A model generated the notes under the pieces. That model saw only the letters and a program-made list of their open reading frames with translations, did not search any database and was not told where the DNA came from. Shown here one piece after another: positions 1-64,000 of a DNA stretch of 64,000 nt (positions within the stretch are counted from its first letter, which is position 1; every line of letters starts with the position of its first letter). The DNA is from an uncultured Eubacteriales bacterium (GTDB taxonomy: Bacteria > Bacillota > Clostridia > Christensenellales > Aristaeellaceae). The stretch is taken from NCBI GenBank assembly GCA_900315675.1, contig OMZY01000004.1, forward strand, positions 86,970 through 150,969, in the 5' to 3' direction. Made by a program: the position numbers and the translations under genes.

Positions 1-563
1 TTACCATTGAGGTGCCGGACGGACAGATGAAGGAAATTGAGCTGAACAGCCGCAGCGGCGATATTGAATGCAGCTGCGCCCTGGCCCGCAAAATGACCGC
101 GCGTTCCACCAGCGGCGATGTAACGCTCCAGCCTGAAACCGAAAAGACAGCGGAAAAGCTGATCGTCAGCACGGTAAGCGGCGACGCTGAAGTAAACGGT
201 TCCGCACTGGAAAGCGAAATCAGCAGCATGAGCGGCAGCGTGACTGTGGACGGTGTGTTTGAGAAACTTGAGATGAAGAGCACCAGCGGCGATGTGGAGT
301 TCAACGGATCGGTGCTGGACGTCACAGCCTCCGCCATCAGCGGCGACGTCAGCGTGACCGTGGAGAACACTTCGCTGAAACGGGCTGCCGGAAAGAGCAC
401 CAGCGGCGATGTGGAGATTTACCTGCCCCGCGGCCTTCGCAGCGTGCACGCGGAATGCTCCACCGTCAGCGGCGATTGCTGCTCCAGGGTTTCCGACGCC
501 GGCATGAACGCGGAAGTGAAAATCTACGCGAAGAGTATCAGCGGCGATGTAACCGTTGAATAA
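1..563 (+). CDS. DUF4097-type beta-strand repeat protein, 3' part
   Basis: The reading frame is already open at the window edge (codons from position 3), so the gene is cut at its 5' end; a GTG at 12 is internal. At least 187 residues are visible. They contain a run of S-x-S-G-D-[VIA] motifs (for example STSGDVT, TVSGDAE, STSGDVE, SISGDVT) recurring about every 15-25 residues, each followed by a short beta-strand-like stretch. This is typical of DUF4097 (putative adhesin) proteins, which are predicted to form a right-handed beta-helix on the cell surface and often sit beside toast_rack or PspC-type membrane proteins. The family role is not established. A strong terminator follows at 617-656, so this is the last gene of its transcript. 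Family assignment is fairly sure; function is unknown. Confidence 0.8.
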   Translation, partial: TIEVPDGQMKEIELNSRSGDIECSCALARKMTARSTSGDVTLQPETEKTAEKLIVSTVSGDAEVNGSALESEISSMSGSVTVDGVFEKLEMKSTSGDVEFNGSVLDVTASAISGDVSVTVENTSLKRAAGKSTSGDVEIYLPRGLRSVHAECSTVSGDCCSRVSDAGMNAEVKIYAKSISGDVTVE

Positions 564-616
564 AAAAAAACAAAAATAATGTAACACGGTTTCAGAAAAA
601 TAATGGTAATGCATAG

Positions 617-656
617 GAATACCTGTTATAATGCAAGTAACAGGTATTCTTTTTTT
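617..656 (+). terminator. Rho-independent terminator after the DUF4097 gene
   Basis: A 12-bp perfect inverted repeat (617-628 with 638-649) is followed by seven T (650-656). The loop side contains TATAAT at 627-632, which could also serve as a -10 box, but no good -35 was seen at the right distance. Confidence 0.85.
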
Positions 657-713
657 CTGCCTTTCTGTGCTTTTCCGTGGATGGCCGGCCGCGCCGGCAG
701 AGGAGAAGGAACG

Positions 714-1640
714 ATGAAAAGCCAGCGCTTTCGCAAGATTGTGTGTTGGATGACAGGGATGACCCTGTTTTTCTGTCTGCCGTTTTTGCCGGCAATGGCA
801 GAGTTTTATTATGTGGAAAATGAGTGGAATTATGTGGACGGTTCCATGGATATCAGCCGCGGCATACCGGAAAACGCCACGGGAGTGATGGACCGCATCC
901 GGCGCAAAGGCGTCCTGCGTGTAGCAACAGAGCCCTATTTCGCACCGCAGGAGTTTATTGACCCGGAAAAATCCGGAATGGATCAGTACGCAGGAGCGGA
1001 TATGGAACTGGCCCGGATGATTGCCTCCAGGATGGGCGTTGAACTGGAAATTGTGCCGATGGAGTACACCCAGGTTCTGCCCGCCCTGACGGATAATCTG
1101 GTAGACCTGACGATTTCCGCCATGGCCTTTACTCCCAGGCGGGCCGCATCCTACACGATGTCCAAAGGATATTATTTTACGGAAAGCGCGGCGACAACCG
1201 CATTTGTGATCAGAGAGAGCGACCGGGAACTGTATACTTCCGTTGAGGATCTGTACGACAAAACACTGATTGTCCAGAGCAGTTCCCTGCAGGAAGCACT
1301 GGTGGCAAAACATGTGAGGAACTACCGGGAGTTCCGGCGTGTTTCCTCTGTCCAGACAGTCTATGAAGCGGTCAGGCAGGGAAAAGCGGACGTCGGCATT
1401 GTTGACCTGGAAACTGCGCAGACCTACATCCGGAACAACCAGGGATCGGGACTGATTCTGGCAGAGGGACTGTACTATGTGCCGGAAGAACAGTATCTGG
1501 GGAACCGGGTGATTGCCAAAAAGGGCGAACTTCAGCTGATTTATTTTGTGAACGGTGTTATTGATGAGATCCTGGAAAGCGGAACCTATGAGAAATGGAT
1601 CGAAGCCGCCCAGGAACGGGCTGATGAGCTGGGGCTCTGA
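714..1640 (+). CDS. Solute-binding protein family 3 (amino-acid type), secreted
   Basis: A 308-residue protein. The ATG at 714 is chosen because AGGAGAAGGA lies just upstream and a clear signal peptide follows (basic MKSQRFRK, hydrophobic core, cleavage near AMA-EF). The open frame extends back to 603 but crosses the terminator. The mature part has the SBP_bac_3 pattern: VLRVATEPYFAPQEF, GADMELARMIASRMG, then LVDLTISAMAFTPRRA. In the family such proteins bind polar amino acids or similar small ligands and deliver them to ABC permeases or to sensor proteins. No lipobox is visible, and no permease or ATPase lies nearby. The next gene, 24 bp downstream, is a large membrane HD-GYP protein, so this protein may feed a sensor rather than a transporter (inference). 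Confidence 0.85.
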   Translation: MKSQRFRKIVCWMTGMTLFFCLPFLPAMAEFYYVENEWNYVDGSMDISRGIPENATGVMDRIRRKGVLRVATEPYFAPQEFIDPEKSGMDQYAGADMELARMIASRMGVELEIVPMEYTQVLPALTDNLVDLTISAMAFTPRRAASYTMSKGYYFTESAATTAFVIRESDRELYTSVEDLYDKTLIVQSSSLQEALVAKHVRNYREFRRVSSVQTVYEAVRQGKADVGIVDLETAQTYIRNNQGSGLILAEGLYYVPEEQYLGNRVIAKKGELQLIYFVNGVIDEILESGTYEKWIEAAQERADELGL

Positions 1641-1664
1641 AGCGGACGCTGAGGAGGGACACAG

Positions 1665-4600
1665 GTGAAGAACAGAAAAATCTTCATATTGGCTTTCAGC
1701 CTGCAGATTCTGCTGTGCCTGTTCCTGGACTGGGGCGGACAGCAGCTGGCCTCCCGCCTGAACTGGCCTTTATGGCTTGATTCGGTCGGAACAGCGCTGG
1801 CTGCCTATTTTGCCGGACCCTGGTGCGGCGCGGTGGTGGGCATGACCTTCAATTTGCTGATTTATATCCTGTACGGCAATCCCTGGTATTATGCCCTGAT
1901 CAGCATGATTATCGCGATCTTTATCGGCTTTGCCACAAGGAAAAAGCTTCTGGAGACCCTGCTCGGCACACTTACGGCAGGAACGATCCTCGCCATCATT
2001 ACGACAGTGAGCGCATATCCGGTCAACCTGATCCTGAATCACGGAGATACCGGAAACGCATGGGGCAATGCGGTCATCGGCTATCTCGGGGAAGCGGGCA
2101 TACCGGTCTGGTCCGGCCTGTTTGCCGGTGAGCTGTATGTGGAACTTCCTGACAAGCTGCTTTCCCTGCTGATTATTTTCGTGATTGCCAGGATTGTCCG
2201 GGCAATCAAGAAAAGCCGGCAGGGGAGAGGAAAAAACGGATACCGTTCGGGCCCGCTCCGCGGTATTGCGGTTCTGACTGCGGCAGGACTGTGCCTGGCG
2301 GGTGCGGGATCCGCTGTGGTTCCGGCACAGGCAGAGGAAGACAGCCTGTCCGGAGATATCAATTACAACGATTATGTCCAGACCGTTTATTCCAGCACCA
2401 ACGGACTGCCCTGCGGAGAAGCCAACGATATTGACATTACCGGTGACGGGATTATCTGGATTGGCACGTATGCCGGCCTGTACCGTTATAACGGAAGGGA
2501 ATTCAAGTGGATGGACGGCTTTGATTCCGTCCGGAATGTCAACTGCCTGTATGTGGACGAGGAAGGACGCCTGTGGATCGGTACAAATGATAACGGCCTG
2601 TCCATTGTGATCAATGAACAGGTTGTCAATGTGATCGACCAGAGCCAGGGCCTGCCCTCCAATTCTGTAAAATCCATTATCCGAAGCTCAGACGGATACT
2701 ACTACATCGGTACAACCGGCAGCATGCAGATTCTGACGCTGAACTGCGGACTGAAGAAGCTGAGCAACCTGTCGGAAGTGGCTTATGCGGATCAGGTGAC
2801 GGCGGATGACAAAGGAAATGTTGTCGCGGTTACCAACGAAGGAACCCTGTTTCTGCTGCAGCAGGGACAGATTATTTCCTCCCGCCAGCTGCCGGAACGG
2901 CAGACGGTTTTCAAAAGCTGCACATTTGATCCGGAAGGTTATCTGCTGGCCGCCACATCAGGCAACGAAGTTTTCCGTTTTGATATCAGCAAAGGCTGGT
3001 TTGATCTCAAAAGCACAATTGAATGTCCTGGCCTGGTGACCATCAAGAACCTTCACTTCCTGGATAACGGAGGGCTCTTCATCTGCGCGGACAACGGCAT
3101 CGCCTACGTGAAGACGGACGGCACGTATGAAAGAATCAATACCAATGAATTCAACAATTCCATTGACAACATGATGATGGACTACCAGGGCAACCTGTGG
3201 TTTACCTCCTCCAGACTGGGCCTGCTGAGGCTGGCCGCATCCGATTTCCGGGATATCTATTCCACAGCGGGAATGGAAAACAGGGTAACCAATACCGTTG
3301 TACAATGGAACGGCACATACTATTTCGGAACGGATAAGGGAATGGATGCGGTGGACCTGAAGGGGATGAACCGGGTCAGGGATGACGTGACCAGACGTTT
3401 CAACGGCGTCAGGATCCGATGCATGATGGTGGACGCGCAGGATCATCTGTGGGTGTGTACCTACGGAAACGGACTGGTGGAGATGGAACCGGACGGCACA
3501 GAATATGTCTACAACCGGGACAACGGCGCTTTCGGAAACCGTGCACGCGTGGTTATGCAGCTGCGGGACGGAACGATCCTGGCGGCGGGAGATACGGGAC
3601 TGAGCTACATCCGGGACCATATGATCGAGCATACCATAGTCTATACTGAAGGCAGGATCAGCAGCATGGTGCTGACCATCACGGAGATGCCCGACGGAAC
3701 GATCCTGGCCGGTACGGACGGAAACGGACTGGCGGTGATTGAAAACGGGGAAGTTGTCCGGATGCTCACGCGGGTCAACGGGCTGAGCAGCGAGGTGATT
3801 CTCCGGACGGTTCCCGATACCAGGACCGGCGGCGTGTTTGTGGTTACAAGCAACGGCCTGTGCTACATGAATACGGATGAAACCATCCGCAAACTGGACA
3901 ATTTCCCTTATTTCAACAATTACGACATCTGGATCAAGGGAACGGACAGCCTGTTTGTGCTGTCCAGCGCCGGAATATATACGGTGGACAGAAACGAACT
4001 GCTCAGCGGTAAAGATGAAATATCCTATGATCTGCTGGATTCGCGCAGGGGTCTGAACAGCAGCCTGACAGCCAATGCATGGACCTGGTACAACGAGGAC
4101 AACGGAGAACTGTACCTGCCCTGTGATACCGGTGTATTTGTGATTAACACCAATACATTCTCTTCCGGCGCCAAGGTATACAGGATGAGCGTGCCGACCA
4201 TGCGGATGGACGGACTGATCCACCGGGTGGACCGGAGTGTGACGCAGAAGATTCCAAGGGGCATCAGCAGGCTGGAGATCAATCCGGAAGTTATCAACTA
4301 CACGATCCAGGATCCCAATGTGGGCTATATGCTGGAAGGCTTTGACAGCGAATGGACCGTTGTGCCCCAGAATTCCCTGGGAACCATATCCTATACAAAC
4401 CTGTCCGCCGGAGATTATGTATTCCATCTGGCGGTGTTTGACAACAACTGTGAGAATGTGATTGTTGAGCGTACATACAACATTACCAAGGAAAAGGAAA
4501 TGTATGACAACAACTGGTTCATATTCTACATTCTGTCTGTTCCGATGTTTGCTGTGGGCTGGGTAACCTGGCTGCTGGTGAAACGCCATGAACGTAAAAT

Positions 4601-5354
4601 GCAGGAACAGCTGGAAATGGCGAACAAACAGATTGAGATGGGTAAGCAGACGGTGATTGCCATTGCGCGGACGGTGGACGCCAAGGATCAGCGGACAAGC
4701 GATCACAGTAAACGCGTTGCCATCTATTCCGCTCAGATTGCCCGGGCATACGGGCTGGACGAAAAACAGTGCAGGGATATTGAATGGTCTGCCCAGATGC
4801 ATGATATCGGTAAGATAGGCATTCCGGACGCGATCCTGAACAAACCGGCCAGACTGACGGATGATGAATACGCAACCATGAAATCCCATACCACCCGGGG
4901 CGCGGAAATCCTGAAGGATTTTACGCTGCTGGACAATGTTATTGACGGGGCCCAGTACCACCACGAACGGTATGACGGCCGCGGCTATCCGAAAGGCCTG
5001 AAGGGGGAGGAAATCCCGCTGTTTGCCCGGATTATCGGTGTGGCGGACGCTTTCGACGCCATGACTGCGAACCGTATTTACCGCCAGCAGATGGACTTCA
5101 GTTATGTGCTGGGTGAGATGCAGCGGTGCAGGGGAACGCAGTTTGACCCGAAATTTGTGGACATCCTGCTGAAACTGATCCATGACGGAACCATTGACCT
5201 GAATATGATTTACCATGTTCCGAAGGAGGAAAGCGACCAGGCGGAAAAAGACGCCGCGATCGCCCGGGACGAAAAGGCAAGGGAAGCCGGTCCGGCTGTG
5301 GCGCCGCAGAGTTTTGCTGAAATTAAAACAAAAGAGCAGGGAGGGAAGGCGTGA
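1665..5354 (+). CDS. Membrane sensor: ECF-S-like region, reg_prop propeller, Y_Y_Y, HD-GYP
   Basis: A 1229-residue protein starting at GTG 1665 behind GAGGAGGG. In order: about six hydrophobic segments (residues 1-185) resembling an ECF-transporter S component; a second hydrophobic, signal-like segment near 197-220; many two-component-regulator-propeller repeats (about 225-860; e.g. DGIIWIGTYAGLYRYNG, EEGRLWIGTNDNGLSIV); a Y_Y_Y-like domain (about 870-930); one membrane helix (about 945-970); and a C-terminal HD-GYP domain with HDIGK (1046) and HHERYDGRGYP (1099). HD-GYP domains of this full type are cyclic-di-GMP phosphodiesterases, so the likely role is to couple an extracytoplasmic signal to second-messenger breakdown. 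There is no histidine kinase or receiver domain. Genes for binding proteins flank it on both sides, and the downstream one overlaps its stop codon. Domain reading is sure; ligand and output are inferred. Confidence 0.87.
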   Translation: MKNRKIFILAFSLQILLCLFLDWGGQQLASRLNWPLWLDSVGTALAAYFAGPWCGAVVGMTFNLLIYILYGNPWYYALISMIIAIFIGFATRKKLLETLLGTLTAGTILAIITTVSAYPVNLILNHGDTGNAWGNAVIGYLGEAGIPVWSGLFAGELYVELPDKLLSLLIIFVIARIVRAIKKSRQGRGKNGYRSGPLRGIAVLTAAGLCLAGAGSAVVPAQAEEDSLSGDINYNDYVQTVYSSTNGLPCGEANDIDITGDGIIWIGTYAGLYRYNGREFKWMDGFDSVRNVNCLYVDEEGRLWIGTNDNGLSIVINEQVVNVIDQSQGLPSNSVKSIIRSSDGYYYIGTTGSMQILTLNCGLKKLSNLSEVAYADQVTADDKGNVVAVTNEGTLFLLQQGQIISSRQLPERQTVFKSCTFDPEGYLLAATSGNEVFRFDISKGWFDLKSTIECPGLVTIKNLHFLDNGGLFICADNGIAYVKTDGTYERINTNEFNNSIDNMMMDYQGNLWFTSSRLGLLRLAASDFRDIYSTAGMENRVTNTVVQWNGTYYFGTDKGMDAVDLKGMNRVRDDVTRRFNGVRIRCMMVDAQDHLWVCTYGNGLVEMEPDGTEYVYNRDNGAFGNRARVVMQLRDGTILAAGDTGLSYIRDHMIEHTIVYTEGRISSMVLTITEMPDGTILAGTDGNGLAVIENGEVVRMLTRVNGLSSEVILRTVPDTRTGGVFVVTSNGLCYMNTDETIRKLDNFPYFNNYDIWIKGTDSLFVLSSAGIYTVDRNELLSGKDEISYDLLDSRRGLNSSLTANAWTWYNEDNGELYLPCDTGVFVINTNTFSSGAKVYRMSVPTMRMDGLIHRVDRSVTQKIPRGISRLEINPEVINYTIQDPNVGYMLEGFDSEWTVVPQNSLGTISYTNLSAGDYVFHLAVFDNNCENVIVERTYNITKEKEMYDNNWFIFYILSVPMFAVGWVTWLLVKRHERKMQEQLEMANKQIEMGKQTVIAIARTVDAKDQRTSDHSKRVAIYSAQIARAYGLDEKQCRDIEWSAQMHDIGKIGIPDAILNKPARLTDDEYATMKSHTTRGAEILKDFTLLDNVIDGAQYHHERYDGRGYPKGLKGEEIPLFARIIGVADAFDAMTANRIYRQQMDFSYVLGEMQRCRGTQFDPKFVDILLKLIHDGTIDLNMIYHVPKEESDQAEKDAAIARDEKAREAGPAVAPQSFAEIKTKEQGGKA

Positions 5355-6544
5355 TGAAAAGAATCCTGCTGACCGTGGTCATCTGTCTGCTTGTGCTGGC
5401 TGCCGCGTCTTTCCTGACCGGCTTCTGGAATAATTCTCCGAAGATTAACGTGACGCGAGTCGGATTTGTATATTCCGAAGATGAGAGCACGCCCTATTCC
5501 GCCAACTTTGCCAAGGCGCAGCACGCGCTGGAAGAGGAATATGGAGACAAGGTGGAAATTCTTTTCAAAAGCAACGTGCACAGCCGCGATTCTGAACAGC
5601 CTATACGGGATCTGATCAGGGACGGGGTCAGGATTCTCTTTATCAACCTGGATTCCGATATTCCCGTTACGCTGGCCAGAGAGTTTCCGGATGTACAGTT
5701 CTGCCAGGTTTCGCTGCCGACGATCGGTATGGACGGGACGCCGGAGAATTATCATTCTTTCAACGGAGAGATCTTTCAGGCACGGTATGTGAGCGGTATT
5801 GCCGCGGGCATGAAACTGAGACAGCTCCTGGATAACGGTGCGCTGCTGCCGCGGGACGCGCTGGTCGGGTATGTGGGCGCAAATGCCAGCACAGAGGTAA
5901 TCTCCGGTTATACAGCCTTCCTGCTGGGTGTGCGCAGCGTGGCGCCGGAAGCAACGATGCGGGTCCGTTATACCGGAAGCTGGAGCAACTATGCGGAGGA
6001 GAAGGAACAGACAAAGGAACTGATTGAGGAAGGCTGTGTGATTATCGCGCAGCATGTCAATACGACGGCTTCCGCGATGGCCTGTGAGGAGGCCGTTGCC
6101 TCCGGACGGAACGTATATCACGTGGGCTATCACCAGAGCATGATGGATATCGCGCCCTCCTGCGCACTGGTCAGCATACGGACCAACTGGGCACCGTATG
6201 CCATCCAGGCGGTGAAGGCAGTTATGAAAAACGAAAAGATTGAAAACGTGGTGGAAGCCCACGCACATGGCCGGGATATGAGCGCAGGCTTTGAAAACGG
6301 GTGGGTGGAACTGCTGGAGCTGAATCAATCCATTGCCGCTGAGGGAACGAAAGAGAAGACCGACAATGCCATTGAGAATATGATCAAAGGCAAAACGAAG
6401 GTTTTCAGCGGCAATTATACAGGCGTGAACCCGCTGAATCCGGCTAACATTATTGATCTGAACACCGGTTATACCGAGAACCAGTATTCCTCCAACCCGT
6501 CTTTCGGATATGTTCTGAAGGAAGTTATTACAGTGGAAAACTGA
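5354..6544 (+). CDS. BMP-family (basic membrane protein) periplasmic-type binding protein
   Basis: A 396-residue protein. The ATG at 5354 shares one base with the stop of the HD-GYP gene (TGATG), with GGGAGG upstream; GTG at 5351 is an alternative. An N-terminal hydrophobic segment (LLTVVICLLVLAAASFL) gives secretion or membrane anchoring; no lipobox cysteine is present. The rest follows the BMP/PnrA fold: RVGFVYSEDESTPYSANFA, VRILFINLDSD, YVSGIAAGMKLRQ, LVGYVGANASTEVISGYTAF, CVIIAQHVNTTASAMACEE. Family members bind nucleosides or related ligands. There is no ABC ATPase or permease in the operon, so it may present a ligand to the HD-GYP sensor (inference). A terminator at 6666-6695 closes the unit. 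Confidence 0.85.
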   Translation: MKRILLTVVICLLVLAAASFLTGFWNNSPKINVTRVGFVYSEDESTPYSANFAKAQHALEEEYGDKVEILFKSNVHSRDSEQPIRDLIRDGVRILFINLDSDIPVTLAREFPDVQFCQVSLPTIGMDGTPENYHSFNGEIFQARYVSGIAAGMKLRQLLDNGALLPRDALVGYVGANASTEVISGYTAFLLGVRSVAPEATMRVRYTGSWSNYAEEKEQTKELIEEGCVIIAQHVNTTASAMACEEAVASGRNVYHVGYHQSMMDIAPSCALVSIRTNWAPYAIQAVKAVMKNEKIENVVEAHAHGRDMSAGFENGWVELLELNQSIAAEGTKEKTDNAIENMIKGKTKVFSGNYTGVNPLNPANIIDLNTGYTENQYSSNPSFGYVLKEVITVEN

Positions 6545-6665
6545 TGTTCTCCCAAAGAGCCGATAAGTCGGTGAATGTGAACTGATCGTATTGCGAAGAA
6601 GGTTACAGATGGTTTACATTCCAATAAGGTTTGTCCTATGTTCCCGACAGAGCAGGGGAATTGAA

Positions 6666-6695
6666 AAAGCGCGATCCGGAAGGATCGCGCTTTGT
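6666..6695. terminator. Bidirectional terminator between convergent genes
   Basis: A 12-bp perfect stem (6666-6677 with 6682-6693) with a GGAA loop. A-run on the left and T-run on the right allow use from both strands. It lies between the BMP gene and the minus-strand gene ending at 6710. Confidence 0.85.
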
Positions 6696-6709
6696 TTTGT
6701 ATCCTGGGT

Positions 6710-6961
6710 TTATTCACGGTTGTGCTTTCTCTCTTTGATCAGGCTCCGTATAAAGGAGAAGAAGAAAAGCGGAATACCGATGATTCCTGCCGGAAGCCAG
6801 ACGGAAGCACAGAAGGTTCCGAACTGTTCCAGCGCAAAGTCATAACTGTGAGGCCTTATCAGAGCCATCGGATTGTTGTCTACAGCCAGGCCCACACCGA
6901 AAATGACGATCAGGAGCAAACCGATAAAGATGGAGAGAGCGCCTGATTTTTTTTCGTTCAT
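6710..6961 (-). CDS. Small membrane protein, two helices
   Basis: An 83-residue protein that I do not recognise. It has a short basic N-terminus (MNEKKSG), a first membrane segment (LSIFIGLLLIVIFGVGLAV), a 25-residue loop, a second membrane segment (VWLPAGIIGIPLFFFSFI) and a basic tail (RSLIKERKHNRE). A ribosome site GAGGA precedes the ATG at good spacing. The gene starts 11 bp after the stop of the SH3-domain gene on the same strand, so the two are probably co-transcribed. The balance of hydrophobic segments and charged ends argues for a real gene despite its size. Function unknown. Confidence 0.6.
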   Translation of the reverse strand: MNEKKSGALSIFIGLLLIVIFGVGLAVDNNPMALIRPHSYDFALEQFGTFCASVWLPAGIIGIPLFFFSFIRSLIKERKHNRE

Positions 6962-6972
6962 ACAGGTGTTCC

Positions 6973-8187
6973 TCAGTTGAGGTACTTCTTATGCACCCAG
7001 CCGGTGAAACCATTGTATTTGACTTTGGCCCAGTCGCCGGAAACGGCAAGCACTTCAACGGTATCGCCCTGCTGCAGACGGCCGACGCCATCTACGTTGG
7101 AGGACCAGTCGCCCTTCTGCTTGTGGAAGTTCAGGTCGTTGATATTCACCGTGGTGGTGTAGGGCTGGAATTCCTGCTTGGGCGCGGGCGTGATGGAAGG
7201 ATCCAGCGTCTCGATCGCAGGAGCGTCTCCCGGAGCGGCAAGACGCAGGAAGCTGTTATCCATATAGCCCTTCTGGCCGTTGTACTGAATGTAATCCCAC
7301 TTGGTGTCATGCTTCAGAACGGTTACGGGAGCGCCGTAGGGAACATCAAACTGTACGGAATAGCCTTTGGAATTGCCCTTGCGTACGTGAACGCCCTTCT
7401 TGTTGGCGCTGACCACGTAAGCGGTGTAGGAATTTCCGCCGTCCGGAACGGGAGTGACGGAAGGATCCACAACAGGCGTCGGAGCGGGAACGCTGGTGGA
7501 GAGGAAGCGGTTCATCATCCAGCCTTCATGGCCGTCCACCTGAACCTTGTCCCACTCAACACTGTGGTAAACGACATACACCTGCGTGCCGGAAGGATAC
7601 TCGGCAATCACGGGCGCACTCGTGTTCGGGGACTGACGCAGGTTGACAGTGCGGTAGCCGGCATTGAAAACATACGCAGTGTAGTTTCCGCCGGTAGCGG
7701 CAGTGGAAGTGGACTGATTTCCGGAAGCCTTCACCTGCTTTTTGCTGAGCAGGCCGTTCATAATATAGCCGCTGCCCAGATCGCCGGCGCTGACATAATC
7801 ATATTTGGAACCATGGGAAAGAACAGACACCTTTGTACCTTTGGCAAGGCTGGCAATAGCATCGAAGTTGCCGTCCGGGCCCTTCCGCAGGGAAGTGTCA
7901 TCCTTGGTGACCCAGGCCTTATAGGTACTGGCCTTGGAAATATACTTGGACTGGACATAGCCTTCCGTTCCGTTGGAGAAGGTTACGTAGGACCAGCCGT
8001 TCTTTGTGCTGGAAACGGTGCAGGCATAGTCCTTACGATAACTTCCGAGTACCTTTGCGCTGTCATCCGGCAGGAAACGCACCTTCAGAGAGGAGGTGTT
8101 GACCCGGTACCAGGTAGCAGCGGAAGCTATACCCGCGGGAATCAGCAGGGCAAGCACCAGCAGCAAAGCAATCAAACGTTTTTTCAT
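6973..8187 (-). CDS. Secreted protein with five bacterial SH3 (SH3b) domains
   Basis: A 404-residue protein. The frame is open to 8244, but the ATG at 8187 (MKKRLIALLLVLALL) is preceded by GGGAGG and begins a clear signal peptide ending near ASAA. Five SH3b repeats follow: about residues 30-85, 95-145, 160-220, 240-300 and 345-404, each with the marks of the family (S-L-x-V-R, W-x-x-V, G-[YW]-[VM]). The last ends in TGWVHKKYLN. Proline/threonine linkers (VDPSVTPVPDG, LDPSITPAPK) separate domains. SH3b arrays usually bind cell-wall peptides; no hydrolase domain is attached, so it may be a wall-binding scaffold or a partner of a hydrolase encoded elsewhere. It has its own promoter at 8234-8262. 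Confidence 0.87.
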   Translation of the reverse strand: MKKRLIALLLVLALLIPAGIASAATWYRVNTSSLKVRFLPDDSAKVLGSYRKDYACTVSSTKNGWSYVTFSNGTEGYVQSKYISKASTYKAWVTKDDTSLRKGPDGNFDAIASLAKGTKVSVLSHGSKYDYVSAGDLGSGYIMNGLLSKKQVKASGNQSTSTAATGGNYTAYVFNAGYRTVNLRQSPNTSAPVIAEYPSGTQVYVVYHSVEWDKVQVDGHEGWMMNRFLSTSVPAPTPVVDPSVTPVPDGGNSYTAYVVSANKKGVHVRKGNSKGYSVQFDVPYGAPVTVLKHDTKWDYIQYNGQKGYMDNSFLRLAAPGDAPAIETLDPSITPAPKQEFQPYTTTVNINDLNFHKQKGDWSSNVDGVGRLQQGDTVEVLAVSGDWAKVKYNGFTGWVHKKYLN

Positions 8188-8233
8188 CAGAGTTCCCTCC
8201 CAAAATGTAGTACCACTAGAAAAAACCACAATG

Positions 8234-8262
8234 ATTATATACAATATTTTTCAAATTGAAAA
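8234..8262 (-). promoter_or_regulatory. Promoter for the SH3-domain gene
   Basis: Read on the minus strand: -35 TTTTCA (8262-8257), 17-bp spacer, -10 TATAAT (8239-8234). The region is strongly AT-rich and lies back to back with the his promoter. Confidence 0.55.
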
Positions 8263-8359
8263 CCCTTTTTGAACAAATATTTACGAAAATATTATAGAAA
8301 GAAAACGAAATAGTTACTTAAAGAATAAACATCTACAATATCTTGTGGTAAAAAAAACC

Positions 8360-8388
8360 TTGACTTTATCACAGTAAAGCATTATCAT
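8360..8388 (+). promoter_or_regulatory. Promoter of the histidine operon
   Basis: -35 TTGACT (8360-8365), 17-bp spacer, -10 TATCAT (8383-8388). Transcription would begin near 8395, giving a leader of about 55 nt. Confidence 0.75.
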
Positions 8389-8437
8389 GGTAAAGAAATT
8401 TTAAAAAGGGAAGGTTTACTGACCGAATTGTAACCTT
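8364..8437 (+). promoter_or_regulatory. Operator-like repeats and leader hairpin before hisZ
   Basis: The spacer of the promoter holds a dyad CTTTA-N6-TAAAG (8364-8379). A near copy of its right part, TTATCAnnGTAAAG, occurs at 8366-8379 and again at 8382-8395, offset by 16 bp, so one copy covers the -10 box. A repressor bound here would block the polymerase. Downstream, AAGGTTTAC (8411-8419) can pair with GTAACCTT (8430-8437), directly abutting the GGAGG of hisZ. No His-codon leader peptide or T-box was seen. A HisR/YerC-type regulator is a guess only. Confidence 0.45.
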
Positions 8438-8449
8438 GGAGGAATGAAC

Positions 8450-9397
8450 ATGCAGATTGATGACAGCGTGATGAACGGACAGGAGCGGATCAGTTTCCGC
8501 CTGCGTTCCCTGTATTCCGAATACGGATATGAACGTTACCGGATGAGCAAGTTTGAGGAATATGACTTGTACAGCCGGAACAAGGATTTCCTTTTTTCAG
8601 AGGGAGTTATCACTTTTACGGATACCAACGGACGGCTGATGGCGCTGAAACCGGACGTGACGCTCTCCATTGTCAAAAACCGGAAGGATACGCCCGGTGA
8701 GATCCAGAAACTGTACTACCATGAAAACGTGTACCGCGTTTCCACCGCGGCGGACGGTTTCCGGGAGCAGACACAGGTAGGCCTGGAATGCATGGGTGAG
8801 GTGGACGGCGCCTGCATCGCGGAAGTTCTGAAGCTGGCTGCGGAGAGCCTGAAGCTCTGCTCGGATGAATTCGTGCTGGAGATCAGCCATGTGGGAATCC
8901 TGAGCGCCTTTGTAGACGCCATCGCACCGGATGAGGGCGTGAAGGATGAGATCCTGCAGTGTGCCGGACAGAAGAATCTGCACGGAATCAGCCGGATCTG
9001 CCGGGACAACGGTATTGCAGAGGGAGCGGAAGACGCGCTGAAACAGCTGCTGAGCCTGTACGGAACGCCCCGTACAGTCATGCCAAAAATCCGGGCGCTT
9101 GCAGAAGAATACGGTGCCGGAGAAATGGCGGCCCAGCTGGGCCGGGCAGTAGCCGGATTTACAGGCAGCGATATCGAGGACCGGATCCAGATTGACTTTT
9201 CCGCCACGGGCGACCTGAAATATTACAACGGTATTGCTTTCAAGGGCTTTATCAGCGGAATCCCGGGAAGCGTACTGAGCGGCGGCCAGTATGACACGCT
9301 GATGAAAAAGATGGGCCGGAAAGACCGGGCAATCGGTTTCGCAGTGTTCCTGGATATGCTGGAGAGACTGACAGAGGAGGATGACTTCCGTGCTTAA
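8450..9397 (+). CDS. hisZ: ATP phosphoribosyltransferase regulatory subunit HisZ
   Basis: A 315-residue HisRS-like protein. Of two close ATGs, 8450 sits 7 bp after GGAGG while 8444 is too near it, so 8450 is preferred. The class II synthetase-like core is visible: FRLRSLYSEYGYERYRM, LMALKPDVTLSIVKN (motif 2 region), YYHENVYRVSTAADGFREQ, and SGGQYDTLMKKMGRKDRAIGFAV near the end. It lacks the anticodon-binding domain of a true HisRS, matching the length of HisZ. HisZ is needed for allosteric control of the short HisG, and the next gene is exactly a short HisG. It opens the his operon; expression is probably set by the promoter and operator just upstream. Confidence 0.92.
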   Translation: MQIDDSVMNGQERISFRLRSLYSEYGYERYRMSKFEEYDLYSRNKDFLFSEGVITFTDTNGRLMALKPDVTLSIVKNRKDTPGEIQKLYYHENVYRVSTAADGFREQTQVGLECMGEVDGACIAEVLKLAAESLKLCSDEFVLEISHVGILSAFVDAIAPDEGVKDEILQCAGQKNLHGISRICRDNGIAEGAEDALKQLLSLYGTPRTVMPKIRALAEEYGAGEMAAQLGRAVAGFTGSDIEDRIQIDFSATGDLKYYNGIAFKGFISGIPGSVLSGGQYDTLMKKMGRKDRAIGFAVFLDMLERLTEEDDFRA

Positions 9398-10016
9398 TAT
9401 TGCGCTGCCTAAGGGAAGACTGGGCGAAAAAGTATATGCCATGTTCGCCAAGGCCGGCTTCGAGTGCCCGGCACTGATGGAAAACAGCCGGAAACTGATT
9501 TTTGACAATGAGGAAGCCGGCGTACGGTATTTCTGGGTGAAGCCCTCTGACGTGGCGATCTATGTGGAACGCGGCGCTGCCGATATCGGCGTGGCCGGCA
9601 AGGATATTCTGCTGGAGTACCAGCCGGACGTGTATGAGCTGCTGGACCTGAATGTGGGAAAATGCCGGATGGCGGTAGCCGCTCCGGCCGGATTCCGGGA
9701 CGATATGAACCGTACGCTGCGGGTCGCCACTAAATTTTCCCGTATTGCCCGGAACTATTACAGCTCCATGGGCCGTGACATTGATATCATCCATCTGAAC
9801 GGGTCTATTGAGATCGCCCCGATCCTGGGACTCTCAGACGTGATCGTGGATATTGTGGAAACCGGAACAACCCTGCGGGAGAACAACCTCTCGGTGATTG
9901 AAGAGATCGTACCGATTTCCGCCAGGCTGATAGCCAACAAATCCGGATTTAAGTTCCGGACAGAGCAGATTGAGAAACTGACAGAGGGACTGAGAAAGGA
10001 AGTACAGGAAGCATGA
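9390..10016 (+). CDS. hisG: ATP phosphoribosyltransferase, short form (HisG)
   Basis: A 208-residue protein catalysing the first step of histidine synthesis, joining ATP and PRPP. The N-terminus LNIALPKGRLGEKV is the family hallmark. GTG at 9390 is preferred over ATG at 9381 because the AGGAGG at 9375-9380 directly touches the ATG but lies 9 bp from the GTG; the gene then overlaps the end of hisZ by 8 bp. The PRPP site is seen near residue 150-165 (VDIVETGTTLRENNL). The C-terminal ACT-like regulatory domain of long HisG is absent, in keeping with partnership with HisZ. Confidence 0.92.
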   Translation: MLNIALPKGRLGEKVYAMFAKAGFECPALMENSRKLIFDNEEAGVRYFWVKPSDVAIYVERGAADIGVAGKDILLEYQPDVYELLDLNVGKCRMAVAAPAGFRDDMNRTLRVATKFSRIARNYYSSMGRDIDIIHLNGSIEIAPILGLSDVIVDIVETGTTLRENNLSVIEEIVPISARLIANKSGFKFRTEQIEKLTEGLRKEVQEA

Positions 10017-11287
10017 TCCGCATTCTGAAATACGGTGAAGTCTCAAACGATGAAATCTTTGCCCGCTCCATGCCGACAGTAAACGTGACCGACAAGGTTG
10101 CGGAGATTATCCGGAACGTACGGGAGCGGGGAGACGAGGCACTGCTGGAATATACAGAAAAATATGACGGCGCAAAACTGGACAGCGTGCTGGTGACCCC
10201 GGAGGAAATGGAGGAAGCGCTTGCGCAGACCGATCCGGCTTTCCTGGCAATCCTGGAGAAGGCAGCAGCCAACATCCGCAAATTCCACAGCCGTCAGGTA
10301 CGCAATTCCTTCATTATTAATGATGAACCGGGCGTTGTGATGGGACAGAAGGTGATCCCGGTGGACAGAGCCGGCATTTATGTGCCCGGCGGAACAGCCC
10401 CGCTTTCTTCCACAGTACTGATGGATGTGATTCCCGCCAAGATCGCCGGAGTGAAGGAAGTCGTTGTGACCACACCGCCCGGAAAAGACGGGAAGATCAA
10501 TGCGGCTATCCTGGCTGCCGCCAAAGTGGCAGGAGCAGACCGGATTGTGAAAGCCGGCGGCGCACAGGCCATTGCTGCACTGGCTTACGGAACCGAATCC
10601 GTGCCGAAGACCGATAAGATAGTCGGACCCGGAAACGCCTTTGTGGCAGAAGCAAAGCGGCAGGTGTACGGCGTTGTTTCCATTGATATGATTGCCGGTC
10701 CCAGCGAAATCCTTGTGGCGGCAGACGGTAAATCCAATCCCGCTTACCTGGCGGCAGACCTGCTGAGCCAGGCGGAACACGACAAGGTGGCCAGCGCGGT
10801 GCTGGTAACCGATTCCATGGAACTGGCTGAACAGGTGCGGGATGAGCTGGAAAAGCAGATTCCCCGGCTGGAACGTGCGGAGATTGCACGGGTATCCATT
10901 GACAATAACGGCAAGATTATTGTGGCGGATGACCTGAAGACCGTTATCGACATTGCCAATGAAATCGCGCCTGAACACCTGGAACTGTGCGTGGACAATC
11001 CCTTTGACTGGCTGGACAGCATCCGGCATGCCGGATCCGTGTTCATGGGCCGGAACTGCCCGGAAGCGCTGGGGGATTACCTGGCAGGACCCAACCACAC
11101 GCTGCCGACCCAGGGAACCGCGAAGTTTTCCAGTCCGCTTTCCGTAGATGACTTTGTGAAGAAAACACAGTATACTTATTTCACGAAGGAAGCGCTGGCA
11201 GCCGTTGCGGAGGACGTGGCCGCGTTTGCACGGATGGAGGGTCTGACAGGACACGCACGGAGTGCGCTGATCAGGACACAGCAATGA
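10013..11287 (+). CDS. hisD: Histidinol dehydrogenase
   Basis: A 424-residue enzyme, normal length, performing the last two oxidations from histidinol to histidine with NAD+ and Zn2+. The ATG overlaps the hisG stop (ATGA). Family blocks are present: AGIYVPGGTAPLSSTVLM, VGPGNAFVAEAKRQV, the metal-site block SQAEHDKVASAV, and GPNHTLPTQGTAKFSS with the catalytic-site histidine. Placement of hisD third in the operon is common in Bacillota. It is followed by 148 bp that hold a MITE-like inverted-repeat element before hisC. Confidence 0.95.
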   Translation: MIRILKYGEVSNDEIFARSMPTVNVTDKVAEIIRNVRERGDEALLEYTEKYDGAKLDSVLVTPEEMEEALAQTDPAFLAILEKAAANIRKFHSRQVRNSFIINDEPGVVMGQKVIPVDRAGIYVPGGTAPLSSTVLMDVIPAKIAGVKEVVVTTPPGKDGKINAAILAAAKVAGADRIVKAGGAQAIAALAYGTESVPKTDKIVGPGNAFVAEAKRQVYGVVSIDMIAGPSEILVAADGKSNPAYLAADLLSQAEHDKVASAVLVTDSMELAEQVRDELEKQIPRLERAEIARVSIDNNGKIIVADDLKTVIDIANEIAPEHLELCVDNPFDWLDSIRHAGSVFMGRNCPEALGDYLAGPNHTLPTQGTAKFSSPLSVDDFVKKTQYTYFTKEALAAVAEDVAAFARMEGLTGHARSALIRTQQ

Positions 11288-11309
11288 AATTGCATTGTCA
11301 TGAATTCAC

Positions 11310-11415
11310 AATTCATAATTCATAATTATGGATTGCGTTACCACGAATGATCCTGGCGTAAAAGAACTTCTTGCTTTGAAAAGGCCTCAGTAACCAGCAT
11401 TATGAATTATGAATT
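11310..11415. repeat. MITE-like element with 17-bp terminal inverted repeats
   Basis: AATTCATAATTCATAAT (11310-11326) is exactly reverse-complementary to 11399-11415. The 106-bp element fills most of the gap between hisD and hisC, an operon that otherwise uses overlapping genes. The interior (11327-11398) has no coding capacity. Each arm is made of repeated AATTCAT words like the junction repeats elsewhere in the window. Confidence 0.7.
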
Positions 11416-11435
11416 AAACGAAGGGACTGAGTGTG

Positions 11436-12503
11436 ATGAGCCGGTTTTTTTCGGACAAGTATAAAGACCTTGTGCCTTATGTTCCCGGCGAGCAGCCGAG
11501 GGGACAGAAGTATATCAAGCTGAACACGAATGAAAATCCCTATCCGCCGCCTCCGGAAGTTACGGAAGCAGTCAGGAAGGAAAGCGAAAAGCTCTGCCTT
11601 TATTCCGATACGGAATGCACAGAGCTGAGAAAAGCGCTTGCCGGACGGCTGAATGTATCGGAAGATGAACTGCTGATGACCAACGGTTCAGATGAAATCC
11701 TGAATTTCGCCTTCATGGCTTTCTGTGACAAACATACCCCCGCCTATTTTGCGGATGTGACCTACGGTTTTTATCCGGTATTCGCGGACATTAACCAGGT
11801 GCCCTATGAGGAAATTCCCCTGAAGGACGACCTGACCATCGATATTACCGATTATTTCCAGAAAGCAGGCACCATCTTTATTGCCAATCCGAACGCGCCG
11901 ACAGCCATTGCCCTCCGGAGAAACGAAATTGAGGAAATCCTGAAGCAGAATCTTTACAACGTTGTTGTTGTGGATGAGGCTTATGTGGACTTCGGCGCGG
12001 AAAGCTGCGTTCCGCTGATCCGGGAATACGACAACCTGCTGGTAACCCAGACATTTTCAAAGTCACGTTCCATGGCAGGTGCGCGCCTGGGAATGGGCAT
12101 CGGCAATCCGGAACTGATCCGCGACCTGAATACGATCAAGTTTTCCCTTAATCCCTATAATGTTAACAGCATGACTGCCGCCGCGGGCACAGCGACCCTG
12201 AAACACGATGAGTATAATATGAAGAATTGTGAACTCATCATGGAAACACGGAGCTGGAGCGAACGCGCGCTGCGGGAACTGGGCTTTGAAATGACTACTT
12301 CACAGACCAATTTCCTTTTTGCAAGACACCCGGCGATCTCCGGCCTGGATCTGTACCTGGAGCTGAAGAGGAAAGGATTCCTGATCCGGCACTTTAACAG
12401 GGAAAGGATCCGCGATTACAACCGGATTACTATCGGCACTCCTGAACAGATGGAAAAACTGGTGGCAGCGACCAAACAGATTCTGGCAGACAGAAAGGCC
12501 TGA
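11436..12503 (+). CDS. hisC: Histidinol-phosphate aminotransferase
   Basis: A 355-residue PLP enzyme that transaminates imidazole acetol phosphate. ATG 11436 is used; GTG 11433 is three bases earlier. An AAGGGA ribosome site lies upstream, just after the repeat element. Fold-type I aminotransferase marks: KLNTNENPYPPPPEV, NGSDEILNFAF, NPNAPTAIAL, VVVDEAYVDFG, and TFSKSRSMAGARLG containing the PLP lysine, then the arginine-containing ISGLDLYLELKRKG-GFLIRHF region. It lies in a complete his operon, so HisC rather than a general aminotransferase is the natural reading. Confidence 0.93.
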   Translation: MSRFFSDKYKDLVPYVPGEQPRGQKYIKLNTNENPYPPPPEVTEAVRKESEKLCLYSDTECTELRKALAGRLNVSEDELLMTNGSDEILNFAFMAFCDKHTPAYFADVTYGFYPVFADINQVPYEEIPLKDDLTIDITDYFQKAGTIFIANPNAPTAIALRRNEIEEILKQNLYNVVVVDEAYVDFGAESCVPLIREYDNLLVTQTFSKSRSMAGARLGMGIGNPELIRDLNTIKFSLNPYNVNSMTAAAGTATLKHDEYNMKNCELIMETRSWSERALRELGFEMTTSQTNFLFARHPAISGLDLYLELKRKGFLIRHFNRERIRDYNRITIGTPEQMEKLVAATKQILADRKA

Positions 12504-12582
12504 AAAGCCGGAATCTGCATACGGCCAAGCAGGGCGGTCATGAAGACGGACAAGCGGAAATGATACGGGAGGATGAATACAG

Positions 12583-13170
12583 ATGAGAAAGGCTGAAGTG
12601 AGCCGGACGACAGGAGAGACCGATATCCGGATTCTGCTGGAGCTGGACGGTACCGGCAAGAGCAGTATTGATACCGGAGTGGGTTTCCTGGACCATATGC
12701 TGACGCTGTTTGCGCGTCACGGGCGTTTTGACCTGGAGGTTTCCTGCAAGGGTGATACATATGTGGACGATCACCACTCTGTGGAGGATATCGGGATTGC
12801 CCTCGGAAAAGCATTCGCGCAGGCTCTGGGCGATAAAAAAGGCGTAACCCGTTACGGAAGTACGATCCTGCCGATGGATGAAAGCCTGATTCTCAGCGCT
12901 GTGGATCTTTCCGGCCGCGGACTGCTGGTCTATGACCTGCAGATTCCCACGGAAAAAGTCGGCACATTTGATACGGAACTGACGGAAGAGTTTTTCCGGT
13001 CACTGGCTCACAATGCCGGCGCTACGCTGCACATCCGGCAGCTGGCCGGCGGCAACAGCCATCACATTATTGAAGGCGCGTTCAAGAGCGTTGCCCGCAG
13101 TCTGCGCACCGCGGTGGCGATCGATCCCGCCTGTGCGGAAGAAATTCCTTCAACGAAAGGAGTTCTGTGA
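12583..13170 (+). CDS. hisB: Imidazoleglycerol-phosphate dehydratase
   Basis: A 195-residue monofunctional dehydratase; it lacks the N-terminal phosphatase found in the enterobacterial fusion. Metal-binding histidine blocks are all present: GVGFLDHMLTLFARHGRFDL, DDHHSVEDIGIALG, RSLAHNAGATLHI and GGNSHHIIEGAFK. GGGAGG lies 10 bp before the ATG. The 79-bp gap from hisC has no obvious terminator, so it remains in the operon. The missing phosphatase activity is supplied by the PHP-type gene at the end of the operon. Confidence 0.95.
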   Translation: MRKAEVSRTTGETDIRILLELDGTGKSSIDTGVGFLDHMLTLFARHGRFDLEVSCKGDTYVDDHHSVEDIGIALGKAFAQALGDKKGVTRYGSTILPMDESLILSAVDLSGRGLLVYDLQIPTEKVGTFDTELTEEFFRSLAHNAGATLHIRQLAGGNSHHIIEGAFKSVARSLRTAVAIDPACAEEIPSTKGVL

Positions 13171-13790
13171 TGATCGCAATCATCGACTACGGCGTGGGGA
13201 ATCTGTTTTCCCTGCGGTCTTCCTTTGCCGCAATCGGACAGGAAGCGGTTGTGACAAACAACATTGAGGAAATCCGCAGGGCAGACAGGCTGCTGCTTCC
13301 CGGCGTAGGCGCTTTCCAGGACGCGGCGGAAAAACTCCGCGCTTCCGGTATGGATAAAGCCGTGACTGAGGAGGCGGCCAAAGGGAAACCTCTGCTGGGC
13401 GTATGCCTGGGCATGCAGATGCTGTTTGAAAAAAGCTATGAGTACGGTGTCCACGAGGGACTGGGCCTGCTCAGGGGTGAAATCCGTCCGATTGAGGAAC
13501 GAATCCCCGGCGGACTCAAAATACCTCAGATGGGATGGAACGGCCTGAAGATTGTGAAGGAATCCCCGTTGCTGAAATATACCCGGGAAGGGGATTATGT
13601 TTATTTTGTCCATTCCTACAGCGCGGTGAACTGCGAGGAAAGCCTGCTGGCTGTGACGGAATACGGCGCGGAACTGACTGCATGCGTGGGGAAAGGAAAC
13701 GTCTTCGGCTGTCAGTTCCATCCGGAAAAGAGCGGCGAGGTTGGATTGCGGATTCTGAAAGCTTTTTGTGAAACGGAGGGAATGGCGTGA
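13170..13790 (+). CDS. hisH: Imidazole glycerol phosphate synthase, glutaminase subunit HisH
   Basis: A 206-residue class I glutamine amidotransferase. ATG at 13170 overlaps the hisB stop (TGATG). The N-terminus IAIIDYGVGNLFSL, the nucleophile motif GVCLGMQMLFEKS, and the catalytic histidine/glutamate block CQFHPEKSG are all seen. It supplies ammonia to HisF, encoded two genes downstream, in the two-subunit synthase that makes IGP and AICAR. Confidence 0.95.
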   Translation: MIAIIDYGVGNLFSLRSSFAAIGQEAVVTNNIEEIRRADRLLLPGVGAFQDAAEKLRASGMDKAVTEEAAKGKPLLGVCLGMQMLFEKSYEYGVHEGLGLLRGEIRPIEERIPGGLKIPQMGWNGLKIVKESPLLKYTREGDYVYFVHSYSAVNCEESLLAVTEYGAELTACVGKGNVFGCQFHPEKSGEVGLRILKAFCETEGMA

Positions 13791-14500
13791 TCCTTTTTCC
13801 TGCGATTGACCTGCTTGAAGGAAAGGCTGTGCGTCTGTACAAAGGCGATTACGCACAGATGACGGTATACAGCGAGCATCCGGAGGAGATTGCGCTGGAC
13901 TTTGCGGCGAAGGGTGCTACCCATGCGCATCTGGTGGATCTTGAAGGAGCAAAAAGCGGAACCACCCCGAACCTGGACACGGTGCTGCGGATCAAGGAGG
14001 CTGCCGGGCTTTTCTGTGAGATCGGCGGCGGAATCCGGAGTATGGACACCGTGAAGACCTACCTGAACGCCGGACTGGACCGGGTAATCCTGGGAACCGC
14101 GGCAGTGGAGGATCCCGTTTTCCTCCGGAAAGCGGTAGACGCGTACGGAGAAAGAATTGCCGTGGGCGTTGACGTCCGGGACGGCTGTGTAGCGATCAAA
14201 GGCTGGATGGAGAAGTCTGCCCTGCAGTTTATGGATTTCTGCCGGAAAATGGAGCAACTGGGCGTGAAGACACTGATCTGTACGGATATATCCAGGGACG
14301 GTGCCATGCGCGGGACGAACCGGGAGATGTACCGGGAACTGTCTGAAAGCCTGGGACTGCAGATTACGGCTTCCGGCGGAGTATCCACCCTGGAGGATGT
14401 GGAAAGCCTGCGGAAGATGAACCTGTACGGCGCAATCATCGGCAAGGCATACTATACCGGTGATATTGACCTGAAAAAAGCAATTGAGGTGTCACGTTGA
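13787..14500 (+). CDS. hisA: ProFAR isomerase HisA
   Basis: A 237-residue TIM-barrel isomerase. It starts at GTG 13787, overlapping the hisH stop by four bases (GTGA). FPAIDLLEGKAVRL carries the N-terminal catalytic aspartate; AVGVDVRDGCVAIKGW carries the second. Phosphate-binding glycine loops appear at EIGGGIRSMDTV and ITASGGVSTLEDV. Active-site residues match HisA rather than HisF or TrpF. The overlap with both neighbours points to translational coupling through this part of the operon. Confidence 0.94.
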   Translation: MILFPAIDLLEGKAVRLYKGDYAQMTVYSEHPEEIALDFAAKGATHAHLVDLEGAKSGTTPNLDTVLRIKEAAGLFCEIGGGIRSMDTVKTYLNAGLDRVILGTAAVEDPVFLRKAVDAYGERIAVGVDVRDGCVAIKGWMEKSALQFMDFCRKMEQLGVKTLICTDISRDGAMRGTNREMYRELSESLGLQITASGGVSTLEDVESLRKMNLYGAIIGKAYYTGDIDLKKAIEVSR

Positions 14501-15258
14501 TTACGAAAAGAATTATTCCCTGCCTGGACGTGAAGGACGGGCGGGTGGTCAAGGGCGTCAATTTCCAGAAGCTCGGAGACGTGGCGTCCCCCGTGGAACT
14601 GGCAAAGTATTACAGTGGAAACGGGGCAGATGAGCTGGTGTTCTATGACATTACGGCTTCCGCTGAAGGGCGGGCGCTGTTTACGGACATTCTGACGGAA
14701 ACCGCACGGACGGTCTTTATTCCCCTGACGGTGGGCGGAGGAATCAATACCACAGACGATTTTGACCGGGTGCTGAAGTGCGGGGCTGACAAGGTGTCGG
14801 TCAATTCCGGCGCTATCCGGGATCCCTCGCTGGTCGGGAAAGCCGCGAAACTGTACGGAGATCAGTGCGTGGTACTGAGCGTGGATGTGAAAAGAGTGGA
14901 CGGCGTTTTCCGGATCTTTGCCAAAGGCGGCAGGGAAAACACCGGCATGGAGGCCATTGAGTGGGTTCGGCGCTGCGTGGGTGAAGGAGCCGGCGAGGTA
15001 GTGGTCAACTCCATGGATACGGACGGCGTGAAGCAGGGCTTTGACCTGGAACTGCTGGAAAAGGTGTGTGACGCGGTGCGGGTACCGGTTATCGCATCCG
15101 GCGGCGCAGGATGCATCCGGGATTTCATCACGCTGTTCAATACCCTGCCGGGTGTGGACGCGGGGCTGGCTGCATCGATTTTCCACTTCGGGGAAGTGGC
15201 AATCAATGACCTGAAGGCAGAAATGAAGCGGAATGGCATTCCGGCGAGAATTGTGTAA
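14497..15258 (+). CDS. hisF: Imidazole glycerol phosphate synthase, cyclase subunit HisF
   Basis: A 253-residue TIM-barrel cyclase. It starts at TTG 14497 overlapping the hisA stop (TTGA), and no better start exists before RIIPCLDVKDGRVVKGVNF, which contains the first catalytic aspartate. The second is in VLSVDVKRVDG. Phosphate loops are VGGGINTTDDF and IASGGAGCIRDF. It forms the synthase with HisH and releases AICAR to purine synthesis; purC lies 7.5 kb downstream in a separate unit. A repeat-bearing 94-bp gap follows. Confidence 0.95.
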   Translation: MITKRIIPCLDVKDGRVVKGVNFQKLGDVASPVELAKYYSGNGADELVFYDITASAEGRALFTDILTETARTVFIPLTVGGGINTTDDFDRVLKCGADKVSVNSGAIRDPSLVGKAAKLYGDQCVVLSVDVKRVDGVFRIFAKGGRENTGMEAIEWVRRCVGEGAGEVVVNSMDTDGVKQGFDLELLEKVCDAVRVPVIASGGAGCIRDFITLFNTLPGVDAGLAASIFHFGEVAINDLKAEMKRNGIPARIV

Positions 15259-15340
15259 ATTCAGAATTCAGAATTAAGAATTCAGAATGAATACTTATGG
15301 ACAGTGAGCCACAAGACATGATAATTGTGGATTATGAATT
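15258..15340. repeat. GAATTnA junction repeat between hisF and hisIE
   Basis: Starts at the hisF stop codon with AATTCAGAATTCAGAATT and continues GAATTCAGAATGAAT; the right side ends in ATTATGAATT, a loose inverted match to the left words. Similar in size and place to the element between hisD and hisC but more decayed. Confidence 0.5.
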
Positions 15341-15352
15341 GGAGGATTGACC

Positions 15353-16000
15353 ATGTTGAACATTGACGAACTGAAATTTGACGAGAAGGGCCTGATTCCG
15401 GCCATTGTGGTGGACGCGGAAAACGGGAAGGTGCTGACCCTGGCTTATATGAACAAGGAAAGTTTGAAGATCTCCATGGAAAAGGAGCTGACCTGCTTCT
15501 GGAGCCGCAGCCGGCAGGAACTGTGGCTGAAAGGTGAAACCAGCGGCAACTATCAGCACATCGTGTCCATTACTGCGGACTGCGACAGGGACGCGCTGAT
15601 TGTGAAGGTGGAGAAGGACGGACCGGCCTGCCATAAGGGCACGGAAAGCTGCTTCAATGACCTGGTCTGGGAGAGCGAAGAACGGCATGAATTCACCTAT
15701 GAAGGACTCATGGAACTGATTGCCGGCCGGAAGACAGAGAAGAAGGAAGGGTCCTACACAACCTATCTGTTTGAAAAGGGTCTGGACAAGATCCTGAAAA
15801 AGGTGGGCGAGGAGACCACGGAAGTGATCATTGCCGCCAAAGACAAGGATAAGAAAAACACGATCTATGAAATTGCGGATCTGACCTACCATGTGATGGT
15901 GCTGATGATTGAGGCGGGTATCTCCCTGGATGATATTCACAAGGAGCTGGCTTCCCGCCACGTGATTGATCACAAAGTCAAGCAGGAGAAAATGGTCTGA
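15353..16000 (+). CDS. hisIE: Bifunctional phosphoribosyl-AMP cyclohydrolase / phosphoribosyl-ATP pyrophosphatase
   Basis: A 215-residue fusion. ATG 15353 lies 7 bp after GGAGG; the open frame begins slightly earlier at TTG 15347. Residues about 1-115 are His[31 protein letters not shown], and zinc/magnesium ligands in [12 protein letters not shown] and [12 protein letters not shown]. Residues about 120-215 are His[29 protein letters not shown] and [10 protein letters not shown], the helical MazG-like pyrophosphatase. Together they perform steps two and three of the pathway. Confidence 0.95.
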
Positions 16001-16752
16001 TGAGAGATCTGCACATGCATACTGTTTTTTCCGACGGAAAGAATACGCCGGAAGAGATGGTACAGGAAGCCATCCGGCTGGGCCTGGACACGGTCGGCAT
16101 TTCAGATCACAGCCACCTGGACCCCTGCGGTATGACGCTGGAAACCAGTGCTGAATACCGGGCGGAAATCGCCAGGCTGAAGCAGAAATACGCAGGGCAG
16201 ATCCGGGTGTTGTGCGGACTGGAACGGGATTTTATATCGGATGATTTTGCTGAATACGACTATGTGATCGGTTCTGTTCACCTGCTAACAATGCCGGACG
16301 GCCATCATGTATCCATTGACTGGACCGCAGACAAGCAGCGGGAAGGAGTGGAGAAGTATTTCGGGGGAGACTGGTATGCCTTTGCCGAGGCTTTCTATGC
16401 AACCGAGGCAAGGGTGGTGGAAGTGACCCGGTGTGATATCATCGGCCACTTTGATCTGATTACGAAGTTTATTGAGCAGGAGCCTGCGTTTGATGTACAT
16501 CATCCGAGGTATGTAAAAGCCTGGCAGAACGCGGCAGACCAGCTGCTGAAGACGGGTAAACCCTTTGAGATCAATACAGGCGCCATATCCCGGGGTTACC
16601 GGACAAGCCCTTATCCCAGCAGGGAAATCCGGGATTATATCCGGGCGCACGGCGGAAAGCTGATCCTGTCCAGCGACAGCCACAGTAAAGAGACGATTGC
16701 GTATAAGTTTGCGGATTATCTCGGCGAAACGGACGATGTTTCAATTCTGTGA
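16000..16752 (+). CDS. hisK: PHP-type histidinol-phosphatase
   Basis: A 250-residue PHP-superfamily phosphohydrolase whose ATG overlaps the hisIE stop (TGATG). Metal-site motifs: DLHMHTVFSDGKNTPEEM, GISDHSHLDP, GLERDF, IGSVHLL, CDIIGHFDL and LSSDSHSKE. PHP enzymes of this length placed in his operons (HisK/HisJ) dephosphorylate L-histidinol phosphate, replacing the HAD phosphatase missing from HisB here. With this gene the operon encodes every step from PRPP and ATP to histidine. A structured intergenic element and a terminator follow. Confidence 0.9.
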   Translation: MRDLHMHTVFSDGKNTPEEMVQEAIRLGLDTVGISDHSHLDPCGMTLETSAEYRAEIARLKQKYAGQIRVLCGLERDFISDDFAEYDYVIGSVHLLTMPDGHHVSIDWTADKQREGVEKYFGGDWYAFAEAFYATEARVVEVTRCDIIGHFDLITKFIEQEPAFDVHHPRYVKAWQNAADQLLKTGKPFEINTGAISRGYRTSPYPSREIRDYIRAHGGKLILSSDSHSKETIAYKFADYLGETDDVSIL

Positions 16753-16762
16753 TCGCTGTTAC

Positions 16763-16936
16763 CAAAAGGCTGCAAAGCCTTTTGACAGCTGTAGCATGGC
16801 AACTGTATTCCGCAACTTCAGTCGGCGCGACTGCCCACTGGGCAGCTCGCTTGCTTCGGTTGACCTCAGATCCGATGAAATTTCTGCCACTGGCAGTCAT
16901 CGGCTCTTCGCCCAAATCAAAGATTTGGACAGTTGC
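16763..16936 (+). other. Candidate structured RNA or palindromic element
   Basis: A 9-bp hairpin (16763-16771/16776-16784, GCAA loop) is followed by a closing stem GCAACTGT/ACAGTTGC (16799-16806/16929-16936). Inside it are three hairpins: 16827-16836/16840-16850 (10 bp with one bulge), a two-part stem 16872-16878/16897-16903 plus 16884-16888/16892-16896, and 16912-16918/16922-16928 (7 bp). All stems are perfect or nearly so. The strand of any RNA is uncertain; a plus-strand form would be the 3' end of the his transcript. Confidence 0.45.
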
Positions 16937-16961
16937 TCAACAATTCAGAATGAATGGTAAA

Positions 16962-16995
16962 AAAAAAGTTCCTGAAGAAATTCGGGAACTTTTTT
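16962..16995 (+). terminator. Terminator of the histidine operon
   Basis: A 15-bp stem with one G-U pair (16962-16976 with 16981-16995), loop GAAA. The right arm ends in six T, and the A-run on the left could make it bidirectional. Confidence 0.85.
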
Positions 16996-17057
16996 CATTG
17001 AGGCGCGTCTTACAGAGTGAGACCGGGAAGACCGGGACACGAAAGGAGACGAAAACA

Positions 17058-18917
17058 ATGAAGCGGTTTACGGCTATTCTTCTGGTGCTGCTGATGGTGC
17101 TGACTGCAGCGGCCGGCGCTATGGGCGAGGAAAACAAAATCTGGATGAAAGGCGACCGGGGCGAAAAGGTCAGCTGGATTCAGATGAGGCTGAAGGAACT
17201 TGAATATCTGGAGAAGGAACCTGACGGCATTTTTGATGAAGAGACTGAGAAGGCATTGCTGGAATTCCAGCAGGATCAGGGGCTGCTGAGAAGCGGCATG
17301 GCGGATCAAACCACCATGCAGGCGCTTGAAAAGGCCACACAGAAAAAAACAGAGAAAAGAACCTGGACATATGATGATGCAGAATACGAAGCAACAGAGG
17401 CGATGTCGGGGTCTTCGTATTTCATGACGGCTGCTACCGGCATGCCGGCTCCGATGGCGAATGCCGGCAAAGCCTGGTCTGCGGAAACGGTATGGAACAC
17501 GGAGGAGTACACGACTTTCAGGAGCAACATGTTCCTGAGTACACTGACATCACCGCTGTCCACTTTTGCGGCGGATGTTGATACTTCTTCCTATGCGCTT
17601 TTCCGGCGCAAGGTGCTGAACGGGGAAAGAATCCCTGCGGACAGCATCCGGATTGAGGAAATGATGAACTATTTCCATTATAATTATACGCAGCCGAAAA
17701 ACGGCGATCCGTTCGGAGTGACCACTGAAATCGGACCGTGCCCCTGGAATGAAAAAACGAAACTGCTGCTGATCGGCCTGCAGGCAGCGGAGATCAAACA
17801 TGACAACCGCCCGGGACACAATCTTGTTTTTCTGATTGACACATCCGGCAGTATGTACGGAAGCGACCGGCTGGATCTGGTGAAGCGGGCATTCCTGCTG
17901 CTTCTGGACGAGCTGGAGCCGGAAGATACCGTATCGATCGTGACGTATGCAAGCCAGGACCGGGTGCTGCTGGAAGGTGTGCCCGCAGCGGATAAAACGC
18001 GGATTATGGAAGCAATCACGGAACTGGAGGCTCATGGTTCCACGAACGGGAGCGCCGGTATTCTCCGGGCTTATGAAATTGCCTCGAAGTATTACCGTGA
18101 AGGCGGTGTAAACCGGATCCTGCTGGCGACGGACGGGGATCTGAATGTTGGGGTAACCAGTGAAGGAGATCTGGCGAAACTGGTGACGGAAAAGAAGGAA
18201 AGCGGCATCAGCCTGACCTGCCTGGGCTTCGGCATGGGAAATTACAAGGATAACAAAATGGAAGCCCTGGCGGATTACGGGAACGGAAACTGCCGATATA
18301 TCGATACGGTTTATGAAGCACGCAAGGCCCTGGTGGAGGAAGGCGGCGGAACCTTTATTACTGTGGCAAAGGACGTGAAGATCCAGGCGGATTTCAATCC
18401 GGCCATGGTGAAAGGCTACCGGCTGATCGGTTATGAAGACCGGGTGATGGCGGCGGAGGATTTCGCAAACGATGAAAAGGACGGCGGGGAAATCGGCAGC
18501 GGCCACCGGATGACTGCGCTGTATGAGATCGTTCCTGCAGATTCCGACTTTGATTTCGGCGAGGTATCCAGCCGTTATCAGACCACACAGGCTGCGGAGA
18601 CGACCGCGGATACAGACTGGCTGACGGTGTCCATCCGGGCTAAGGAACCGGAGAGTACAGTGAGCAAACTGTACGAGTATCCGGTGAACGTGGAAGCGGC
18701 TGAGGACACACTGAGCAGCAATCTCCGATTTGCGGCGGGCGTCGCTGAAGCCGGAATGCTTCTGAGGGACAGCGAATGGAAGGGAACAGCCTCCTGGGCA
18801 CAGGCGCTGGAACTGATCCGCGGATGCGAAGATGTGACGGGAGATGTGTATAAAGAGGAATTCGTATACCTGCTGACGCTGCTGGAAAGAGGAGAATCCT
18901 CAATTAACAATGAATAA
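17058..18917 (+). CDS. Secreted VWA protein (YfbK type) with N-terminal peptidoglycan-binding domain
   Basis: A 619-residue protein starting at ATG 17058 behind AAAGGAGA; the open frame extends back but across the terminator. A signal peptide (MKRFTAILLVLLMVLTAAAGA) is followed by a PG_binding_1 domain (about 28-90: GDRGEKVSWIQMRLKELEYL, DGIFDEETEKALLEFQQDQG). Next come a YfbK-type N-terminal region (about 155-235: SPLSTFAADVDTSSYALFRR, IRIEEMMNYFHYNY), a VWA domain (about 250-420) with an intact MIDAS motif DTSGSM at about 261 and ATDGDLNVG, and a C-terminal YfbK-like domain. In many bacteria YfbK proteins are lipoproteins; here the anchor is replaced by a wall-binding domain. The biochemical role is not known. 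Confidence 0.85.
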   Translation: MKRFTAILLVLLMVLTAAAGAMGEENKIWMKGDRGEKVSWIQMRLKELEYLEKEPDGIFDEETEKALLEFQQDQGLLRSGMADQTTMQALEKATQKKTEKRTWTYDDAEYEATEAMSGSSYFMTAATGMPAPMANAGKAWSAETVWNTEEYTTFRSNMFLSTLTSPLSTFAADVDTSSYALFRRKVLNGERIPADSIRIEEMMNYFHYNYTQPKNGDPFGVTTEIGPCPWNEKTKLLLIGLQAAEIKHDNRPGHNLVFLIDTSGSMYGSDRLDLVKRAFLLLLDELEPEDTVSIVTYASQDRVLLEGVPAADKTRIMEAITELEAHGSTNGSAGILRAYEIASKYYREGGVNRILLATDGDLNVGVTSEGDLAKLVTEKKESGISLTCLGFGMGNYKDNKMEALADYGNGNCRYIDTVYEARKALVEEGGGTFITVAKDVKIQADFNPAMVKGYRLIGYEDRVMAAEDFANDEKDGGEIGSGHRMTALYEIVPADSDFDFGEVSSRYQTTQAAETTADTDWLTVSIRAKEPESTVSKLYEYPVNVEAAEDTLSSNLRFAAGVAEAGMLLRDSEWKGTASWAQALELIRGCEDVTGDVYKEEFVYLLTLLERGESSINNE

Positions 18918-18942
18918 ATGACAGTATAAGACATAATATACC

Positions 18943-18971
18943 GTGACAAAGCCGGGGAAAATGAATATAAT
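18943..18971 (+). promoter_or_regulatory. Promoter for the PHP-domain gene
   Basis: -35 GTGACA (18943-18948), 17-bp spacer, -10 TATAAT (18966-18971); a start near 18978 leaves a 26-nt leader with GGAG before ATG 19004. Confidence 0.7.
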
Positions 18972-19003
18972 GGCATGGATGCAAATCCGGAAGGAGAAAC
19001 ACC

Positions 19004-19786
19004 ATGCCATTTTTGTATGAAACCCATATGCATACCTGCCAGGCAAGCGCCTGCGGAAAAGCTACAGGAAGGGAACAGGCCAGGGTCTATAAGGAAGCCG
19101 GTTTTACCGGAATCATCATTACGGATCACTTCTTCGGCGGCAATACCGCCGTCAGCAGGGAACTGCCCTGGGAAGAACGGATTGATCTTTTCTGGAAGGG
19201 ATACGAGGACGCGAAGGAAGAAGGAGACCGGATCGGACTGGATGTTTTCTTCGGCCTTGAACAGAATATCCACTTTGATGAATACCTGATCTACGGACTG
19301 ACCAAGGATTATATGAAAGCCCATCCGGAGATGGAGCACTGGACCCGCCATCAGCAGCTGGAAGAGGTTCACAAGGCCGGAGGCTGCGTGGTTCAGGCAC
19401 ATCCGTTCCGCATGCGGAACTATATGGACCGGATCCGGCTGGGACTGAAGTACTGCGACGCCATTGAAGTGGCCAATGCAGGCAACGAACAGCTGGATGA
19501 CGCACGGGCGTGGCTGTACGGGAAGGAGTACGGCCTGCTGATGACCGCGGGATCGGACAACCACTGCGCAACCAACTGGCCGCTGTATGGTGTTGCGCTG
19601 GATCACAAGCTGACCGATATAAAGGATTTCGTCAGCCTTATCCTGGCCGGGAAGCAGATGGAACTGCGGATTCCGGAAGGACGGCTGATCATGCCGGAAA
19701 ACCCGGTGATTGATGAAAGGCATAAAGCTTATATGCTGGATGAAGCGGAACAGGACGTTCCAACGGATAAGGAATGGACGGAATAA
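19004..19786 (+). CDS. PHP-domain metal-dependent hydrolase
   Basis: A 260-residue PHP-superfamily protein with GGAGAAACACC before the ATG. Metal-binding motifs: ETHMHTCQASACG, ITDHFFGG, FFGLEQNIHFDEYLIYG, VVQAHPFRMRN and TAGSDNHC. It is not a second histidinol phosphatase by context: it has its own promoter and is outside the his operon. Stand-alone PHP proteins of this type are thought to hydrolyse phosphoesters of small molecules or nucleotides, but the substrate cannot be read from sequence. A 12-bp hairpin and a hairpin array follow before a convergent gene. Confidence 0.85.
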   Translation: MPFLYETHMHTCQASACGKATGREQARVYKEAGFTGIIITDHFFGGNTAVSRELPWEERIDLFWKGYEDAKEEGDRIGLDVFFGLEQNIHFDEYLIYGLTKDYMKAHPEMEHWTRHQQLEEVHKAGGCVVQAHPFRMRNYMDRIRLGLKYCDAIEVANAGNEQLDDARAWLYGKEYGLLMTAGSDNHCATNWPLYGVALDHKLTDIKDFVSLILAGKQMELRIPEGRLIMPENPVIDERHKAYMLDEAEQDVPTDKEWTE

Positions 19787-19790
19787 AATG

Positions 19791-19818
19791 TTACAGCCGG
19801 GCAGCAGCCCGGCTGTAA
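19791..19818 (+). terminator. Hairpin after the PHP gene, possible terminator
   Basis: A 12-bp perfect GC-rich stem (19791-19802 with 19807-19818), loop AGCA, 4 bp after the stop codon. There is no T-run after it, so termination would be weak. Confidence 0.5.
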
Positions 19819-19825
19819 ATGAATT

Positions 19826-19910
19826 ATTGTCGCAGGCAATATGATATATTGTCTGCGACAATATGATGTGTTTGCCGCAGGCAAACATGATGTATCTGAC
19901 TTTGTCGGAT
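19826..19910. repeat. Tandem micro-hairpin array, four units
   Basis: Four short hairpins in a row: 19826-19840 (6-bp stem, one G-U), 19846-19864 (8 bp), 19870-19886 (7 bp), 19894-19910 (7 bp, one G-U), each with a 3-nt loop (GCA, TGC, GCA, TTT). Centres are 22-24 bp apart. Linkers are near-identical ATGATAT, ATGATGTG and CATGATGT. Stem sequences differ completely between units while pairing is kept. It lies between convergent genes and is not coding. Confidence 0.7.
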
Positions 19911-19913
19911 ATT

Positions 19914-19953
19914 CTAATCAAAAAATCTGCCATGGGCAGATTTTTTTGATTAG
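19914..19953. terminator. Bidirectional terminator between convergent genes
   Basis: Long near-perfect palindrome, 19914-19931 against 19935-19953 with one bulged base; six A on the left and seven T on the right serve both directions. It overlaps the stop codon of the minus-strand phosphoesterase gene. Confidence 0.85.
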
Positions 19954-20615
19954 AACTGGCTGGTTTTCTGCATGAGGCGGATACCTTTGCGGCTGGGCTC
20001 GATACGGTTCGGCGTTTCGGGAAGATCGAACTCATAAGCCATGCTGGCGTTGATGACGGGAATACCGTGCCAGTCACGTTCCCGGATGAAATGAGACCCG
20101 GTGTAGGCCTGATGCACATGACCGTGGACCATGACCGCAGGGTGCCAGGCGTCCAGCAAGGGACCGAAACATTCAAAGCCCCGGTGAGCCAGGTCCTCCT
20201 GGTCTCCGAAACCCCGGATCGGCGAATGGGTCAGCAGGATGTCAAAACCGCCGGTGGCTTTCAGCATGCGCTTATAGGACGCAATGCGGGAAGCCATTTC
20301 CTTTTCAGAGTACATATGCCGGCCATCCGGACGATAACGGATGGATCCGCCCAGACCGAAGATCCGGACTCCTTTGATTTCCACAACGGTGCCGTCGGCG
20401 CACAGGCAGCCTTCCGGCGGCTCGGTCGCATAACGGTCATCATGGTTGCCGTGCACGTAAATAATCGGTGCATTGGTGAAACAGGTCAGGAAGGACAGAT
20501 ATTTCGCGGGGAGATCCCCTGCAGAGAGAATCAGATCCACACCCTGAAGCGCCTGCCGGCAGAGCTCTCCCCAGAGCCGGGGAGAGGGTTCATCCGCTAA
20601 AGCCAGAATCCGCAT
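19950..20615 (-). CDS. Calcineurin-like metallophosphoesterase
   Basis: A 221-residue phosphoesterase. Metal-binding motifs in order: the first motif is unusual, ILALADEPSPRLWG in place of the usual D-x-H; then LILSAGDLP, VHGNHDDRY, LLTHSPIRGFGD and VMVHGHVHQAY. The missing histidine of the first D-x-H motif is typical of a YfcE-like cytosolic subgroup in Clostridia and may change metal use. The start lies 9 bp downstream of the stop of the ParB-like/BMP gene on the same strand, so the two form an operon. Substrate unknown. Confidence 0.85.
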   Translation of the reverse strand: MRILALADEPSPRLWGELCRQALQGVDLILSAGDLPAKYLSFLTCFTNAPIIYVHGNHDDRYATEPPEGCLCADGTVVEIKGVRIFGLGGSIRYRPDGRHMYSEKEMASRIASYKRMLKATGGFDILLTHSPIRGFGDQEDLAHRGFECFGPLLDAWHPAVMVHGHVHQAYTGSHFIRERDWHGIPVINASMAYEFDLPETPNRIEPSRKGIRLMQKTSQF

Positions 20616-20624
20616 ATTGCTCTC

Positions 20625-22544
20625 TCACTTTCTGTTCCAGCTGAAGGCTGAAAGCTCGGGTTTCAGTTCACCGTTGAATCCCTGAAGACGTACCAGCGGA
20701 CGGGCGGATTCAATCAGTTCTTCCGTATCAGGCAGGCTGCCGATGATGTTGTCGGCAAGATAATCCATGCAGAGAATTTCGGCGGGGGTCAGCAGGCGGT
20801 CCGCTTCGCAGCGAAGCGTGCCGGACTGGTCACGCAGCTGACCTTCAAAGGGATTGAAGGACCCTTCCCTGATCTGCTCCCGGAAATGGTGAACAATCCG
20901 GGCGGCATAGGGATCGAAACGGGAGGAAAAGGCTACGTCCAGAATGTTTGAACCGAGTCCCCACCAATAGTTGGTGGCGGTTTCCTTGCTATCCGCCGGC
21001 TTCAGAGTGCCGTTCAGGATCCGCTCGGTCATCATCCTGTAGAACAGGCCCCAGTGGGGAACGAGGGTGGCCATATGGAGCAGCTCGTCACCGTCCCGGA
21101 GATACAGGCCGCAGTCCCGGGCGTCCCGGTTCGGCGCGGTGATATCCCGGTTGCAGATGACTTTGATTTCAGGATCCTCGAAGGGCATCTTCTCATCGAA
21201 CCAGGAGGCAGAGAACCAGTTCAGGTAGATCTTCGCCTTGGGGTTCGTCATGCGGGCACCGAGCGCAAACGCGTTGGCGGCGGCGGGGACACCGTAAATC
21301 GGGAAGTCGGCAATGTAGCCGATTTTGCCGTTTTCAGAGAGGATACCGGCAGCCAGCCCCAGAAGGAACTTGGCTTCATAGAACCGGATATAATAGGAAC
21401 GGATATTGGTGTAATTGGACAAAAGCGAACAGCACAGAAAGCGGACTTCAGGATGCTTGAGGGCAGGTTCCACCGTGCTGTTGAGCATCACCGGCGAGGT
21501 GGCAAAGATAGCGGTATAGCCGTCGGCGATGAGCTTGTCGACCTCTTCGGCAAATTCTGTTCTGGAAGGAACAATGCGCGTAGTGGTTTCCAGACGGTCG
21601 CCCAGCTTTTCCTCCGCTTCCAGCCGGCCAAGGTTGTGCCAGTAGTTCCAGGCGGAATCCTGGATGGAACGGTTGAACAGGAAGGCAGCTTTGACCTTGG
21701 AAGGATGGAAAAGAGCGGAAATCAGGGGAACCGGAGGCTCGACCTTTTCCATGACCAGGGTAACCTTGCCGTCCCGGAGCTCGAACTCCTTGGACATCAG
21801 ACGGACCTGCTCGCCGGTTTTGGCAAGATCGTCATCCCGGACATTCTCATAGCCGAAGGCGGTCAGGTAGAGCAGGAAGGCATCGCCGCAGGGCAGTACG
21901 GCCTTGCCGCGGGTCTGGGTCAGGTAGTTTTCCGCAAAATAATGATAGAGTTTCCGCAGGGAAAGGATTTCATCATCTGTCCATTTTTCCCCGGCACGGA
22001 TACCCGGCAGGGAAAGCAGCTTCTGATAGGAGCCGGGACGGGAAAAGAAAAGGGCGTAAAGACCGGTTTCCTTGCAGAAATCGCAGTATTCATAATAGGA
22101 AACAATTTCCGGATCATCGCTCCTGGGCGGATAGACGCGGGTCACATCCGCCTCAATATCCCGGGCGTCCAGATACTTCATGACGGAGGCACGCTTGTTG
22201 CCCTCGATGACATAGTAATACCCCATATATTCCAGCACTGTAATGGGCTGGTTCACACCCCGGGCTTCCACGCTTTCACAAAGCTGTTCCCATTTGCTGG
22301 CGAACTCGCTGCCGCCTTCCAGAATGGGCATGAACCCGTTCGCAAAGGCATAGCTGCGGCCCCGGGAGACCGAACCGATGACACGGTCCAGCGGGATGGT
22401 CATGACGCCGAGGGACAGACGGCTCAGGGAGGAGAGGGTGGGAACCCGCTCCTCAAGAACAGGAAGGTAGGGGTCAGCGTTGGACTGTATGGCTGTCTGA
22501 TAAATCCGCAGACCTTCCTTGCGCGCTTTGCTGTAATGATCCAT
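20625..22544 (-). CDS. Cytoplasmic fusion: ParB-like N-terminal region plus BMP-type ligand-binding domain
   Basis: A 639-residue protein with no signal peptide or membrane segment. The N-terminal third (about 1-150) has a ParB/sulfiredoxin-like core: VNQPITVLEYMGYYYVIEGN then KRASVMKYLDARDIEADV. A helical linker (150-270) follows. The C-terminal half (about 280-590) is a BMP/PnrA periplasmic-binding fold: KVKAAFLFNRSIQDSAWNY, IFATSPVMLNSTVEPALKHP, YEAKFLLGLAAGILSENGKI, GLGSNILDVAFSSRFDP. BMP proteins bind nucleosides, normally outside the cell; here the fold must sense a ligand inside. A ligand-controlled ParB-like enzyme or DNA-binding switch is possible (inference). The ribosome site is weak (AAGTG). 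A promoter is at 22649-22677. Confidence 0.75.
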   Translation of the reverse strand: MDHYSKARKEGLRIYQTAIQSNADPYLPVLEERVPTLSSLSRLSLGVMTIPLDRVIGSVSRGRSYAFANGFMPILEGGSEFASKWEQLCESVEARGVNQPITVLEYMGYYYVIEGNKRASVMKYLDARDIEADVTRVYPPRSDDPEIVSYYEYCDFCKETGLYALFFSRPGSYQKLLSLPGIRAGEKWTDDEILSLRKLYHYFAENYLTQTRGKAVLPCGDAFLLYLTAFGYENVRDDDLAKTGEQVRLMSKEFELRDGKVTLVMEKVEPPVPLISALFHPSKVKAAFLFNRSIQDSAWNYWHNLGRLEAEEKLGDRLETTTRIVPSRTEFAEEVDKLIADGYTAIFATSPVMLNSTVEPALKHPEVRFLCCSLLSNYTNIRSYYIRFYEAKFLLGLAAGILSENGKIGYIADFPIYGVPAAANAFALGARMTNPKAKIYLNWFSASWFDEKMPFEDPEIKVICNRDITAPNRDARDCGLYLRDGDELLHMATLVPHWGLFYRMMTERILNGTLKPADSKETATNYWWGLGSNILDVAFSSRFDPYAARIVHHFREQIREGSFNPFEGQLRDQSGTLRCEADRLLTPAEILCMDYLADNIIGSLPDTEELIESARPLVRLQGFNGELKPELSAFSWNRK

Positions 22545-22560
22545 TTAATCACTTCGTTTC

Positions 22561-22600
22561 AATTCAGAATTCAGAATTCAGAATTCGGAATTACAGAATC
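22561..22600. repeat. GAATTnA junction repeat
   Basis: Four tandem AATTCAG/AATTCGG words followed by AATTACAGAATC, between the ParB-like/BMP gene and its promoter. Same word family as the repeats near 11310, 15258, 30482, 44835 and 58905. Confidence 0.6.
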
Positions 22601-22648
22601 TTCTGACTCAATAATCCCGAACGAATTCAGAGTCCGAAGGACCTTATT

Positions 22649-22677
22649 ATTTTATCATTATTTACAAGAAAAGGCAA
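22649..22677 (-). promoter_or_regulatory. Promoter for the ParB-like/BMP operon
   Basis: Minus strand: -35 TTGCCT (22677-22672), 17-bp spacer, -10 TAAAAT (22654-22649). The leader of about 100 nt contains the GAATTnA repeat. Confidence 0.55.
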
Positions 22678-22758
22678 AAAGGCGAACGTTCCGGATTCGG
22701 AGAAAGGGAAAGTACGATTTTTGTACAATATGGGAGGAAAACGAACGATTTATCTGTC

Positions 22759-22787
22759 TTGAGAAATAAAAAGGAGAATGATAAAAT
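22759..22787 (+). promoter_or_regulatory. Promoter for purC
   Basis: -35 TTGAGA (22759-22764), 17-bp spacer, -10 TAAAAT (22782-22787). The leader is only about 30 nt, so there is no room for a purine riboswitch. Confidence 0.6.
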
Positions 22788-22822
22788 AATTTCGTCTATT
22801 CTTAATGACGGAGGGACACGCA

Positions 22823-23539
22823 ATGCCGGAAATCGGGATGATTCTGCGTGAAGGCAAAGGCAAGAAGGTTTACGCGACGGACGACCCGGACAAAGCGATC
22901 GTTTATTTCAAAGACGAGGCTATGGCGTTTCACGGCCTGAAACGGGGCAGGATCCTCGGCAAAGGCGAAGTGAACAATTCGGTGTGTGAGCACCTTTTTC
23001 ATCTTCTGGAAGAACACGGGATTGAAAGCCACTACCTGGAGCACATTGACGCAAGGCACTGCCTGGTCAAACGGTGTGAGATGATTCCGCTTTCTGTCAA
23101 AATCCGCAACCGTTCCGCCGGTCAGCTGGCTGAACGTACCGGGATCCCGGTGGGGACGAAGCTGGAGCCGCCGGTGGTGGAATTCGAACTGCGGAATACC
23201 GGAATGGAAGCGGATCCGCTGGTGAACAACTCCCACATTTACGCAATGAAACTGGCAACGCCGGAAGAAATGGAAGAGATAACCCGGGTCAGCCTGAAGA
23301 TCAATGAGATCCTGACGGCCTACCTGAAGGATATCAGCATTGAACTGATTGACTTCAAACTGGAGTTTGGCCGCTACCACGGTCGGATTATCGTTGCGGA
23401 TGAAATCACGCCGGACACGGCGCGTTTCTGGGACGCCGGCACGCATGAACCGCTGGACATCGACCGGTTCAGGAGAGACATGGACAATGTGGCGGAGGCC
23501 TACCAGGAAGTACTTCACCGCATGATGGGTGTGAGCTGA
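22823..23539 (+). CDS. purC: SAICAR synthetase
   Basis: A 238-residue enzyme joining CAIR and aspartate with ATP in purine synthesis. ATG 22823 lies 7 bp after GGAGGG; the frame is open from 22805. Family blocks: LREGKGKKVYATDDPDKAIV, FHGLKRGRILGKGEVNNSVC, VKIRNRSAGQLAERTGIPVG, LIDFKLEFGRYHGRIIVADE, ITPDTARFWD. The usual LYxGKxK start is read as LREGKGK, otherwise typical. Other pur genes are not nearby. A glycosidase gene follows after 5 bp, which is an odd partner. Confidence 0.94.
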   Translation: MPEIGMILREGKGKKVYATDDPDKAIVYFKDEAMAFHGLKRGRILGKGEVNNSVCEHLFHLLEEHGIESHYLEHIDARHCLVKRCEMIPLSVKIRNRSAGQLAERTGIPVGTKLEPPVVEFELRNTGMEADPLVNNSHIYAMKLATPEEMEEITRVSLKINEILTAYLKDISIELIDFKLEFGRYHGRIIVADEITPDTARFWDAGTHEPLDIDRFRRDMDNVAEAYQEVLHRMMGVS

Positions 23540-23544
23540 AAGAT

Positions 23545-24501
23545 ATGATCAGAAGAACGCTAGGACTGCTGACAGCGCTGATGATCCTCTGGACCGGGTG
23601 CATTGCGGCGGCGGAAGAAAAAGGCGAATTTCCGGCATTGAACGATGCCGGATTTCTGGATTCCGGAGAATTTGTCTGGGAAGATGATGAAAACGGGGTC
23701 TGGCGGTATGCCAGCGATACGCTGCGTATAGAAATCTTCCGCCGGCAGCAGAAACAACCGGCCAGGGTCTGGTACGAGGCGGAAGTTTTCTGCGCGGAAG
23801 GGTCAGCCGGTCCCCGGATGATTGCCAACGATCCGGAACACTGGAAAACCGCAGCCAGTATGGAGTATCCCTATAAAATCGCCCGGAAATACGGGACGGT
23901 GCTGGCAATCTCCAACGATTTCGGCCAGCTCCGGCTGCAGCAGAAGAAAAGCCGGCCGGGGATTCTGATCCGGGACGGCAAGGTCTGGTCAGACAGGACC
24001 AAGAAAAAAGGCGTGAAGGATTTTCCGAATCTGGACTGTCTCGCAATCTGGCCGGACGGGGATATGAAGGTATACTACAGCAACGAGAAAACCGCTGAAG
24101 AATACCTGGCGGACGGAGCAATTGACGTGCTGGCTTTCGGGCCGATCCTGATCCGGGACGGAAAGCTGAATGAGGAAGCGCTGAAGAAATACGGCACCAG
24201 CCATGCGCAGCGTACAGCGGTGGGCATGGTGGAAAAAGGACATTATTTCTTCATGATGCTGGAGGGACGGATCAAACGGAGCAAAGGCGACGGGATCAGT
24301 TTCCTTGCGGAGAAGCTGCAGGAAAAAGGCTGCACCCTCGCGTTTAACCTGGACGGCGGGGAGACCGCATGCATCGTTTTTATGGGCCATCAGCTGTGCA
24401 AGCTGAAGGACCGGAAAAAGCCGTTATCCTCCAGGAGAACGAGCGATATTCTGGGCGTCGGAACCTCGGAACTGCTGCCCACGGTGTCTGATCCGTGGTA
24501 A
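23545..24501 (+). CDS. Secreted phosphodiester glycosidase (NAGPA-like)
   Basis: A 318-residue protein with a signal peptide (MIRRTLGLLTALMILWTGCIAAAEE) and a NAGPA-type domain: VLAFGPILIRDGKLNEEALK, HAQRTAVGMVEKGHYFFMMLEGR and CTLAFNLDGGETACIVFMG, the last with the DGG signature of the family. Such proteins cleave sugar phosphodiesters, for example in wall polymers or capsule. It is clearly related to the C-terminal half of the protein at 47703-50096 (both contain a GFLDSGEFVW/GFLDEGEYVF-like start and the GHQL end). It sits 5 bp after purC, probably co-transcribed. Exact substrate unknown. Confidence 0.85.
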   Translation: MIRRTLGLLTALMILWTGCIAAAEEKGEFPALNDAGFLDSGEFVWEDDENGVWRYASDTLRIEIFRRQQKQPARVWYEAEVFCAEGSAGPRMIANDPEHWKTAASMEYPYKIARKYGTVLAISNDFGQLRLQQKKSRPGILIRDGKVWSDRTKKKGVKDFPNLDCLAIWPDGDMKVYYSNEKTAEEYLADGAIDVLAFGPILIRDGKLNEEALKKYGTSHAQRTAVGMVEKGHYFFMMLEGRIKRSKGDGISFLAEKLQEKGCTLAFNLDGGETACIVFMGHQLCKLKDRKKPLSSRRTSDILGVGTSELLPTVSDPW

Positions 24502-24515
24502 AACCGCAGAAACTG

Positions 24516-24544
24516 TTGCAATACAAGGAAACTTGTGATAGAAT
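24516..24544 (+). promoter_or_regulatory. Promoter for tig
   Basis: -35 TTGCAA (24516-24521), 17-bp spacer, -10 TAGAAT (24539-24544). The leader begins with a small hairpin GCGGTG/CACCGC (24550-24555/24565-24570). Confidence 0.7.
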
Positions 24545-24607
24545 GCCATGCGGTGTTTTATGCGCACCGCTGTTTTATGCTGAAACGATTCAGGAGGAAA
24601 GATATTC

Positions 24608-26122
24608 ATGAGCCACACCTACGAGAAACTGTCCGGCAACAAAGCGAAACTGACCTTTACCATTCCCGCGGAACAGTTCGATGAAGCGATGACGCAGGCT
24701 TTTCTGAAGCTGCGCAAGCAGATCAACGTACCGGGATTCCGGAAAGGAAAGGCCCCGCGCAAGATGATCGAGACTCTGTACGGCGAGAGCGTTTTCTATG
24801 ATGACGCTTTTGAGATCATTTTCCCGGACGCTTACCGTGCGGCTGTTGAGGAATTTGATCTGAAACCCGTGGATCAGCCCCAGATTGACCTGGATGAGAT
24901 CGGCGCCGGCCAGGATCTGAAGTTCCACCTGGAAGTGTTTGTGCGTCCCGACGTTACGCTGGGCGACTACAAGGGACTGACCGTTGAGGCAGATCTGCAG
25001 AAACTGACGGACGAAATGGTTGACGCCCGCATTGAGGAAGACCGTAAAAAGGCCAGCCGCACGATCGATGTGGAAGACCGTCCCGTGCAGGAAGGCGACA
25101 CAGTGAACCTGGACTATGCCGGTTCCGTGGACGGCGTTGCTTTTGCCGGCGGCACTGCCCAGGGCCAGACCCTGACCATCGGCAGCCACCAGTTCATCCC
25201 CGGATTCGAGGAACAGATGGTTGGCATGCAGCTGGGTGAGGAGAAGGACCTGAACGTTAAGTTCCCCGATGAGTACCATGCTGAAGAGCTCAAGGGCAAG
25301 GACGCCGTGTTCCATGTCAAGGTGAACGGCATCCAGATGACCGAAGTGCCGGAACTGGACGATGACTTTGCCGCGGACATCAGTGATTTCAATACCTTCA
25401 AAGAGTATAAAGAAGGCATCGTGAAGGAACTGAATGACCGGATCGCAAAGAACAACGATATCGCCACCGAAAATGCGCTGGTAGAGAAGGCCGCGGAGAA
25501 TGCCCAGATCGACATTCCGCAGGCTATGATCGACGACCAGGCGGAGTACATGGTCCGCGAGATGGCCATGCGGATGAGCTATCAGGGCCTGCGCATGGAA
25601 GACTATCTGAAATACACCGGACAGACCATGGACGGCGTGAAGCAGATGTATAAGCCCGAAGCCGAAAAGCGGGTGAGGATTGAACTGGTAATCGAAGCGA
25701 TCCGCAAGGCCGAGAAGATCGAGCCCACCGAGGAAGACATCGAAAAGGCCATTGCCGAACAGGCCGAGCAGCTGGGCCAGGAAGTGGAAACCTTCAAGAA
25801 GAACCTGACCGAGGAACAGAAGGGCTACCTGAAGGACAACGCCGCGATCCGCCTGGTGCTGGATCTGCTGAAGAAGGACGCCAAGGTCGAAGAAAAGAAG
25901 GCGGAGGAACCCGCTGAGAAGAAGCCGGCGAAGAAGCCTGCCGCCAAGAAGACCACCAAGAAGGCTGAAGCTGCGGAAGCTCCCGCGGAAGAAAAGCCCG
26001 CGAAGAAGCCCGCCGCCAAGAAGACCACCAAGAAGGCTGAAGCTGCGGAAGCCCCCGCGGAAGAAAAGCCCGCGAAAAAGCCTGCTGCGAAAAAGACAAC
26101 AAAGAAAACTGACGCTGAATAA
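24608..26122 (+). CDS. tig: Trigger factor with lysine/alanine-rich C-terminal tail
   Basis: A 504-residue ribosome-bound chaperone; GGAGG lies close upstream. The N-terminal ribosome-binding domain holds the signature VPGFRKGKAPRKMIE (residues about 40-54). The FKBP-type PPIase domain is near 155-235 (GDTVNLDYAGSVDGVAFAGG, LTIGSHQFIPGFEEQMVGM). The C-terminal chaperone domain runs to about 425. Beyond it is an unusual tail of about 75 residues, built from 24-residue repeats of the form AEAAEAPAEEKPAKKPAAKK, similar to histone H1-like tails. Ordinary trigger factors end near 430 residues. The tail may strengthen contact with RNA or the ribosome (inference). clpP, clpX and lon follow. Confidence 0.95.
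   Translation: MSHTYEKLSGNKAKLTFTIPAEQFDEAMTQAFLKLRKQINVPGFRKGKAPRKMIETLYGESVFYDDAFEIIFPDAYRAAVEEFDLKPVDQPQIDLDEIGAGQDLKFHLEVFVRPDVTLGDYKGLTVEADLQKLTDEMVDARIEEDRKKASRTIDVEDRPVQEGDTVNLDYAGSVDGVAFAGGTAQGQTLTIGSHQFIPGFEEQMVGMQLGEEKDLNVKFPDEYHAEELKGKDAVFHVKVNGIQMTEVPELDDDFAADISDFNTFKEYKEGIVKELNDRIAKNNDIATENALVEKAAENAQIDIPQAMIDDQAEYMVREMAMRMSYQGLRMEDYLKYTGQTMDGVKQMYKPEAEKRVRIELVIEAIRKAEKIEPTEEDIEKAIAEQAEQLGQEVETFKKNLTEEQKGYLKDNAAIRLVLDLLKKDAKVEEKKAEEPAEKKPAKKPAAKKTTKKAEAAEAPAEEKPAKKPAAKKTTKKAEAAEAPAEEKPAKKPAAKKTTKKTDAE
25911..26110 (+). repeat. 72-bp in-frame tandem repeats in the tig tail
   Basis: About 2.7 copies of a 72-bp unit encode the KPAKKPAAKKTTKKAEAAEA repeat. DNA copies differ mainly at third positions, so the repeat is being kept at protein level. 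Confidence 0.75.
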
Positions 26123-26133
26123 GAATACCTTTT

Positions 26134-26160
26134 ACGGCGGCCCGGCCGGGCCGCCGTTTC
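26134..26160 (+). terminator. Strong GC hairpin between tig and clpP
   Basis: A 24-bp perfect palindrome (26134-26145/26146-26157) with only three T after it. It may partly terminate, lowering clpP-clpX relative to tig, or protect the tig mRNA end. Confidence 0.6.
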
Positions 26161-26179
26161 AGTCAAAGGAGGGAACGAC

Positions 26180-26776
26180 ATGCCGCTTATTCCGATGGTC
26201 ATTGAACAGACAAACCGGGGAGAACGCTCCTACGATATTTATTCCAGGCTGCTGAAGGACAGAATTGTTTTCCTCGGCGGAGAAATCACCGATGAAACGG
26301 CCAATCTGGTCGTCGCGCAGCTGCTGTTCCTTGAAATGGAAGATCCGGACAGCGATATCAGCCTGTATATCAACAGCCCCGGAGGTTCCGTGACAGCTGG
26401 TATGGCAATTTACGACACCATGAAGTATATCCGTCCGCAGGTCCGTACGGTCTGCGTCGGAATGGCCGCCAGCATGGGCGCATTCCTGCTGATGGCCGGC
26501 GAGAAGGGTAAGCGGCTTGCGCTGCCCAACGCCGAAGTGATGATTCACCAGCCCCTGGGCGGAGCACAGGGCCAGGCTACAGACGTGGCGATCCGTGCCG
26601 AGTGGCTGATGAAAACCAAGAAGAAAATGACCGCTATGATGGCGGAAATGACTGAACAGCCCCTGAAGAAGGTTCAGGCGGATGTGGAACGCGACTACTT
26701 TATGAGCGCTGAAGAAGCACTGGATTATCATATTATTGATGAAATCTATCAGCCGCGGGACAAGCAGAAAAAGTGA
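26180..26776 (+). CDS. clpP: ATP-dependent Clp protease proteolytic subunit
   Basis: A 198-residue serine protease, normal length, with AAAGGAGGG before the ATG. The catalytic serine is in [15 protein letters not shown] (about residue 98) and the histidine in [12 protein letters not shown] (about 123); [18 protein letters not shown] gives the aspartate region. The N-terminus [25 protein letters not shown] is typical of ClpP. It forms a tetradecameric chamber and works with ClpX, encoded 9 bp downstream. The order tig-clpP-clpX-lon is conserved in many bacteria. Confidence 0.97.
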
Positions 26777-26785
26777 GGTTGAAGC

Positions 26786-28081
26786 ATGGCGAACAATATG
26801 AACAGACAGACACCCCGCTGCTCCTTCTGCGGGAAGGAACAGCGCATGGTAAAACGGCTGGTGGCCGGTCCGAACGTTTATATCTGCGATGAATGCATAG
26901 CCCTGTGCAACGAGATCCTTGGAGAAGAAGATCTCCTGTTTGAGGACGCTTCCCGCGAATCATACGGCCCGGTGAAGCTTCCTTCCCCCGCGGAGATGAA
27001 AAAAATCCTGGACGAATATGTCATTGGACAGGAACGGGCTAAGCGCGCCCTGAGCGTGGCGGTGTACAACCATTACAAGCGCATCAACCGGAAGCAGACC
27101 CGGGAGGATGTGGAACTCCAGAAGAGCAATATCCTGCTGCTCGGCCCCACCGGAAGCGGCAAAACCTACCTGGCCCAGACACTGGCCAGGATTCTGGAGG
27201 TTCCTTTTGCCATCGCGGACGCAACCAGCGTCACGGAAGCCGGTTATGTGGGCGATGATGTGGAAACCATTCTGCTTCGCCTGATTCAGGCGGCGGACTG
27301 GGACATCGAAAAGGCCCAGCGCGGCATCGTCTATATCGATGAAATCGACAAGATCGCCCGTAAGGGAGAGAATATGTCCATAACCCGGGATGTCAGCGGC
27401 GAAGGCGTACAGCAGGCGCTGCTGAAGATCCTGGAAGGTACAGAAGCCGCAGTGCCGCCGCAGGGCGGCCGGAAGCATCCGCACCAGGAAATGATCAGGA
27501 TTGATACAACCAACATCCTGTTCATCTGCGGCGGCGCTTTTGACGGACTGGTACCGATCATTGAAAACCGTATCGGCAAAAAGACCCTGGGCTTCGGAGC
27601 AGAGATCCAGAGCCAGCGTGATCCCGCACGGACTGACGCGCTGAAAGATGTACAGCCGGAGGATCTGACCAAATACGGCCTGATCCCTGAATTTGTCGGA
27701 CGTCTGCCGATCCTGGTTACCCTGGACGCGCTGGACGAGGACGCGCTGGTCAGGATCCTGACAGAGCCGAAGAACGCGCTGTGCAAGCAGTATGAGACCC
27801 TGCTGGATATGGACAATATCCGTCTGGTCTTCGAAAATGACGCCATCCGGGAAATTGCCCGCCAGGCCATTGAACGGAAATGCGGCGCCCGCGGCCTGCG
27901 CGCCATCATCGAAAACGCAATGCTGGACACCATGTTTGAACTTCCGGGAATGCCGGACGTCAACGAATGTATTATTACAAAGGAAGCCATTAACGGCGGA
28001 AAGCCGACCCTGATCTCCGGCGTGGGCAAAAGGACAGCCCGGCGCGCGGAGAAAAAGGCGGATGAAACGGACGCCTCCTGA
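26786..28081 (+). CDS. clpX: ATP-dependent Clp protease ATP-binding subunit ClpX
   Basis: A 431-residue AAA+ unfoldase. The N-terminal zinc-binding domain has CSFCGKEQ...[10 protein letters not shown]. Walker A is [18 protein letters not shown] (about residue 115-130), Walker B is [14 protein letters not shown], and the pore loop region has [15 protein letters not shown]. The ClpP-contact tripeptide loop lies in the region after KTLGFGAEI; the exact IGF-type motif reads LGF. Sensor 2 is at [13 protein letters not shown]. Start ATG 26786 with GAGGTTG upstream. A 93-bp gap with no terminator leads to lon. Confidence 0.97.
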
Positions 28082-28174
28082 ATTAAAAGCTGACGCCGCG
28101 GCTTTCCTGCATGCACGGCATGCACCGCATCCCGCCGCAGGATAACCGTGAGCTGTTCATAATAAGAGGATATC

Positions 28175-30481
28175 ATGAGAAAAAATCAGACAATCGAATT
28201 GCCTGTACTGCCCCTGAGAGGACTGATGCTCTTTCCGAACATGGTCCTTCATTTTGACGTGGGCAGAAAGAAGTCCCTGGCCGCACTGGAACAGGGAATG
28301 ATGGAAAAACAGCGGGTATTCCTGATCAGCCAGAAAAGCGATGATACGGAGGACCCGGCCTGGAAAGACCTGTGCAAGGTCGGTACCATTGCGGAAATCA
28401 AACAGGTTATGAACCTGCCGGGAGAAAACATCCGGGTTCTTGTGGAAGGGTCCAGCCGCGGCGTGATCCAGGAAAAGCTTGGCGATGAGCCCTGCATGAA
28501 GGCTGTGATCAAAGTCTGCGAAGACAAGGCTGTGCGTTCCGCCGAAGCGAAGGCACTGCTGCGCACCGCGCAGGATCTGTTTGAGGAATATGCACGGACT
28601 TCCCAGCGCGTAAGCCAGGATACCGTGGAATCAATTCATGCCATTGAAAAGCCCGGTGAAGCCGCAGATCTGCTGGCAGCAAACGTGCTGACGAAACGGG
28701 AGGAACGGCAGGACATCCTGGATGAACTGAATCCTGTTTCCCGCCTGGAGAAGGTTTGCGCGATCCTGATGCGTGAGACCGATATGGCGGATACGGAAAA
28801 ACAGATTCAGGCCCGGATCCGGAAACAGGTGGAAAAGAACCAGAAGGATTATTATCTTCGGGAACAGATCAAGGCGATCCAGACAGAACTGGGCGACGGC
28901 GATGAAACAGATACCGCTGACCTGCGCAAACGCCTGGCGGAGACGCCTCTCAACGAGGAAGCCAGAAGCAAATGCGAAAAGGAACTGGACCGGCTTTCCC
29001 GTATGGCGCCGGGCAGTCCGGAAAGCTCTGTCAGCCAGACCTATATTGAATGGATCCTGGACCTGCCCTGGGGCAAGGAAACAGAGGACAACCTGGATCT
29101 GAACCGGGCCAGGGAGATCCTGAACCGGGATCATTACGGCCTGGAGGACGTAAAGGAACGGATTATTGAATATCTGGCGGTCCTGCAGCTGAAAAAGGAT
29201 ATGAAGGGACCGATCCTTTGCTTTGTCGGACCTCCTGGTGTGGGTAAAACCAGTATTGTGAAAGCAATTGCCGAGGCAGTGGGCCGGAAGTTTGTTCAGG
29301 TCAGCCTGGGCGGCGTACGGGATGAAGCGGAAATCCGCGGTCACCGCCGTACCTATATCGGTTCCATTCCAGGCCGCATTATTGCGGGTATGAAGCAGGC
29401 AGGAACCTGCAATCCTGTGTTCCTGTTTGATGAAATTGACAAGATGAGCGGAGACTTCCGGGGCGATCCGGCTTCCGCCATGCTGGAAGTACTGGATTCC
29501 GAACAGAACAATGCTTTCCGGGATCATTACATGGAACTGCCGTTTGACCTGAGCAAGGTGATGTTTATCACCACGGCCAATACAATGGAAACCATCCCGG
29601 CTCCGCTGCTGGACCGTATGGAGCTGATTGAGGTTTCCAGCTATACGGAAGAGGAAAAGCTCCAGATCCTGAAGCGGCATCTGCTGCCCAAGCAGATCAG
29701 GGAACACGGGATGAAGCCGAACGCGCTGAAAGCGGATGACAAGATTCTCAAGGCAATGATCGAGGATTATACCCGTGAGGCAGGCGTCCGCACCCTGGAG
29801 AGAACCGCAGCCAAGCTTTGCCGAAAGGCGGCGGTGCGGATGCTTGATCAGGGGAAACATTCCATGACCATTACCCAAAAAGCACTGAGGGAAATGCTCG
29901 GCGCACCGCGGTATCTGCGCGAGCCGCCGGAGAAGGAACCCCGTGTGGGCGTGGTCAACGGACTGGCTTATACCAGCGTGGGCGGCGAAATGCTGGAAGT
30001 GGAATGCACCACAATGAGCGGCAAAGGCAGCCTGAAGCTGACCGGCCAGCTGGGTGATGTTATGAAGGAATCCGCGGAAGCCGCCTTTACCTGGGTTCGT
30101 GCCCACAGTGACGAGCTTGGACTGCAGAAGGATTTCTATCAGAGCATGGATATCCACATTCATGTTCCCGAAGGCGCGGTTCCGAAGGACGGCCCTTCCG
30201 CCGGTGTGACGATGACCACCGCCCTGGTGAGCGCGCTGACCGGCAAACCCGTACGGCAGGATGTGGCGATGACCGGGGAAGTGACGCTTCGCGGCCGCGT
30301 GCTGCCGATCGGCGGACTGAAAGAGAAAACCATGGCGGCATACCGGGCCGGTATCCGGACACTGGTGATCCCTGAAGAGAACCAGAAGGACCTGGAAAAG
30401 ATTCCGGAACATGTGCTTGAGCAGTTTAAGATTGTCAAAGTCAGCGATGTAAAGGAAGTGCTGAAGACAGCACTTATCTAA
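28175..30481 (+). CDS. lon: ATP-dependent protease Lon
   Basis: A 768-residue LonA protease. The N-terminal substrate domain starts [20 protein letters not shown] coiled region (about 190-300) precedes the AAA+ module with [19 protein letters not shown] (Walker A, about 350) and [17 protein letters not shown] (Walker B). The C-terminal protease domain carries the catalytic serine in [20 protein letters not shown] and the lysine in [21 protein letters not shown] precedes the ATG. Degrades misfolded and regulatory proteins; it closes the tig-clpP-clpX-lon group. No CtsR or CIRCE operator was recognised upstream. Confidence 0.97.
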
Positions 30482-30500
30482 TTAAGAATTAAGAATTCAT
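30482..30500. repeat. GAATTnA junction repeat between lon and engB
   Basis: ATTAAGAATTAAGAATTCA directly after the lon stop codon; two and a half heptamer-like words of the family seen at several junctions. Confidence 0.5.
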
Positions 30501-30531
30501 ACTCAATTGCTGATAAGGGGGCGGTATTTGA

Positions 30532-31131
30532 ATGAGCATGGAGATCAAAAGCGCTGAATTCGTGACTTCCATGGCGGATTACGGTCCTTTTACAGGAAGG
30601 GGACTGCCCCAGATTGCGGTAGCGGGCAAGAGCAACGTGGGTAAAAGCACGCTGATCAACCGGCTGTGCCGGCGGAACAAGCTGGCACGTACCAGCTCGA
30701 CGCCCGGCAAAACCAGGCTGCTGAATGTGTTTCTGCTGAACAATGAATTTCATCTTGTGGACCTGCCGGGATACGGCTTTGCAAAGGTGGACAAGAAAGA
30801 GAAACTGCGTTGGGGCCAGATGATGCAGGACTATTTTGAAAAGTCCGACGAGCTGCTTCATGTGCTGTGTCTGGTGGATATCCGCCATGAACCGACAGAA
30901 GACGATAAACAGATGAACCGTTTCCTGCGGGAAATGGACATTCCTTTTTCCGTGATCGCGACCAAGGCGGATAAGATCAGCCGCGGCGCACGGGGCAAAT
31001 ACCTGGCGCCGATCTGCAGGGCACTGAGCGTGCAGCCCTGGGAAATCATCTGTTTCAGCGGAGAAGACGGTACGGGCCGCGACGATCTGCTGAAGCTGAT
31101 GGACGGCATCCTTCACCCGGACGAACCATAA
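30532..31131 (+). CDS. engB: Ribosome biogenesis GTPase EngB (YsxC/YihA)
   Basis: A 199-residue GTPase needed for 50S subunit assembly. G motifs: G1 AVAGKSNVGKSTLINRLC, G2/switch TSSTPGKTR, G3 VDLPGYGFAKV, G4 ATKADK, G5-like CFSGEDGTG. GGGGG lies 10 bp before ATG 30532; the second ATG at 30538 is too far. Its place after lon is the usual Bacillota order. No clear terminator follows; a new promoter lies at 31167-31195. Confidence 0.95.
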   Translation: MSMEIKSAEFVTSMADYGPFTGRGLPQIAVAGKSNVGKSTLINRLCRRNKLARTSSTPGKTRLLNVFLLNNEFHLVDLPGYGFAKVDKKEKLRWGQMMQDYFEKSDELLHVLCLVDIRHEPTEDDKQMNRFLREMDIPFSVIATKADKISRGARGKYLAPICRALSVQPWEIICFSGEDGTGRDDLLKLMDGILHPDEP

Positions 31132-31166
31132 GTTTTACTTATTTTGCCAAAAGTATTCTTTTCCTA

Positions 31167-31195
31167 TTGCATATGATGCATATGCATAGTATAAT
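31167..31195 (+). promoter_or_regulatory. Promoter with a perfect dyad in its spacer
   Basis: -35 TTGCAT (31167-31172), 17-bp spacer, -10 TATAAT (31190-31195). The dyad TGCATATG-ATG-CATATGCA (31168-31186) fills -35 and spacer, the classic position for a repressor site. The leader is about 180 nt, unusually long, and has four GTGGA words (31233, 31253, 31316, 31337). Confidence 0.7.
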
Positions 31196-31382
31196 CCATG
31201 ACCGTAGATCACGAGGTGCTTTCGGCAGAAAAGTGGAGGAGAAAGCCATTAAGTGGAGAAACGATCAGTTTTATCCTCTGTTTTTACTGCGCAAGTGTTA
31301 CTGAAAGCATAAAAAGTGGATCTAACGAACAAGAATGTGGAGATTCGGTGCTGAATCGACATATTTTGAGGAGGAAATGTCA

Positions 31383-31799
31383 ATGAATCTGGTCAAGTGC
31401 CCACGCTGCGACCTGAACTACATCCGTGAGGATGAAAAGTACTGCAAGGTATGCCTGCAGGAGATGAAAGGGGAGTCCCGCTCCGAAGAAATCGAACTGT
31501 GCAGCATCTGCAATGAGGAGCCGGCGCTGCCCGGAAAGGACGTTTGTCTGTTCTGCCTGCGGGAGATGAACAAGAGCAACAGCGCGGATGATTCCGATAA
31601 CGGCACAGAGACTGAGAATGTGGATACTTCCACCATCGGCGACATGGACGCGGTGAGCGGCATGGATGAGATTATTCCGGATGTGGAAGAAGACGACACG
31701 GGTGCCTTCGGCGAACTCGGCCAGGAGCTGAGCCTGGAGGATGTCCGGGAAGATGAAGAGAAGGATGTTGACGAAGACGCGGAGGATGAAGAAATCTGA
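31383..31799 (+). CDS. Small acidic zinc-ribbon protein
   Basis: A 138-residue protein. ATG 31383 lies 8 bp after GAGGAGG; an in-frame ATG at 31377 is too close to it. Two pairs of CxxC motifs are visible: CPRCDLNYIREDEKYCKVC (about 6-24) and CSICNEEPALPGKDVCLFC (about 37-55), forming two treble-clef/ribbon-like zinc sites. The C-terminal half is very acidic (VEEDDTGAF, DVREDEEKDVDEDAEDEE) and probably disordered. I do not recognise the family. A metallophosphoesterase gene starts 36 bp later. The palindromic promoter suggests it is regulated. An RNA-polymerase or ribosome-associated role is possible but unproven. Confidence 0.7.
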   Translation: MNLVKCPRCDLNYIREDEKYCKVCLQEMKGESRSEEIELCSICNEEPALPGKDVCLFCLREMNKSNSADDSDNGTETENVDTSTIGDMDAVSGMDEIIPDVEEDDTGAFGELGQELSLEDVREDEEKDVDEDAEDEEI

Positions 31800-31835
31800 C
31801 GCCGGATCTTCCGAAACACCAATAAAGGAGAAAAC

Positions 31836-32534
31836 ATGCGCCTGTTCGCCATTGGAGACCTGCACCTGCCCGGGGGAGACGATAAACCCATGGACGTGTT
31901 CGGTCCCCAGTGGGACAGGCATTTTTTGCGCATTCGTGAGAACTGGCTCCGGCTTGTCGGAGATGAAGACACGGTTCTGATTCCGGGAGATATAAGCTGG
32001 GCCATGCAGCTTGCGGACGCAAAGGAGGATCTGGACGAGATCGGCCGGCTTCCGGGCCGGAAAGTTCTCTGTAAAGGAAACCATGATTACTGGTGGAATT
32101 CCATCAGCCGGGTACGTTCCATTCTGCCGCACTCCATGATTGCACTGCAGCACAGCGCGGCAGATCTTGGGGAGACGGTTGTCTGCGGTACAAGAGGATG
32201 GCTGATTTCCACCGGAGAAGCACCGCTTGACGCGCAGAATGAAAAGATCTGCAGGCGTGAAGCAGAAAGGCTCCGCCTTGCGCTGGATTCAGCAGCAAAG
32301 ATGGCCGGGGGAAGACCGATCACGGCTATGATGCATTATCCGCCGCTGCTGGCTGCGGAAAAGGACACGATATTTACGGGAGTCCTGGAAGAATATCATG
32401 TGAACACCGTGGTATACGGCCATCTGCACGGTGCCGGGATCCAGATCGGATTTACCGGTGAACATAACGGAATCAGCTATCATCTGGTTTCATGCGACAG
32501 TATCGGATTCGAACCGAAAGAGATTCTTCTATAA
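31836..32534 (+). CDS. Metallophosphoesterase (YkuE-like)
   Basis: A 232-residue calcineurin-like phosphoesterase with AAAGGAG before the ATG. Complete metal motifs: IGDLHLPGGD, VLIPGDISWAM, LCKGNHDYWW, MMHYPPLL and VVYGHLHGAG. In contrast to the phosphoesterase at 19950-20615, the first D-x-H motif is intact. Close relatives in Clostridia are annotated only as phosphohydrolases. It follows the zinc-ribbon gene in the same transcript and ends at the terminator at 32569-32603. Confidence 0.88.
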   Translation: MRLFAIGDLHLPGGDDKPMDVFGPQWDRHFLRIRENWLRLVGDEDTVLIPGDISWAMQLADAKEDLDEIGRLPGRKVLCKGNHDYWWNSISRVRSILPHSMIALQHSAADLGETVVCGTRGWLISTGEAPLDAQNEKICRREAERLRLALDSAAKMAGGRPITAMMHYPPLLAAEKDTIFTGVLEEYHVNTVVYGHLHGAGIQIGFTGEHNGISYHLVSCDSIGFEPKEILL

Positions 32535-32568
32535 AAAATATTAATTTTTTCATACATATTTTTTTGCG

Positions 32569-32603
32569 GACCGAGCTCAAAAATGGAGCCCGGTCGTTTT
32601 TTT
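32569..32603 (+). terminator. Terminator before the division cluster
   Basis: A 10-position stem with one mismatch (32569-32578 with 32586-32595), 7-nt loop, then seven T. Confidence 0.85.
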
Positions 32604-32722
32604 ATACAAAATATTGAGAGAATGAAAAACTCCACGCACAATCATTTTTCAATTATTACAAAAGAATTACATAAATATTACAAAAACATACAGTTAAAGA
32701 ACAAAAACAATTCGTTCAGGGG

Positions 32723-32751
32723 TTGCGGATAATCAAAACTTGTGATAAATT
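32723..32751 (+). promoter_or_regulatory. Probable promoter of the mraZ division cluster
   Basis: -35 TTGCGG (32723-32728), 17-bp spacer, -10 TAAATT (32746-32751). Transcription would start near 32758, after the ATG at 32742, which supports GTG 32817 as the mraZ start. GTGG words at 32753, 32794 and 32817 resemble MraZ-binding repeats. Confidence 0.5.
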
Positions 32752-32816
32752 TGTGGGGAAAAAGGGAAGAGAATCCCAAAAACAAGCATAAAAGTGGTAG
32801 AGAGGGGGAAAGCGTA

Positions 32817-33341
32817 GTGGATGATACCAATACCGTCAATCCTGAAGAAAACGCTGAAACCCTTGAAAAGAAAGAGAAAAACCGTGTTAAGCGGTTTATC
32901 GGATCTTTCAACCACAGCCTGGACAGCAAGGGACGTCTGGTGATTCCCCAGGGTTTCCGGGAAAAACTGGGCGAAACGTTCTGCATCGCACCTTCCTATG
33001 ACTTCAAATCAGTTGCGATTTATCCGACTGAAAAATGGGAAGAAAGAAATGAAACATATGAAAGACTGGGCAAGCTGAATCCGGCGCTGAACCAGTATCT
33101 TGAACAGTTTTACGCGCTGAGCTATGACGAACAGACCTGTGACGCGCAGGGAAGAGTGCTCCTGCCGGCCAATATCCGGCAAAAGATCCTCCGCGATGAG
33201 CGTGATATGGAAATCACCGGCGCAAACGATCATGTACGTGTCGTCGCACTGACAGCCAGCGGAGACGCGTGGAATAAGTTTAATGATGAACTGCCTAAGC
33301 TCCTGGATATGATCGCGGGGCTGGAAACTCAGAAAGAATGA
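32817..33341 (+). CDS. mraZ: Transcriptional regulator MraZ
   Basis: A 174-residue protein. GTG 32817 is chosen because GAGGGGG lies 8 bp upstream and because the earlier ATG (32742) lies inside the promoter. Two AbrB-like swapped-hairpin domains are seen: FIGSFNHSLDSKGRLVIPQGFREK (about 28-51) and YDEQTCDAQGRVLLPANIRQ (about 105-125). MraZ normally begins right at the FIG motif; here about 27 extra, charged residues (ENAETLEKKEKNRVKR) precede it. MraZ binds GTGG repeats upstream of its own gene and controls the division cluster. rsmH, which usually follows, is missing. Confidence 0.9.
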   Translation: MDDTNTVNPEENAETLEKKEKNRVKRFIGSFNHSLDSKGRLVIPQGFREKLGETFCIAPSYDFKSVAIYPTEKWEERNETYERLGKLNPALNQYLEQFYALSYDEQTCDAQGRVLLPANIRQKILRDERDMEITGANDHVRVVALTASGDAWNKFNDELPKLLDMIAGLETQKE

Positions 33342-33356
33342 AAGAGGTGAGTATGG

Positions 33357-33962
33357 ATGACTGAAATGACTGCCAGGGTCAGGAACAGGCTGCAGGACGG
33401 TATGATCAACTGGCAGGAAAAGCGGTTCCGTAAAGAGGACTTCCGTCAGCAGCAGGCAGACATACACAGGTCCAGAATGACTTGTTCTGCCTCACTCCCA
33501 TCATTCCATCAGACTCAGGACTGGACAGGCGGCATTGCCGTCTGTGAAAACAGAAAGCCGGTGATCGAGGACACAAAACCGATGAGACGCGTACTCTCCT
33601 CTGAAGGTGTCCGGTGGGACGCCGCCCTGGCTGCTCTGATTGTTGCGGGAGTACTGCTGGTCGCTTTCCTGCTTGCCGATGTGGCGGCCATCGGATCCAC
33701 CGGACATAATGTTGACAAACTGAATGCGAACATTGAATCCCTGACTGCCGAAAACGAGCAGATCAGAGGTCAGATCGAACAAAGCAGCAGCGGAGCAAAC
33801 GTATGCACCGAAGCTGTCAAACTGAACCTGATTTCATCCAAGGGCGCGAGAACCATTCGCCTGACGGCACCGGTCAATGCGCAGATGACTCTCTCTTCTG
33901 CAGCGCAGGCAGAGCAAAATGCAGAGCTGCAGAACAGAATGACTGCCTATGCGGGAGACTGA
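33357..33962 (+). CDS. FtsL-like division protein
   Basis: A 201-residue single-pass membrane protein with AGAGGTGAG before ATG 33357. A long charged N-terminal cytoplasmic region (about 1-82) is followed by one membrane helix (ALAALIVAGVLLVAFLLA, about 87-107), then a coiled-coil start (NVDKLNANIESLTAENEQIR) and a short extracytoplasmic tail. Size class, topology and position between mraZ and murE match FtsL/septum-formation-initiator proteins, although sequence identity cannot be judged by eye. The N-terminal part is longer than usual. The neighbouring rsmH and penicillin-binding protein genes expected here are absent. Confidence 0.65.
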   Translation: MTEMTARVRNRLQDGMINWQEKRFRKEDFRQQQADIHRSRMTCSASLPSFHQTQDWTGGIAVCENRKPVIEDTKPMRRVLSSEGVRWDAALAALIVAGVLLVAFLLADVAAIGSTGHNVDKLNANIESLTAENEQIRGQIEQSSSGANVCTEAVKLNLISSKGARTIRLTAPVNAQMTLSSAAQAEQNAELQNRMTAYAGD

Positions 33963-34066
33963 ACCATTCGGTCTCCCATTTCGCATTTCCGCCGAGTGGA
34001 AAAGAAAGCGGTTTTGTGGTAATCTTATAGCAGGCTGAACCGGCCGGAAATGAAAGGTGGACAAAC

Positions 34067-35533
34067 ATGAAACTGTGGGAATTACTGACGGAGCTCCCTT
34101 ATGTTGAGGAGACCCGCGGCAATATGAATACGGAAATCAAGGAACTGACATCCTCCAGCAGAGACAAGACGGAAGGAGGTCTGTTCTTCTGTATTGTCGG
34201 CGCCCGTTTTGACGCACATGACTATGCATGGGAAGCAGTGGAGAACGGCTGCGTGGCGCTGATTGTGGAACATTTTGTGGAAATGGACGTTCCGCAGGTC
34301 CTGGTCAATAACGGCCGGGCGGCTATGGCACGTATTGCCGAAGCATTCTACGGACATCCGTCCAGGCAGATGCGCATGATCGGCATTACCGGAACCAAAG
34401 GAAAGACCACAACCACGTATCTGCTGCAGAGCATCTGCGAAAAGGCAGGCCTGAAGTGCGGTATCATCGGCTCCACGGGAACCGTGGTCGAGGAACAGCA
34501 CCTGGACAGCAAGCTGACAACTCCCGATCCCATTGAGCTGCAGAAAATGCTGCGGATGATGGCGGACGAGGGCGTGAAGGTTGTGTGCATGGAAGTATCC
34601 GCGCACGCGATTGATATGAACCGGCTTGACGGGATGACCTTTGAAGTGGGGTGCTATACAAACCTCAGCCAGGATCATCTGGATTACTTCTATACCATGG
34701 AGCGGTACTTCGAAACAAAGAAGCAGTTCTTCACCAGCGGTATGGTGAAGAATGCCGCCATGAATGCGGACGACGAAACTTCCGCCAAACTCAGGGACGG
34801 CATCTGCTGCCCCTATATCACCTACGGCATCTGCGTGGACGCGGACGTTTTCGCCCGGGATATCGAGATTACCGAAGAAGGCGCCCGGTTTAACGTACAG
34901 CTGCACGGCATGAACCAGATTGCCATCCAGATGCGGATGACCGGTATGTTCAATGTTTATAATGCGCTGGCGGCTACCAGCTGCGCGCTGATCATGGGAA
35001 TCGCGCCTGAGAAGATCAAGGCCGGTCTGGAAGCGGTAACGCGTGTGCCCGGCCGGATTGAAGTGCTGCAGACCGGAACGCCCTATAAGGTTATTCTGGA
35101 TTACAGCCATTCGCCGGACGCCCTGGAAAACATTCTGAAGACGGTCCGTCAATTCACCCGGAACCGGGTCATTGCCGTGTTCGGCTGCGGCGGAGACAGG
35201 GATAAGGGAAAACGCCCGATGATGGGCGAGATTGGCGGTCGGCTGGCCGACTACTGCATCCTGACATCAGACAATCCCCGGACCGAAAATCCGATGGTTA
35301 TTCTTGCAGCCATTGAAAAGGGAATCAAACCAACAGGCAAAGCCTATGAGGTTATTGAAAACCGGCGTGAGGCAATTAAACGCGCACTGTATATGGCAGA
35401 GGACGGCGACGTGATCGTGCTGGCAGGCAAGGGTCACGAAACCTATCAGGAAATCATGGGAATCAAGCGGCCGTTTGACGAAAAGGTGATCGTCAGCGAC
35501 CTGCTGCTGGAAATGCAGAAGGAGCAGGGTTAA
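34067..35533 (+). CDS. murE: UDP-N-acetylmuramoyl-tripeptide synthetase MurE
   Basis: A 488-residue Mur ligase. N-terminal UDP-binding domain: SSSRDKTEGGLFFCIVGARF. P-loop GITGTKGKTTTTYLLQSI (about 105-120). The carbamylated-lysine region and LSQDHLDYFYTMERYF are present. The specificity motif is DNPRTENP, the DNPR type that selects meso-diaminopimelate, so the wall peptide probably has meso-DAP at position 3. AAAGGTGG precedes the ATG. mraY follows after 3 bp, so the genes are co-transcribed. Confidence 0.95.
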   Translation: MKLWELLTELPYVEETRGNMNTEIKELTSSSRDKTEGGLFFCIVGARFDAHDYAWEAVENGCVALIVEHFVEMDVPQVLVNNGRAAMARIAEAFYGHPSRQMRMIGITGTKGKTTTTYLLQSICEKAGLKCGIIGSTGTVVEEQHLDSKLTTPDPIELQKMLRMMADEGVKVVCMEVSAHAIDMNRLDGMTFEVGCYTNLSQDHLDYFYTMERYFETKKQFFTSGMVKNAAMNADDETSAKLRDGICCPYITYGICVDADVFARDIEITEEGARFNVQLHGMNQIAIQMRMTGMFNVYNALAATSCALIMGIAPEKIKAGLEAVTRVPGRIEVLQTGTPYKVILDYSHSPDALENILKTVRQFTRNRVIAVFGCGGDRDKGKRPMMGEIGGRLADYCILTSDNPRTENPMVILAAIEKGIKPTGKAYEVIENRREAIKRALYMAEDGDVIVLAGKGHETYQEIMGIKRPFDEKVIVSDLLLEMQKEQG

Positions 35534-35536
35534 AGT

Positions 35537-36556
35537 ATGTATTACAGAATGATCGGAGCCGCGCTGATCGCGCTGGCGGCAGCACTCCTGATCGGACCGG
35601 GACTGATCCGATATCTGAAAAAACTGCATTTCGGACAGACGATTTACGAACTGGGGCCCAGTCATCAGCAAAAGCAGGGAACGCCTGTCATGGGCGGCCT
35701 GATGATGGCAGCGGGCATCCTGCTGGGTTCCGTGATCTTCCATCCCGCACAGTGGGACGGCGCATGGGACTTTATCATTCCGCTGCTTGCGGTTTCCTTT
35801 CTCAGTATGGGCGTCGGGTTTGCGGATGACTATATCAAGGCGGTCAAGAAACGCCATGACGGTCTGAATCCGTGGCAGAAGATTGCCGGGCAGGTCATCA
35901 TTTCCCTGGCGTTCAGTATCTACTGCTATTTTTCTCCCCGGGTCGGCAGCTCAATCATTATTCCCTTCATCGGGACTGAGTGGAATCTGGGCATCTTCTA
36001 TATTCCCCTGATGACGCTGCTTGTGATCTTCATCGTAAACAGCTCCAATCTCCAGGACGGGCTGGACGGCCTGCTGGGTTCAGTTACGGCAGCCGGTTCA
36101 TCGGCCTGGGCTGTGATCTGCGCCATCCTGATCGTGAGCGCAAAACTGACGGGCAAAGGAGACGCAAACAGCCTGGCAACCATCGGCGTATTTGCTATGA
36201 GCATTGCAGGAGCATGTCTTGGTTTCCTCCGCTATAACCGTTATCCGGCCAGAACCTTTATGGGCGATACGGGCAGCATGCTGCTGGGAGGCGGCATGGT
36301 GTCCATCGCGATGCTGCTGAGGCAGCCTATCCTGCTGGTTTTGATCTGCTTCTGCCCCATCATGAGCAGCGTAAGCGTGATCATGCAGCGCTACTATTTC
36401 AAACTGACTCACGGGAAGCGGATCTTCCTGATGAGCCCGATCCATCATCATTTCGAGAAAAAAGGATATTCTGAAACGCGGATCGTGAGTATGTACACAG
36501 GTATCACGCTGGTGCTCAGCCTGATTGCGGTGCTTGCGGTCTGCCAGGCGATCTGA
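35537..36556 (+). CDS. mraY: Phospho-N-acetylmuramoyl-pentapeptide transferase
   Basis: A 339-residue polytopic membrane enzyme that makes lipid I. About ten hydrophobic segments are seen. Family motifs: GTPVMGGLMM (position 50s), FADDYIKAVKKRHDGL (first catalytic aspartates), NSSNLQDGLDGLLG (second aspartate), ARTFMGDTGSM, and MSPIHHHFEKKGYSETRIV at the end. These include the DDD and HHH motifs of MraY. It sits between murE and murD, as usual. Confidence 0.96.
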   Translation: MYYRMIGAALIALAAALLIGPGLIRYLKKLHFGQTIYELGPSHQQKQGTPVMGGLMMAAGILLGSVIFHPAQWDGAWDFIIPLLAVSFLSMGVGFADDYIKAVKKRHDGLNPWQKIAGQVIISLAFSIYCYFSPRVGSSIIIPFIGTEWNLGIFYIPLMTLLVIFIVNSSNLQDGLDGLLGSVTAAGSSAWAVICAILIVSAKLTGKGDANSLATIGVFAMSIAGACLGFLRYNRYPARTFMGDTGSMLLGGGMVSIAMLLRQPILLVLICFCPIMSSVSVIMQRYYFKLTHGKRIFLMSPIHHHFEKKGYSETRIVSMYTGITLVLSLIAVLAVCQAI

Positions 36557-36567
36557 GGGGTATCATT

Positions 36568-37929
36568 ATGAATTACGAGAAGAAAAAAGTACTGGTGGTC
36601 GGCATGGCCCGCAGCGGCGTCGCCGCGGCACAGCTGCTTCGGGCTTCGGGCGCGGAAGTGACCGTCAATGATTCCAAACCGGAGGAGGAACTCGGCCAGC
36701 AGCTGAAACCGCTGGAAGGACTGCAGCTGGAACGGCGTTTTGGCTGCCCGGCCATGGAACTGCTGGAAGGAAAGGACTGCCTGGTTATTTCTCCCGGCAT
36801 TCCGGATACTGCGCCGTTTGTTGTCAAGGCAAAGGAAATGGGGATCTATGTGATCGGTGAGCTGGAGCTTGCGGCCCAGCTGTCCCGGGGCACACTGATT
36901 TCCGTAACGGGCACCAACGGAAAAACCACCACCGTTTCCCTCCTGGGCGAAATCTTCGCCAACAGCGGAAAGGTAACCCATGTGGTAGGCAATATCGGCT
37001 ATCCTTTTTCGCTGGCCTCACTGGTCAGCCGGAAAGAGGATGTGATCGTCTGCGAAGTATCCTCCTTCCAGATGGAGACTGCAGACACATTCCATCCCCA
37101 TGTGGCGCTGCTGACCAATATCACAGAGGATCACCTGAACCGGCACGGAACCATGGAAGTCTATACCGCAATGAAAATGCGGATGTTCAAAAACCAGACC
37201 GCTTCGGATTTCGCGGTGTTTAACGCGGATGATCCGGGCCTGGAAGGCCTGCACAAGCAGGTGAAGAGCCGGGTGCTTTTCTTCAGCCGGAAACAGGAAG
37301 TGAAGGAAGGCGCATTTGTCCGCGACGGACAGATCATGATCCGGATGGACGGAAACGAGAGAAAGATCTGCGGGACGGACGAGGTGTTTATTCCCGGTCC
37401 TCACAATCTGGAAAATGCGCTGGGCGCAGTCTGCGTAGCCGCCGCCATGAATGTGCCTGTTCCGGTCATCCGACACAGCCTGAAAACATTCCGGGGCGTG
37501 GAGCACCGGATTGAAACCGTGCGTGAACTGGACGGTGTGGAATACATCAACGACAGCAAAGGAACCAATGTGGATTCCACCATCAAGGCCGTGCAGACAA
37601 TGAGCCAGCCAACGGTGATTATCCTCGGCGGATATGACAAGCATACCTCCTTTGACCCGCTGTCCCGGGAAATTATCAACAGCCCCATGATCCGTCACGC
37701 GGTACTGATCGGAGAAACGGCCGGTCTGATCCGAAACAGCCTGGAGCGGGTTGGATTCAATCATATGACCAACGCGGGATCCATGAGGGAAGCTGTGGAA
37801 ACAGCCCGGAAGCTGGCGGATAAAGGCTGGAGCGTCCTGCTGAGTCCGGCATGCGCAAGCTTTGACATGTTCAAGGATTATGAGGAACGCGGTCGGGTGT
37901 TTAAAGAAATTGTCAGGGAACTGAAATAA
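36568..37929 (+). CDS. murD: UDP-N-acetylmuramoyl-L-alanine:D-glutamate ligase
   Basis: A 453-residue Mur ligase of normal length. The N-terminal Rossmann-like UDP-binding domain begins VLVVGMARSGVAAAQLLRASG. P-loop VTGTNGKTTTVSLLGEIF (about 115), VCEVSSFQMET, NITEDHLNRHGTMEVY, then the C-terminal domain INDSKGTNVDSTIKAV and LLSPACASFDMFKDYEERG. It adds D-glutamate during peptidoglycan precursor synthesis. GAGGGGT precedes the ATG. murG, ftsW and murC/B, which often follow, are not found; divIB comes next. Confidence 0.96.
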   Translation: MNYEKKKVLVVGMARSGVAAAQLLRASGAEVTVNDSKPEEELGQQLKPLEGLQLERRFGCPAMELLEGKDCLVISPGIPDTAPFVVKAKEMGIYVIGELELAAQLSRGTLISVTGTNGKTTTVSLLGEIFANSGKVTHVVGNIGYPFSLASLVSRKEDVIVCEVSSFQMETADTFHPHVALLTNITEDHLNRHGTMEVYTAMKMRMFKNQTASDFAVFNADDPGLEGLHKQVKSRVLFFSRKQEVKEGAFVRDGQIMIRMDGNERKICGTDEVFIPGPHNLENALGAVCVAAAMNVPVPVIRHSLKTFRGVEHRIETVRELDGVEYINDSKGTNVDSTIKAVQTMSQPTVIILGGYDKHTSFDPLSREIINSPMIRHAVLIGETAGLIRNSLERVGFNHMTNAGSMREAVETARKLADKGWSVLLSPACASFDMFKDYEERGRVFKEIVRELK

Positions 37930-38011
37930 ACAGACTAAAGTCTGTTTTGCGGCGCATATATAGAAAAGATTGATTCAGCGTCTTCAGCATTCTGAAAGAG
38001 GGAGGACCCAG

Positions 38012-39046
38012 GTGGACGGACACAATGGCGGCTACAGGCCGCGAACCGCAGGCGAGCGGAACAATACGCCCGGCAACGGCGACAACAACGTCCGTGACTG
38101 GCAGCGCAACACCTGGTTTGGTCCCGCCCCTGTAAACACCAACCCCTTTGAGGAACCGGAAGACGCACCGGAACTGAAAGAAAGCCGGTCAGAGAACGTT
38201 AACGAGCGCCGGGGTGATTTCTGGAACGCTCCGGGACAGACCGGCCAGGACACTTCTCCGTTACAATCACAGCAAACAGGAACCGGCGTACACGTCAGGA
38301 TTCCTGAAAAGAAAACAGAAAGACGGCCGCGAAGATTCCGCACGGCCGTGATTCTGCTTTTGTTCCTGATTGTTACCTTCCTGATCCTCCGATACGGGGT
38401 ATACAGTGTGAAGGAAATCCGCGTCATCGGCAATAACGCTATTCCGGCGGAAGAGATTATCCGGACCAGCGGGATCCGTCAGGGTGACAGCATCATTATG
38501 CTTGACGAGAATACGGTGAGAAGCCGTATCCAGTCTGATTACCGTCTTCGATTCACCTATATGGCCAGAGAACTTCCCGGAACCGTGATTCTTTCCATCC
38601 GCGAAAGGGAGCCCTGCTGCTGGATTTCATACTGCGGCATCCTCTATGTAATGGACAAGAACCGGATGATCCTGTACGAGAGCGAAGATCCGAACAGCAA
38701 ACCCTCGGAACTTGTGGAGATCAAGGGCCTTGAAGTCCGGTCCAACACAGTGGTCGGACAGTTTGTTACCCTGGGAAACGAAGCCCAGCAGAGCATTTTC
38801 AAGGATCTGTTCCAGGAAATGAAGGTGCTGAAATGCACCGATAGGATTGCGGACGCGGATATCAGCAATACCAGTTCCATTCTGCTGACCACACGGGACG
38901 GATTTACGGTGAGTATGGGAGACCGTACAAACATTCACGCAAAACTGCGGAGTATGCTGGCTGTACAGGATAAACTGAAGGAAATGGGATATACCAGCGG
39001 AACCATCAATGTCTCAAACCTGGAGGAACCGCTCTATTATCCGTGA
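38012..39046 (+). CDS. divIB: Division protein DivIB/FtsQ
   Basis: A 344-residue bitopic membrane protein. GTG 38012 lies 7 bp after GGGAGG; the open frame runs from 37970. The cytoplasmic N-terminus (about 1-105) is long, rich in N, G, P and charged residues. One membrane helix follows (VILLLFLIVTFLILRYGVYS, about 110-130), then a POTRA domain (VKEIRVIGNNAIPAEEIIRT, about 131-205) and the FtsQ/DivIB beta domain. It stabilises the FtsL/FtsB division subcomplex at the septum. The next gene, ftsA, has its own promoter after a 205-bp gap. Confidence 0.9.
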   Translation: MDGHNGGYRPRTAGERNNTPGNGDNNVRDWQRNTWFGPAPVNTNPFEEPEDAPELKESRSENVNERRGDFWNAPGQTGQDTSPLQSQQTGTGVHVRIPEKKTERRPRRFRTAVILLLFLIVTFLILRYGVYSVKEIRVIGNNAIPAEEIIRTSGIRQGDSIIMLDENTVRSRIQSDYRLRFTYMARELPGTVILSIREREPCCWISYCGILYVMDKNRMILYESEDPNSKPSELVEIKGLEVRSNTVVGQFVTLGNEAQQSIFKDLFQEMKVLKCTDRIADADISNTSSILLTTRDGFTVSMGDRTNIHAKLRSMLAVQDKLKEMGYTSGTINVSNLEEPLYYP

Positions 39047-39142
39047 TACAGGCTCTCCGGACGTCCGTGACAGGTAATGAAGAAGCACTGCACAAAAATG
39101 TTACAAAAGTATAGAAAAACGTAATAAAAATGTGCGAAACTC

Positions 39143-39171
39143 TTGCAATAACAAGCCAAAGAGGGTATAAT
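39143..39171 (+). promoter_or_regulatory. Promoter for ftsA-ftsZ
   Basis: -35 TTGCAA (39143-39148), 17-bp spacer, perfect -10 TATAAT (39166-39171). This separates ftsAZ expression from the murein-precursor genes upstream. Confidence 0.8.
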
Positions 39172-39251
39172 TCCTTAAGGTATACACTATTTTGAAGTGA
39201 CTGACCGTGATCTTATTCACAGATCCGGGAAACAGGGGGCATGAGAAACCT

Positions 39252-40445
39252 ATGAAAACAACGGTTGCAGCCATTGATTTCGGTACGAGCAAGATTGTTA
39301 CGCTCGTAGCTGAAAACAGCGGCAGTCAGCGCTGTGACATCACCGCTGCCGGTGTAACAAAGTATGATGGTTATCTCGAAGAGGGGTGGAACAATCCCAA
39401 TATGCTGGATGAAGCGATCCGTCGCTCCATCGCAGACGCAGAAGAGCAGTCCGGCAGCAAGATCAAAGAGATCAATGTCGGCGTTCCGGGTGCGTTTACC
39501 CATGTCTATGCCACGAAAGTGACGATCCCCCTGAAGGGAACAGATCCGCGGGTTACTGCGGCAGATGTTAAGACAGCTTTCAGCAAGGCTGCTGAGAACC
39601 TGACCAATGTCCCCGGCGTTGTGGTTCATTCCAGCCCTGCGTGGTTCATGGTGGACAGCGGCAAGAAGACGCTGGAGCCGGTCGGGATGAAAGGCCGGGA
39701 AATGACAGCCTTCATCAGTTTTGCGGTCGGCAACAGGTTCTTTATTGATGATGTGACCAACCGCATGGCGGATCTCGGCATTGTGGTCACCGGATTCTAT
39801 TCCACTTCCGCCGGTGAGGCCATGCTTTACCTGAATGAACAGGAACGTGACCACACCTCCGTACTGATCGATATGGGATACCTGAACACGGAGATCATCG
39901 GTGTTGAGGGAGATGCCATTATCTATCATAAGGTGCTGGATGTCGGCGGCGGCAACCTGGCCGTGGCACTGGCCGAAGAACTCGATATTTCCCTGAGCGC
40001 GGCTGAGGATATCAAGCGCAAGTTTGTTTACGGTATTGAAACCTCCGGCGAAACCTATGAGGTTCCCGGCGCGGACGGCCAGAAGGGCACGGTTTTCACA
40101 CGGGAACAGGTCAAACCGGTTCTCTGTACAGAACTTGACGACATCTGCGCAAAAATCAAGGAAGCTGTGGATGACGATTTCGGAGGACTGGGCAGCTGGT
40201 CCAACGTATTCCTGACCGGCGGCGGACTGAATTTCAACCGCGGCGGCAAGGAATACCTTGCCGGCAGACTCGGACGGCCGGTGCAGGAGACACCGCGCAG
40301 AACGACAAAGCTGAACAGCCATTGTTTCTCCAGCGCACTGGGACTGATGGACCTGATCATCGATACGATTGAGCAGCAGCGTCAGCCGGCAGCCGGTGCA
40401 AGTGGCAAAATCAAAGACTTTTTCCGCAGTCTGTTGGGAGGTTAA
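39252..40445 (+). CDS. ftsA: Cell division protein FtsA
   Basis: A 397-residue actin-fold protein. ATG 39252 ([20 protein letters not shown]) carries the phosphate-1 motif. The SHS2-type insert follows ([30 protein letters not shown]). Phosphate-2 is [16 protein letters not shown] and the adenosine motif is [15 protein letters not shown]. The C-terminus ends in an amphipathic stretch, [13 protein letters not shown], like the FtsA membrane-targeting helix. A four-codon ATG frame (39241-39255) overlaps the start, which may couple translation. FtsA tethers FtsZ, encoded 4 bp downstream, to the membrane. Sequence is somewhat diverged from Bacillus FtsA but context is decisive. Confidence 0.9.
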
Positions 40446-40449
40446 GAGC

Positions 40450-41904
40450 ATGATTGAATTCCAGAACGAAGAACAAAGCACTTTCGCAACGATTAAGGTT
40501 GTCGGATGCGGCGGCGGCGGAAACAACGCCGTGAATCGTATGGTGGATGCCGGTCTGCGGGGAGTCGAATTCATCTCCGTGAATACAGACCGTCAGGCTT
40601 TAAGCACTACAAACGCACAGGTTAAGATCCAGATCGGCGAAAAGCTGACCAAGGGTCTGGGTGCCGGCGCGATTCCTGAGGTGGGACGCCGCGCTGCCGA
40701 AGAAAGCAGGGAAGAGATTGCTTCTGCCCTGAAGGGCGCTGACCTGGTGTTTATCACGGCAGGTATGGGCGGCGGCACCGGTACCGGCGCTGCTCCGATT
40801 GTCGCGGAGATCGCCAGGGATCTGGGCACGCTGACGATTGCCGTTGTGACCAAGCCCTTCAATTTCGAAGGCAAACAGCGTATGAAGAACGCTGAAGCCG
40901 GTATTGCCGAGCTGAAGCAGCATGTGGATACCCTGGTGGTCATTCCGAACGACCGTCTGCTGCAGGTGGTCAACAAGGGAACCACGATGGTTGAAGCATT
41001 CAAGATTGCCGATGACGTCCTTCGCCAGGGCATCCAGGGCATCAGCGACCTGATCGCTGTACCTGCCATGATCAACCTGGACTTTGCGGATGTGAAGACC
41101 GTTATGGAATCCGGCGGCATGGCTCACATGGGTATCGGTATCGGAAGCGGCGAAAACAAGCTGGTGGAAGCGGCCAAGAACGCCATTTCCTCTCCGCTGC
41201 TTGAGACCAACATCGACGGCGCACGTGCTGTGCTGATCAACGTAACAGGCGGCGAGGATATTTCCATTGTGGATATCAACGAAGCGGCCAACCTGATCAT
41301 GGAAGCGGCGGATCCCGACGCGAACATCATCTTCGGTGCCGGCATCGACGAAACCATGGGCGACGAAGTGCGTATCACCGTTATTGCCACAGGCTTCGAA
41401 AAGACGCCTTTCCCGGTCAAGGAACCGGCCCGCAAGCCGCGTGAAATTGAGCATGAAAGACTGTTCGGATCCTTCGGAACGAATTTCTCCAGAAGCGAAT
41501 CCTCCGTAGCCAGGACATCCTTCGACACACCGGCAGCGGCTCCTGCCAGTCCCTTTTCCTCCGGAAACACCGGAGAGGTTCCGACCTTCATGAGCAGCAG
41601 CCGCCCCAGCATGGGCGTTCCCGGCATGGTGAACACCGGATCCTTCCAGACCGGTTTCAGCTATCAGCAGACCGCGCCCCAGCAGCCGGTGCAGGCCACG
41701 CAGCCCTTCGCACCGATGGGACAGCCCGCGGGTGTGCCCCAGGCGGGAGCAGCTTTCGGAACACAGCCGGCCAACTACCAGCCGCTGTTCAATAACAACG
41801 GACAGGTCACCGGCCAGACCGGAGCCTATCAGCCGGTTCCTCAGAACCAGGCGATGGAAACAGACTCACACGGCGTTCCGAACTTCATGAAGCGGAAAAA
41901 GTAA
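40450..41904 (+). CDS. ftsZ: Cell division protein FtsZ
   Basis: A 484-residue tubulin-like GTPase starting at ATG 40450 behind GGGAGG. Motifs: [20 protein letters not shown], the tubulin signature [16 protein letters not shown], the T7-loop region [16 protein letters not shown]. The globular part ends near residue 325. A long flexible linker rich in S, P, Q and G follows (about 325-470), longer than in Bacillus. The conserved C-terminal peptide is [11 protein letters not shown], the binding site for FtsA. A terminator directly follows. Confidence 0.97.
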
Positions 41905-41918
41905 ACGAGTACAGAATC

Positions 41919-41947
41919 AGCGGCGGATATATAATCCGCCGCTTTTT
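41919..41947 (+). terminator. Terminator after ftsZ
   Basis: A 10-bp perfect stem (41919-41928 with 41934-41943), 5-nt loop, then five T (41943-41947). Confidence 0.88.
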
Positions 41948-41967
41948 CATGCCCGGGAAAACAGAGC

Positions 41968-41996
41968 TGGAAAAACTCCATTCTCTGGGATATAAT
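41968..41996 (+). promoter_or_regulatory. Promoter for the solute-binding lipoprotein gene
   Basis: Weak -35 TGGAAA (41968-41973), 17-bp spacer, perfect -10 TATAAT (41991-41996), giving a leader of about 30 nt. Confidence 0.55.
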
Positions 41997-42031
41997 ACAA
42001 TGTCAGAGTATATAGTTTCGGGAGGTTGCGT

Positions 42032-43528
42032 ATGCGCAAGGGTGTTATCTGGATCCTGGTGATTCTTATGCTGTTTTCCACAGCCTGCGGTGAGAGCCTG
42101 CAGAAGGCGCCTGATTATATAATGGAAGGGTACGACGGAGACGTATCCTACCGGGTATGGGATACCAATCTCTTTTTTGAAAGGATGCAGGAGAAAACGG
42201 GCATTACTTTCCAGTATGTGCAATTTACCGATTACGGAAAGTGGACTGAACGGAAAAAAGAACTGATGACCGGTGAGAATCTGCCGGATGTCCTGTTTAA
42301 GGCGGAACTGAATGCCTCCGAAGTGCGCGATCTCTACCAGGGCGGACAGATTATCGACCTGACGCCTTATCTGGAGCAGTACGCTCCGGACCTGTGGCAG
42401 CTGTTTGAGGAACATCCGGAATGGAAAAAAGCTGTTTCCATGCCGGACGGAGCCATTCCGGCGCTGCCCGCCATCAATACGCTGCAGAACAACGACGCCA
42501 TGTGGATTAACACAGCCTGGCTGAAAAAACTGAAACTGGAGAAGCCCACAACAGCGGAAGAACTAACAGAGGTGCTCCGCGCTTTCAGGACGGGAGACCC
42601 CAACGGCAACTATCAGCAGGACGAAATTCCGATGACGTTTGTCGGCATGTGGGAGCTGCGGTTCCTCGGCCATGCTTTCGGAATCCTGGACAATGACTAC
42701 TATGTGCGGGAGAAAGACGGAAAAGTCTCCTCATCCCTGACCACGCCGGAGAACCGCGCTTTCCTGGCGTGGCTGCATCAGCTGTGGGAGGAAGGCCTGC
42801 TGGATCAGAACGGTTTTTCATCGACCGATACCATCCGGCAGATTACGGATGAAAAAAAAGCGATTCCATACGGACTGCTTCTGTCCACCACGCCCCTGAC
42901 CATCCTGCCCCAGAACGCGCTGGAGCAGTTTGAGATTCTGGAGCCGATGACCTTCAACGGGATCAGGGAATACCGGGATTTCAACGGGGACGTTGTACGG
43001 GGAACCTTTGCCATCACATCCGCCTGCAAGGAACCGGAAAAACTGGTTTCCTGGATCAACAACCTCTATACGAAGGAAGGCAGTCTGCTGGCCTGTTACG
43101 GCGCAGAGGGAGAGGAATATCAGTGGAACGAAGACGGACTGTGGGAGTGGAACTACCCCCTGCAGACTGTTGCTGATGAAATCCTCGCAACACATACCAT
43201 CAGCGAGGGAGGAACCACTCCCGGCTATCTGGATCCGGATTTCCAGGCAAAATATATGGATGAAATGACGCGGAAAACGGTAATCGCTCTGCAGACCCTG
43301 AAACAGTACAGCGTTATTCCTTATCCGCCCGTGACCCTGAACAGTGAGGACGAGGCAAAAGTCGCCGCCATACAGAACGATTTGTCCCGGTACACGGAAA
43401 AAGCCATGGCCTGCTTTGTGAGCGGAGACACAGAACTGACGGACGAAAACTGGGAAACCTTCTGCAATACCGTCAATGAAAAGGGTCTGCAGGAAATGAT
43501 CGATATCTGGCAGAAAGCGATTCAGTAA
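42032..43528 (+). CDS. Extracellular solute-binding lipoprotein
   Basis: A 498-residue protein; ATG 42032 lies 6 bp after GGAGG. The signal segment MRKGVIWILVILMLFSTAC-G ends in a cysteine that is probably lipidated, although the lipobox (STAC) is not ideal. The rest has the large type 1-like sugar/peptide-binding fold: MQEKTGITFQYVQF, ELMTGENLPDVLF, LPAINTLQNNDAMWINTAWL, PTTAEELTEVLRAF. In Clostridia such LipO/YtcQ-type proteins work with sugar ABC permeases, but none is encoded here. galK follows after 15 bp, which hints at a galactose-containing ligand (inference). Confidence 0.82.
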   Translation: MRKGVIWILVILMLFSTACGESLQKAPDYIMEGYDGDVSYRVWDTNLFFERMQEKTGITFQYVQFTDYGKWTERKKELMTGENLPDVLFKAELNASEVRDLYQGGQIIDLTPYLEQYAPDLWQLFEEHPEWKKAVSMPDGAIPALPAINTLQNNDAMWINTAWLKKLKLEKPTTAEELTEVLRAFRTGDPNGNYQQDEIPMTFVGMWELRFLGHAFGILDNDYYVREKDGKVSSSLTTPENRAFLAWLHQLWEEGLLDQNGFSSTDTIRQITDEKKAIPYGLLLSTTPLTILPQNALEQFEILEPMTFNGIREYRDFNGDVVRGTFAITSACKEPEKLVSWINNLYTKEGSLLACYGAEGEEYQWNEDGLWEWNYPLQTVADEILATHTISEGGTTPGYLDPDFQAKYMDEMTRKTVIALQTLKQYSVIPYPPVTLNSEDEAKVAAIQNDLSRYTEKAMACFVSGDTELTDENWETFCNTVNEKGLQEMIDIWQKAIQ

Positions 43529-43543
43529 ACGGAGGAAATCCAG

Positions 43544-44827
43544 ATGAGCTATACAGAGGAAATGATCGGAAGACTGCTTTCTGAAAAAGTACAGGATCAG
43601 CTCCGGTACCTGTACGGATCAGACAAGGAAATTGTTGAAAAACAGACAAAACGCTATGCGGACCTGCTCCTGCGCCATACGGCTCTCTTCGGAGAACGCA
43701 GCGATGTTCAGCTCATCAGCGCGCCCGGCAGGACGGAAATCGGCGGGAACCATACAGATCATAACAACGGCCGGGTGCTGGCAGCGTCGATCAATCTTGA
43801 CGCACTGTGCGCGGCGAGTTCCCGGGACGACCTGAAAGTCTGCTTTCACAGCGAGGGATACGATCCGATTGAAATGGATCTGACGGATCTTTCCGTACAT
43901 CCGGAGGAAACGGGGACCACAAAGGGACTGATCCGCGGCGTGGCATATGGCATGAAACAGGCAGGATACCGGATCGGCGGTTTTGACGCTGCTGTAACTT
44001 CCACCGTGGCAGGCGGAAGCGGACTGAGCAGTTCAGCAGCCCTGGAGGTCATGCTGACCGGAGTGCTGGACAGCCTGTACAACGAATTCAAAATGCCTTA
44101 TGTCCTGCGGGCACAGATCAGCAAACAGGCGGAAAACATCTATTTCGGGAAACCGTCCGGACTGCTGGATCAGATGGCGAGCGCGGCGGGCGGCCTGGTG
44201 ACCGTGGATTTCCGGGATACGGATCGGCCTGAAGTAGAGGCAATCTCCTATGATTTTGCGAAGAAAGGCTATTCGCTGGTTGTTGTGGCCACGGGCGGCT
44301 CCCACGCGAACCTGACGGACCACTATGCCGCGATTCCAGCGGAAATGAAAAGCGTGGCGCAATGCTTCGGTCAGCCGGTACTGCGCGGGCTGACAGTGGA
44401 GCAGATGACGGAAAAGATCGGCGAACTGCGCAGCAAGGTCAGCGACAGAGCTCTTCTGCGGGCGTTCCATTTCATTCAGGAAGATGAACGTGTGCCGGAA
44501 CAGGTCGCGGCCCTGAAGGAAGACCGGATCAGGGATTTCCTGAAGCTGATTATTGACAGCGGACGTTCCAGCTATATGTATCTGCAGAATATCTACGCGG
44601 ATCCTGCCGACCAGAGTCTGAGCCTTGCCCTGTGCCTTGCGGAAAATATGCTGCAGGGCCGCGGCGCATGGCGTATCCACGGCGGCGGATTTGCCGGAAC
44701 GACGCTGAACTTTGTGCCGCAGGACCTGACGGAGAAGTTTGTGAACGTTATGGAACAGGCCTTTGGAGAAGGCGCCTGCAGCGTTCTGAATATCCGGCCT
44801 GTGGGAGCGGCGAGAGTTGTTGTCTGA
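43544..44827 (+). CDS. galK: Galactokinase family protein
   Basis: A 427-residue GHMP kinase with GGAGG before the ATG. The sugar-binding signature reads SAPGRTEIGGNHTDHNNGRV, a variant of the usual GRVNLIGEHTDYNxG in which N and E are changed; this variant occurs in clostridial GalK-like proteins. The ATP motif is VAGGSGLSSSAALEVML, and motif 3 is AWRIHGGGFAGTTL. GHMP fold and length fit galactokinase, though a related sugar (for example N-acetylgalactosamine) cannot be excluded. No other Leloir genes are near. Confidence 0.82.
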   Translation: MSYTEEMIGRLLSEKVQDQLRYLYGSDKEIVEKQTKRYADLLLRHTALFGERSDVQLISAPGRTEIGGNHTDHNNGRVLAASINLDALCAASSRDDLKVCFHSEGYDPIEMDLTDLSVHPEETGTTKGLIRGVAYGMKQAGYRIGGFDAAVTSTVAGGSGLSSSAALEVMLTGVLDSLYNEFKMPYVLRAQISKQAENIYFGKPSGLLDQMASAAGGLVTVDFRDTDRPEVEAISYDFAKKGYSLVVVATGGSHANLTDHYAAIPAEMKSVAQCFGQPVLRGLTVEQMTEKIGELRSKVSDRALLRAFHFIQEDERVPEQVAALKEDRIRDFLKLIIDSGRSSYMYLQNIYADPADQSLSLALCLAENMLQGRGAWRIHGGGFAGTTLNFVPQDLTEKFVNVMEQAFGEGACSVLNIRPVGAARVVV

Positions 44828-44834
44828 AAAACAA

Positions 44835-44861
44835 TGAAGAATTAAGAATGAAGAATTAATG
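44835..44861. repeat. GAATTnA junction repeat before tsaE
   Basis: GAAGAATTAAGAATGAAGAATTAATGG between galK and tsaE, again words of GAATTAA/GAATGAA type. The repeat leaves tsaE with only a weak ribosome site. Confidence 0.55.
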
Positions 44862-44863
44862 GA

Positions 44864-45310
44864 ATGATGATGGTGATAACAAACAGCGCGGCAGAGACGC
44901 GGGAATTAGGGAAACGGCTGGCAGAGAAGCTGCAGGCAGGAGACGTTATCCTGCTGGAGGGCGACCTTGGAGCCGGCAAAAGTGAATTTGCCCGCGGCAC
45001 GGCCGCCGGACTGGGTGTACAGGAAACGGTAACCAGCCCCAGCTTTACCATTCTGAACGTGTATGAAAGCGGAAGGCTGCCGCTGTACCACTTTGACTGG
45101 TACAGGCTGGAAAGCTCCGAGGAACTGTACGAGCTTGGAATGGATGAATACCTTGGCGGCAACGGTATTGCGCTTGTGGAATGGCCGGAACAGTGCCCGG
45201 ACGCCGTGCCGGAGAACTGCCTGCGGATCCGGATCACCGCAACCGGGGAAAACAGCCGGCAGATAGAAGCGGAACCGTGCGGAAACTTCCGGACGATTAC
45301 GCTGGAGTGA
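44864..45310 (+). CDS. tsaE: tRNA t6A biosynthesis ATPase TsaE
   Basis: A 148-residue P-loop ATPase required for threonylcarbamoyladenosine (t6A) at position 37 of ANN-decoding tRNAs. Walker A: LLEGDLGAGKSEFARGTAAG. Then VTSPSFTILNVYES, YHFDWYRLESSEEL and ALVEWPEQCPD are TsaE blocks. Three in-frame ATGs in a row (44864, 44867, 44870) make the exact start uncertain; there is only a weak GGA upstream. tsaB follows, so two genes of the same pathway are together. Confidence 0.92.
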   Translation: MMMVITNSAAETRELGKRLAEKLQAGDVILLEGDLGAGKSEFARGTAAGLGVQETVTSPSFTILNVYESGRLPLYHFDWYRLESSEELYELGMDEYLGGNGIALVEWPEQCPDAVPENCLRIRITATGENSRQIEAEPCGNFRTITLE

Positions 45311-45318
45311 GGCGGAAG

Positions 45319-46011
45319 ATGAAGATACTGGTCATTGATACATCGGGTCCTGTATGCGGCACAGCCGTGATGGACGAAGACAGGGTATACAGTGAGTTTA
45401 CGGCACAGAACAGGAATACGCATTCCGCCAGTCTGATGCCGATGGTGGAAGCAGCCCTGAACGCGGCCGGGAAGGAGATCGGAGACCTGGACGCCGTAGC
45501 CGCGGTGACAGGCCCCGGAAGCTTTACAGGGGTCCGTATCGGCGTGGCTACCGCAAAAGGTCTGGCTCACGGCGCGGGACTGCCCTGTATTCCGGTGGAC
45601 GCGCTGGAAGCACTGAGTGAATCCGCGGGCGCGTTTGACGGCATTGTCTGTCCGATACAGGACGCACGGGCAGGTCAGGTATACGGAGCTGCATTCCGGC
45701 AGGGTGAACGGCTGACCGGAGACGCTCCGATGAAACTGGAAGAATATCTTGATACCGTGTGCGCACTGGGAGACCGTTTCCTGTTTATCGGCGACGGCGC
45801 TCCTGTTCACCGGGAAGCGATTGCTGCGCGGCTGGGTGCAAAAGCGGAATTCGCACCGGCGTTCCGCGGCTATCTGCGGCCATCCGCCGCGGGGGCCATT
45901 GCCCTTCGGAAGGGCGAAAGCACCGATTATCTGGGGCTTCAAGCTACCTACCTGCGTCCACCGAACGCACAGAAAAACAAAAAACTGCTGGAGGCCATGG
46001 GGCATGAGTGA
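45319..46011 (+). CDS. tsaB: tRNA t6A biosynthesis protein TsaB
   Basis: A 230-residue ASKHA-fold protein, partner of TsaD in t6A synthesis. ATG 45319 follows GGCGGAAG; the frame is open well upstream within tsaE. Marks: ILVIDTSGPVCGTAVMD, NTHSASLMPMVEAAL, VTGPGSFTGVRIGVATAKGL, PIQDARAGQVYGAAF. The metal-binding histidines of TsaD are absent, as expected for TsaB. It overlaps rimI by 8 bp. Confidence 0.93.
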   Translation: MKILVIDTSGPVCGTAVMDEDRVYSEFTAQNRNTHSASLMPMVEAALNAAGKEIGDLDAVAAVTGPGSFTGVRIGVATAKGLAHGAGLPCIPVDALEALSESAGAFDGIVCPIQDARAGQVYGAAFRQGERLTGDAPMKLEEYLDTVCALGDRFLFIGDGAPVHREAIAARLGAKAEFAPAFRGYLRPSAAGAIALRKGESTDYLGLQATYLRPPNAQKNKKLLEAMGHE

Positions 46012-46510
46012 ACCGGTGATCCGTTTCATGCGGCTGAAGGATGTGGATCAGGTGGCGGAAATTGAACAGGCCACCTTCGCCAGACCCTGGAGCAGAGAAA
46101 GTTTCAGGCAGGAAGTGACCCGGAACGCTGTGGCCCGGTATCTTGTGGCAGAGGAGGATGGACGGATCCTCGGTTATGCCGGTGCCTGGATCATCCTGGA
46201 TGAAAGCCATATTACCAATATTGCCGTACGGGAAGAGGCAAGAGGAAAGGGACTGGGCAAAAAACTGACAGCGGAATTGCTGCAGATTCTTTCCAATCTC
46301 GGCGCCTCCTATGCCACCCTGGAGGTACGCGTGAGCAATACCCGGGCGCAGAACCTGTACAAAAGCCTCGGATTTGTTTCTGTCGGGAAAAGAAAACGCT
46401 ATTACGAAGATAATAACGAGGACGCTTTCCTGATGGTATGTGAGCATATGCCGGAAGTGGATCCGGATTATACAGAAGAACCCTGGATTGAAAAGGAGGA
46501 TGAACAATGA
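46004..46510 (+). CDS. rimI: Ribosomal protein S18 alanine N-acetyltransferase (RimI-like)
   Basis: A 168-residue GNAT acetyltransferase. ATG 46004 lies 9 bp after GGAGG and overlaps tsaB. Motif A for acetyl-CoA: ITNIAVREEARGKGLGKKL; further RVSNTRAQNLYKSLGFVSVG and KRYYEDNNEDAFLM. The order tsaE-tsaB-rimI is standard in Bacillota. The C-terminal tail (PEVDPDYTEEPWIEKEDEQ) is acidic and longer than in many RimI proteins. Substrate S18 is assumed from the family. Confidence 0.9.
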   Translation: MSEPVIRFMRLKDVDQVAEIEQATFARPWSRESFRQEVTRNAVARYLVAEEDGRILGYAGAWIILDESHITNIAVREEARGKGLGKKLTAELLQILSNLGASYATLEVRVSNTRAQNLYKSLGFVSVGKRKRYYEDNNEDAFLMVCEHMPEVDPDYTEEPWIEKEDEQ

Positions 46511-47673
46511 GCCGCGTGTTTCTGACTGTACTGGACGCTGTAGGTGCCGGTGAAGCCCCTGACGCCGCCGATTACGGCGATGTGGGCACCAATACACTGG
46601 GCCATGTGATTGCTGCCTGCAATCCGAAGCTGCCGCATATGGCGGAGATGGGCCTGGGACGGATTCCCGGCACCGGTTATGTATGGGACGGACCGGTAGC
46701 AGGCGCTTACGGCCGGGGACGGGAAGTCAGCAAGGGAAAGGATACCACGTCAGGCCACTGGGAAATTGCAGGCGTGCGGGTCAATACGCCTTTTCCCACA
46801 TTCCCGAACGGCTTTCCGGCCGACTTCATGGAAGCCTATGAGAAGGCCATCGGCCATAAATGCATCGGCAACAAAACCGCTTCCGGAACGGTGATCCTTG
46901 AGGAACTGGGAGAGGAACACCTCCGGAATCATACGCCGATCGTTTATACCAGTGCGGACAGCGTATTCCAGATTGCCTGCCATGAAGAGCTTTTCCCGCC
47001 GGAAAAGCTGTATGAATTCTGCCGGATAGCCCGGGAAATGCTCCAGGGAGACCTGGGGGTGGGACGGGTCATCGCGCGGCCCTTCATCGGCCAGCCGGGA
47101 AGCTTCAAGCGCACCGGCAACCGGAGAGATTTTTCCCTGCCGCCTCTGGGCCGGACGCTGCCGGACGCCGTGAAGGAAGCGGGAATGGAAAGTATCGGCG
47201 TTGGCAAAATAGAAGATATTTTTGCCCATCAGGGACTGACAAAGAGCGACCACGCAGCCGGCAATCCGGCCTGTATGGACGCACTGATCCGATTTATGAA
47301 GACAGATTTTGACGGATTATGCTTTACCAACCTGGTAGACACAGACTCCGTTTACGGACACCGCAATGATCCCGAGGGCTTTGCCGGAGCGCTGGAAGCA
47401 TTCGACGAGAGACTGCCTGAAATGAAAGCGCTGATGCATCCCGGGGATCTGATGATCATTACGGCAGACCACGGCTGTGATCCCTGCTTTATCCAGTCTA
47501 CGGATCATTCCCGTGAATATATTCCGATCCTGGCCTGGACGCCCGGCATGACCGCTGCTGCAGATCTCGGCATCCGCGGAACATTCGCTGATATCGGCGC
47601 GACCTGCGCTGAATGGCTGGGCCTGACGGACCGCTTCGGAGCGGAGTCCTTCGCCGCGGCGCTGAAGGAGTAA
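46507..47673 (+). CDS. deoB: Phosphopentomutase
   Basis: A 388-residue alkaline-phosphatase-fold mutase that converts (deoxy)ribose 1-phosphate to 5-phosphate in nucleoside salvage. ATG overlaps the rimI stop (ATGA). Metal and active-site blocks: FLTVLDAVGAGEAPDAADYG, the phosphothreonine region GKDTTSGHWEIAG, NLVDTDSVYGHRNDPEGFA, MIITADHGCDPCFIQSTDHS. Full length. Its coupling to t6A genes looks like chance operon building. Confidence 0.95.
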   Translation: MSRVFLTVLDAVGAGEAPDAADYGDVGTNTLGHVIAACNPKLPHMAEMGLGRIPGTGYVWDGPVAGAYGRGREVSKGKDTTSGHWEIAGVRVNTPFPTFPNGFPADFMEAYEKAIGHKCIGNKTASGTVILEELGEEHLRNHTPIVYTSADSVFQIACHEELFPPEKLYEFCRIAREMLQGDLGVGRVIARPFIGQPGSFKRTGNRRDFSLPPLGRTLPDAVKEAGMESIGVGKIEDIFAHQGLTKSDHAAGNPACMDALIRFMKTDFDGLCFTNLVDTDSVYGHRNDPEGFAGALEAFDERLPEMKALMHPGDLMIITADHGCDPCFIQSTDHSREYIPILAWTPGMTAAADLGIRGTFADIGATCAEWLGLTDRFGAESFAAALKE

Positions 47674-47702
47674 ACACTGAACAATCAAAGGAAATGAAAA
47701 GC

Positions 47703-50096
47703 ATGAACAGACTGAAAGCACTGATACCGTTCCTGGTGATCCTGATCCTGCTGCTGGCGGCGCTGCCCGCGGCGGCAGAGGAGGCGGAAAACCTGACGGG
47801 CACACTGACCGTGAAGACCGTTGACAAACCCGGAAAGACCAAAGCTATTACGGACGGCAGCTACAAATCCTTCTGGGAAAGCAGCAGCCGGAAGGAACCA
47901 TGGGTGGTTCTTTCCTCCGACAAGCCGGTTTACGGACTGTATCTATGTTTTCAGAAGATGCCGGACACCTACGTTATCCAGAAAAAGAGCGGAGAAGGCT
48001 GGACAACCGTCGCGGAAGGCGGAAGTCCCCGTTTCCACCATGTCTTCTTCGAACTGGACGGTATAAAGGAAATCCGGATCCTGTCCACGATGGAAAAGAA
48101 GAACATCATGGGCTTCAATGAGATCTATGCCTTCGGCCAGGGAGAAGTGCCGGACTGGGTTCAGAAGTGGCAGGAGCCGGTGGATAAAGCGGACCTGCTG
48201 GTGATGGTAGCCCATCCTGATGACGAGCTGCTGTTTACCGGCGGCGTGATTCCGGTATACGGGGCGGAAATGGGCAGGAGCGTTGAGGTGGCCTACCTGA
48301 CCTACAGCAATACCACCCGGCGCAGCGAGGCTCTGAACGGCCTGTGGGCAATGGGCATCAGGCATTATCCTGAATTCGGACCTTTCGCAGACCGCTACGC
48401 GAAGGGCGGAAAGCTGAAGAATGCCTATGCCGAAGCAGGCGGCAAGGAGAAAGTACTGGACTGGGTGACGGAACTGTACCGCCGGTACAGGCCGGAAGTA
48501 GTGATCACACATGCGGAGAACGGTGAATACGGCCATCCGCAGCATAAGATGATCGCCGACGCCGCCATGGAGTGTTTTACCCGGGCAGCAGATGCTCAGA
48601 AAGCTCCGGATTCCTATCAGGCATACGGTCCCTGGCAGGTGAAAAAACTGTATCTGCATCTGTACGGTGAGGAAGCGGAACAGACTGTGCTGGACTGGGA
48701 TCAGCCGCTGAAAGCGTTTGACGGGAAGACAGGTGCGGACATGGCGGTGGAAGCCTTTGCCCTGCACGTGAGCCAGAAGGGAATGGGCGCAGGCAAGGGA
48801 GACAAGTTTGAGGAGTTCAAGGTGGAAACCACGGGCGCCCACAAATATCCCTATGACCATTTCGGCCTGCAGAGCACTACAGTAGGTCCGGATGAAGCGA
48901 AGAATGATTTCCTGGAACATATTGACGCGGCCGACCTGGCGGTGAACGAAGCGACGGAAACAAAGAAACCGAAAGAGACGGACTCAGACGACACCGAAGA
49001 AGAACCGGAGGAACCGGACGGCGGGGATTACTCCGGGGAGGAAGAGCCTGAGGAAGAAGAAACGGAAGAGCCTGATACCGAAGCGGAAACGGGAGATCCG
49101 GAATCCGCGGACGAAGCTGAAGAAGACGCGGCAGAACCGGAACAGCCCCAGCAGAGCACCGGAAGCATTTTCCGGAATGTTACCGCGCCGGAATGGGCGA
49201 ACGTACAGCTGAACGACCGGGGATTCCTGGATGAGGGCGAGTATGTTTTCGCCGACGATGAAAACGGCCGGTACATGTTTGTGAACCGGACACTCCGCGT
49301 CGTAATCAGCCGGAGTATTGAAAGCCCGGACAACAAGTCCTTCTACTGCTTCACGGCAGACATATGGTGCGATACGGAAGCAGGCGAGCTGCCGACCACC
49401 GTGTTCAAGGATCCTGAAAAGAAGAAGAGCGTCAAGGACTTTGTGCGGAATATCGCCATGGAGAACAAAGCGGTTTTCGCCACGACAACGGACTACTATA
49501 TCTACCGGATCAAGGCGGATTATCCGACCGGTATTGAGGTACGGAACGGAGAAGTTATTTTTGACGATCCGCATAAGCTGATGTATTCCAAGGGATCCAT
49601 GCCGACCTACGAAACACTGGCACTGTACAGGGACGGACATGCCGACAGCCTGCCCAACAAGGAAAAGAGCGCGGGACAGTACGTGGAGGAAGGCGCCGTT
49701 CAGGTGTACTCCTTCGGACCGTGCCTGGTCAAGGACGGCAAACTGACCGAATATTCCCTGAAGCTGACAAACCAGAGTTACAATCCGCGGCTGGCCATCG
49801 GCGTGGCAGAAGACGGACACTACATTGTTGTAATGTGCGAGGGACGGGTGAAACGTTCCAAGGGCGTCCAAATGGCTGATCTTGCCCAGATCATGCTGGA
49901 CCGCGGCTGCACGCTTGCCGTGAACATGGACGGCGGACAGAGCGCGGTGGTGACCTTCATGGGTCACCAGCTGAACCAGGTGGTCAGCTCTGACCCCAAC
50001 GGGCGGGAACAGGCGGATATCCTGATATTCGGCACATCGGAACAGGTAGGCAGTTTCGAAATGGCGGACGAGTTCAAATCGAAACGAAAGAAATAA
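47703..50096 (+). CDS. Secreted fusion: PIG-L (GlcNAc) deacetylase plus phosphodiester glycosidase
   Basis: A 797-residue protein. ATG 47703 lies 10 bp after AAAGGA and starts a signal peptide (MNRLKALIPFLVILILLLAA, cleavage near AAA-EE). Residues about 35-145 look like a discoidin-type beta sandwich (SYKSFWESSSRKEPWVVLSS). Residues about 165-415 are PIG-L/LmbE: LLVMVAHPDDELLFTGG with the metal motif AHPDDE, and THAENGEYGHPQHKM. A very acidic linker (about 418-480, E/D/P) follows, then a NAGPA-type phosphodiester glycosidase (about 485-797) with NPRLAIGVAEDGHYIVVMCEG and CTLAVNMDGGQSAVVTFMG. The two enzymes would act on one glycan, for instance removing acetyl groups and phosphodiester-linked sugars (inference). 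The glycosidase half is a paralogue of 23545-24501. Confidence 0.87.
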   Translation: MNRLKALIPFLVILILLLAALPAAAEEAENLTGTLTVKTVDKPGKTKAITDGSYKSFWESSSRKEPWVVLSSDKPVYGLYLCFQKMPDTYVIQKKSGEGWTTVAEGGSPRFHHVFFELDGIKEIRILSTMEKKNIMGFNEIYAFGQGEVPDWVQKWQEPVDKADLLVMVAHPDDELLFTGGVIPVYGAEMGRSVEVAYLTYSNTTRRSEALNGLWAMGIRHYPEFGPFADRYAKGGKLKNAYAEAGGKEKVLDWVTELYRRYRPEVVITHAENGEYGHPQHKMIADAAMECFTRAADAQKAPDSYQAYGPWQVKKLYLHLYGEEAEQTVLDWDQPLKAFDGKTGADMAVEAFALHVSQKGMGAGKGDKFEEFKVETTGAHKYPYDHFGLQSTTVGPDEAKNDFLEHIDAADLAVNEATETKKPKETDSDDTEEEPEEPDGGDYSGEEEPEEEETEEPDTEAETGDPESADEAEEDAAEPEQPQQSTGSIFRNVTAPEWANVQLNDRGFLDEGEYVFADDENGRYMFVNRTLRVVISRSIESPDNKSFYCFTADIWCDTEAGELPTTVFKDPEKKKSVKDFVRNIAMENKAVFATTTDYYIYRIKADYPTGIEVRNGEVIFDDPHKLMYSKGSMPTYETLALYRDGHADSLPNKEKSAGQYVEEGAVQVYSFGPCLVKDGKLTEYSLKLTNQSYNPRLAIGVAEDGHYIVVMCEGRVKRSKGVQMADLAQIMLDRGCTLAVNMDGGQSAVVTFMGHQLNQVVSSDPNGREQADILIFGTSEQVGSFEMADEFKSKRKK

Positions 50097-50108
50097 CACA
50101 AATAAAGC

Positions 50109-50138
50109 TTGACAGGCAAGGGCCCGGAGTGATATCTT
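50109..50138 (+). promoter_or_regulatory. Promoter for rplU-prp-rpmA
   Basis: Perfect -35 TTGACA (50109-50114), 18-bp spacer, -10 TATCTT (50133-50138). Confidence 0.7.
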
Positions 50139-50144
50139 ATTCAG

Positions 50145-50226
50145 GTAGCCGCTCGGGAGAGGTCTGTCCAAATGCGCTTGCGCAACCTCAGAATCCCGGC
50201 GAGATTGAATCAGGAGGTGCTGTCCC
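50145..50226 (+). ncRNA. Possible L21 leader RNA
   Basis: An 80-nt untranslated leader before rplU, with pairable segments (GCGCTTGCGC at about 50173-50182, and CTCGGGAG/CTC-type pairs). Bacillota rplU genes often carry an autoregulatory L21 leader here. The position fits; I could not match the consensus structure by eye. Confidence 0.4.
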
Positions 50227-50535
50227 ATGTACGCTATTATTGCAGCTGGCGGCAGACAATACCGTGTATCCCAGGGCGATGTGATCTACATCGACAAAGT
50301 CAACCAGGAAGCAGATTCCAAGATTTCCTTCGATGTGCTGATGATCGGCGGCGAAGGCGACGTAAAAGTCGGCAACCCCACCATTGAAGGCGCTAAGGTC
50401 GAGGGCAAGGTGATTGCTCAGGTAAAGGGTGAAAAGATCACCGTTTACAAGTACAAGAGCAAGAAAGACACCAAGAGAAAGATCGGCCATCGTCAGCCCT
50501 ACACCAAGGTGGAGATCACCGCGATCAACGCGTAA
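50227..50535 (+). CDS. rplU: 50S ribosomal protein L21
   Basis: A 102-residue ribosomal protein with AGGAGGTG before the ATG. It starts MYAIIAAGGRQYRVSQGDVI and ends KIGHRQPYTKVEITAINA, both L21 signatures; the middle has KYKSKKDTKRKIGHRQ. It binds 23S rRNA together with L20. The next gene, prp, begins on the last base of its stop codon, so the two are tightly coupled. Confidence 0.97.
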   Translation: MYAIIAAGGRQYRVSQGDVIYIDKVNQEADSKISFDVLMIGGEGDVKVGNPTIEGAKVEGKVIAQVKGEKITVYKYKSKKDTKRKIGHRQPYTKVEITAINA

Positions 50536-50882
50536 TGATCACCGCGGTCCTGTACCGGGAAGGGGAGAACCTGACCGGCTGCCGGCTTGAGGGCCACAGC
50601 GGCTGGGCTGAATCCGGCCACGACATCGTGTGCGCGGCTGCTTCCATTCTCGGATGTACCTGTGTGAACGCACTGGAAAGCGTGTGCGGCGTTATTCCTG
50701 AAATTACGGAGTATAACGAAGACAGCGGCGTACTTGCGTTTGAACTTCCGCCCATGACGGAAAAAGAGAACGAAAAGACGCAGATTGTGATGAAGACGCT
50801 CAGGCAGGGACTGAAAGATCTTGCGGAAGCTTATCCGCAGAACGTGACATTTTCCATTAAAGAACGGAGGAAACAACAATGA
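50535..50882 (+). CDS. prp: Ribosomal-processing cysteine protease Prp
   Basis: A 115-residue protease that removes the N-terminal extension of L27. Catalytic residues: histidine in [20 protein letters not shown] and cysteine in the same block (GHDIVCAA). The fold ends [20 protein letters not shown]. It lies between rplU and rpmA, the standard Bacillota arrangement, and overlaps both by one and four bases. The adjacent L27 carries the matching cleavage motif, so the pair is functional by sequence. Confidence 0.94.
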
Positions 50883-51178
50883 TGAAGCTTAATCTTCAAC
50901 TGTTCGCTCATAAAAAAGGTATGGGCTCCACCCGTAACGGCCGCGACAGCGAATCCAAGCGTCTTGGACCGAAGCGTGCCGATGGCCAGCTGGCTCTCGC
51001 GGGCAACATTCTTGTTCGTCAGCGCGGCACCCATATTCATCCCGGCCACAATGTAGGCATCGGTAAGGATGATACCCTGTTCGCCAAGACCACCGGTATC
51101 GTTCGGTTCGAGCGTCTGGGCAAGGACCGCAAGCAGGTCTCCGTATATCCCGTTGAGACCGCGGCCGAAGCTCAGTAA
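50879..51178 (+). CDS. rpmA: 50S ribosomal protein L27 with Prp-cleaved leader
   Basis: A 99-residue protein. ATG 50879 is 8 bp after GGAGG (ATG 50882 also possible). The N-terminus [20 protein letters not shown] has the Prp site after LQLFA; mature L27 starts at HKKG and reaches the peptidyl-transferase centre. [17 protein letters not shown] and [21 protein letters not shown] are L27 signatures. A terminator at 51199 follows. Confidence 0.97.
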
Positions 51179-51198
51179 TAAACGGGTCAGATGAATCA

Positions 51199-51225
51199 GG
51201 GCTGTTGCGTCGCAACAGCCCTTTT
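51199..51225 (+). terminator. Terminator after rpmA
   Basis: A 10-bp perfect stem (51199-51208 with 51212-51221), 3-nt loop, four T. metG begins 25 bp later, so some read-through or a promoter inside rpmA is likely. Confidence 0.75.
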
Positions 51226-51249
51226 CACTAATAATTGGAGGAATGAACC

Positions 51250-53271
51250 ATGAGTGAGAGCAAAAAGACCTTCTACATCACTACGCCGATTTATTATCCG
51301 TCCGGCAACATGACCATCGGCCACACCTACACAACCGTGGCAGCCGATACCATGACCCGGTTCAAGAAGATGCAGGGCTATGACACGTATTTTCTGACCG
51401 GTACGGACGAACACGGCCAGAAGATTGAGAAGAAGGCAGCAGAAGCCGGTGTAACGCCCATTGAATATGTGGATAAAATCGTGGCTGAGACGCAGGATTT
51501 GTGGAAACTCATGGACATTCAGTACGACGACTTTATCCGCACCACCCAGGAGCGGCATATCAAAGTTGTGCAGAAAATCTTCCGCCAGTTCTATGAACAG
51601 GGAGATATTTACAAGGCGGAGTATGAAGGAATGTACTGTACGCCCTGTGAAAGTTTCTGGACGCCCACCCAGCTGGTGGAAAAGGACGGCGTGAAAGTCT
51701 GCCCTGACTGCGGACGGCCCTGCCAGCCCATGAAGGAAGAAAGCTATTTCTTCAAAATGAGCAAATACCAGGACTGGCTGATCGACTATATTGAGACCCA
51801 TCCGGACTTTATCCAGCCGGCAAAAAGGGCGAACGAGATGCTGACCAACTTCCTGCGTCCCGGCCTCCAGGATCTGTGCGTGAGCCGGACCAGCGTCAAA
51901 TGGGGCATTCCGGTGGACTTTGACGACAAGCACACCGTATATGTCTGGATTGACGCGCTGAGCAATTATATTACCGCCCTCGGCTACGGAACGGATCATG
52001 ATGAGCTGTTCAAAAAGTACTGGCCGGCGGATATCCACCTGGTGGGTAAGGAGATCGTGCGCTTCCATACGATTTACTGGCCGATTATGCTGCATGCCCT
52101 GGGCCTGCCGCTGCCGAAACAGGTGTTCGGCCACGGCTGGCTGCTGTTCGGCGCTGACCGGATGAGCAAATCCAAGGGCAATGTGGTTTATCCCGGCCCC
52201 ATCGTTGCACGTTACGGCGTGGATCCGCTCCGCTATTACCTGATGAGGGAAATGCCCTTCGGTGCCGACGGAAACTACACCAACGAATCCTTCCTGACCC
52301 GGATGAACGCAGATCTGGCAAACGACCTGGGTAACCTGGTCAGCCGGACCGTTGCGATGATCGAGAAATACTTCGACGGCGTACTGCCCGCCTGGACAGA
52401 CGCGGCTGATCCGGAACTGGATACCCCCCTGCAGGAGCACTGCGCGGCCCTGCCGAAGCTGGTGGATGAGCAGATGGACAAACTGCAGTTCTCCCAGGCC
52501 CTGGCTGAGATCTGGAAAGTGATCGGTGAGTGCAACAAGTATATTGACCTGACCCAGCCCTGGGTGCTGGGCAAGGACCCGGAAAAAAAGGACCGGCTGG
52601 CGAACGTTATGCTGACCCTGGCGGAATGCGTACGGTTTGCAGCGGTGCTGATCGGACCCTTCATGCCCTCCACGCCTGCCCGGATTTTCGCACAGCTGGG
52701 CGTGAATGATGAAAGCTTGAAGAGCTGGGACAGCCTGGGCAAATTCGGCATGCTGCCTGCCGGCACCAAGGTGCAGAAGGGCGAAGCACTGTTCCCCCGC
52801 ATTGATGTGAACAAGGAGCTGGAAGCCTTGAGCGGCGGCAAGGAAGAGAAGAAGGAAGACAAAGCCGGGGAAAAACAGCAGAAGAAGGATCAGAAAGCGG
52901 AGAAGAAGGCCGACAAGAAGCATGAGGAGCCGGAGTTCCCCGCGGAAATCGATGTCAACGAATTCTTCCGGTGCAAGATTCAGGTAGCCCGCGTGCTGGC
53001 CTGCGAAAAGGTGGAGAAGAGCACCAAACTGCTGAAATTCCGCCTGGGCCTGGGCAAGGACGGCGAACGCACCGTGGTCAGCGGCATCCAGAAATGGTAT
53101 GAGCCGGAAACTCTTGTGGGAACACAGGTGGCGGTGATCACCAACCTGAAGACCGCCAAGCTGGCCGGCATTGAGAGCCAGGGAATGATCCTGTCCGCCA
53201 TGGATGACAACGGCAATCTGCGGCTGGTATCTGTGGGCGAAGGCGTTGAGGACGGCGCACTGATCGGATGA
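51250..53271 (+). CDS. metG: Methionyl-tRNA synthetase with C-terminal tRNA-binding domain
   Basis: A 673-residue class I synthetase with GGAGG before the ATG. Catalytic motifs: HIGH-type GNMTIGHTYTT (about 17-27) and KMSKS-type ADRMSKSKGNV (about 302). Zinc knuckle in CTPCESFWT...CPDCGRPC. Anticodon-binding helices run from about 390 to 520. A lysine/glutamate-rich linker (about 535-560) joins an EMAP/Trbp111-type tRNA-binding domain (about 570-673: FRCKIQVARVLACEKVEKST, TVVSGIQKWYEPE). No T-box leader was seen. tatD overlaps the end (ATGA). Confidence 0.96.
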   Translation: MSESKKTFYITTPIYYPSGNMTIGHTYTTVAADTMTRFKKMQGYDTYFLTGTDEHGQKIEKKAAEAGVTPIEYVDKIVAETQDLWKLMDIQYDDFIRTTQERHIKVVQKIFRQFYEQGDIYKAEYEGMYCTPCESFWTPTQLVEKDGVKVCPDCGRPCQPMKEESYFFKMSKYQDWLIDYIETHPDFIQPAKRANEMLTNFLRPGLQDLCVSRTSVKWGIPVDFDDKHTVYVWIDALSNYITALGYGTDHDELFKKYWPADIHLVGKEIVRFHTIYWPIMLHALGLPLPKQVFGHGWLLFGADRMSKSKGNVVYPGPIVARYGVDPLRYYLMREMPFGADGNYTNESFLTRMNADLANDLGNLVSRTVAMIEKYFDGVLPAWTDAADPELDTPLQEHCAALPKLVDEQMDKLQFSQALAEIWKVIGECNKYIDLTQPWVLGKDPEKKDRLANVMLTLAECVRFAAVLIGPFMPSTPARIFAQLGVNDESLKSWDSLGKFGMLPAGTKVQKGEALFPRIDVNKELEALSGGKEEKKEDKAGEKQQKKDQKAEKKADKKHEEPEFPAEIDVNEFFRCKIQVARVLACEKVEKSTKLLKFRLGLGKDGERTVVSGIQKWYEPETLVGTQVAVITNLKTAKLAGIESQGMILSAMDDNGNLRLVSVGEGVEDGALIG

Positions 53272-54044
53272 TGGAATGGTTTGACAGCCACTGCCACGTG
53301 GATGAGGAAGCCTTTGACGAAGACCGGGAGGAAGCCCTGGCCCGCATGAGGGAACATAGGATTACCCGGTATGCGGTCATCGGTTCCGATATGGAGACCT
53401 CCCGCCGCGCGATCCGGTTTGCCCGGGAACACGAAGGAGCTGTCGCAGTCGGCGGTATTCACCCCCATGAAGCCAAGGGCTTCCGGGAGGAAGACCTGGC
53501 CGAAATGACGGACTGGTACCGGAAAGGAAAAATCCGCGCCATCGGCGAGATCGGCCTGGATTACTACTATGACCACAGTCCCCGGGAGGTGCAGCGGGAA
53601 GTCTGCCTGAAGCAGATGGAACTGGCCTGGGAACTGGGCGCGCCGGTTGCGTACCATATCCGGGACGCGCATGCCGAAATGCTGGAAATCATGAAGAGCA
53701 TGAAAGCAAAGCTGACCGGGGGAATCATCCACTGCTTCTCCGGAAGCGCGGAGATTGCGAAGGAATACCTTAAACTGGGTTACTATATTTCCTTCGCAGG
53801 TCCGCTGACTTTCAAAAAGGCTCCGAAGCTTCAGGAAGCCTGCCGGATCGTTCCGGCGGACCGGCTGCTGATTGAAACGGACAGCCCCTACATGGCGCCG
53901 GAACCGGTGAGGGGACGGCGGAATGAGCCGGCCAATGTACGGTATGTGGGCATAAAGCTGGCAGAGCTGCGGGGAGAAACACCCGAAGCAGTGGCGGAAT
54001 ATACCACAAAGAACGCGATGAAAGTATATGGGCTTGATCAATAA
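53268..54044 (+). CDS. tatD: TatD-family metal-dependent hydrolase
   Basis: A 258-residue TIM-barrel nuclease-type hydrolase. ATG 53268 overlaps the metG stop. Metal motifs in order: DSHCHVDEEAF, VGGIHPHEAK, IGEIGLDYYYDHSPREVQ, YHIRDAH, GGIIHCFSGSAEIA and IETDSPYMAPEPVRGRRNEP. metG-tatD is a very common neighbour pair. Family members act as 3'-5' exonucleases or D-aminoacyl-tRNA-like hydrolases; the exact role is not fixed by sequence. The stop lies in a terminator stem. Confidence 0.93.
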   Translation: MMEWFDSHCHVDEEAFDEDREEALARMREHRITRYAVIGSDMETSRRAIRFAREHEGAVAVGGIHPHEAKGFREEDLAEMTDWYRKGKIRAIGEIGLDYYYDHSPREVQREVCLKQMELAWELGAPVAYHIRDAHAEMLEIMKSMKAKLTGGIIHCFSGSAEIAKEYLKLGYYISFAGPLTFKKAPKLQEACRIVPADRLLIETDSPYMAPEPVRGRRNEPANVRYVGIKLAELRGETPEAVAEYTTKNAMKVYGLDQ

Positions 54045-54083
54045 AAGAACGGTCTTCCTGTGAAAGGGAAGACCGTTCTTTTT
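54044..54083 (+). terminator. Terminator after tatD
   Basis: A 15-bp perfect stem (54044-54058 with 54067-54081), 8-nt loop, five T. The left arm includes the last base of the tatD stop. Confidence 0.9.
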
Positions 54084-54148
54084 GTCCGCGCTGAAGGTGA
54101 TATTATACTTTTAAACCCCAAAGGCATATGGGTATGAGTATATAAAAC

Positions 54149-54193
54149 ATTCGCCTCCGGTGAATATATTCATAGGCAAAAGCCTGTGAATAT
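54149..54193. repeat. Micro-hairpin array, two units
   Basis: Hairpin 1: 54149-54155/54159-54165 (7 bp, one G-U, loop TCC). Hairpin 2: 54166-54177/54182-54193 (12 bp, one G-U, loop AAAA). Centres are 22-23 bp apart. Stem sequences differ from each other and from the array at 19826-19910, but size, period and AT-rich ATAT joints are alike. It lies just upstream of topB. Confidence 0.6.
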
Positions 54194-54221
54194 GTTAAAA
54201 TATCATGGTTGGAGGTGCATC

Positions 54222-56393
54222 ATGGGAAAGATTGTGGTGGTGGCCGAAAAGCCCAGTGTGGGCAGGGATATTGCCCGGGTACTCGGCTGCAGGACAGGCG
54301 GAGACGGATGCCTGATCGGAGACCGGTATATCGTCACATGGGCGGTCGGACACCTGGTGACGCTCATGGAGCCGAACGAACTGGATCCGAAGTATGAAAA
54401 GTGGTCCTTCGCAACGCTGCCCATCCTGCCGGAAACCATTCCCCTGAAAGTGATCTCCCAGACAAAAGACCAGTTCAGCAAAGTCAAAAAGCTGATTAAC
54501 AGCCAGGAAACAGATTCCCTGATCTGCGCGACAGACGCAGGGCGGGAAGGAGAACTGATTTTCCGGTATATCTATGAAAAAGCACAATGCCAGAAGCCGT
54601 TTCAGAGGCTGTGGATTTCCTCCATGACGGATGAGGCGATCACGGAGGGGTTCCGGGATATCCGCCCGGGAGCGGACTATGACGGCCTGTACGAAAGCGC
54701 CCGGTGCCGGAGCAAGGCAGACTGGCTGGTAGGCATGAATGCCAGCCGGGCATTCACGCTGAAGTACAATACGCTTCTATCCATCGGCAGGGTACAGACG
54801 CCGACGCTGGCGATTCTGGTCAAACGCCGGAAAGAGATTGAAAATTTCAAGCCGGAAGGCTTCTGCACGCTGACAGCCGATTTCGGCGATTACAGCGGCG
54901 TATACTTTTCGGAAAAACTGGATCCGGATACCCACCTGAAGGAAAAAGAGGACGCGGAGAAGATTGCCGCGGAAGTCAAAGGGAAAACCGGTACCGTGAT
55001 TCAGGCGGAAACGACCCGGAAGAAGGAACTGCCGCCGCAGCTGTATGACCTGACCAGCCTGCAGCGGGACGCCAACCGGATGCTGGGCTTTACGGCGGAC
55101 AAAACGCTGAAAACCGCACAGAGCCTGTATGAAAAACACAAAGCGCTGACCTATCCCCGCACAGACAGCCGTTTCCTGCCGCCGGACATGATTCCCCGGG
55201 TGGTGCAGACAATGAAGCTGCTTCCGGAAGCCTACCAGAAGTTTGTGCCGGGAGCGCTGCCGGGCGGGAAACTGCCGGTGAGCAAGCGAACCATTGACCA
55301 GACCAAGGTGACGGATCATCACGCGATCATTCCCACGGCCAAGCGGGCGGATCCGTCAAAGTTCTCCGAGGATGAGCGGAAACTTTACGACATGGTGGCC
55401 AGAAGAATGCTTGCCGCGTTCTATCCGGCCTGTGATTATGACGCGACAAAGATCGTGACAAAGGTGGAGGAGCATTCCTTCCGCACCACCGGCAAGGTTA
55501 TTGTGAACAACGGGTGGCATGACGTGCCGCCGCTGGAGAACCCTCCCAAAACAAGAAAGAAGACGGCTGAAGAAGGGGAGAGCGAGAGCCCGCTGCCGCC
55601 CCTGCAGGAAGGCGATACCAGGCCGGTTCACAGCACCAGGATCAAGGAGGACAAAACCAAGCCCCCGGCTCCCCATACGGACGCCAGCCTGCTGGCAGCC
55701 ATGGAAACGGCCGGAAAAGAACTGGACGACGAAGAACTGGTCCGCCAGATGAAGGGCAGCGGTATCGGTACGCCGGCAACCCGGGCAGCCATTATCGAAC
55801 GGCTGCTGAAGGTGGGATACGCTCAACGGAAAGGGAAAACCCTGCAGGCCACGGACAAGGGCGTTATGCTGATTGACGTGGTGCCTGGAGAGCTATCCAG
55901 TCCGGAACTGACCGGCCGCTGGGAGCTGGCACTGAACGATATCACCGACGGGGCACAGGATCCGCAGCGGTTCATGGACGGGATTGCCCGGATGAGCAGT
56001 TTTCTGGTAGACTATGCACGAAATACCGCGGCTGCCGTAAGCTTTCCGGAAGAGGAACGCCGGTACGGAAAAGGCGGCGGAAAGAAGAAAGTTCCGGCTG
56101 CCCCGCTGCCGGGCGCAGTCTGCCCTGTGTGCGGAAAAGGCCAGATCAGGGAAAACTCCCGGGCCTTCGGGTGCAGCGAAAAGGGCTGCAACTTCACGCT
56201 CTGGAAGGACTGCCTGGAAAAGGGAGGCGGTCCGGCGCTGACCGGGAAGCTGGTACAGCTGCTGCTGGAGAAAAAACAACTGCAGGGATCCACGGGGATC
56301 CTGATGATCCGGGAAGGACACCTGTTGTTCTATCCGAACGGCAGTGAAAAGCCTTCTGTGGACCGGTCCATGATTTATGTCAGACAGCGCTGA
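54222..56393 (+). CDS. topB: DNA topoisomerase III (type IA)
   Basis: A 723-residue type IA topoisomerase. ATG 54222 lies 7 bp after GGAGG; the open frame starts at 54186 inside the hairpin array. Toprim: VVVAEKPSVGRDIARVLG and CATDAGREGELIFRYIYE (acidic triad). Active-site tyrosine in ALTYPRTDSRFLPPDM (about residue 310). SIGRVQTPTLAILVKRRKEI and KGSGIGTPATRAAIIERL are conserved. C-terminus has a zinc-ribbon-like part with CPVCGKGQ...CSEKGCNF. It decatenates DNA; chromosomal topB next to cell-surface genes is not diagnostic of a plasmid. Confidence 0.94.
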   Translation: MGKIVVVAEKPSVGRDIARVLGCRTGGDGCLIGDRYIVTWAVGHLVTLMEPNELDPKYEKWSFATLPILPETIPLKVISQTKDQFSKVKKLINSQETDSLICATDAGREGELIFRYIYEKAQCQKPFQRLWISSMTDEAITEGFRDIRPGADYDGLYESARCRSKADWLVGMNASRAFTLKYNTLLSIGRVQTPTLAILVKRRKEIENFKPEGFCTLTADFGDYSGVYFSEKLDPDTHLKEKEDAEKIAAEVKGKTGTVIQAETTRKKELPPQLYDLTSLQRDANRMLGFTADKTLKTAQSLYEKHKALTYPRTDSRFLPPDMIPRVVQTMKLLPEAYQKFVPGALPGGKLPVSKRTIDQTKVTDHHAIIPTAKRADPSKFSEDERKLYDMVARRMLAAFYPACDYDATKIVTKVEEHSFRTTGKVIVNNGWHDVPPLENPPKTRKKTAEEGESESPLPPLQEGDTRPVHSTRIKEDKTKPPAPHTDASLLAAMETAGKELDDEELVRQMKGSGIGTPATRAAIIERLLKVGYAQRKGKTLQATDKGVMLIDVVPGELSSPELTGRWELALNDITDGAQDPQRFMDGIARMSSFLVDYARNTAAAVSFPEEERRYGKGGGKKKVPAAPLPGAVCPVCGKGQIRENSRAFGCSEKGCNFTLWKDCLEKGGGPALTGKLVQLLLEKKQLQGSTGILMIREGHLLFYPNGSEKPSVDRSMIYVRQR

Positions 56394-56410
56394 GAAAGGA
56401 TGATGTTCCG

Positions 56411-56758
56411 ATGATGAACGGGTACAACAAGCAGGAGGCACTGGAGTTTATTCTGGAAAGAATTCACGCAAAGGATCATCCGGAACTGGCGGACTGCCTG
56501 CCGGAGCTGATCAGCCAGGCGATCGACGCGGACATGGCTTACATGCACGAACACCATGTGATTGATGAGGACGGGAACGCGGGCACCGAATACTATGAGG
56601 ACGATGAAGCCTTTGAGTATATGGTGGAAAAGCTGGCGGAGCAGAATACGCTGGATCCCGTGAAGGCCGTCAAACTGGCCTCCCTGGTGGACGACTATAT
56701 GGACTATCAGCAGGAATATCTTGAATCCAAAGGACTGGTGGACTGGGATGATGAGTAA
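56411..56758 (+). CDS. Small acidic helical protein of unknown function
   Basis: A 115-residue protein I do not recognise. An AAAGGATG ribosome-like site lies before ATG 56411 (ATG 56414 is also possible). It is rich in D/E (about one residue in four) and predicted helical: KQEALEFILERIHAKDHPEL, DCLPELISQAIDADMAYM, DEAFEYMVEKLAEQ, VKAVKLASLVDDYMDYQQEY. It starts 17 bp after topB and its end overlaps wecB by 8 bp, so it is co-transcribed with both. No cysteine pairs or membrane segments. The tight packing supports a real gene. Confidence 0.7.
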   Translation: MMNGYNKQEALEFILERIHAKDHPELADCLPELISQAIDADMAYMHEHHVIDEDGNAGTEYYEDDEAFEYMVEKLAEQNTLDPVKAVKLASLVDDYMDYQQEYLESKGLVDWDDE

Positions 56759-57863
56759 GAAAATCATGCTGGTTTTCGGCACCCGGCCGGAAGCGATCAA
56801 GATGTGTCCTCTGGTGAAGGAACTGAAGACCCGGAAGAATGTGGAGACCCTGGTCTGCGTGACCGGCCAGCACAGGGGAATGCTGCAGCAGGTACTGGAC
56901 GCCTTCGGCGTGGTGCCGGATTATGACCTGGCGATCATGCAGGAGCGGCAGACGCTTTTTGACATTACCACCCGCGTACTGCAGGGAATGAAGGATGTGC
57001 TGGAAAAGGAACAGCCTGACGCGGTGCTGGTTCACGGGGATACAAGCACAACCTTCGCAGCGGCACTGGCCTGCTTCTACCTTCAGATTCCGGTGGGCCA
57101 TGTGGAAGCCGGACTGAGAACCTACAACCTGCTTTCTCCCTATCCGGAAGAGTTTAACCGTCAGTGCGTTTCCATCCTGGCGAACTGGAACTTTGCCCCG
57201 ACGCCCCTAAGCAGGGAAAACCTGATCAGGGAAGGCAAGAAGCCGGAATCCATCTATGTGACGGGCAATACCGTCATTGACGCCCTGAAAACAACCGTAA
57301 GGGAGAACTTCAGCCATCCGGACCTGGAGTGGGCCGGAGACAGCCGGCTGATCCTGCTGACGGCGCACCGGAGGGAAAACCTCGGCAAGCCTATGCATGC
57401 CATGTTCCGGGCGATCCGCCGGGTCGTGGAGGAGCATGAAGATGTCAAAGCCCTGTATCCGATCCATATGAATCCTGTGGTCCGGGAGGCAGCGGACGAG
57501 GAACTGAGCGGCTGTGACCGGATCCGGCTGACAGAACCGCTGGAGGTGCTGGACTGCCATAACCTGATGGCACGCAGCTATCTGATCCTGACGGACAGCG
57601 GCGGAATCCAGGAGGAGGCGCCGAGCCTGGGCAAGCCCGTGCTGGTGATGCGGGATACGACCGAACGGCCTGAGGGAATCCAGGCAGGTACGCTGAAACT
57701 TGTGGGAACGGACGAGGAAACAATCTACAGGGAGTTTACCCGGCTGCTGGATGACCGGCAGGCATATGAACGGATGGCACATGCGGAGAATCCTTACGGG
57801 GACGGACATGCCTGCGAACGGATCGCGGATATCCTGACCGGGGAAGAGCAACGGACGGAGTGA
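56751..57863 (+). CDS. wecB: UDP-N-acetylglucosamine 2-epimerase, non-hydrolysing
   Basis: A 370-residue GT-B-fold epimerase making UDP-ManNAc. ATG 56751 (or 56748) overlaps the previous gene. Marks: IMLVFGTRPEAIKMCPLVKE, VTGQHRGMLQQVLDAFG, VLVHGDTSTTFAAALA, GHVEAGLRTYNLLSPYPEEFNR and TDSGGIQEEAPSLGKPVLVM with the RDTTERPEG block. UDP-ManNAc feeds teichoic-acid or capsule synthesis; a pyruvyltransferase-family gene follows 6 bp later, pointing to a surface polymer. Confidence 0.94.
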   Translation: MSKKIMLVFGTRPEAIKMCPLVKELKTRKNVETLVCVTGQHRGMLQQVLDAFGVVPDYDLAIMQERQTLFDITTRVLQGMKDVLEKEQPDAVLVHGDTSTTFAAALACFYLQIPVGHVEAGLRTYNLLSPYPEEFNRQCVSILANWNFAPTPLSRENLIREGKKPESIYVTGNTVIDALKTTVRENFSHPDLEWAGDSRLILLTAHRRENLGKPMHAMFRAIRRVVEEHEDVKALYPIHMNPVVREAADEELSGCDRIRLTEPLEVLDCHNLMARSYLILTDSGGIQEEAPSLGKPVLVMRDTTERPEGIQAGTLKLVGTDEETIYREFTRLLDDRQAYERMAHAENPYGDGHACERIADILTGEEQRTE

Positions 57864-57869
57864 GAGAAG

Positions 57870-58925
57870 ATGGCCCGGGCAGGGATCATAACTTTTCTGC
57901 ATAACAACAATTACGGTTCCTCCCTGCAGGCTTACGCGCTGCAGCGAACCATCCGGGAACTGGGATATGACTGCGTTCATCTGGATTACCGGCCGGACGG
58001 GAAGGAAAAGATCCGGAACCTGCTGACCAGCGGTAACGACATGAAACTGATCCTGGATGGATTACGCAAGCGCAGCGTCCAGGCAGACCAGAGCGGTGCC
58101 CGCCGGAAAAGCGAGGCAATCCCGGCGTTTTACCGGAAGCGGATGGAACTGACCGCTGCCTGCAGAAATCAGAAGGAACTGCGGAAGGAAAGCAAAAACT
58201 GTGATCTGCTGGTGTGCGGCAGCGACCAGATCTGGAATCCCGTGTGGATGAATCCGGCCTATTTCCTGTCCTTCGCGGGCAAGGAAAAGACGAAGATAGC
58301 TTACGCGGCCAGTCTGGGTGTAAGCCGGCTGCCCAAAGCCTCCAAGGTCCGGAAAATCAGACGGTGGACGGAAGATTTCCGGGCTGTTTCCGTGCGGGAA
58401 CAGGAAGGGGCGGACCTGCTGGAGCAGATGACCGGCCTGAAAGCGGAGGTTATGCCTGATCCGGTATGTCTGCTTACACGGGAGGAATGGAACGAAATAG
58501 CGGGGAAAACCCCGGAAGGGGAGCCGTACCTGCTGTGCTATTTCATCGGCGAGAATCCGGAATACTGGCAGAAGGTACAGCAGCTGCAGCAGGAAACCGG
58601 CCTGCGGGTGCTGGTGATGCCGGTAACGGCGGAAAGCTACCGGAGCGGGTATGAACTGCTGGACGGAGCAGGACCGGAGGAATTTCTCGGCGCGGTCCGG
58701 GATGCGGCCTGCTTCTGCACGGACAGCTTCCACGGGCTGGTGTTCGGAACGATCTTCGGAACACGGACGGAAGTATGCCGGCGCTACAGAGAAGATGACC
58801 CGGAAAGCAAAAACAGCCGTGTGGATCAGTTCCTGCGGGCGATGGAAAGCAGCAGCCTGAATGAAATGCGGGAAAAGGGAAGAACGTGGCTCAAAAGAGA
58901 ATTAAGAATGAAAAATGAAAAATGA
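57870..58925 (+). CDS. Polysaccharide pyruvyl transferase family protein
   Basis: A 351-residue protein of the PF04230 type: GIITFLHNNNYGSSLQAYAL, HLDYRPDGKEKIRNL, LLVCGSDQIWNPVWM, KIAYAASLGVSRLPK, SVREQEGADLLEQMTG, FCTDSFHGLVFGTIFG. Family members transfer pyruvate ketals to sugars of cell-surface polymers. The last residues, about RELRMKNEK, are encoded by the start of a GAATTAA/GAATGAA repeat, so the stop codon lies in repeat DNA and the native end may have been replaced. The gene belongs to the wecB unit and ends at the terminator 58948-58980. Confidence 0.87.
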   Translation: MARAGIITFLHNNNYGSSLQAYALQRTIRELGYDCVHLDYRPDGKEKIRNLLTSGNDMKLILDGLRKRSVQADQSGARRKSEAIPAFYRKRMELTAACRNQKELRKESKNCDLLVCGSDQIWNPVWMNPAYFLSFAGKEKTKIAYAASLGVSRLPKASKVRKIRRWTEDFRAVSVREQEGADLLEQMTGLKAEVMPDPVCLLTREEWNEIAGKTPEGEPYLLCYFIGENPEYWQKVQQLQQETGLRVLVMPVTAESYRSGYELLDGAGPEEFLGAVRDAACFCTDSFHGLVFGTIFGTRTEVCRRYREDDPESKNSRVDQFLRAMESSSLNEMREKGRTWLKRELRMKNEK

Positions 58926-58946
58926 AGAATGAAGAATGGAGAATGA
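58905..58946. repeat. GAATTnA junction repeat overlapping a gene end
   Basis: Six heptamer-like words (GAATTAA, GAATGAA, AAATGAA, GAATGAA, GAATGGA, GAATGAG) from inside the pyruvyltransferase gene to the terminator. The heptamer size and the GAAT start of words match the other copies. Confidence 0.6.
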
Positions 58947-58947
58947 G

Positions 58948-58980
58948 AAAACCCGCTTACGTCAAACGTAAGCGGGTTTT
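58948..58980. terminator. Bidirectional terminator
   Basis: A 15-bp perfect stem (58948-58962 with 58966-58980), 3-nt loop; AAAA on the left and TTTT on the right. Serves the pyruvyltransferase gene, and could back up rpmB termination. Confidence 0.9.
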
Positions 58981-59031
58981 GAGTTAAAAGTGAAGAGTGT
59001 TTTTCATATCTATTTATCAAAAACAGACATG

Positions 59032-59065
59032 AAAAAACCCGACTGTATTGCACTACAGACGGGTT
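59032..59065 (-). terminator. Terminator of rpmB
   Basis: Minus strand: a 12-position stem with one mismatch (59065-59054 with 59047-59036) followed by TTTTTT (complement of 59036-59032 region). Confidence 0.8.
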
Positions 59066-59086
59066 AATTGTGAATCTCTAACGGGC

Positions 59087-59299
59087 TCAGGCCTCTTCGT
59101 GGACCTTGGGCAGCGCGCGCTGCACATTGCCGCTACGCAGGCAACGGGTGCACACATTCATCCGCTTGGCGGTGCCATTAACCATCACACGAACGCTCTG
59201 CACATTGGGCGCCCAGATACGATGGCTCTTGCGGTTGGAATGGCTGACGTTGTTGCCGTTCAGCGTGCCCTTCTCACAAATCTCACAAAACTTACCCAT
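59087..59299 (-). CDS. rpmB: 50S ribosomal protein L28
   Basis: A 70-residue protein starting at ATG 59299, which is 9 bp after GAGGAGG; the earlier in-frame ATG at 59308 touches the ribosome site. MGKFCEICEKGTLNGNNVSH and SHRIWAPNVQSVRVMVNG are L28 signatures. Cysteine pairs CEIC and CTRC show the zinc-binding (C+) form of L28. Monocistronic with its own promoter at 59342-59370 and terminator. Confidence 0.95.
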   Translation of the reverse strand: MGKFCEICEKGTLNGNNVSHSNRKSHRIWAPNVQSVRVMVNGTAKRMNVCTRCLRSGNVQRALPKVHEEA

Positions 59300-59341
59300 G
59301 GAAATCATCCTCCTCGTTGGAGTTACACATCAAGCCTTGCT

Positions 59342-59370
59342 ATGATATCATGACAGTGCATAAAATGCAA
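59342..59370 (-). promoter_or_regulatory. Promoter for rpmB
   Basis: Minus strand: -35 TTGCAT (59370-59365), 17-bp spacer, -10 TATCAT (59347-59342). It begins just after the end of the glycosyltransferase gene at 59389; no terminator separates them. Confidence 0.7.
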
Positions 59371-59388
59371 GCGGTTTTTTGAAATCTT

Positions 59389-60324
59389 TCATCCGAAAAG
59401 CAACTGTCCCAGCCGGGTCACCGGATTCTGCATGACGCAGCCCATCCGGCGGACCGCCAGTACCCGGGAAATTTTGCGCATGTGACGGGTGGCCAGGTAA
59501 CGGTCCACCACATCGCGGGCCTGCGGGGGGAGATCCTCCCCGTACAGCCGGCCAAAGACGGCAGTGTGGGTATAGGTCAGCAGAATGCGCCGCTTTGCGT
59601 CTTTACGCTTGTGCAGGGCGTCCATTCCCCGGACCAGGAGGGAACGGGAGCTGGCGCCGATGGCATTGTCCCCGTGCTGGCGATAACGGGTCAGCGGTTT
59701 GTCCACAAAGGCGATATGTCCGAAGGCAGCCGCGGTCAGTGCGACAAACCAGTCATGCATGAAAAGATCCCTGGCGACGGCGTGAGCGGAGACCAGGCGG
59801 CGCAGCGACGCATTCATGATCAGCGTACAGCCGGTTATGTTGTTCTGAACCAGAAGCTGAGGAAGCGTGACGGCCTGAGGATCCCAGCCCTGATGGCGGA
59901 AAAAGCTGCTGCCGATCAGGCTGCCGGATTCATCAATGAGGGAACAATCAGAATGGACCAGAAGGGGAACGGGGGCGCCGTACTGTTTTTCCAGGTCAAG
60001 GATGGCCTGCTTCAGTACGGTGATCTTTTCGGGCTCCCAGAAGTCATCCTGGTCGCAGAAGAGTACATAATCCGCGTCACATTGACGAAGCAGGGAAAGA
60101 AAGTTTCCGGCTGCACCCAGGTGACAGCCCTGCTCGCTTCCGAAAAGAAAGCGGTTGTCACGTTCCGCGATGCCGCTGAGCAGGGAAGGGGTTTCATCTG
60201 TGGAACCGTCGTCCTGCATCAGGACGGTAAAATCAGGATCAGTCTGCGCAGCCAGCGATTCCAGCAGGGCCGGCAGATGAGCGCCGCCATTGTACGCGGT
60301 CAGCAGAACGGCAGTCTTTACCAT
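59389..60324 (-). CDS. Family 2 glycosyltransferase
   Basis: A 311-residue GT-A glycosyltransferase. ATG 60324 is chosen since GGGGG lies 6 bp upstream and it overlaps the upstream gene end by 7 bp; the open frame reaches 60426. Motifs: AVLLTAYNGGAHLPALLESL, VLMQDDGSTDETPSLL (nucleotide-sugar DDGS), LFCDQDDFWEPEK (DxD), FMHDWFVALTAAAFG. Close in style to rhamnosyltransferases of O-antigen or wall polysaccharide. Pairs with the next upstream glycosyltransferase. Confidence 0.88.
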   Translation of the reverse strand: MVKTAVLLTAYNGGAHLPALLESLAAQTDPDFTVLMQDDGSTDETPSLLSGIAERDNRFLFGSEQGCHLGAAGNFLSLLRQCDADYVLFCDQDDFWEPEKITVLKQAILDLEKQYGAPVPLLVHSDCSLIDESGSLIGSSFFRHQGWDPQAVTLPQLLVQNNITGCTLIMNASLRRLVSAHAVARDLFMHDWFVALTAAAFGHIAFVDKPLTRYRQHGDNAIGASSRSLLVRGMDALHKRKDAKRRILLTYTHTAVFGRLYGEDLPPQARDVVDRYLATRHMRKISRVLAVRRMGCVMQNPVTRLGQLLFG

Positions 60325-61088
60325 GTGATCCCCCATTTCAGGAAATACTTGAAGACAGAGACCATCTGGCGCATACGGCCTTTGAAGGTACGGGTGTTTT
60401 CCCGGGCCCACTTGTGGGTGACGCACATATCCGGGTGGTAGACGATGCTTCCGAGCCGCTCCTCCAGAATCCGGCGGCTCAGGTCGGAATCCTCCTGATA
60501 CAGGAAAAAACGGGGATCAAATCCCTCCAGCTTTTTGAAAATTTCCGTCCGGATAAACAGGAAGCAGCCGGTGGCAAACTCCACGGGAACGGGATAAACG
60601 ATATCCATATCCGACATGGTGAAGTCCGCGCGCCAGCGGCGGAAGAGCTTGCCATAGTTTTCAAACAGACCGCCCAGAAGATAATGGACGGAAATCCGCT
60701 TTTTCGGAAGGAACTGCTCAGTGCCGTCCTCATTCAGTACGCGGGGCGTCAGAATGGCAATGTTGGGGTGGGCTTCCATATACATAATCATCCGGCTGAG
60801 CAGGGACGGCTCAAAAGTCACATCCGGGTTCATGATCAGATGATATTTGCTCTGCAGATGGGGAATCACCGCATTGTTGGCGCGGCCGAAACCGATGTTT
60901 CCCTTCTGCGGAAGAACCGTTACGCCGGGGAAAAGCCATTCGGCCTTTTCGGCAGTGGGGTCATCCGGCGTATTGTCCGCCAGGAAGACATCCACATCCA
61001 CATCCGCGTTCTGAATACATCTGAGGGCGTGCGTCAGTTCATCACCGCAGTGATACAGCACCAGGCAGGCGGAAAGAATTGAAGCCAT
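60318..61088 (-). CDS. Family 2 glycosyltransferase, rhamnosyltransferase-like
   Basis: A 256-residue GT-A enzyme with GGAGG 8 bp before the ATG. Motifs: SACLVLYHCGDELTHALRCI, VFLADNTPDDPTAEKAEWLF, GNIGFGRANNAVIPHLQSKY, HLIMNPDVTFEPSLLSRMI (MNPD in place of DxD, as in WbbL-type rhamnosyltransferases), GCFLFIRTEIFKKLEGFDPR with FFLYQEDSDLSRR. Together with the following gene it probably builds part of a surface polysaccharide. The gene opens the minus-strand operon. Confidence 0.88.
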   Translation of the reverse strand: MASILSACLVLYHCGDELTHALRCIQNADVDVDVFLADNTPDDPTAEKAEWLFPGVTVLPQKGNIGFGRANNAVIPHLQSKYHLIMNPDVTFEPSLLSRMIMYMEAHPNIAILTPRVLNEDGTEQFLPKKRISVHYLLGGLFENYGKLFRRWRADFTMSDMDIVYPVPVEFATGCFLFIRTEIFKKLEGFDPRFFLYQEDSDLSRRILEERLGSIVYHPDMCVTHKWARENTRTFKGRMRQMVSVFKYFLKWGITW

Positions 61089-61191
61089 CTGAAAAGCCTC
61101 CGGAAATCAGAATTGTCATTATCAGTATTTTACAGGCTGCGGACGGATTTGTCCATAACAGGGCAGGAAAGAGGAGAAAAGGGCCGACGGA

Positions 61192-61221
61192 TTGTCACTT
61201 TCCAATGAATTATGATAGAAT
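61192..61221 (+). promoter_or_regulatory. Promoter for exonuclease III
   Basis: -35 TTGTCA (61192-61197), 18-bp spacer, -10 TAGAAT (61216-61221); leader about 40 nt. Confidence 0.6.
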
Positions 61222-61268
61222 ACCGGGGCGGGATCGCGGATTAACAGAGAGTACGGAGTGAATGAAGC

Positions 61269-62027
61269 ATGAAACTGATATCCTGGAACGTGAACGGACT
61301 TCGCGCAGTGATGGGCAAGGGATTTATGGAATCTTTCGCCGCGCTGGACGCCGATATTTTCTGCCTGCAGGAGACCAAACTGCAGGAGGGACAGATTGAA
61401 ATGGATCTTCCCGGCTATCACCAGTACTGGAATTACGCAGAGAAAAAAGGATATTCCGGGACAGCCGTATTCACCCGGCAGGAGCCGTTGTCCGTCCGCT
61501 ACGGAATCGGAACAGACGCTTTTGACCATGAAGGCAGGGTGATTACCCTGGAGTTTCCGTCCTTCTATTTCCTGACGGTTTACACGCCCAATTCCCAGGA
61601 CGGACTGGCCCGTCTGCCGTACCGGATGGAGTGGGAGGACGCGTTCCTGGCTTATATCTGCAAACTGGACAGTGAAAAACCGGTGATTTTCTGCGGAGAC
61701 CTGAATGTGGCACATCAGGAAATTGACCTGAAGAATCCGAAGAGCAACCAGCACAACGCCGGCTTCACCCAGGAAGAGCGGGACAAGATGACCACCCTGC
61801 TGAACAGCGGGTTTGTGGATACGTTCCGCTGGTTCCATCCCGACGCCCGGGACGAATACAGCTGGTGGAGCTACCGCTTCCATGCCAGGGAGAAGAACGC
61901 GGGATGGCGGATTGACTACTTTATTGTATCGGAACGCCTGAAGGACAGCCTGGAGAGCGCCGGCATCCACCAGGAAGTCTTCGGATCGGATCACTGCCCC
62001 GTGGAGCTGATACTCCGGAACAGCTGA
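61269..62027 (+). CDS. xth: Exodeoxyribonuclease III
   Basis: A 252-residue EEP-family DNA-repair nuclease (ExoA type). Motifs: MKLISWNVNGLRAVMGKGF, IFCLQETKLQEGQ, TVYTPNSQDGLARLPYR, ICGDLNVAHQEIDLKNPKSN, WRIDYFIVSERL, GSDHCPVELIL, which hold the catalytic glutamate, the D-x-N pair and the final D-H. It cuts at abasic sites and trims 3' ends. GGAGTGA precedes the ATG. Confidence 0.95.
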   Translation: MKLISWNVNGLRAVMGKGFMESFAALDADIFCLQETKLQEGQIEMDLPGYHQYWNYAEKKGYSGTAVFTRQEPLSVRYGIGTDAFDHEGRVITLEFPSFYFLTVYTPNSQDGLARLPYRMEWEDAFLAYICKLDSEKPVIFCGDLNVAHQEIDLKNPKSNQHNAGFTQEERDKMTTLLNSGFVDTFRWFHPDARDEYSWWSYRFHAREKNAGWRIDYFIVSERLKDSLESAGIHQEVFGSDHCPVELILRNS

Positions 62028-62063
62028 GGTCTGGTTATTTCATCTGCCAGATGGTATACTGAC

Positions 62064-62124
62064 AGAACCGGCGGCCGGACTGCCGGTTCTGCATGAGACG
62101 GTTTCTGCCCGCCCCGACGGGCAG
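62064..62124. other. Two GC-rich hairpins before the NYN gene
   Basis: AGAACCGGC/GCCGGTTCT (62064-62072 with 62082-62090) and CTGCCCG/CGGGCAG (62105-62111 with 62118-62124). No T-runs follow. They may end the xth transcript weakly or fold in the leader of the next gene. A TATACT at about 62054 could be a -10 box. Confidence 0.45.
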
Positions 62125-62153
62125 GGCGGGATGAGAGGAAGAAGGTTTTATTT

Positions 62154-63143
62154 CTGAGTAAATTTGCTGTTTTTGTTGACCTGGAGAACTGCGGCGCGAA
62201 GGTGGCAACCCTCCGGAGTATTCTTGAAAAGGTCAAGATCCGCGGCGATATCCTGCTGGGCAAGGTGTACGGTTATACGGACAAGTTCGACGACCTGAAG
62301 GAGGTGCTGCTGAGCAACACCTTTACGGTTGTACCCAGTCTCCGTTACGGGATCAGCCAGAAAAACAACGCTGATATCCAGCTGGTCATAGACGCACTGG
62401 AAGTGGCTTACAAGAATGATCTCATTGACAGCTTCTGCATCGTATCCGGCGACAGCGATTATGTGCCGCTGGTCGGCAAGCTGAAGAGCATGGGCAAGTT
62501 TGTGCTGGGCATCAGCCGCAGCGAAGCCGCGAGCAATATCTTCATCAACGCCTGCAACGAGTTCCAGTTCCTGGAGTCTGTGGGCAAGCGCAATGTTGAA
62601 AAACCGAAACGCCAGAAGACCAGTGCAGTGACGGAAGAAGCGGCGGATGAGAGCGAACTGAACAAACTGCTGACCACCGTGCTGGAGGAGCAGGACCAGG
62701 ACGAAATCTATGCCAGCGAACTGAAGGAGACCCTGCTGCGCCTGCGGCCGGACTTCAACGAGAAGGCCTACGGCTGCGCTACCTTCTTCAAGCTGCTGAC
62801 AAAACTGGCAAACCGCTTCGGTGATCTGCGGGTTCACAATGATAATTTCAACGTCATGGTCGGACTGAACAGCGCGGGGGACAACGGGGAAACCATTCCC
62901 CAGCTGACCCGGGACAACTGGAAGGAAGCTTTTGCCGCTCAGATTCGTGCTTATAAAGAGGGTGGTTTTGACAGGGTCAATCCCTCCATCCTGAAGGCGG
63001 ATATCATTACGGCGTATCCGGACTTTACCGAACGGGCCATCGGATTCAAGCGTTTCTCGGATGTTATGAAGCAGCTGGAGAAAGACGGCCTGGTCATCGT
63101 CGAGATGGATGAACAGAAGACGATGCTGATCAAACTGCTCTGA
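62154..63143 (+). CDS. NYN-domain protein with two OST-HTH/LOTUS domains, probable CTG start
   Basis: A 329-residue protein. The frame from the first GTG (62202) would lose the essential NYN strand; upstream in frame reads L-SKFAVFVDLENCGAKV, where the aspartate of VDLEN is a catalytic-site residue. There is no ATG, GTG or TTG in that stretch, but CTG 62154 lies 8 bp after AGGAAGAAGG. So CTG is the likely start. NYN domain (about 1-140) also has IQLVIDALEV and FCIVSGDSDYVPLVGKLKS (second acidic pair). Two winged-helix LOTUS/OST-HTH domains follow (about 165-240 and 255-329). LabA-like NYN proteins are predicted RNases; LOTUS domains bind RNA. A role in RNA turnover is inferred. Confidence 0.82.
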   Translation: MSKFAVFVDLENCGAKVATLRSILEKVKIRGDILLGKVYGYTDKFDDLKEVLLSNTFTVVPSLRYGISQKNNADIQLVIDALEVAYKNDLIDSFCIVSGDSDYVPLVGKLKSMGKFVLGISRSEAASNIFINACNEFQFLESVGKRNVEKPKRQKTSAVTEEAADESELNKLLTTVLEEQDQDEIYASELKETLLRLRPDFNEKAYGCATFFKLLTKLANRFGDLRVHNDNFNVMVGLNSAGDNGETIPQLTRDNWKEAFAAQIRAYKEGGFDRVNPSILKADIITAYPDFTERAIGFKRFSDVMKQLEKDGLVIVEMDEQKTMLIKLL

Positions 63144-63186
63144 TACGGGGTATCTGTGACAAACCCTTCATGAAAGGAGGACGGCT

Positions 63187-63717
63187 ATGAAGTATCTTCG
63201 TCGGATCGTGTGGTTTTTTGCGAACCGGCTGCTGGTTCTCTGCCTGATCCTCGGACTGATTATGACGGTGTTCTATTACACCATGAATCTCAGCAATATT
63301 CAGATTGTGCTGAAGGACGGCATGGCAAACCGGGCAAAGTATATCATGGGGATGGAGAATAACCGGAAGGAACTGGACAAGTATTTCCAGGCCGGCGTTC
63401 TGGATAATGACAGCGCCGTCAGAAGCGTGGCGGACGGTACATCGCCCTATACGAACTATAATGTCCGCGGTATAGACCACCGGCTCGAAATGGGATTCCT
63501 TTGGGTCTGGCCCTGGGAAAACTCCGCCAGGCTGACGATTCAGGAGAAGATTCCGCGGATTGACGGCCGGGTCAAGGGCAGCAAGGCGGACGAAGTGATC
63601 GCGAAGGAAGGAAACGACGCGCTCTACCCGCCCGCGTGGCAGGACGCGGAATACCGGGCTTATCTGACCCGGGAAAACGGACAGTGGAAGATTAAAGCGC
63701 TGTCATCAGCCAAATAA
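63187..63717 (+). CDS. Membrane-anchored protein of unknown function
   Basis: A 176-residue protein with AAAGGAGGACGGCT before the ATG. A basic start (MKYLRRIVWFFANR) leads into one membrane helix (LLVLCLILGLIMTVFYYTM). The remainder (about 35-176) is extracytoplasmic, mixed alpha/beta, ending AYLTRENGQWKIKALSSAK, which resembles the last strand of a small NTF2-like or lumazine-type fold; this is a weak impression. I do not recognise the family. Tail residues WxDAEYRAYLT are typical of proteins annotated only as hypothetical in Clostridia. It lies just before the rrn promoter. Confidence 0.7.
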   Translation: MKYLRRIVWFFANRLLVLCLILGLIMTVFYYTMNLSNIQIVLKDGMANRAKYIMGMENNRKELDKYFQAGVLDNDSAVRSVADGTSPYTNYNVRGIDHRLEMGFLWVWPWENSARLTIQEKIPRIDGRVKGSKADEVIAKEGNDALYPPAWQDAEYRAYLTRENGQWKIKALSSAK

Positions 63718-63758
63718 CAGGGTAAAAAACTTTTTCTGAAAAATTTAGGAAAAAGTGC

Positions 63759-63787
63759 TTGACAAATAGCTTGCTCTTTGTTATTCT
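63759..63787 (+). promoter_or_regulatory. rRNA operon promoter
   Basis: Perfect -35 TTGACA (63759-63764), 17-bp spacer, -10 TATTCT (63782-63787), preceded by an A/T-rich UP-like stretch. The leader to the 16S start (about 63795-63926) has AACCTTGAAAACGATACAGA at about 63829, typical of Bacillota rRNA leaders. Confidence 0.85.
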
Positions 63788-63926
63788 ATCCAAGCTCGCT
63801 TGCGGGAAACCGCGGGAAAGAGCGAAGCGAACCTTGAAAACGATACAGAGTAAATAGAACGCGCAATAAGGAAAAAAGACAGCGAAGATTCCAAAGAGTT
63901 GAGCATCGAAAGATGTTAACAGGATT

Positions 63927-64000
<74 letters not shown>

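Follow-up and report, generated by a model that had tools for sequence, protein, structure and literature searches.

The window, that is, the whole stretch of 64,000 nucleotides that was analysed, carries at 19819-19910 (+) an array of four linker and hairpin units with stems of 6-7 bp and loops of 3 nt, located between a PHP-domain gene (stop codon at 19784-19786) and a convergent metallophosphoesterase gene. Linkers and h3 were assigned from the sequence, h1 from the sequence together with RNA and DNA folds. G000 denotes the genome of the window; the other G and L numbers denote compared genomes and stretches, respectively. The parts of the locus are as follows.

19004..19786, + strand: PHP-domain gene, upstream context (PF02811, E 6e-4, below Pfam's cut-off)
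19791..19818, + strand: hairpin h0, a 12-bp perfect stem that abuts linker 1, 4 nt 3' of the PHP-domain gene stop codon
19819..19825, + strand: linker 1, ATGAATT, the most frequent linker in G000
19826..19840, + strand: hairpin h1, ATTGTC-GCA-GGCAAT, 15 nt, with one T.G pair
19841..19847, + strand: linker 2, ATGATAT
19848..19862, + strand: hairpin h2, ATTGTC-TGC-GACAAT, 15 nt, an inverted h1 with one difference
19863..19869, + strand: linker 3, ATGATGT
19870..19886, + strand: hairpin h3, GTTTGCC-GCA-GGCAAAC, 17 nt
19887..19893, + strand: linker 4, ATGATGT
19894..19910, + strand: hairpin h4, ATCTGAC-TTT-GTCGGAT, 17 nt, with one T.G pair and without the usual family tail GTGATAGTTACT
19912..19955, no strand assigned: convergent T-tailed terminator, context outside the element, its stem spanning the metallophosphoesterase stop codon
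19950..20615, - strand: calcineurin-like metallophosphoesterase gene, downstream context (PF12850, PF00149)

The original prediction of four hairpins with 3-nt loops and centres 22-24 bp apart agrees with the measured distances of 22, 23 and 24 bp. The size of 15-19 bp given there fits the length of the hairpins (15, 15, 17 and 17 nt) and not the stems, which are 6-7 bp; the stems were called unrelated, which is true in part and fails for h2, given its likeness to h1, and h1 and h2 alternatively fold as one 18-bp hairpin. Both h0 and the terminator were absent from that description. An ordinary terminator had been rejected, rightly: the sequence after each of h1-h4 is a linker or ATTCTAATC, and not a T run. 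The array folds stably as RNA (z = -8.1 alone, -13.3 with flanks) and as DNA (z = -9.2), with 0/200 shuffles equally stable in each case. The window copy is atypical: its linker strand shows c(GCA)g in two of the four loops and T.G in both non-Watson-Crick pairs, ATGATGT is a rare linker in G000, and the tail is absent. At the Rfam gathering score no family was found at the array, the only match in the window (63927-64000, + strand) being to the first part of a 16S rRNA gene truncated by the window end; the 17 sub-threshold matches had a best E of 0.13. At the same locus in relatives, G002 has an array as does G000, G005 has a one-hairpin remnant, and G001, G022 and G041 have an ordinary terminator.

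Many arrays with unrelated stems exist, as had been anticipated: a strict pattern (two linkers at the right distance) gave 49 matches in the whole of G000 and 39 in the congener G002, against none in reversed controls, and had no match in the 39 other genomes searched. A looser linker pattern matched in 8 of the 45 genomes of the genus (151 times in G002, 87 in G022, 81 in G000, 78 in G041, 74 in G001, 26 in G005, 3 in G004 and once in G060, where the single match may be due to chance) and had 0 matches in the remaining 37; reversed controls gave 0-1 match per genome, with 1 in G000. The arrays also exceed resampled sequence when no linker is assumed, in a comparison close to the one by which the original prediction could have failed. 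In 464 kb of G000, 34 arrays of at least three hairpins were detected de novo, compared with 2-8 in five Markov resamples, which were made from whole stretches and not from intergenic sequence alone. Samples of G002, G041 and G022 contained 33, 44 and 39 such arrays, with 2-3, 2-4 and 3-6, respectively, in five resamples each. The motif RTGAWWT was present at least twice on one strand in 114 of the 150 de novo arrays of the four genomes, and in 24/34 of those in G000. In the array-free congeners G050 and G048 the de novo counts were at about the shuffle level (4 vs 1-2 and 3 vs 0-3, respectively).

Beyond the genus, an order-wide scan found matches in 49 of 396 genomes, mostly once or twice. 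The design was read by eye in 8 short stretches of five genomes that had been chosen for several matches (G165, G178, G121, G145 and G306, of families f23, f33, f16 and f10): four units follow h0 in G121 and G306, three units follow h0 in G178, and tail-to-tail pairs occur in G165 and G145. Two stretches of G178 (L382 and L383) hold near-identical elements at different loci, each consisting of h0, three units and a tail that resembles ATGATGGTTAGTAACC; the likeness hints at recent spread in another family. In a phylum sample, 21/398 genomes, G000 included, matched the linker pattern; among the matches listed, no hairpin insert with a G+C stem was seen outside G000, and some A+T-rich inserts (G819, G683) pair partly. 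For other bacteria and for viruses, at least 140 matches were obtained, from 105 contig stretches and 31 viral stretches taken together. At most one mismatch was found in 23 of the 140 inserts, which were mostly short and A+T-rich, the longest stems (L063 and L120) being single inserts, and no hairpin array was seen in the 105 and 31 stretches scanned. Plasmid and phage records gave no match to window positions 19785-19915, and a literature search found no description among the papers listed. The family is real and, within the scope of that search, apparently undescribed.

The anatomy of the element was derived from 151 chains, which contain 508 hairpins (355 distinct) and were taken from stretches of four genomes (145 chains in long stretches) by a linker expression that allowed each hairpin no more than one mismatch. 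Three arrays (those of the window, L221 and L319) were split and counted twice, the window array appearing as two three-unit chains. Four hairpins were found in 86 of the 151 chains, three in 25, two in 37 and five in 3. The linker core is uniform inside 133/151 chains, and the linker tallies of this collection are fixed by the search expression itself. Among the 86 four-unit chains, the final hairpin begins with ATTCG or ATCCG in 58 and often has a 4-nt loop, and the tail consensus of the family is GTGATAGTTACT. Hairpin length ranges from 13 to 40 nt, so the spacing of the units varies. CRISPR repeats of 24-48 bp are described as separated by spacers of regular length (PMC3733652). The array, with its constant part of 7 nt and a variable part that is a palindrome of 13-40 nt, is not of that kind, in agreement with the original prediction. 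Tail-to-tail pairs were also noticed (L312, L348), with exactly 48 bp between the arrays in 3/5 close pairs.

An abutting h0, either perfect or with one mismatch when the stem is at least 10 bp, precedes 55/145 chains compared with 48/2900 random positions, and covers the upstream stop codon in 24 of the 55 cases. Hairpins spanning a stop codon were found at 16/90 array-adjacent gene ends, 51/1568 gene ends elsewhere and 3/292 in outgroups, the outgroup stops having been called by a simpler gene caller than the rest. Perfect stop-spanning hairpins were noted at 56/1651 stops in array-bearing genomes and at 4/324 in two outgroups.

The claim that pairing is kept while stems vary and linkers are held was confirmed on all RTGAWWT-N17-RTGAWWT intervals of the stretches, a set selected by the linkers and free of any pairing filter. 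Of 105 distinct 17-nt intervals, 83 are fully Watson-Crick and 3 are not hairpins. Watson-Crick pairs occupy 696 of the 735 pair cells (94.7%), compared with a mean of 427 (58%) and a maximum of 458 in 500 re-deals of the halves. For 80 of these intervals, pairing was 98.0% versus 70.1 in shuffles, cells changed on both sides numbered 168 versus 46.8 (0/500 shuffles as high), and the covariation score was 0.744 versus 0.176; slid-register controls were 25-39% paired. Two of the five covariation measures were not above the shuffles, namely double-change pairs (6 vs 4.6) and pair types (16 vs 16.6). On the linker strand, imperfect pairs were more often A.C than G.T, 31 vs 13 in one set and 13 vs 4 in the 17-nt intervals, with rows that are partly related; such an excess is expected if the opposite strand folds. 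Stem letters that change freely under kept pairing suggest recognition of the fold together with the linkers, and not of the stem letters, either by the bacterium itself or by a DNA parasite that it carries.

The loops are biased by type and by strand. Read opposite the linkers, the 355 distinct hairpins contain c(GNA)g 115 times against 16 expected and c(GNNA)g 41 times against 6; on the linker strand the same loops are near expectation (9 vs 8 and 2 vs 3, respectively). Loops of the g(CNNG)c type, which are counted on either strand, number 13 against 0.8 expected. GNNA and CNNG are stable DNA tetraloop motifs. The third base of the GNNA loops is a pyrimidine in 28 cases and a purine in 15, which mildly favours DNA. 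PMC5815330 describes c(GNA)g closed by a C-G pair as a stable DNA triloop, with d(GCA) melting at 68.9 °C when closed by C-G and at 48.9 °C when closed by G-C, and also describes the GNA loop-closing interaction as portable between DNA and RNA. Because of this portability, of an excess of RNA-type GNRA loops opposite the linkers (15 vs 5.3 expected), and of two other DNA-loop motifs, cGNABg and cCNNGg, that show no excess among the 355 distinct hairpins, the verdict for DNA is not firm, and the loop bias by itself does not decide for DNA over RNA. UNCG loops number 0 opposite the linkers, which is uninformative because only 0.8 were expected. On the leading strand, the ratio of cT..c to cG..a loops is 166:38 for triloops and 45:8 for tetraloops in arrays, while it is 28:19 and 12:15 in other intergenic hairpins and 9:20 and 10:20 in gene hairpins; the polarity of the array loops is thus lacking from the remaining hairpins of these genomes. 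The window array runs counter to the strand trend in two loops and in both wobble pairs.

The arrays are strongly oriented along the chromosome. With the leading strand taken as the G-rich strand by the GC skew of each stretch, and genes called by a hexamer model, the linkers lie on the leading strand in 125/141 chains; the ratio of leading to other strand is 1165:501 for genes. Sorted by neighbours, the same ratio is 57:0 for arrays in sense between co-directional genes, 37:4 between convergent genes, 20:0 between divergent genes and 9:8 for arrays antisense to both neighbours. A co-oriented gene precedes 101/139 chains, mostly with the first linker at most about 70 nt from its stop codon, and 42/139 chains sit at convergent gene pairs, so that a buffer between convergent genes, one of the roles initially proposed, does not hold in general. 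Replication, more than transcription, sets the direction of the arrays. Since the linkers are on the leading strand, the strand with the stable loops is the leading-strand template, and the simplest IS608-like insertion into the lagging-strand template therefore does not fit. The bias could also arise if very stable hairpins are selected against when they fall on the template of the lagging strand.

Six sibling arrays in G000 (one on C18, five on C36) have hairpins in common and different left flanks, which points to dispersal. Two of the six are without exactly one unit, one shows a paired change of G-C to A-T, and three each have an h0 of their own (at most one mismatch), one of which covers the local gene stop codon. 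Orthologous sites without the array, which fit its loss as well as its gain, were found at the PHP locus of G001, G022 and G041 and for 4 of 21 flank-anchored G022 arrays in the sister species G041. As in mobile, MITE-like repeats, the same element is thus present at several loci with unrelated flanks and is absent from orthologous sites. Terminal inverted repeats or target duplications were not seen by eye at the loci inspected, nor was a clean junction pair. For the other 17/21 anchored G022 arrays, the corresponding site of G041 is occupied by an array too; counted in both directions among the matches listed, same-place arrays number 41/46. Among the matches listed, many of the same-place arrays are identical, some have one hairpin swapped and some are wholly altered.

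In the 17 G022/G041 pairs, comprising 310 base pairs, Watson-Crick pairs had changed on both sides in 4 cases, and single changes numbered 2. Two of the doubles share one hairpin, possibly a swap, and the set excluded hairpins with more than one mismatch, a restriction that favours doubles and perhaps under-counts singles; 7 hairpins were replaced between conserved neighbours. All species pairs gave 20 doubles and 7 singles, but these include double-counted or mis-registered rows (the window array; L221/L319), and only the sister figure is firm. Linkers at orthologous sites differ between G000 and G041 in 21/22 units and are the same in 46/48 units of the sister species. Arrays that are kept in place while their linkers change in concert are as compatible with a function for the host as with a parasitic element. 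At some sites where a relative has an array, (ACTTAAR)n heptad repeats were seen (L309, L310, L352 and others, among the matches listed), sometimes with start and tail letters similar by eye to those of arrays; one kind of repeat may thus take over the site of the other.

A search for Pfam Y1_Tnp in 45 genomes, together with inspection of the flanks of four genes, found no cognate enzyme for the arrays. Y1_Tnp genes are present in 7/8 array-bearing and also in 21/37 array-free genomes. Four of the 22 matches in array-bearing genomes were inspected (L349:11483 and 18051, L319:18636, L198:15448), and none was flanked by an array; these RAYT-like genes have palindromes of their own, of the gaaccgtccc and ggacagtccc kinds. 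A RAYT or Y1 transposase as partner of the arrays is thus not favoured by the flanks, and its presence is weakly associated with them at best.

From these results, we tentatively favour, at somewhat less than an even chance, the explanation that the array belongs to a dispersed, non-autonomous repeat family whose copies are recognised in the form of folded single-stranded DNA. Kept pairing, held linkers, the usual number of four, the type and strand of the loops, the leading-strand bias, the siblings and the sites with and without an array are direct observations. The single-stranded state, the protein and the spread driven by it are what we infer. The element would be about 95-105 bp long and comprise an optional local h0, typically four units of a 7-nt linker (mostly RTGAWWT) and a hairpin, and the tail. 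When the strand opposite the linkers becomes single-stranded, the hairpins would close on the very stable c(GNA)g and c(GNNA)g loops, and the linkers, AWWTCAY on that strand, would remain single-stranded between them. A putative sequence-specific DNA-processing protein would read linker and hairpin shape and carry copies to the ends of genes, with the replication fork determining which way round they lie. Because only shape and linker would be read, the stem letters could drift by paired changes and by the loss or exchange of whole hairpins.

The main and a serious rival, unlikely in our estimate, is that the arrays serve the host as replication-oriented landing sites, a role in line with the landing array of the original prediction. 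The linker would be bound by a DNA-binding protein, and spacing or strand identity would be given by the hairpins, with fork traffic, nucleoid order or segregation as examples of the process served; selection would keep the arrays, and linkers would co-evolve with the protein. The leading-strand orientation, the 17/21 G022 arrays kept at the same place in G041, and a linker core that is uniform within 133/151 chains, different between species and the same in sisters, all agree with such a role. It accords poorly with the patchy distribution over 8/45 genomes, with sibling copies and array-less sites, and with the presence, in related species, of different repeats at several of these sites (among the matches listed); moreover, with hairpins of 13-40 nt the spacing varies and helical phasing is not kept. 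We consider it rather improbable that the arrays act at gene 3' ends as an RNA element, in which the hairpin chain would protect transcripts or terminate them, even though 101/139 chains follow a co-oriented gene, the RNA folds are strong and GNRA loops are in excess opposite the linkers. The RNA element suggested by the original prediction is less supported because the orientation tracks replication over transcription, not only at co-directional (57:0) and convergent (37:4) sites but also at divergent sites, which offer no 3' end (20:0), and because the loop bias lies opposite the linkers, on the antisense strand of most upstream genes; the excess of A.C over G.T on the linker strand and the lack of an Rfam family at the gathering score also count against it.

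It is quite improbable, in our judgement, that the arrays are a purely mutational product, without function or dedicated enzyme, of template switching during replication that perfects and exchanges palindromes. The balance of double and single changes and the 7 replaced hairpins in G022/G041, as well as an h0 that covers the upstream stop codon in 24/55 cases, are what such a process would give; the orthology set, limited to at most one mismatch, itself favours double changes, though, and the held linkers, the usual four, the tail and the loop polarity are left unexplained. The palindrome-making copying process entertained at the outset is conceivable in so far as whole hairpins are swapped and doubles are at least as frequent as singles (4 vs 2, sister species). 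A genome-wide palindrome maker was not supported by the density of gene hairpins, 5.8-9.4 per 100 kb versus 7.0-8.6 in two array-free congeners, which shows no excess.

Bacterial repeats are normally found by sequence similarity, and most of each array copy is invisible to such searches; pairing, linkers, unit number and loop chemistry are kept despite the changing stem letters. The strand-specific loop bias leads to a testable statement, namely that, in living genomes, selection acts on one particular strand in its folded state. Should the arrays be read by a protein, this would be a new system of structure-and-linker recognition; if none does so, they are a natural record of replication rewriting palindromes. 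With still less confidence than in the dispersed-repeat explanation we put forward, as a possibility, that the arrays are a class of repeats whose heritable identity is the fold: four single-stranded DNA hairpins with GNA or GNNA loops, free stems and a near-fixed linker, served by a putative single-strand DNA machine tied to the fork, in several families of one order.

REP elements are described as dispersed intergenic palindromes with a short tag, sometimes as dimers, whose TnpA-REP (RAYT) recognises folded single-stranded DNA in a strand-specific manner (PMC8266576, PMC3733652). The arrays are likewise dispersed intergenic palindromes with a short constant sequence, but typically have four hairpins per element and the linker RTGAWWT where REP has GTAG or CGTC, and their stems are not conserved within one genome (355 distinct among 508 hairpins, four genomes), so the original view that they are not REP stands. 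Integron attC sites are defined by their single-strand fold rather than by stem sequence; unlike at these sites, no gene cassettes were seen at the arrays. The ends of IS200/IS605 elements have subterminal hairpins, strand specificity and a link to the lagging-strand template, whereas the array element is without a transposase gene and its stable-loop strand is opposite to the simple expectation. A further parallel is offered by the heptad tandem repeats of these genomes, which we take to be STRR by name: they share with the arrays a 7-nt unit (ATGAATT or ACTTAAR), an intergenic location and, among the matches listed, some of the same orthologous sites, and differ in having no hairpins between the units.
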